The notes under the pieces are model-generated. The model had not been told where the DNA came from. It saw nothing but the letters and a program-made list of their open reading frames with translations, and did no database searches. Made by a program: the position numbers and the translations under genes. A DNA stretch of 9,114 nt from Planctomycetota bacterium (GTDB lineage: Bacteria; Planctomycetota; Phycisphaerae; UBA1845), in NCBI GenBank assembly GCA_022563055.1, contig JADFOB010000026.1:1-9114 (forward strand), given 5' to 3'. How positions within the stretch are numbered: the stretch's first letter is position 1; each line of letters starts with the position of its first letter. Positions 1-9,114 of this stretch are shown here, piece by piece.

Positions 1-258
1 CACGTTCAGCGTGGCGAGCGCTTCGGCGACGGCTTGAACGTCGCCGCCGACCGCTTTGTCAATCCGTCTTATCAGCTTGGCCCGTGCGCTGGGGTTGTCC
101 GAAAGGAGGAACTGCTCGACAAGCTGAACCGGCGCGAGAATTACCCCGGCGCCAGGAGCAGGCGTGGGGTCTGCGGATCGCTGGGCAGCCTGGTTTTCAG
201 CTGGCCGCGGAGCCATGGCCACAAGTAGCGCAAAGATGAGCCAGCGGGCGGACCCCAT
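1..258 (-). CDS. Secreted protein of unknown function (C-terminus cut by window edge)
   Basis: An open frame runs from an ATG at 256-258 to base 1 with no stop, giving 86 codons. The N-terminus looks like a Sec signal peptide: Arg5, a hydrophobic stretch over residues 6-16 (WLIFALLVAMA), then a Pro/Ala/Gln-rich segment. An AxA-type cleavage site near residues 14-20 is possible, although Pro17 makes the exact position uncertain. The mature part visible is helical in character, with the segment LVEQFLLSDNPSARAKLIRR around residues 47-66, and resembles no domain I can name. A GGAGAG Shine-Dalgarno lies at 265-270 (read on the - strand), 6 bases from the ATG. The gene starts 45 bases after the lipoprotein gene at 304-837 on the same strand, so the two are probably one transcript. 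The protein should be exported; its function is unknown because most of it lies outside the window. Confidence 0.72.
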   Translation of the reverse strand, partial: MGSARWLIFALLVAMAPRPAENQAAQRSADPTPAPGAGVILAPVQLVEQFLLSDNPSARAKLIRRIDKAVGGDVQAVAEALATLNV

Positions 259-303
259 ACCGGTCTCTCCGTGCGACGGGCTCTGGCGGGTGCCATCCGC
301 GTG

Positions 304-837
304 TCAGTCGCCGAGTTTGATCCGCGTCACGACGTCGTCACCATCGCGGTCGAACTCGAAGGTGACGACGAAGCCACAAAGCCCCAGCGGAGCCTCCTGC
401 ACCCAACGTCTGACGCCGTTACCCCGAACGTCGCCCGTTTGGGCATCGAGGAATTCACCGCCCAGTGTGCCCAACGTCAGCTCGTCCGTGCAGGGAAACG
501 TGATCTCATCCTGCGTGCGCGGGGCGAGCAGGCCTGAACCGGCAAGGCCCAGATCCCGCGTGATCAGATTCTCCTCGACAAAGAGGTCGTCCGGCAGCGC
601 CGTCAGCTCGGCGTTGGTCGCATGGAACTGGATGTCCACGGCATCGTCCGCCGTCAGGTTGACGAATCGCACGAGCACCTCGTCATCATCGATCGAGCCA
701 TCGCTTCCTGCTCCCGGCGGAGGATCGAAGGGCAGCAATTCAACAGAGCACCCGAGCCCGCCGACAAGGCAAACAAGACCCAACGCCATCCCCAGTTTGG
801 CAGCGTCTACCCGGAATCTGGACAAGATTGCGTCCAT
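304..837 (-). CDS. Small lipoprotein, unknown function
   Basis: This encodes 177 residues. I chose the ATG at 835-837 rather than the upstream in-frame ATG at 889-891 because a GGAGGA Shine-Dalgarno lies at 845-850 with a 7-base spacer, and because this start puts a lipoprotein signal at the very N-terminus. That signal has Arg7, Arg9 and Lys14, a hydrophobic stretch over residues 15-29, and a lipobox-like GLG-C with the lipidated Cys at residue 30. Gly at -3 is permitted but not the usual Leu. A Pro/Gly/Asp-rich linker (39-52) follows, then a beta-rich domain starting near residue 53 (VLVRFVNLTADDAVDIQF). Two further cysteines, Cys116 and Cys154, could form a disulfide outside the cytoplasm. 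The mature protein is acidic. It is divergent from the nusA operon and lies just upstream of a second exported protein. I recognise no family; similar short lipoproteins are common in planctomycetes as far as I recall. Confidence 0.8.
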   Translation of the reverse strand: MDAILSRFRVDAAKLGMALGLVCLVGGLGCSVELLPFDPPPGAGSDGSIDDDEVLVRFVNLTADDAVDIQFHATNAELTALPDDLFVEENLITRDLGLAGSGLLAPRTQDEITFPCTDELTLGTLGGEFLDAQTGDVRGNGVRRWVQEAPLGLCGFVVTFEFDRDGDDVVTRIKLGD

Positions 838-901
838 CGTGTTGTCCTCCGTGGAATGGGCACGGCGTGCTACAGGGGTCGCCGGACTCACCCACCGTGC
901 C

Positions 902-916
902 TACAGTGATTCTGTA
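902..916. promoter_or_regulatory. Palindrome TACAG-N5-CTGTA, possible operator
   Basis: Perfect 5-base arms TACAG and CTGTA flank TGATT. It lies 65-79 bases upstream of the lipoprotein ATG, where a leftward promoter is expected, so it could be a binding site for a dimeric regulator. A 15-base palindrome with 5-base arms can also arise by chance, and no regulator gene is visible nearby. Confidence 0.25.
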
Positions 917-1073
917 ACAATGCAAACCACGCCGTCGCCCATTCTGCGCGTATCGTACGGGGAACGCCCGTGTACCGTCAAGCGGAATGACGCGCCTGTT
1001 GGCGAGGAAAGGGTTGCCGCACCGAGGAGCGTTGGTGGTCCATCGGTGCGGGACCAGCGCGTGGTTCTCATCC

Positions 1074-1143
1074 GAGCCCCAAGCGCTAGCGCGGGGTTCT
1101 CATTCGGGACGGCGGAAGAACCCGTCGCTTGCGCTCCGGGCTC
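1074..1143. repeat. Pair of inverted REP-like palindromic repeats
   Basis: Two 26-base units (1074-1099 and 1118-1143) face each other across an 18-base spacer. Read in the same sense, both follow GAGCCC-NN-AGCGC-N-AGCG-NN-GGGTTC and agree at 21 of 26 positions. Each unit is itself palindromic, with C-rich and G-rich ends around an AGCGCNAGCG core, so each can fold alone or the pair can fold into one long stem. A 12-base direct repeat GGTTCTCATYCG (1063-1074 and 1095-1106) brackets the first unit. The layout matches REP/BIME-type elements, which in other bacteria are spread by RAYT (TnpA-REP) transposases; none is in this window. Confidence 0.7.
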
Positions 1144-1203
1144 AGTTCACGAATCTACCCATTAGACTTGAAACCAACCTGCCCGCCTGCGAGTTTCGTT
1201 GGT

Positions 1204-1231
1204 TTGACAGCTTCCGCGGGCCACCTATAAT
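1204..1231 (+). promoter_or_regulatory. Consensus sigma70-type promoter driving the nusA leader
   Basis: The -35 TTGACA (1204-1209) and -10 TATAAT (1226-1231) are both perfect and separated by 16 bases, one less than the optimum. In GC-rich sequence such a match is very unlikely by chance. Transcription should begin near 1238, about 325 bases before the nusA start codon, and a terminator lies between. It is the only strong promoter I see on the + strand, so it is the likely source of the whole operon. Confidence 0.85.
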
Positions 1232-1237
1232 GCCTCC

Positions 1238-1561
1238 CGGTGATGTGCGGCGGAGGCTGCTTCGACGCTGGGAGAGTCTGCGCCGTCACGCGGCACCATG
1301 GACCTGTTGGGATGCTTATGGTCGCTCACCATGGCCACCGGAGGTGGTTGTCGGTGAGCGCGCGGAGCTCGTAAGGATGATGAAGCCACAGGGTGGAGCT
1401 TCCAGTCGTGCGGACTGAGCCAGTCCAGCCCGATCGTGTTCGCCGGTGTTTCTCAGCGCGTCTCACAAACGGGAGTGGGACGATGCCTTAGACGCCGACG
1501 GTCAGCTTGCTGCCTTGCCGTGGTTCCGCGTGGGATGGTTGTATGCGCCCACGCTTTTTTT
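1238..1561 (+). ncRNA. Structured RNA: nusA attenuator leader or stand-alone small RNA
   Basis: This stretch of about 324 bases lies between a perfect promoter and an intrinsic terminator and has no credible coding frame. Several hairpins can be read by eye. One has an 8-bp stem CGCTCACC/GGTGAGCG (1323-1330 with 1353-1360) enclosing CCACC-GGA-GGTGG (1335-1347), extended by two G-U pairs. Another pairs GGACTG with CAGTCC (1412-1417 with 1421-1426) around a 3-base loop. A third pairs GTCTCA with TGGGAC near 1470-1491. The segment 1403-1425 offers two competing pairings for the same central GACTG. I looked for conserved parts of RNase P RNA, tmRNA, 6S and SRP RNA and found none. The natural readings are an attenuated 5' leader of nusA, where NusA, itself a stimulator of hairpin termination, could act as feedback, or a separate small RNA with read-through into nusA. 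The ends are inferred from the promoter and the T tract. Confidence 0.6.
1528..1561 (+). terminator. Intrinsic terminator immediately upstream of nusA
   Basis: A perfect 7-bp stem GCGTGGG (1528-1534) pairs with CCCACGC (1548-1554) around a 13-base loop, followed directly by seven T residues (1555-1561). The last T is four bases from the nusA ATG at 1566. Read-through or regulated antitermination is needed for the promoter at 1204 to express the operon. Confidence 0.85.
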
Positions 1562-1565
1562 GTGA

Positions 1566-3086
1566 ATGCCGATGAATACCGATCTGATTCGATTTGTCGA
1601 CGCGATCAGTCGCGACAAGAGTATCGAGAAGGAGATCGTCTTTCTCGATCTGGAAGCCGCCATGCTCTCCGCCGCGCAGAAGGCGTACGAGGAGGCGGAG
1701 GACATCCAGGTCGCCATCGACCGCGTGACGGGCGCCATCACAGCCACCGTGGACGGTGAGCCGCTCGATCTGAAAACGCTCGGACGCATCGCCGCCCAGA
1801 CTGCCAAACAGGTGATGATGCAGCGGATCCGCGAGGACGAGCGCAACTCGATCTTTGAGGAATACTCCCAGCGCGTTGGCACGGTGGTCACCGGCACGGT
1901 TGCTCGGTTCGAAGGCGGAGCGCTAACGGTCAACCTGGGCAGGGCGGAAGCGTTCCTTCCGCGGAGCGAGCAGATTCCCGGCGACGCCCACCATCCCGGT
2001 GAGCGTATCCGTGCGATGGTCCTGGACGTCCGCGAAGAACAGAACCGCGTCAAGATCGTCTTGACCCAGACGCACCCGGACTACATCCGAAAACTGTTTG
2101 AACTCGAAGTCCCCGAGGTCGCTGAGCGCATCATCGAGATTCGCGCACTTGCGCGCGAGGCGGGCTATCGAACCAAGGTCGCCGTGTCATCCATCGACAG
2201 CAAGGTGGACCCGGTCGGTGCGTGCGTCGGCGTGCGGGGCAGCCGCATCCGGAACATCGTCGACGAGCTCGGCGGTGAAAAGATCGACATCGTCCGCTGG
2301 AACGAATCGTCGCAGGTTCTTATCTCTAACTCGCTCAAACCGGCCGAGGTCAAGGAGGTCTTTCTCTGCTTTGAGCTCGGGCGAGCCACCGTGATCGTTC
2401 AGGAAGACCAGTTGTCACTCGCGATCGGCAAGCGTGGACAGAACGTCCGGCTCGGCGCGCGACTGACCGGGTGGGATATCGATATAAGCACACCTGGGGA
2501 GTACGACCGGAACATCGACGACATGCAGAAAACACTGTCGGGCATCGAAGGCGTTCAGGACGTCATGCTCGATAAGATGCTGGCGATGGGCATGGTGTCG
2601 CTTAGCGACCTCTCCGAGGTGGGTGTCGAACCGCTCGTGAAGGATCTGGAGTTGGATGAGGCGCTGGCGGCGCGAATCGTCGAGGTCGCAGCCGAAGCGG
2701 CGCCGCGTCTCGAGGCGGAGCGCCAAGCCGCCAAGAAGGCCGCCGCGGAGGCGGAGGCGGAAGCTGCCAAGAAAGCCGCCGAAGAAGCGGAAGCGGAAGC
2801 TGCTGCACAAACGGATGCGGATCCCGCCGAAGACTCCGTGGAGACCGGCGAGACGCCCTCCGATGAACCGGAGACGCCCGTTTCGAGCGATACCACGGAC
2901 AGCGATACCACGGACAGCGATTCGCCGGATGATGAATCCGGCTCGACGCCCAACTCGGTCGATTCCCAGACGGCGTCGGAAACGCCGGCCGTTCAAGACG
3001 TCCAGACACAGTCGCCGACACCCGCGGCCGACACGGATGTGTCAGCCGTTAAGACGGGGACGGTGGAGTCGAGCGATCCAACGTAG
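1566..3086 (+). CDS. nusA: Transcription elongation/termination factor NusA
   Basis: This encodes 506 residues. NusA binds RNA polymerase and nascent RNA, promotes pausing and hairpin termination, and joins antitermination complexes. Domains in order: the N-terminal RNAP-binding domain (1-102), with the family-typical opening MNTDLIRFVDAISRDKSIEK; S1 (about 103-172); KH1 with GVRGSRIRNI around 222-231; KH2 with LSLAIGKRGQNVRLGARLTG at 283-302; and a helix-hairpin-helix-like region (about 325-375). An Ala/Glu/Lys-rich segment likely to be coiled coil follows (382-413), then an acidic Ser/Thr/Asp/Pro tail (414-506) that is probably disordered. The tail makes it longer than B. subtilis NusA, which lacks one. 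Starts at 1566 and at 1572, two codons on, are equally plausible; neither has a Shine-Dalgarno, because the terminator T tract occupies that position. infB follows within 70 bases with no terminator between. rimP, the usual upstream neighbour, is missing. Confidence 0.97.
   Translation: MPMNTDLIRFVDAISRDKSIEKEIVFLDLEAAMLSAAQKAYEEAEDIQVAIDRVTGAITATVDGEPLDLKTLGRIAAQTAKQVMMQRIREDERNSIFEEYSQRVGTVVTGTVARFEGGALTVNLGRAEAFLPRSEQIPGDAHHPGERIRAMVLDVREEQNRVKIVLTQTHPDYIRKLFELEVPEVAERIIEIRALAREAGYRTKVAVSSIDSKVDPVGACVGVRGSRIRNIVDELGGEKIDIVRWNESSQVLISNSLKPAEVKEVFLCFELGRATVIVQEDQLSLAIGKRGQNVRLGARLTGWDIDISTPGEYDRNIDDMQKTLSGIEGVQDVMLDKMLAMGMVSLSDLSEVGVEPLVKDLELDEALAARIVEVAAEAAPRLEAERQAAKKAAAEAEAEAAKKAAEEAEAEAAAQTDADPAEDSVETGETPSDEPETPVSSDTTDSDTTDSDSPDDESGSTPNSVDSQTASETPAVQDVQTQSPTPAADTDVSAVKTGTVESSDPT
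2886..2915 (+). repeat. Two exact 15-base tandem repeats in the NusA tail
   Basis: AGCGATACCACGGAC occurs twice back to back (2886-2900, 2901-2915), followed by a partial third copy (AGCGATTC). It encodes SDTTD-SDTTD-SDSPD within the acidic tail. The exact DNA identity suggests a recent slippage duplication in a segment whose length is not tightly constrained. Confidence 0.85.
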
Positions 3087-3154
3087 CGGCACCGCAAGCG
3101 TACGCCTTTGGGTGGTGGTCTGGTGTGGCAGAGCGTACTGAGGGAGACTCGGTT

Positions 3155-5950
3155 TTGGTCCAGAAGATGCGCGTTCACATCCTCGCCAGGGAACTGAACG
3201 TCTCCAGCAAGGTGCTGGTCACGAAGTGTCAGGCCGAGGGCATCGAAGACATCAAGAACCACATGTCCGCGCTGAGCGCCGGGCTTGAGGCGACCGTCCG
3301 CGAGTGGTTCAGCGAAGGCGCCCACGACACAGTCGTCGAGACGGCCAAGCGGATCGATCTCAAGAAAGTCCGAGTCAAGAAGCCCAAACGCAAGACCACC
3401 ACGAAAACGGACAAGCAGGCGCAGACGGACGCCACCACCGTGACGGTCGACGCGGGGCTGGCGGTGACGGCCACGACCGCCGTCGCGGAAGCCGAGACGG
3501 CCACCGCCACCGAACCGGCGCTCGAACCGACAACGTCCGGCGTGGGGACGCTCGCCACAACAGTGCTCGAGGAACCGCCGGTTTCCCAGACGCCCGCCAC
3601 CGACGTCGTCGTCGCCGCGGAAGCGCCGACCGCCGAAGTCGCGGACGTGCTTCTGCTTGAGGAAACTCCCACGGAGACGGTCGCGGATGAGGTCGACGCC
3701 GAGGCTGCCCCGCCGGATGGGCAAGCCGGACCGCTGCCCGTGTCGAAACCACCTGAGCCCGAAAAGCCCAAGGATCCGATCCAACCGGCCGGTCCGTTGC
3801 ACGTTCCCACGCCTGCCAAACTCAAAGGACCGCGTGTTGTCCGCTATGAACCGCTGGAGTCGGACTCGCTGCCGACCCGTCGGGGTCCACCGCCCCCGAG
3901 GCGTCCCGGCGGCCCGGACACTCCGCAACCGGCCGGTCCGATGAGGCCGGCTCCTGCGGGACCGGGCGAGAAAGGCACGCAACGGCGCGGACGAGGCAGC
4001 ATGCGCCGTGCAGCCGGCAGGGTCCGTCAACCGGGTGCGGAATCCACGGGTTGGCGCGATCGGGACTTGGCCGAGCGCCAGGAGCGCCTCGCCGGCGCGA
4101 CCGGTCGGCGAATCCATCGTCGTCGTTCCTTCCAGCAAGCTGGCGCGGGCGGGGCGGCGGTGGCACCGGCTGGACCCAAGACGGAGGCCACCGTTCACGA
4201 ACCGATTCAGATGAAGGAGTTCTGCTCATCCACCGGGCTCAGCTTTATTCAGCTCTTCAAGATTCTGCGGGATGAGCACAATCTGGTCGCCAACATCAAC
4301 ATGATCCTGCCGGCGGAGACGGCTGAGTTGCTCGCGCTGCACTTCGGTATCGAGCTGACGGTCATTGAAGCCAAGACCAAGCTCGACGAAATCACCGAGG
4401 AGTTCGCCGCGCGCGAGCGCAAAAACCTTGAGCCCAGAACGCCCGTGGTCACCATGCTCGGGCATGTGGATCACGGCAAGACGAGCCTCCTTGACGCGAT
4501 CCGAAGCACACGCGTCGCGGCACGTGAGGATGGCGGGATCACACAGCATATCGGTGCGCACTATGTTGTCACCGAACATGGGACGGTCACCTTCCTTGAC
4601 ACGCCGGGGCACGCGGCGTTTACGGCCATGCGCGCCCGCGGCGCGCAGGTGACGGACGTGGTCGTACTCGTCATAGCCGCGGATGACGGCGTCATGCCGC
4701 AGACGATCGAAGCCATCAATCACGCCAAAGCCGCCGAGGTCGCCGTGGTCGTAGCGCTCAACAAGATTGATCTGGGCGATCAGAACAAGCTCAAGATATA
4801 CGGACAGCTCGCGGAGCACGGCTTGACGCCGAGCGGTGATTGGGGTGGGGAAATCGACGTGATCGAGACATCGGCCACGACGGGCACCGGCATCCCGGAA
4901 CTCATCGAGCACCTTTCGGATCTCAGCGCCCTGCTCGAGCTGAAAGCGGATCCGACGCTACCGGCTCAGGGCGCGGTCATCGAGGCGGAGACCAAGAGCG
5001 GTGTCGGCGCCGTCGTACGGGTGCTGGTGCGCGAGGGGACTTTACGTGTCGGGTCGTTCGTCGTCTGTGGTAACGCCAGCGGAAAGGTACGGGCGCTGCA
5101 CGACGATCGGGGCCAGCGGATTACGGAGGCCGGCCCTTCCGTTCCCGTGGAAGTCTGGGGTCTGGATGACGTTCCCATGGCGGGAGATGCGCTCTTTGAG
5201 GTCTCGAGCCTGCAGCGAGCGAAAGAGGTGGCGAGCGAAACCAAGCACCGTCGAATCCAGCAAGGGCGTCTCCAGTCTCGCAAGGTTAGAACACTCGAAG
5301 AGATGCTCAAGCAGCGAGATTCCCAGGAGACGCCGGAACTCAACCTCATCATCAAGGCCGACGTCGACGGCAGCGTCACCGCCCTGAAACAGATCCTTTC
5401 GGAGATCCCCTCCGACGAGGTTCGTCTAACCGTGCGCCACGCCGGTGTCGGCGCGGTCAACGACAGCGACGTATTGCTCGCCGAGGCCTGCAAGGGAATC
5501 GTCGTCGCGTTTCGAGTCGAGGCTTCGGTCGGAGCCCGCCGCCTCGCCGAGCAGCACGGCGTCGACATCCGACCCTATCGTGTCATCTACAACGTCGCCG
5601 ATGACGTCAAGAAAGCGCTCGAGGGGTTGCTGGCGCCCGAGTTGCGACCCGAGACGCGCGGCGTGGCGGAGGTCCGACAGGTATTCCATCTCAGTCGGGG
5701 CAAGGGCGTGGTAGCCGGTTCATTCATTTCCGAAGGGACGTTGAACCGAAACCATCTCGCCAAGGTGATCCGCGACGGTGTCGTCGTGCGGGAGGGTTGC
5801 GAGTTTGCCTCGATCAGACGCTTCAAGGACGACGTCCGCGAGGTGCGTAGCGGTATGGAGTGCGGCATCCGGATCGAAGGCTTTGACGACATCCACGTCG
5901 GTGATATCATCGAAGCCTACGAGATTCTCAAGATCGCCAGGACGTTGTAG
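3155..5950 (+). CDS. infB: Translation initiation factor IF-2
   Basis: IF2 is the GTPase that brings fMet-tRNA to the 30S subunit and drives 50S joining. From a TTG at 3155 it is 931 residues. An N-terminal IF2N helix bundle begins [17 protein letters not shown] (from residue 5). A long Ala/Thr/Val-rich then Pro/Arg-rich linker follows (about 60-340), then a second IF2N-like segment (350-400). The GTPase domain shows G1 GHVDHGKT (436-443), switch [10 protein letters not shown]3 DTPGH (482-486), G4 NKID (536-539) and G5 SAT (573-575). Domains II, III and the fMet-tRNA-binding C-terminal domain are complete. For the start, the frame opens at GTG 3125, but GAGGGAG (3140-3146) sits 8 bases before TTG 3155, and family homology begins at ATG 3167; the SD decides for TTG, with GTG 3125 possible. 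Everything needed for activity is present. Confidence 0.97.
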
Positions 5951-5997
5951 CGGATGGGGCGCCTGAGGTCGACAGGTGTGATGATGGCGGGACGGCC

Positions 5998-7146
5998 ATG
6001 ATCGAATTCAAGGCGGAATGCGGCCATACCGTTCGGGCAAAAGACGAGAATGCCGGCGGTGTCGTTCGCTGTTCCTACTGCGGTGTCGAAGCGCCCGTCC
6101 CGAACGACGGAGCCGATGACCTGGACTTTCTGTTCAGGGACATCGATCAGGCAGACGAAGCGGGTGCGCCGGCGCGGCGGGGGAAACGTAAGCGAGGTCG
6201 AGGTCTGTTCTCGCGGAAACGGCGAGCGAGACCTCTGGATCCGTTCGCGGTCATCCTGAAACTTTGTTACGCCGCCCTGCTAATCTCGGTCATCATCGTT
6301 GTCGGACAAAAGTTCGTACGTCCGTGGTTCGAGGAAGACGGGCTCGCTCGCCGCATCACGAAAGTCCGTGAGCAGCGGGGCTCCACGGATCGAAGAGCGG
6401 CGAAAAAAGACCGTTCGAGAGAGGCGCGTCCCGGATTGGTCGATCGCGACAAGCTCAAGGGACTTTATGTGAGTTCCACGCCGCCCGGAGCGACGGGCTT
6501 CTACCTGGATGCCTCTCGCGCACCCGATGTGGGGCGCATCCAGTCGGTCAAAGGATGTGTGCAGTTTGATGTCGGCTCCCCTTCCGGGGCCTCGCGTGCT
6601 TCGGATGGAACGTTTGTCGTCGAGGTCGTTTTCCCACTTAATGACCCGCGCTTGAAGGATTACCGGGGGTACCGGCCGTTTCGTCGCTCGATCGCACAGG
6701 GCAACAAGGAAGATCGTAAGAGATTGGTGAATCGCTACTTCCTCCCTGATGGAGCAGCCGACGTATTCATCGACGAGACGGACGATCAGATCTACATCGT
6801 CCGGCAGTATCGCAACGTAACCGTGCGCAGCGGGGTCACTCGCGGTGTGCAGGCGCTGTTTTTGCCGAGGATTCCAAGGGCGGATGGTCAGGCGTTCTCG
6901 ATCGCGGAGCTCATTGCCGCCGACTACATTCCGCCCGGCGAAGCGTTCACCTTCGACGAGGTGAACGTCCGGGATGAGTTGGATTACTATGGTGTGACGA
7001 CGGCCGATCAGCCCTTTGTCCTCCAGGCGCTGTACCGCATTGGGGTCATCCCCTATTACGTCGAAGCCGAAAAGCAGATGCGTCTTTTAAGGATTGGGAT
7101 TCACAAGGGCCGGTTCACCGCGAAGATTATTCGCGAAGCGAGTTGA
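5998..7146 (+). CDS. Zinc-ribbon, single-pass membrane protein of unknown function
   Basis: This encodes 382 residues and I do not recognise the family. The N-terminus has a short zinc-ribbon-like pattern with Cys8, His10, Cys25 and Cys28 (ending CSYC). An acidic segment (37-54) and a very basic segment (60-78, rich in RKR) follow, then one membrane helix (about 83-102, FAVILKLCYAALLISVIIVV). The basic flank predicts that the zinc ribbon is cytoplasmic and that the large C-terminal part (from about 108) lies outside the cytoplasm. That part has a charged stretch (110-145), then a mixed alpha/beta domain with aromatic-rich motifs such as YRGYRPF and RQYRNV. It begins 47 bases after infB with only a weak GGCGGGACGG-like ribosome site, and its TGA overlaps the next gene's ATG, implying translational coupling. 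Zinc ribbon plus one helix is a common planctomycete architecture as far as I recall. Its position inside a translation operon is the only functional clue. Confidence 0.8.
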   Translation: MIEFKAECGHTVRAKDENAGGVVRCSYCGVEAPVPNDGADDLDFLFRDIDQADEAGAPARRGKRKRGRGLFSRKRRARPLDPFAVILKLCYAALLISVIIVVGQKFVRPWFEEDGLARRITKVREQRGSTDRRAAKKDRSREARPGLVDRDKLKGLYVSSTPPGATGFYLDASRAPDVGRIQSVKGCVQFDVGSPSGASRASDGTFVVEVVFPLNDPRLKDYRGYRPFRRSIAQGNKEDRKRLVNRYFLPDGAADVFIDETDDQIYIVRQYRNVTVRSGVTRGVQALFLPRIPRADGQAFSIAELIAADYIPPGEAFTFDEVNVRDELDYYGVTTADQPFVLQALYRIGVIPYYVEAEKQMRLLRIGIHKGRFTAKIIREAS

Positions 7147-7427
7147 TGATCGTTGGAATCTTGACCATCGAATTGGCGCTGTTTGACGCGCAATCGCTCA
7201 AGGATAAGCGGCGTGTCATTCAGAGCCTCAAGAAAAGGCTGCACAACCGATTCAACGTGTCCGTGGCGGAGGTCGCGTACGGTAATGATGCCAAGCGGTG
7301 CCGCCTGGGTATTGCCACGGTCTCGAACGAAACGAGAAACGTGCATTCCCTGTTGGACAAAGTCGTCGAGTTGGTACGGCACAATGGCGGCCTATCGCTG
7401 ATCGACTACAACCGAGAGTTGCTTTGA
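7146..7427 (+). CDS. ylxP: DUF503 / YlxP-like protein
   Basis: This encodes 93 residues, the usual size of the DUF503 family. The N-terminus MIVGILTIELALFDAQSLKD followed by KRRVIQSLKKRLHNRFNVSV is the family signature (a beta strand, SLKxKRRVIxSLKxRL helix, then xFNVSVAEV). The downstream segment (AKRCRLGIATVSNE) and the C-terminal VDKV-like helix also fit. Known members adopt a small ferredoxin-like fold with no settled function. In Bacillus ylxP sits between infB and rbfA, the same order as here, so synteny supports the call and suggests a ribosome- or RNA-linked job. The ATG at 7146 is chosen because it overlaps the preceding TGA (TGATG); the in-frame TTG at 7143 is less likely. Translation probably depends on the upstream gene. 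Confidence 0.9.
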   Translation: MIVGILTIELALFDAQSLKDKRRVIQSLKKRLHNRFNVSVAEVAYGNDAKRCRLGIATVSNETRNVHSLLDKVVELVRHNGGLSLIDYNRELL

Positions 7428-7530
7428 TCGCACACGCGTAGTTGGACGTGTCGGGCAGATGCCGGGCGAGTGTCGGGGTCCGAACGCCTCACGCCGCGGG
7501 CACCATGCCCATGGGGAGCAGGAACCGTAA

Positions 7531-7983
7531 ATGCGACCGTTTCGCAAGGAGAAGGTAGCAAGCCTCGTACGCGACATCGTCGGCGAGGCCCTCGTCCATC
7601 GACTGCACGACCCGCGACTGGCCACACTGACTACGATCACGCGGGTCGAGATGACCCGTGATCTTCAGATCGCCAGGATTTATCTCATGGTGCCCGGTGG
7701 CGAAACGGTCGAACGAAAGACAATGGCGGCGATCAAGAGCGCCACCGGCTATCTCCAACGCATGGTGGGTAGCGTGCTCTCACTGAGGAACTGTCCGGAG
7801 TTGCGGTTTGAGATCGACGAGGCCGGCAAGTTTGCGCAAAAAACCCTGGGCCTGATTGAAGAGAACCGCCGACAGATGGAGGCCAAACAGGCCCAAAGGG
7901 ACGCGACGGAACCAGTGCTCGACGAGGAGCCCCACATGGGCGAGTCTGACGACTCATCAACGGAAATAGTGGATGGAGCGTAA
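7531..7983 (+). CDS. rbfA: 30S ribosome-binding factor RbfA
   Basis: This encodes 150 residues. RbfA binds immature 30S subunits, acts in late 16S rRNA 5'-end processing, and matters most in the cold. It is a single type II KH domain. Visible here are the N-terminal helix with KVASLVRDIVGEAL, the strand ITRVEMTRDLQIARIYLMVP, the helix with the family's AxG kink (Ala71-Thr72-Gly73, in KSATGYLQRMVG), and the last strand ELRFEID followed by a helix ending near residue 117. The final 33 residues are an acidic, probably disordered extension beyond the usual RbfA length. The start is well supported: AGGA at 7520-7523 lies 7 bases from the ATG. A 103-base gap separates it from ylxP, with only weak inverted repeats and no T tract, so read-through is expected. 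The downstream gene follows after 3 bases. Confidence 0.92.
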   Translation: MRPFRKEKVASLVRDIVGEALVHRLHDPRLATLTTITRVEMTRDLQIARIYLMVPGGETVERKTMAAIKSATGYLQRMVGSVLSLRNCPELRFEIDEAGKFAQKTLGLIEENRRQMEAKQAQRDATEPVLDEEPHMGESDDSSTEIVDGA

Positions 7984-7986
7984 CGT

Positions 7987-8652
7987 ATGAGGGACGGCAC
8001 AGCCTACGCCGCTAAGCTCAAGAAAGCCTGGGCCAAACATCGCTCCGGCGCAACCAAACCGGTCATCCCGGAGTTGCAGGATCCTGTTCACTGCCTTGCA
8101 CGTGCGATGCTGGGGGACACGCTCGGAGACAACAAGGCCGGCGCGGCGATCGACCGCCTCATGTCCCAGATGGTCGACTGGAATGAGGTCCGTGTATCGA
8201 GTGCGTTTGAGATACAAGAGGCGATGGACAGCGCAATCCCCGAGGGGATCGAGCTGTGTCAGCGGCTCAAGCACGCCCTCCAGGCGATCTTCGATTGTGA
8301 AAACCGCCTCGGGCTTGATCGCCTCCGGTCGATCGGACGACGCGAAGCGCGCCAGATCCTCGAACAGTTAAGGGGAGTCGATGAGTACGTCGTTGCCTCG
8401 GTCGTGCTCTGGGGTCTGGGAGGGCATGCGATTCCCGTGAATGCGCGGTTGCTCAAGACGCTGCGCGAAGCGGGTCTGGTGCATCCTTCGGCCAGTCGCG
8501 CCGAAGTCCAGGCCTTCCTCGAGCGACACATCAGCGCCACCGACGCAAGAGCCTTCTGCCTGACCATGCGTTCGTTCACCCCGTCCAAGGGCACTGCCCG
8601 GCGTAGCGGTAAATCGACAAAGTCTCGAAAGACCAGGAAAGCGGCGACCTGA
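7987..8652 (+). CDS. HhH-GPD superfamily protein, endonuclease III-like, probably without catalytic residues
   Basis: This encodes 221 residues. The fold is recognisable from DPVHCLARAMLGDTLGDNKA (the helix pair that starts endonuclease III-type domains), the DRLRSIGRREARQILEQLRG segment, and the helix-hairpin-helix plus GPD-like stretch RGVDEYVVASVVLWGLGGHA (129-148) followed by IPVNARLL. Aligned by eye to E. coli Nth (PGVGRKTANVVL...VDTH), the catalytic Lys becomes Tyr134 and the catalytic Asp becomes Asn152. The C-terminal four-cysteine iron-sulfur loop is absent. A Lys/Arg/Ser tail (about 199-221) suggests nucleic acid binding. GGAG at 7975-7978 lies 8 bases from the ATG, and only 3 bases separate it from rbfA, so it is co-expressed with ribosome-assembly genes. 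It may be a binding protein rather than a DNA repair enzyme. The fold call is fairly sure, the loss of activity is inferred. Confidence 0.72.
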   Translation: MRDGTAYAAKLKKAWAKHRSGATKPVIPELQDPVHCLARAMLGDTLGDNKAGAAIDRLMSQMVDWNEVRVSSAFEIQEAMDSAIPEGIELCQRLKHALQAIFDCENRLGLDRLRSIGRREARQILEQLRGVDEYVVASVVLWGLGGHAIPVNARLLKTLREAGLVHPSASRAEVQAFLERHISATDARAFCLTMRSFTPSKGTARRSGKSTKSRKTRKAAT

Positions 8653-8666
8653 AACGTCGGAGCAAC

Positions 8667-8717
8667 ATGGAACGTGAACCGTCCGAGGAGCAGGCTTTCG
8701 ACGAGACCTCACTTTGA
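8667..8717 (+). CDS. Possible 16-residue leader ORF
   Basis: An ATG at 8667 has GGAG (8659-8662 region) about four to five bases upstream and encodes MEREPSEEQAFDETSL before a TGA at 8715-8717. It lies between the HhH-GPD gene and the next lipoprotein. It could be a short leader peptide, a decayed gene start, or chance. The acidic composition gives no functional hint. Confidence 0.2.
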   Translation: MEREPSEEQAFDETSL

Positions 8718-8785
8718 TGCCGGCGCGCCGTACGTCGTCTAAGCCCGTGGCGGATGCGTACATCCGAAACAACCCTGGGGACTGT

Positions 8786-9114
8786 ATGAACCGCTCTAGC
8801 ACCTCGACGCGGCTCAAACGATTGGTGCTGCTGTTGCGTGCCACTGCTTTTGAGCAGTGCTCCTCGTACGACCACCACGGTACCGCCCGGCACTGCTCAA
8901 GAGCAGTGGCACGCCGAGAGCGGCCATGGTTCCTGCTGATCGCGTTGGCGCTGGTTTCCGGCTGCGCGGTCCCGCCGGGCGCCGGTGACGGTGGCGATCA
9001 TGGCGCGAGCGCATCGCCGTTGCCGGGCGTGGATCCCGAGCGAGCCTACCTTGCGCTTTCCGAGATCGAACCGCCTGTGGAACCGCCGCGAACATCGGCG
9101 ACGCAAGGCGAGCC
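8786..9114 (+). CDS. Lipoprotein of unknown function, C-terminus outside window, repeat pair within its N-terminus
   Basis: An open frame continues to the window end (109 codons from ATG 8786). A GGGGA site at 8777-8781 precedes that ATG by four bases. The opening MNRSSTSTRLKRLVLLL looks like the beginning of a signal peptide. About 26 odd residues encoded by an inverted repeat pair (8836-8914) come next, then RERPWFLLIALALVSGC, a textbook lipoprotein signal with lipobox VSG-C (Cys60). A Pro/Gly/Asp/Ala linker (PPGAGDGGDHGASAS) follows, similar in style to the linker of the lipoprotein at 304-837. A GTG at 8906 would give a normal short lipoprotein signal (MARRERPW...), but it lies inside the repeat and lacks a good ribosome site. 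ATG 8717, also in frame, has no ribosome site. The protein is very likely a lipoprotein; which start is used is open. Function unknown. Confidence 0.68.
   Translation, partial: MNRSSTSTRLKRLVLLLRATAFEQCSSYDHHGTARHCSRAVARRERPWFLLIALALVSGCAVPPGAGDGGDHGASASPLPGVDPERAYLALSEIEPPVEPPRTSATQGE
8836..8914. repeat. Inverted pair of 25-base palindromic repeats
   Basis: Units at 8836-8860 and 8890-8914 are reverse complements at 24 of 25 positions, separated by 29 bases. Each unit has its own dyad (CACTGCT, 4 bases, AGCAGTG), so each forms a hairpin and the pair forms a much longer one. The sequence is unrelated to the pair at 1074-1143 but has the same architecture. It lies within the open frame of the lipoprotein starting at 8786 and is read through without a stop. 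Confidence 0.88.

Follow-up and report, generated by a model that had tools for sequence, protein, structure and literature searches.

What does the RNA between the promoter and the terminator that precede nusA do, and which gene does it serve? In the stretch of DNA analyzed here (the window; 9,114 nucleotides) a sigma-70-type promoter and a terminator hairpin stand before nusA and infB (Table), an arrangement that the initial annotation had read as a possible NusA-sensing attenuator or, alternatively, as a new small RNA. We propose that the nusA-infB leader may act as a transcription attenuator in which a ribosome confined to a start-stop site serves as the sensor, a reading to which we give an even chance.

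The window, whose NusA neighbors point to an uncultured planctomycete, was compared with 80 nusA loci (L001-L080; many of their records are labelled Phycisphaerae), the best-scoring of 571 found from a NusA alignment, giving 81 loci with the window. From the class to which L005 belongs, 150 genomes were drawn evenly; 146 of them had nusA, and 140 leaders from this draw were analyzed, with G004 (= L005) left out together with G122, G144, G121, G127 and G156 (contig edge, partial or unsuitable match). Of these leaders 26 duplicate members of L001-L080 and 114 are new. A wider phylum sample comprised 40 leaders of 114 genomes with nusA; these were the best-scoring outside the first class draw, and not random.

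Promoter, terminator and gene order

Table. Features of the window, in the order in which they occur.
Feature	Position	Strand	Basis or remark
Sigma-70-type promoter	1204..1231	+	TTGACA 1204-1209, 16-nt spacer, TATAAT 1226-1231; 12/12 matches
Putative transcription start	~1238	+	inferred
nusA leader RNA, ~324 nt	1238..1561	+	span from promoter to U-tract; 3' end at terminator of the putative attenuator
Candidate antiterminator strand	1360..1368	+	partner 1523-1531 (5' arm of terminator plus upstream flank), P ~0.56
Shine-Dalgarno sequence GGGAG of mini-ORF	1471..1475	+	7 nt 5' of ATG
Minimal ORF ATG CCT TAG (Met-Pro-stop)	1483..1491	+	window sequence and comparison with relatives
Terminator hairpin GCGTGGG...CCCACGC	1528..1554	+	7 perfect pairs
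U-tract of terminator, T7	1555..1561	+	sequence
nusA	1572..3086	+	alternative in-frame ATG at 1566
infB, translation initiation factor IF2	3125..5950	+	next gene after nusA
Gene for 382-aa protein	5998-7143		no Pfam match; between infB and DUF503 gene
DUF503 protein gene	7143..7427	+	
rbfA, ribosome-binding factor A	7531..7983	+	

The perfect TTGACA/TATAAT promoter of the initial annotation was recovered as the sole perfect copy (16-nt spacer) in the window, and none was found in 200 dinucleotide shuffles of the window. At the equivalent position a promoter with 10 to 12 of 12 matches was seen in L001-L007, which form a clade with the window (support 1.0), and in L016. Promoter-like sites 5' of the mini-ORF described below scored at least 10/12 in 28 of 81 mini-ORF leaders (1.75 in shuffles) and at least 11/12 in 19 of 81 (0.15 in shuffles); no site of at least 10/12 was seen in the other 53 of the 81 mini-ORF leaders. 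Between terminator and nusA, where 64 of these 81 leaders have 40 nt or more, no promoter-like site of at least 9/12 was detected in any of the 64 (shuffles 1.4); the gap was shorter than 45 nt in 19/81 leaders, the window among them. Promoters 5' of the mini-ORF, together with none found between terminator and nusA, argue that the leader belongs to nusA. A frame with an ABC-ATPase-like ending (FEPG...) ends 5' of the mini-ORF in 26 relatives, and in L012, the one relative checked, Pfam identified it as an ABC transporter ATPase. The presence of promoters upstream in the leaders argues that the mini-ORF element is not merely the tail of the gene that precedes it.

The 7-bp stem and the seven Ts claimed for the terminator were also present, and the full hairpin, once made, is part of the minimum-energy fold of the window; a pattern scan restricted to loops of 3-8 bases did not list it. 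The hairpin had been placed four bases before a nusA ATG at 1566. The likelier start is the ATG at 1572, 10 nt after the U-tract, since the database copy of the window's NusA has 504 aa and the consensus of the relatives begins with MN. Among the first 20 loci, hairpins of the GTGG...CC(C/A) type with at least five Ts preceded nusA in 19, the odd one being L011 with four Ts after the hairpin. Under a looser rule, a hairpin followed by five or more Ts was found 20-140 nt downstream in 81 of 100 mini-ORF leaders, and a terminator was also found in 62 of 95 leaders without mini-ORF, so that the terminator does not depend on the mini-ORF. The distance from terminator to gene varied from 10 to 217 nt. 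Stems of GGG..CCC with gCCC occurred in 34 of the 81 mini-ORF leaders and GTGGAAA-type stems in 19; the window stem is GGG(a)...gCCC. Seven leaders in which no mini-ORF was found (L028, L033, L035, L036, L047, L048, L050) had a GGGTCGC-type hairpin before a T-run, perhaps a different attenuator design.

The description of the leader as hairpin-rich fared less well, its fold stability being z = -1.63 with 5 of 100 shuffles equally stable. Similarity to the window leader was confined to the last ~100 nt, clear in L005 and L006 and weak in L002, L003 and L007, and no similarity to its 5' two thirds was detectable in the leaders of the 80 loci.

A strong promoter and terminator of its own would also suit an independent small RNA gene, nusA then being transcribed from another site. 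This reading appears very improbable, given that the 64 leaders with enough space between terminator and nusA showed no promoter-like site there (the window leaves <45 nt), that the whole window gave no Rfam match at gathering score, and that most of the leader lacks detectable similarity in the 80 loci; the small RNA of the initial annotation is thus not favored, and the terminated leader may well accumulate as RNA. Rfam also gave no match in 20 relatives, nor at E <= 2 in seven relatives, and neither tRNA nor tmRNA was found in the window or in 20 relatives. RNase P, SRP RNA and 6S RNA were dropped on these negatives, and a match to RsmV at 1150-1620 (E <= 10) was attributed to chance (10.9 bits vs a cut-off of 100). 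No plasmid record was similar to the window.

Downstream of the operon genes, an inverted repeat with 25-nt arms (8836-8860 and 8890-8914, 96% complementary, 29 nt apart) occupies 8836-8914, just 5' of an ORF with a lipobox-like LVSGC, and has the look of a repeat or mobile element.

A start-stop ORF in the leader

Placed side by side, the leaders exhibited an element that the initial annotation did not contain: a Shine-Dalgarno sequence, an ATG, few codons at most and a stop, all 5' of the terminator (in the window GGGAGTGGGACG-ATG-CCT-TAG). Defined as an ATG, at most one codon and a stop, with a Shine-Dalgarno core 5-9 nt before the ATG, this mini-ORF was present in 40 of the 81 leaders, window included, as compared with a mean of 1.4 and a maximum of 5 in shuffles. 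On the reverse strand it was found in 0/81 leaders, and elsewhere in the same loci at 18 matches per 1.03 million strand-bases. The even class draw gave 46 of 140 leaders vs 3.4 in shuffles (maximum 10), and 40 of the 114 leaders new to the set.

In a test independent of the stop, ATGs preceded by a Shine-Dalgarno sequence were taken first and the codons to the stop then counted. In 195 leaders, 92 of 128 such ATGs met a stop after 0-2 codons (26, 50 and 16 after 0, 1 and 2 codons, respectively), against 18 of 345 control ATGs preceded by a Shine-Dalgarno sequence elsewhere in the loci. A repeat with slightly different borders gave 92/132 short sites (Fisher 1.7e-47, relatedness ignored), and 85/121 were short when leader sites in long open frames were dropped (Fisher 1.1e-45, control unfiltered and relatedness ignored). 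As the loci are related, the t and Fisher values reported here overstate independence. Under the peptide-count rule an ATG mini-ORF was missing in 101 of the 195 leaders.

Seven short sites lie within a long open frame (L193, L195, L211, L214, L217, L218, L222), where the motif may belong to the upstream gene's coding sequence. By eye, GGAGCCTG(A/C)GCATGTAG in L214, L217, L218, L220, L221 and L222 is the apparent end of the upstream gene's frame; four of these six loci (L214, L217, L218, L222) are in a long open frame, where the start-stop may be a coding by-product. In the wider phylum a start-stop preceded by a Shine-Dalgarno sequence was seen in 5 of 40 leaders (L223, L224, L227, L229, L233), all ATG-TAG or ATG-TAA, and the sites of L223 and L224 are identical.

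Searched in the 150 genomes, GGAG-N7-ATGCGNTAR gave 78 matches vs ~112 for the reversed control, three of the 78 lying just 5' of nusA by coordinates, and it is not a motif dispersed genome-wide. The sequence GGAGGCNGNTGATGTAG gave four matches vs seven for the reversed control, and three of the four are just 5' of nusA. The sole match not before nusA is in G036 (contig C215:7163-7179), for which chance is the simplest reading because the reversed control gave seven.

The encoded peptides were M-stop (26), MR-stop (19), MT-stop (8), MS-stop (6) and others. Arg CGN was frequent as second codon, with CGC, CGT, CGA and CGG all seen. No regulatory codons for an amino acid were found among the 0-2 sense codons after the AUG, which are of varied kinds, and the variation of the codon after ATG argues against amino-acid sensing. 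In the 81 leaders with mini-ORF plus terminator, the distance from ATG to hairpin was 41-54 nt in 41, 62-82 nt in 28 and other in 12.

On a NusA tree of the 81 loci, 50 were carriers of the mini-ORF by the rule of the tree script, and parsimony required at least 9 changes for presence, 17 for stop type, 25 for sense codons and 4 for length. The clade of the window (support 0.92) consists of carriers throughout (17/17), and in it the stops alternate among TAA, TAG and TGA. The 81 leaders with mini-ORF plus terminator fell into 50 clusters by shared 6-mers. Judged from the sequences, such turnover is to be expected under selection on start and stop codons, for which the comparative evidence is strong, with the mini-ORF as a candidate for a translated leader ORF.

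Were the ATG-stop motif instead an untranslated RNA-structure motif, palindromic sites such as that of L005 and L006 (GCGCGATGCGC) would be in keeping with it. Against this, ATG and stop persist through repeated changes of stop type and sense codons, and all four Arg CGN codons are used, which renders a pure structure motif extremely improbable. The palindrome at the mini-ORF start of L005 and L006, AGCGCGATGCGCT, could fold a tiny hairpin over the start codon.

Predicted pairing of the terminator arm with upstream RNA

An antiterminator would require that the 5' arm of the terminator has an alternative partner upstream. The clearest case was a set of 18 leaders, denoted GTGGAAAC-type (L062 and L068 are labelled Sedimentisphaerales), in which the terminator 5' arm pairs along its full length with a strand farther upstream, GUUUCYGCUUCA. 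In their alignment 205 of 214 cells were paired, as compared with 86-121 of 190-214 in slid controls, the pairing having been derived from L060, one of the 18, which favors the score. Since the two structures share the terminator 5' arm, terminator and antiterminator are mutually exclusive in these relatives. The conservation of the stems upstream of nusA, for which the initial annotation had proposed a covariance search, was assessed by alignment: the terminator is conserved, and in the GTGGAAAC-type, two-sided changes were seen at two pairs just outside the terminator stem.

Base-pair probabilities were computed on transcripts cut at the loop, with the upstream RNA shuffled 12 times per locus; 8 of the 81 loci were left out, their mini-ORF being located at or close to where an upstream reading frame ends. 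Pairing of the arm with RNA 5' of the mini-ORF was 0.86 vs 0.34 shuffled in the GTGGAAAC-type (18/18 above shuffles), and 0.58 vs 0.44 in the 55 other leaders, window included (37/55, t = 4.4), this group comprising all leaders outside the GTGGAAAC-type set with any hairpin type. Pairing of the arm with the mini-ORF zone (0.00 and 0.04 for GTGGAAAC-type and others, respectively) and with the spacer (0.01 and 0.07) was rare. As the arm pairs with RNA 5' of the mini-ORF, the mini-ORF would lie inside the antiterminator loop.

Fourteen region tests (seven comparisons in two groups, and thus multiple testing on related sequences) gave, for the terminator arm vs upstream RNA, t = -2.9 and -4.8 in the larger group and -4.7 and -2.2 in the GTGGAAAC-type, and, for upstream RNA vs spacer, t = -3.7 in the GTGGAAAC-type group; sequestration of the Shine-Dalgarno sequence by the spacer was marginal (t = -2.1). 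Duplex energies compared with shuffles in 39 loci gave a weak signal (mean z -0.62, 4/39 below -2). Pairing with the end of the upstream ABC-ATPase gene was not locus-specific in 26 loci, the energy being -21.7 for own and -21.0 for permuted pairs (best of 300 permutations -22.8, not significant). For the window, pairing of the arm upstream of the mini-ORF was 0.73 vs 0.47 shuffled, with the candidate strand in the Table as likeliest partner and a competing partner near 1285-1300; its duplex-energy test was not significant (z +0.51).

An attenuator before nusA, as envisaged in the initial annotation, is therefore well supported by comparison of the loci: the terminator is conserved, sigma-70-type promoters lie upstream with none found between terminator and nusA, upstream RNA is complementary to the arm, and the gene order and the conserved start and stop codons accompany them.

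The mini-ORF might simply provide a ribosome site that shields the leader RNA from nucleases or Rho, with the terminator uncontrolled. For the two-codon minigene of the txe leader, which acts in cis, the authors favor protection of mRNA from an endonuclease in the part of their report available (PMC8708949), and the Rho version is our own extrapolation. One ribosome site would suffice for protection, consistent with a free second codon. Protection does not account for the preferred distances that the mini-ORF keeps to the terminator or for its position inside the antiterminator loop. Furthermore, txe, according to the available part of the report, needs the frame and the distance to the next gene (PMC8708949), whereas here the terminator-to-nusA distance is free (10-217 nt), and we regard protection as quite unlikely.

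A second alternative is feedback of the rimP-leader kind, in which NusA stimulates the terminator of its own leader and the mini-ORF is a minor accessory. Leader terminators with GGGc...gCCC are widespread before rimP-nusA-infB, and NusA was proposed in 2010 as the best candidate for the effector of this attenuator (PMC2965389). NusA-stimulated leader termination is also reported to control nusA itself in B. subtilis, as far as the available part of that report goes (PMC12288461), and the NusA-feedback idea for nusA leaders is already published and not new. The GGG...gCCC stem of the window, the 34/81 mini-ORF leaders with gCCC, terminators in leaders that lack a mini-ORF, and terminator-to-gene distances akin to the published 4-130 (PMC2965389) all agree with it. 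The rimP model (RF01770) of Rfam did not match in the window and matched weakly in 2 of 10 relatives, with 0/10 relatives' genomes over cut-off, which says little because, of 14 control genomes, just one exceeded the cut-off. NusA feedback leaves the conservation of the start-stop ORF and the upstream complementarity unexplained, and on its own it seems unlikely.

A possible sensor of translation initiation and related systems

Attenuation read by a ribosome at the start-stop site could proceed as follows. RNA polymerase would begin near 1238. The terminator 5' arm would pair either with its own 3' arm, stopping transcription, or with the far-upstream RNA, giving antitermination. Between the two alternative strands lies the mini-ORF with its good Shine-Dalgarno sequence, AUG, one codon (0-2 in relatives) and stop, where a ribosome would initiate, terminate and depart from one spot with no onward movement. 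A ribosome so confined would report by its occupancy on initiation (IF2, initiator tRNA, free 30S) and termination, and not on amino-acid supply. An occupied mini-ORF would hinder the enclosing antiterminator and favor the terminator, thereby lowering nusA-infB, so that plentiful IF2 would reduce expression of the operon that encodes it. This hairpin may in addition respond to NusA.

We infer that ribosomes occupy the mini-ORF in cells, that this affects termination and that IF2 is the signal; since the operon encodes IF2, the simplest interpretation is a feedback on the capacity to initiate. When a ribosome footprint (-20 to +14) was forced open, availability of the arm rose in 13/81 leaders and fell in 6/81 (by >0.05), with a mean effect of +0.012 vs +0.036 for control footprints, in a simulation that included neither kinetics nor sterics. 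As this gave no consistent effect, the sign of the regulation is one that we infer.

How the cellular levels of IF2 and NusA are set is understood only in part. IF3 is controlled through an odd start codon, and RF2 through a stop codon. We tentatively suggest that the start-stop ORF gauges how well ribosomes can initiate and be released, with feedback on nusA and on infB (IF2); by analogy, it could possibly be viewed as a transcriptional counterpart of the IF3 and RF2 controls, a parallel we draw with equal reserve. If true, the leader would sense translation initiation as such, independently of the supply of amino acids, and a defined regulatory role would fall to minigenes of one to three codons. 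As ORFs so short are rarely annotated, similar elements may be common and have been missed.

In eukaryotes, minimal uORFs (AUG-stop, as in plant boron genes) also have a start followed at once by a stop, where the ribosome is held. In contrast to the attenuator proposed here, these act with scanning ribosomes on translation and mRNA decay, without transcription attenuation. The trp attenuator is ribosome-mediated, with a leader ORF between alternative strands. The available part of the report on the ilvB1 attenuator (PMC13236596) likewise describes a leader ORF between antiterminator and terminator strands. The present leaders differ from both in having an ORF of one to three codons including the AUG, no regulatory codon and, as we propose, a fixed ribosome.

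The two-codon minigene of axe-txe (PMC8708949) and the start-stop sites of Campylobacter (PMC11955535) share the AUG, 0-2 codons and stop. In the available parts of these reports their effect, where one is given, is on translation or RNA stability, and none is linked to a terminator or described as conserved ahead of nusA.

Similar in gene context is the rimP-leader (PMC2965389), with the same operon, a terminator shortly 5' of the first gene, a variable terminator-gene distance and, in common with the window, a GGG...gCCC stem. Here, on the other hand, rimP is not directly 5' of nusA, and the leader is long, with a start-stop ORF and upstream antiterminator pairing; the available part of that report contains no mention of an ORF in the leader and limits antiterminators to several Gammaproteobacteria. 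In B. subtilis an intrinsic leader terminator also controls transcription into nusA, and a mini-ORF is not mentioned in the available part of that report (PMC12288461). Leader terminators, NusA as a candidate effector and minigenes are each known; in the literature searched, which included few subscription papers, nothing was found that joins them at nusA or describes a start-stop ORF in the leader of nusA or rimP.
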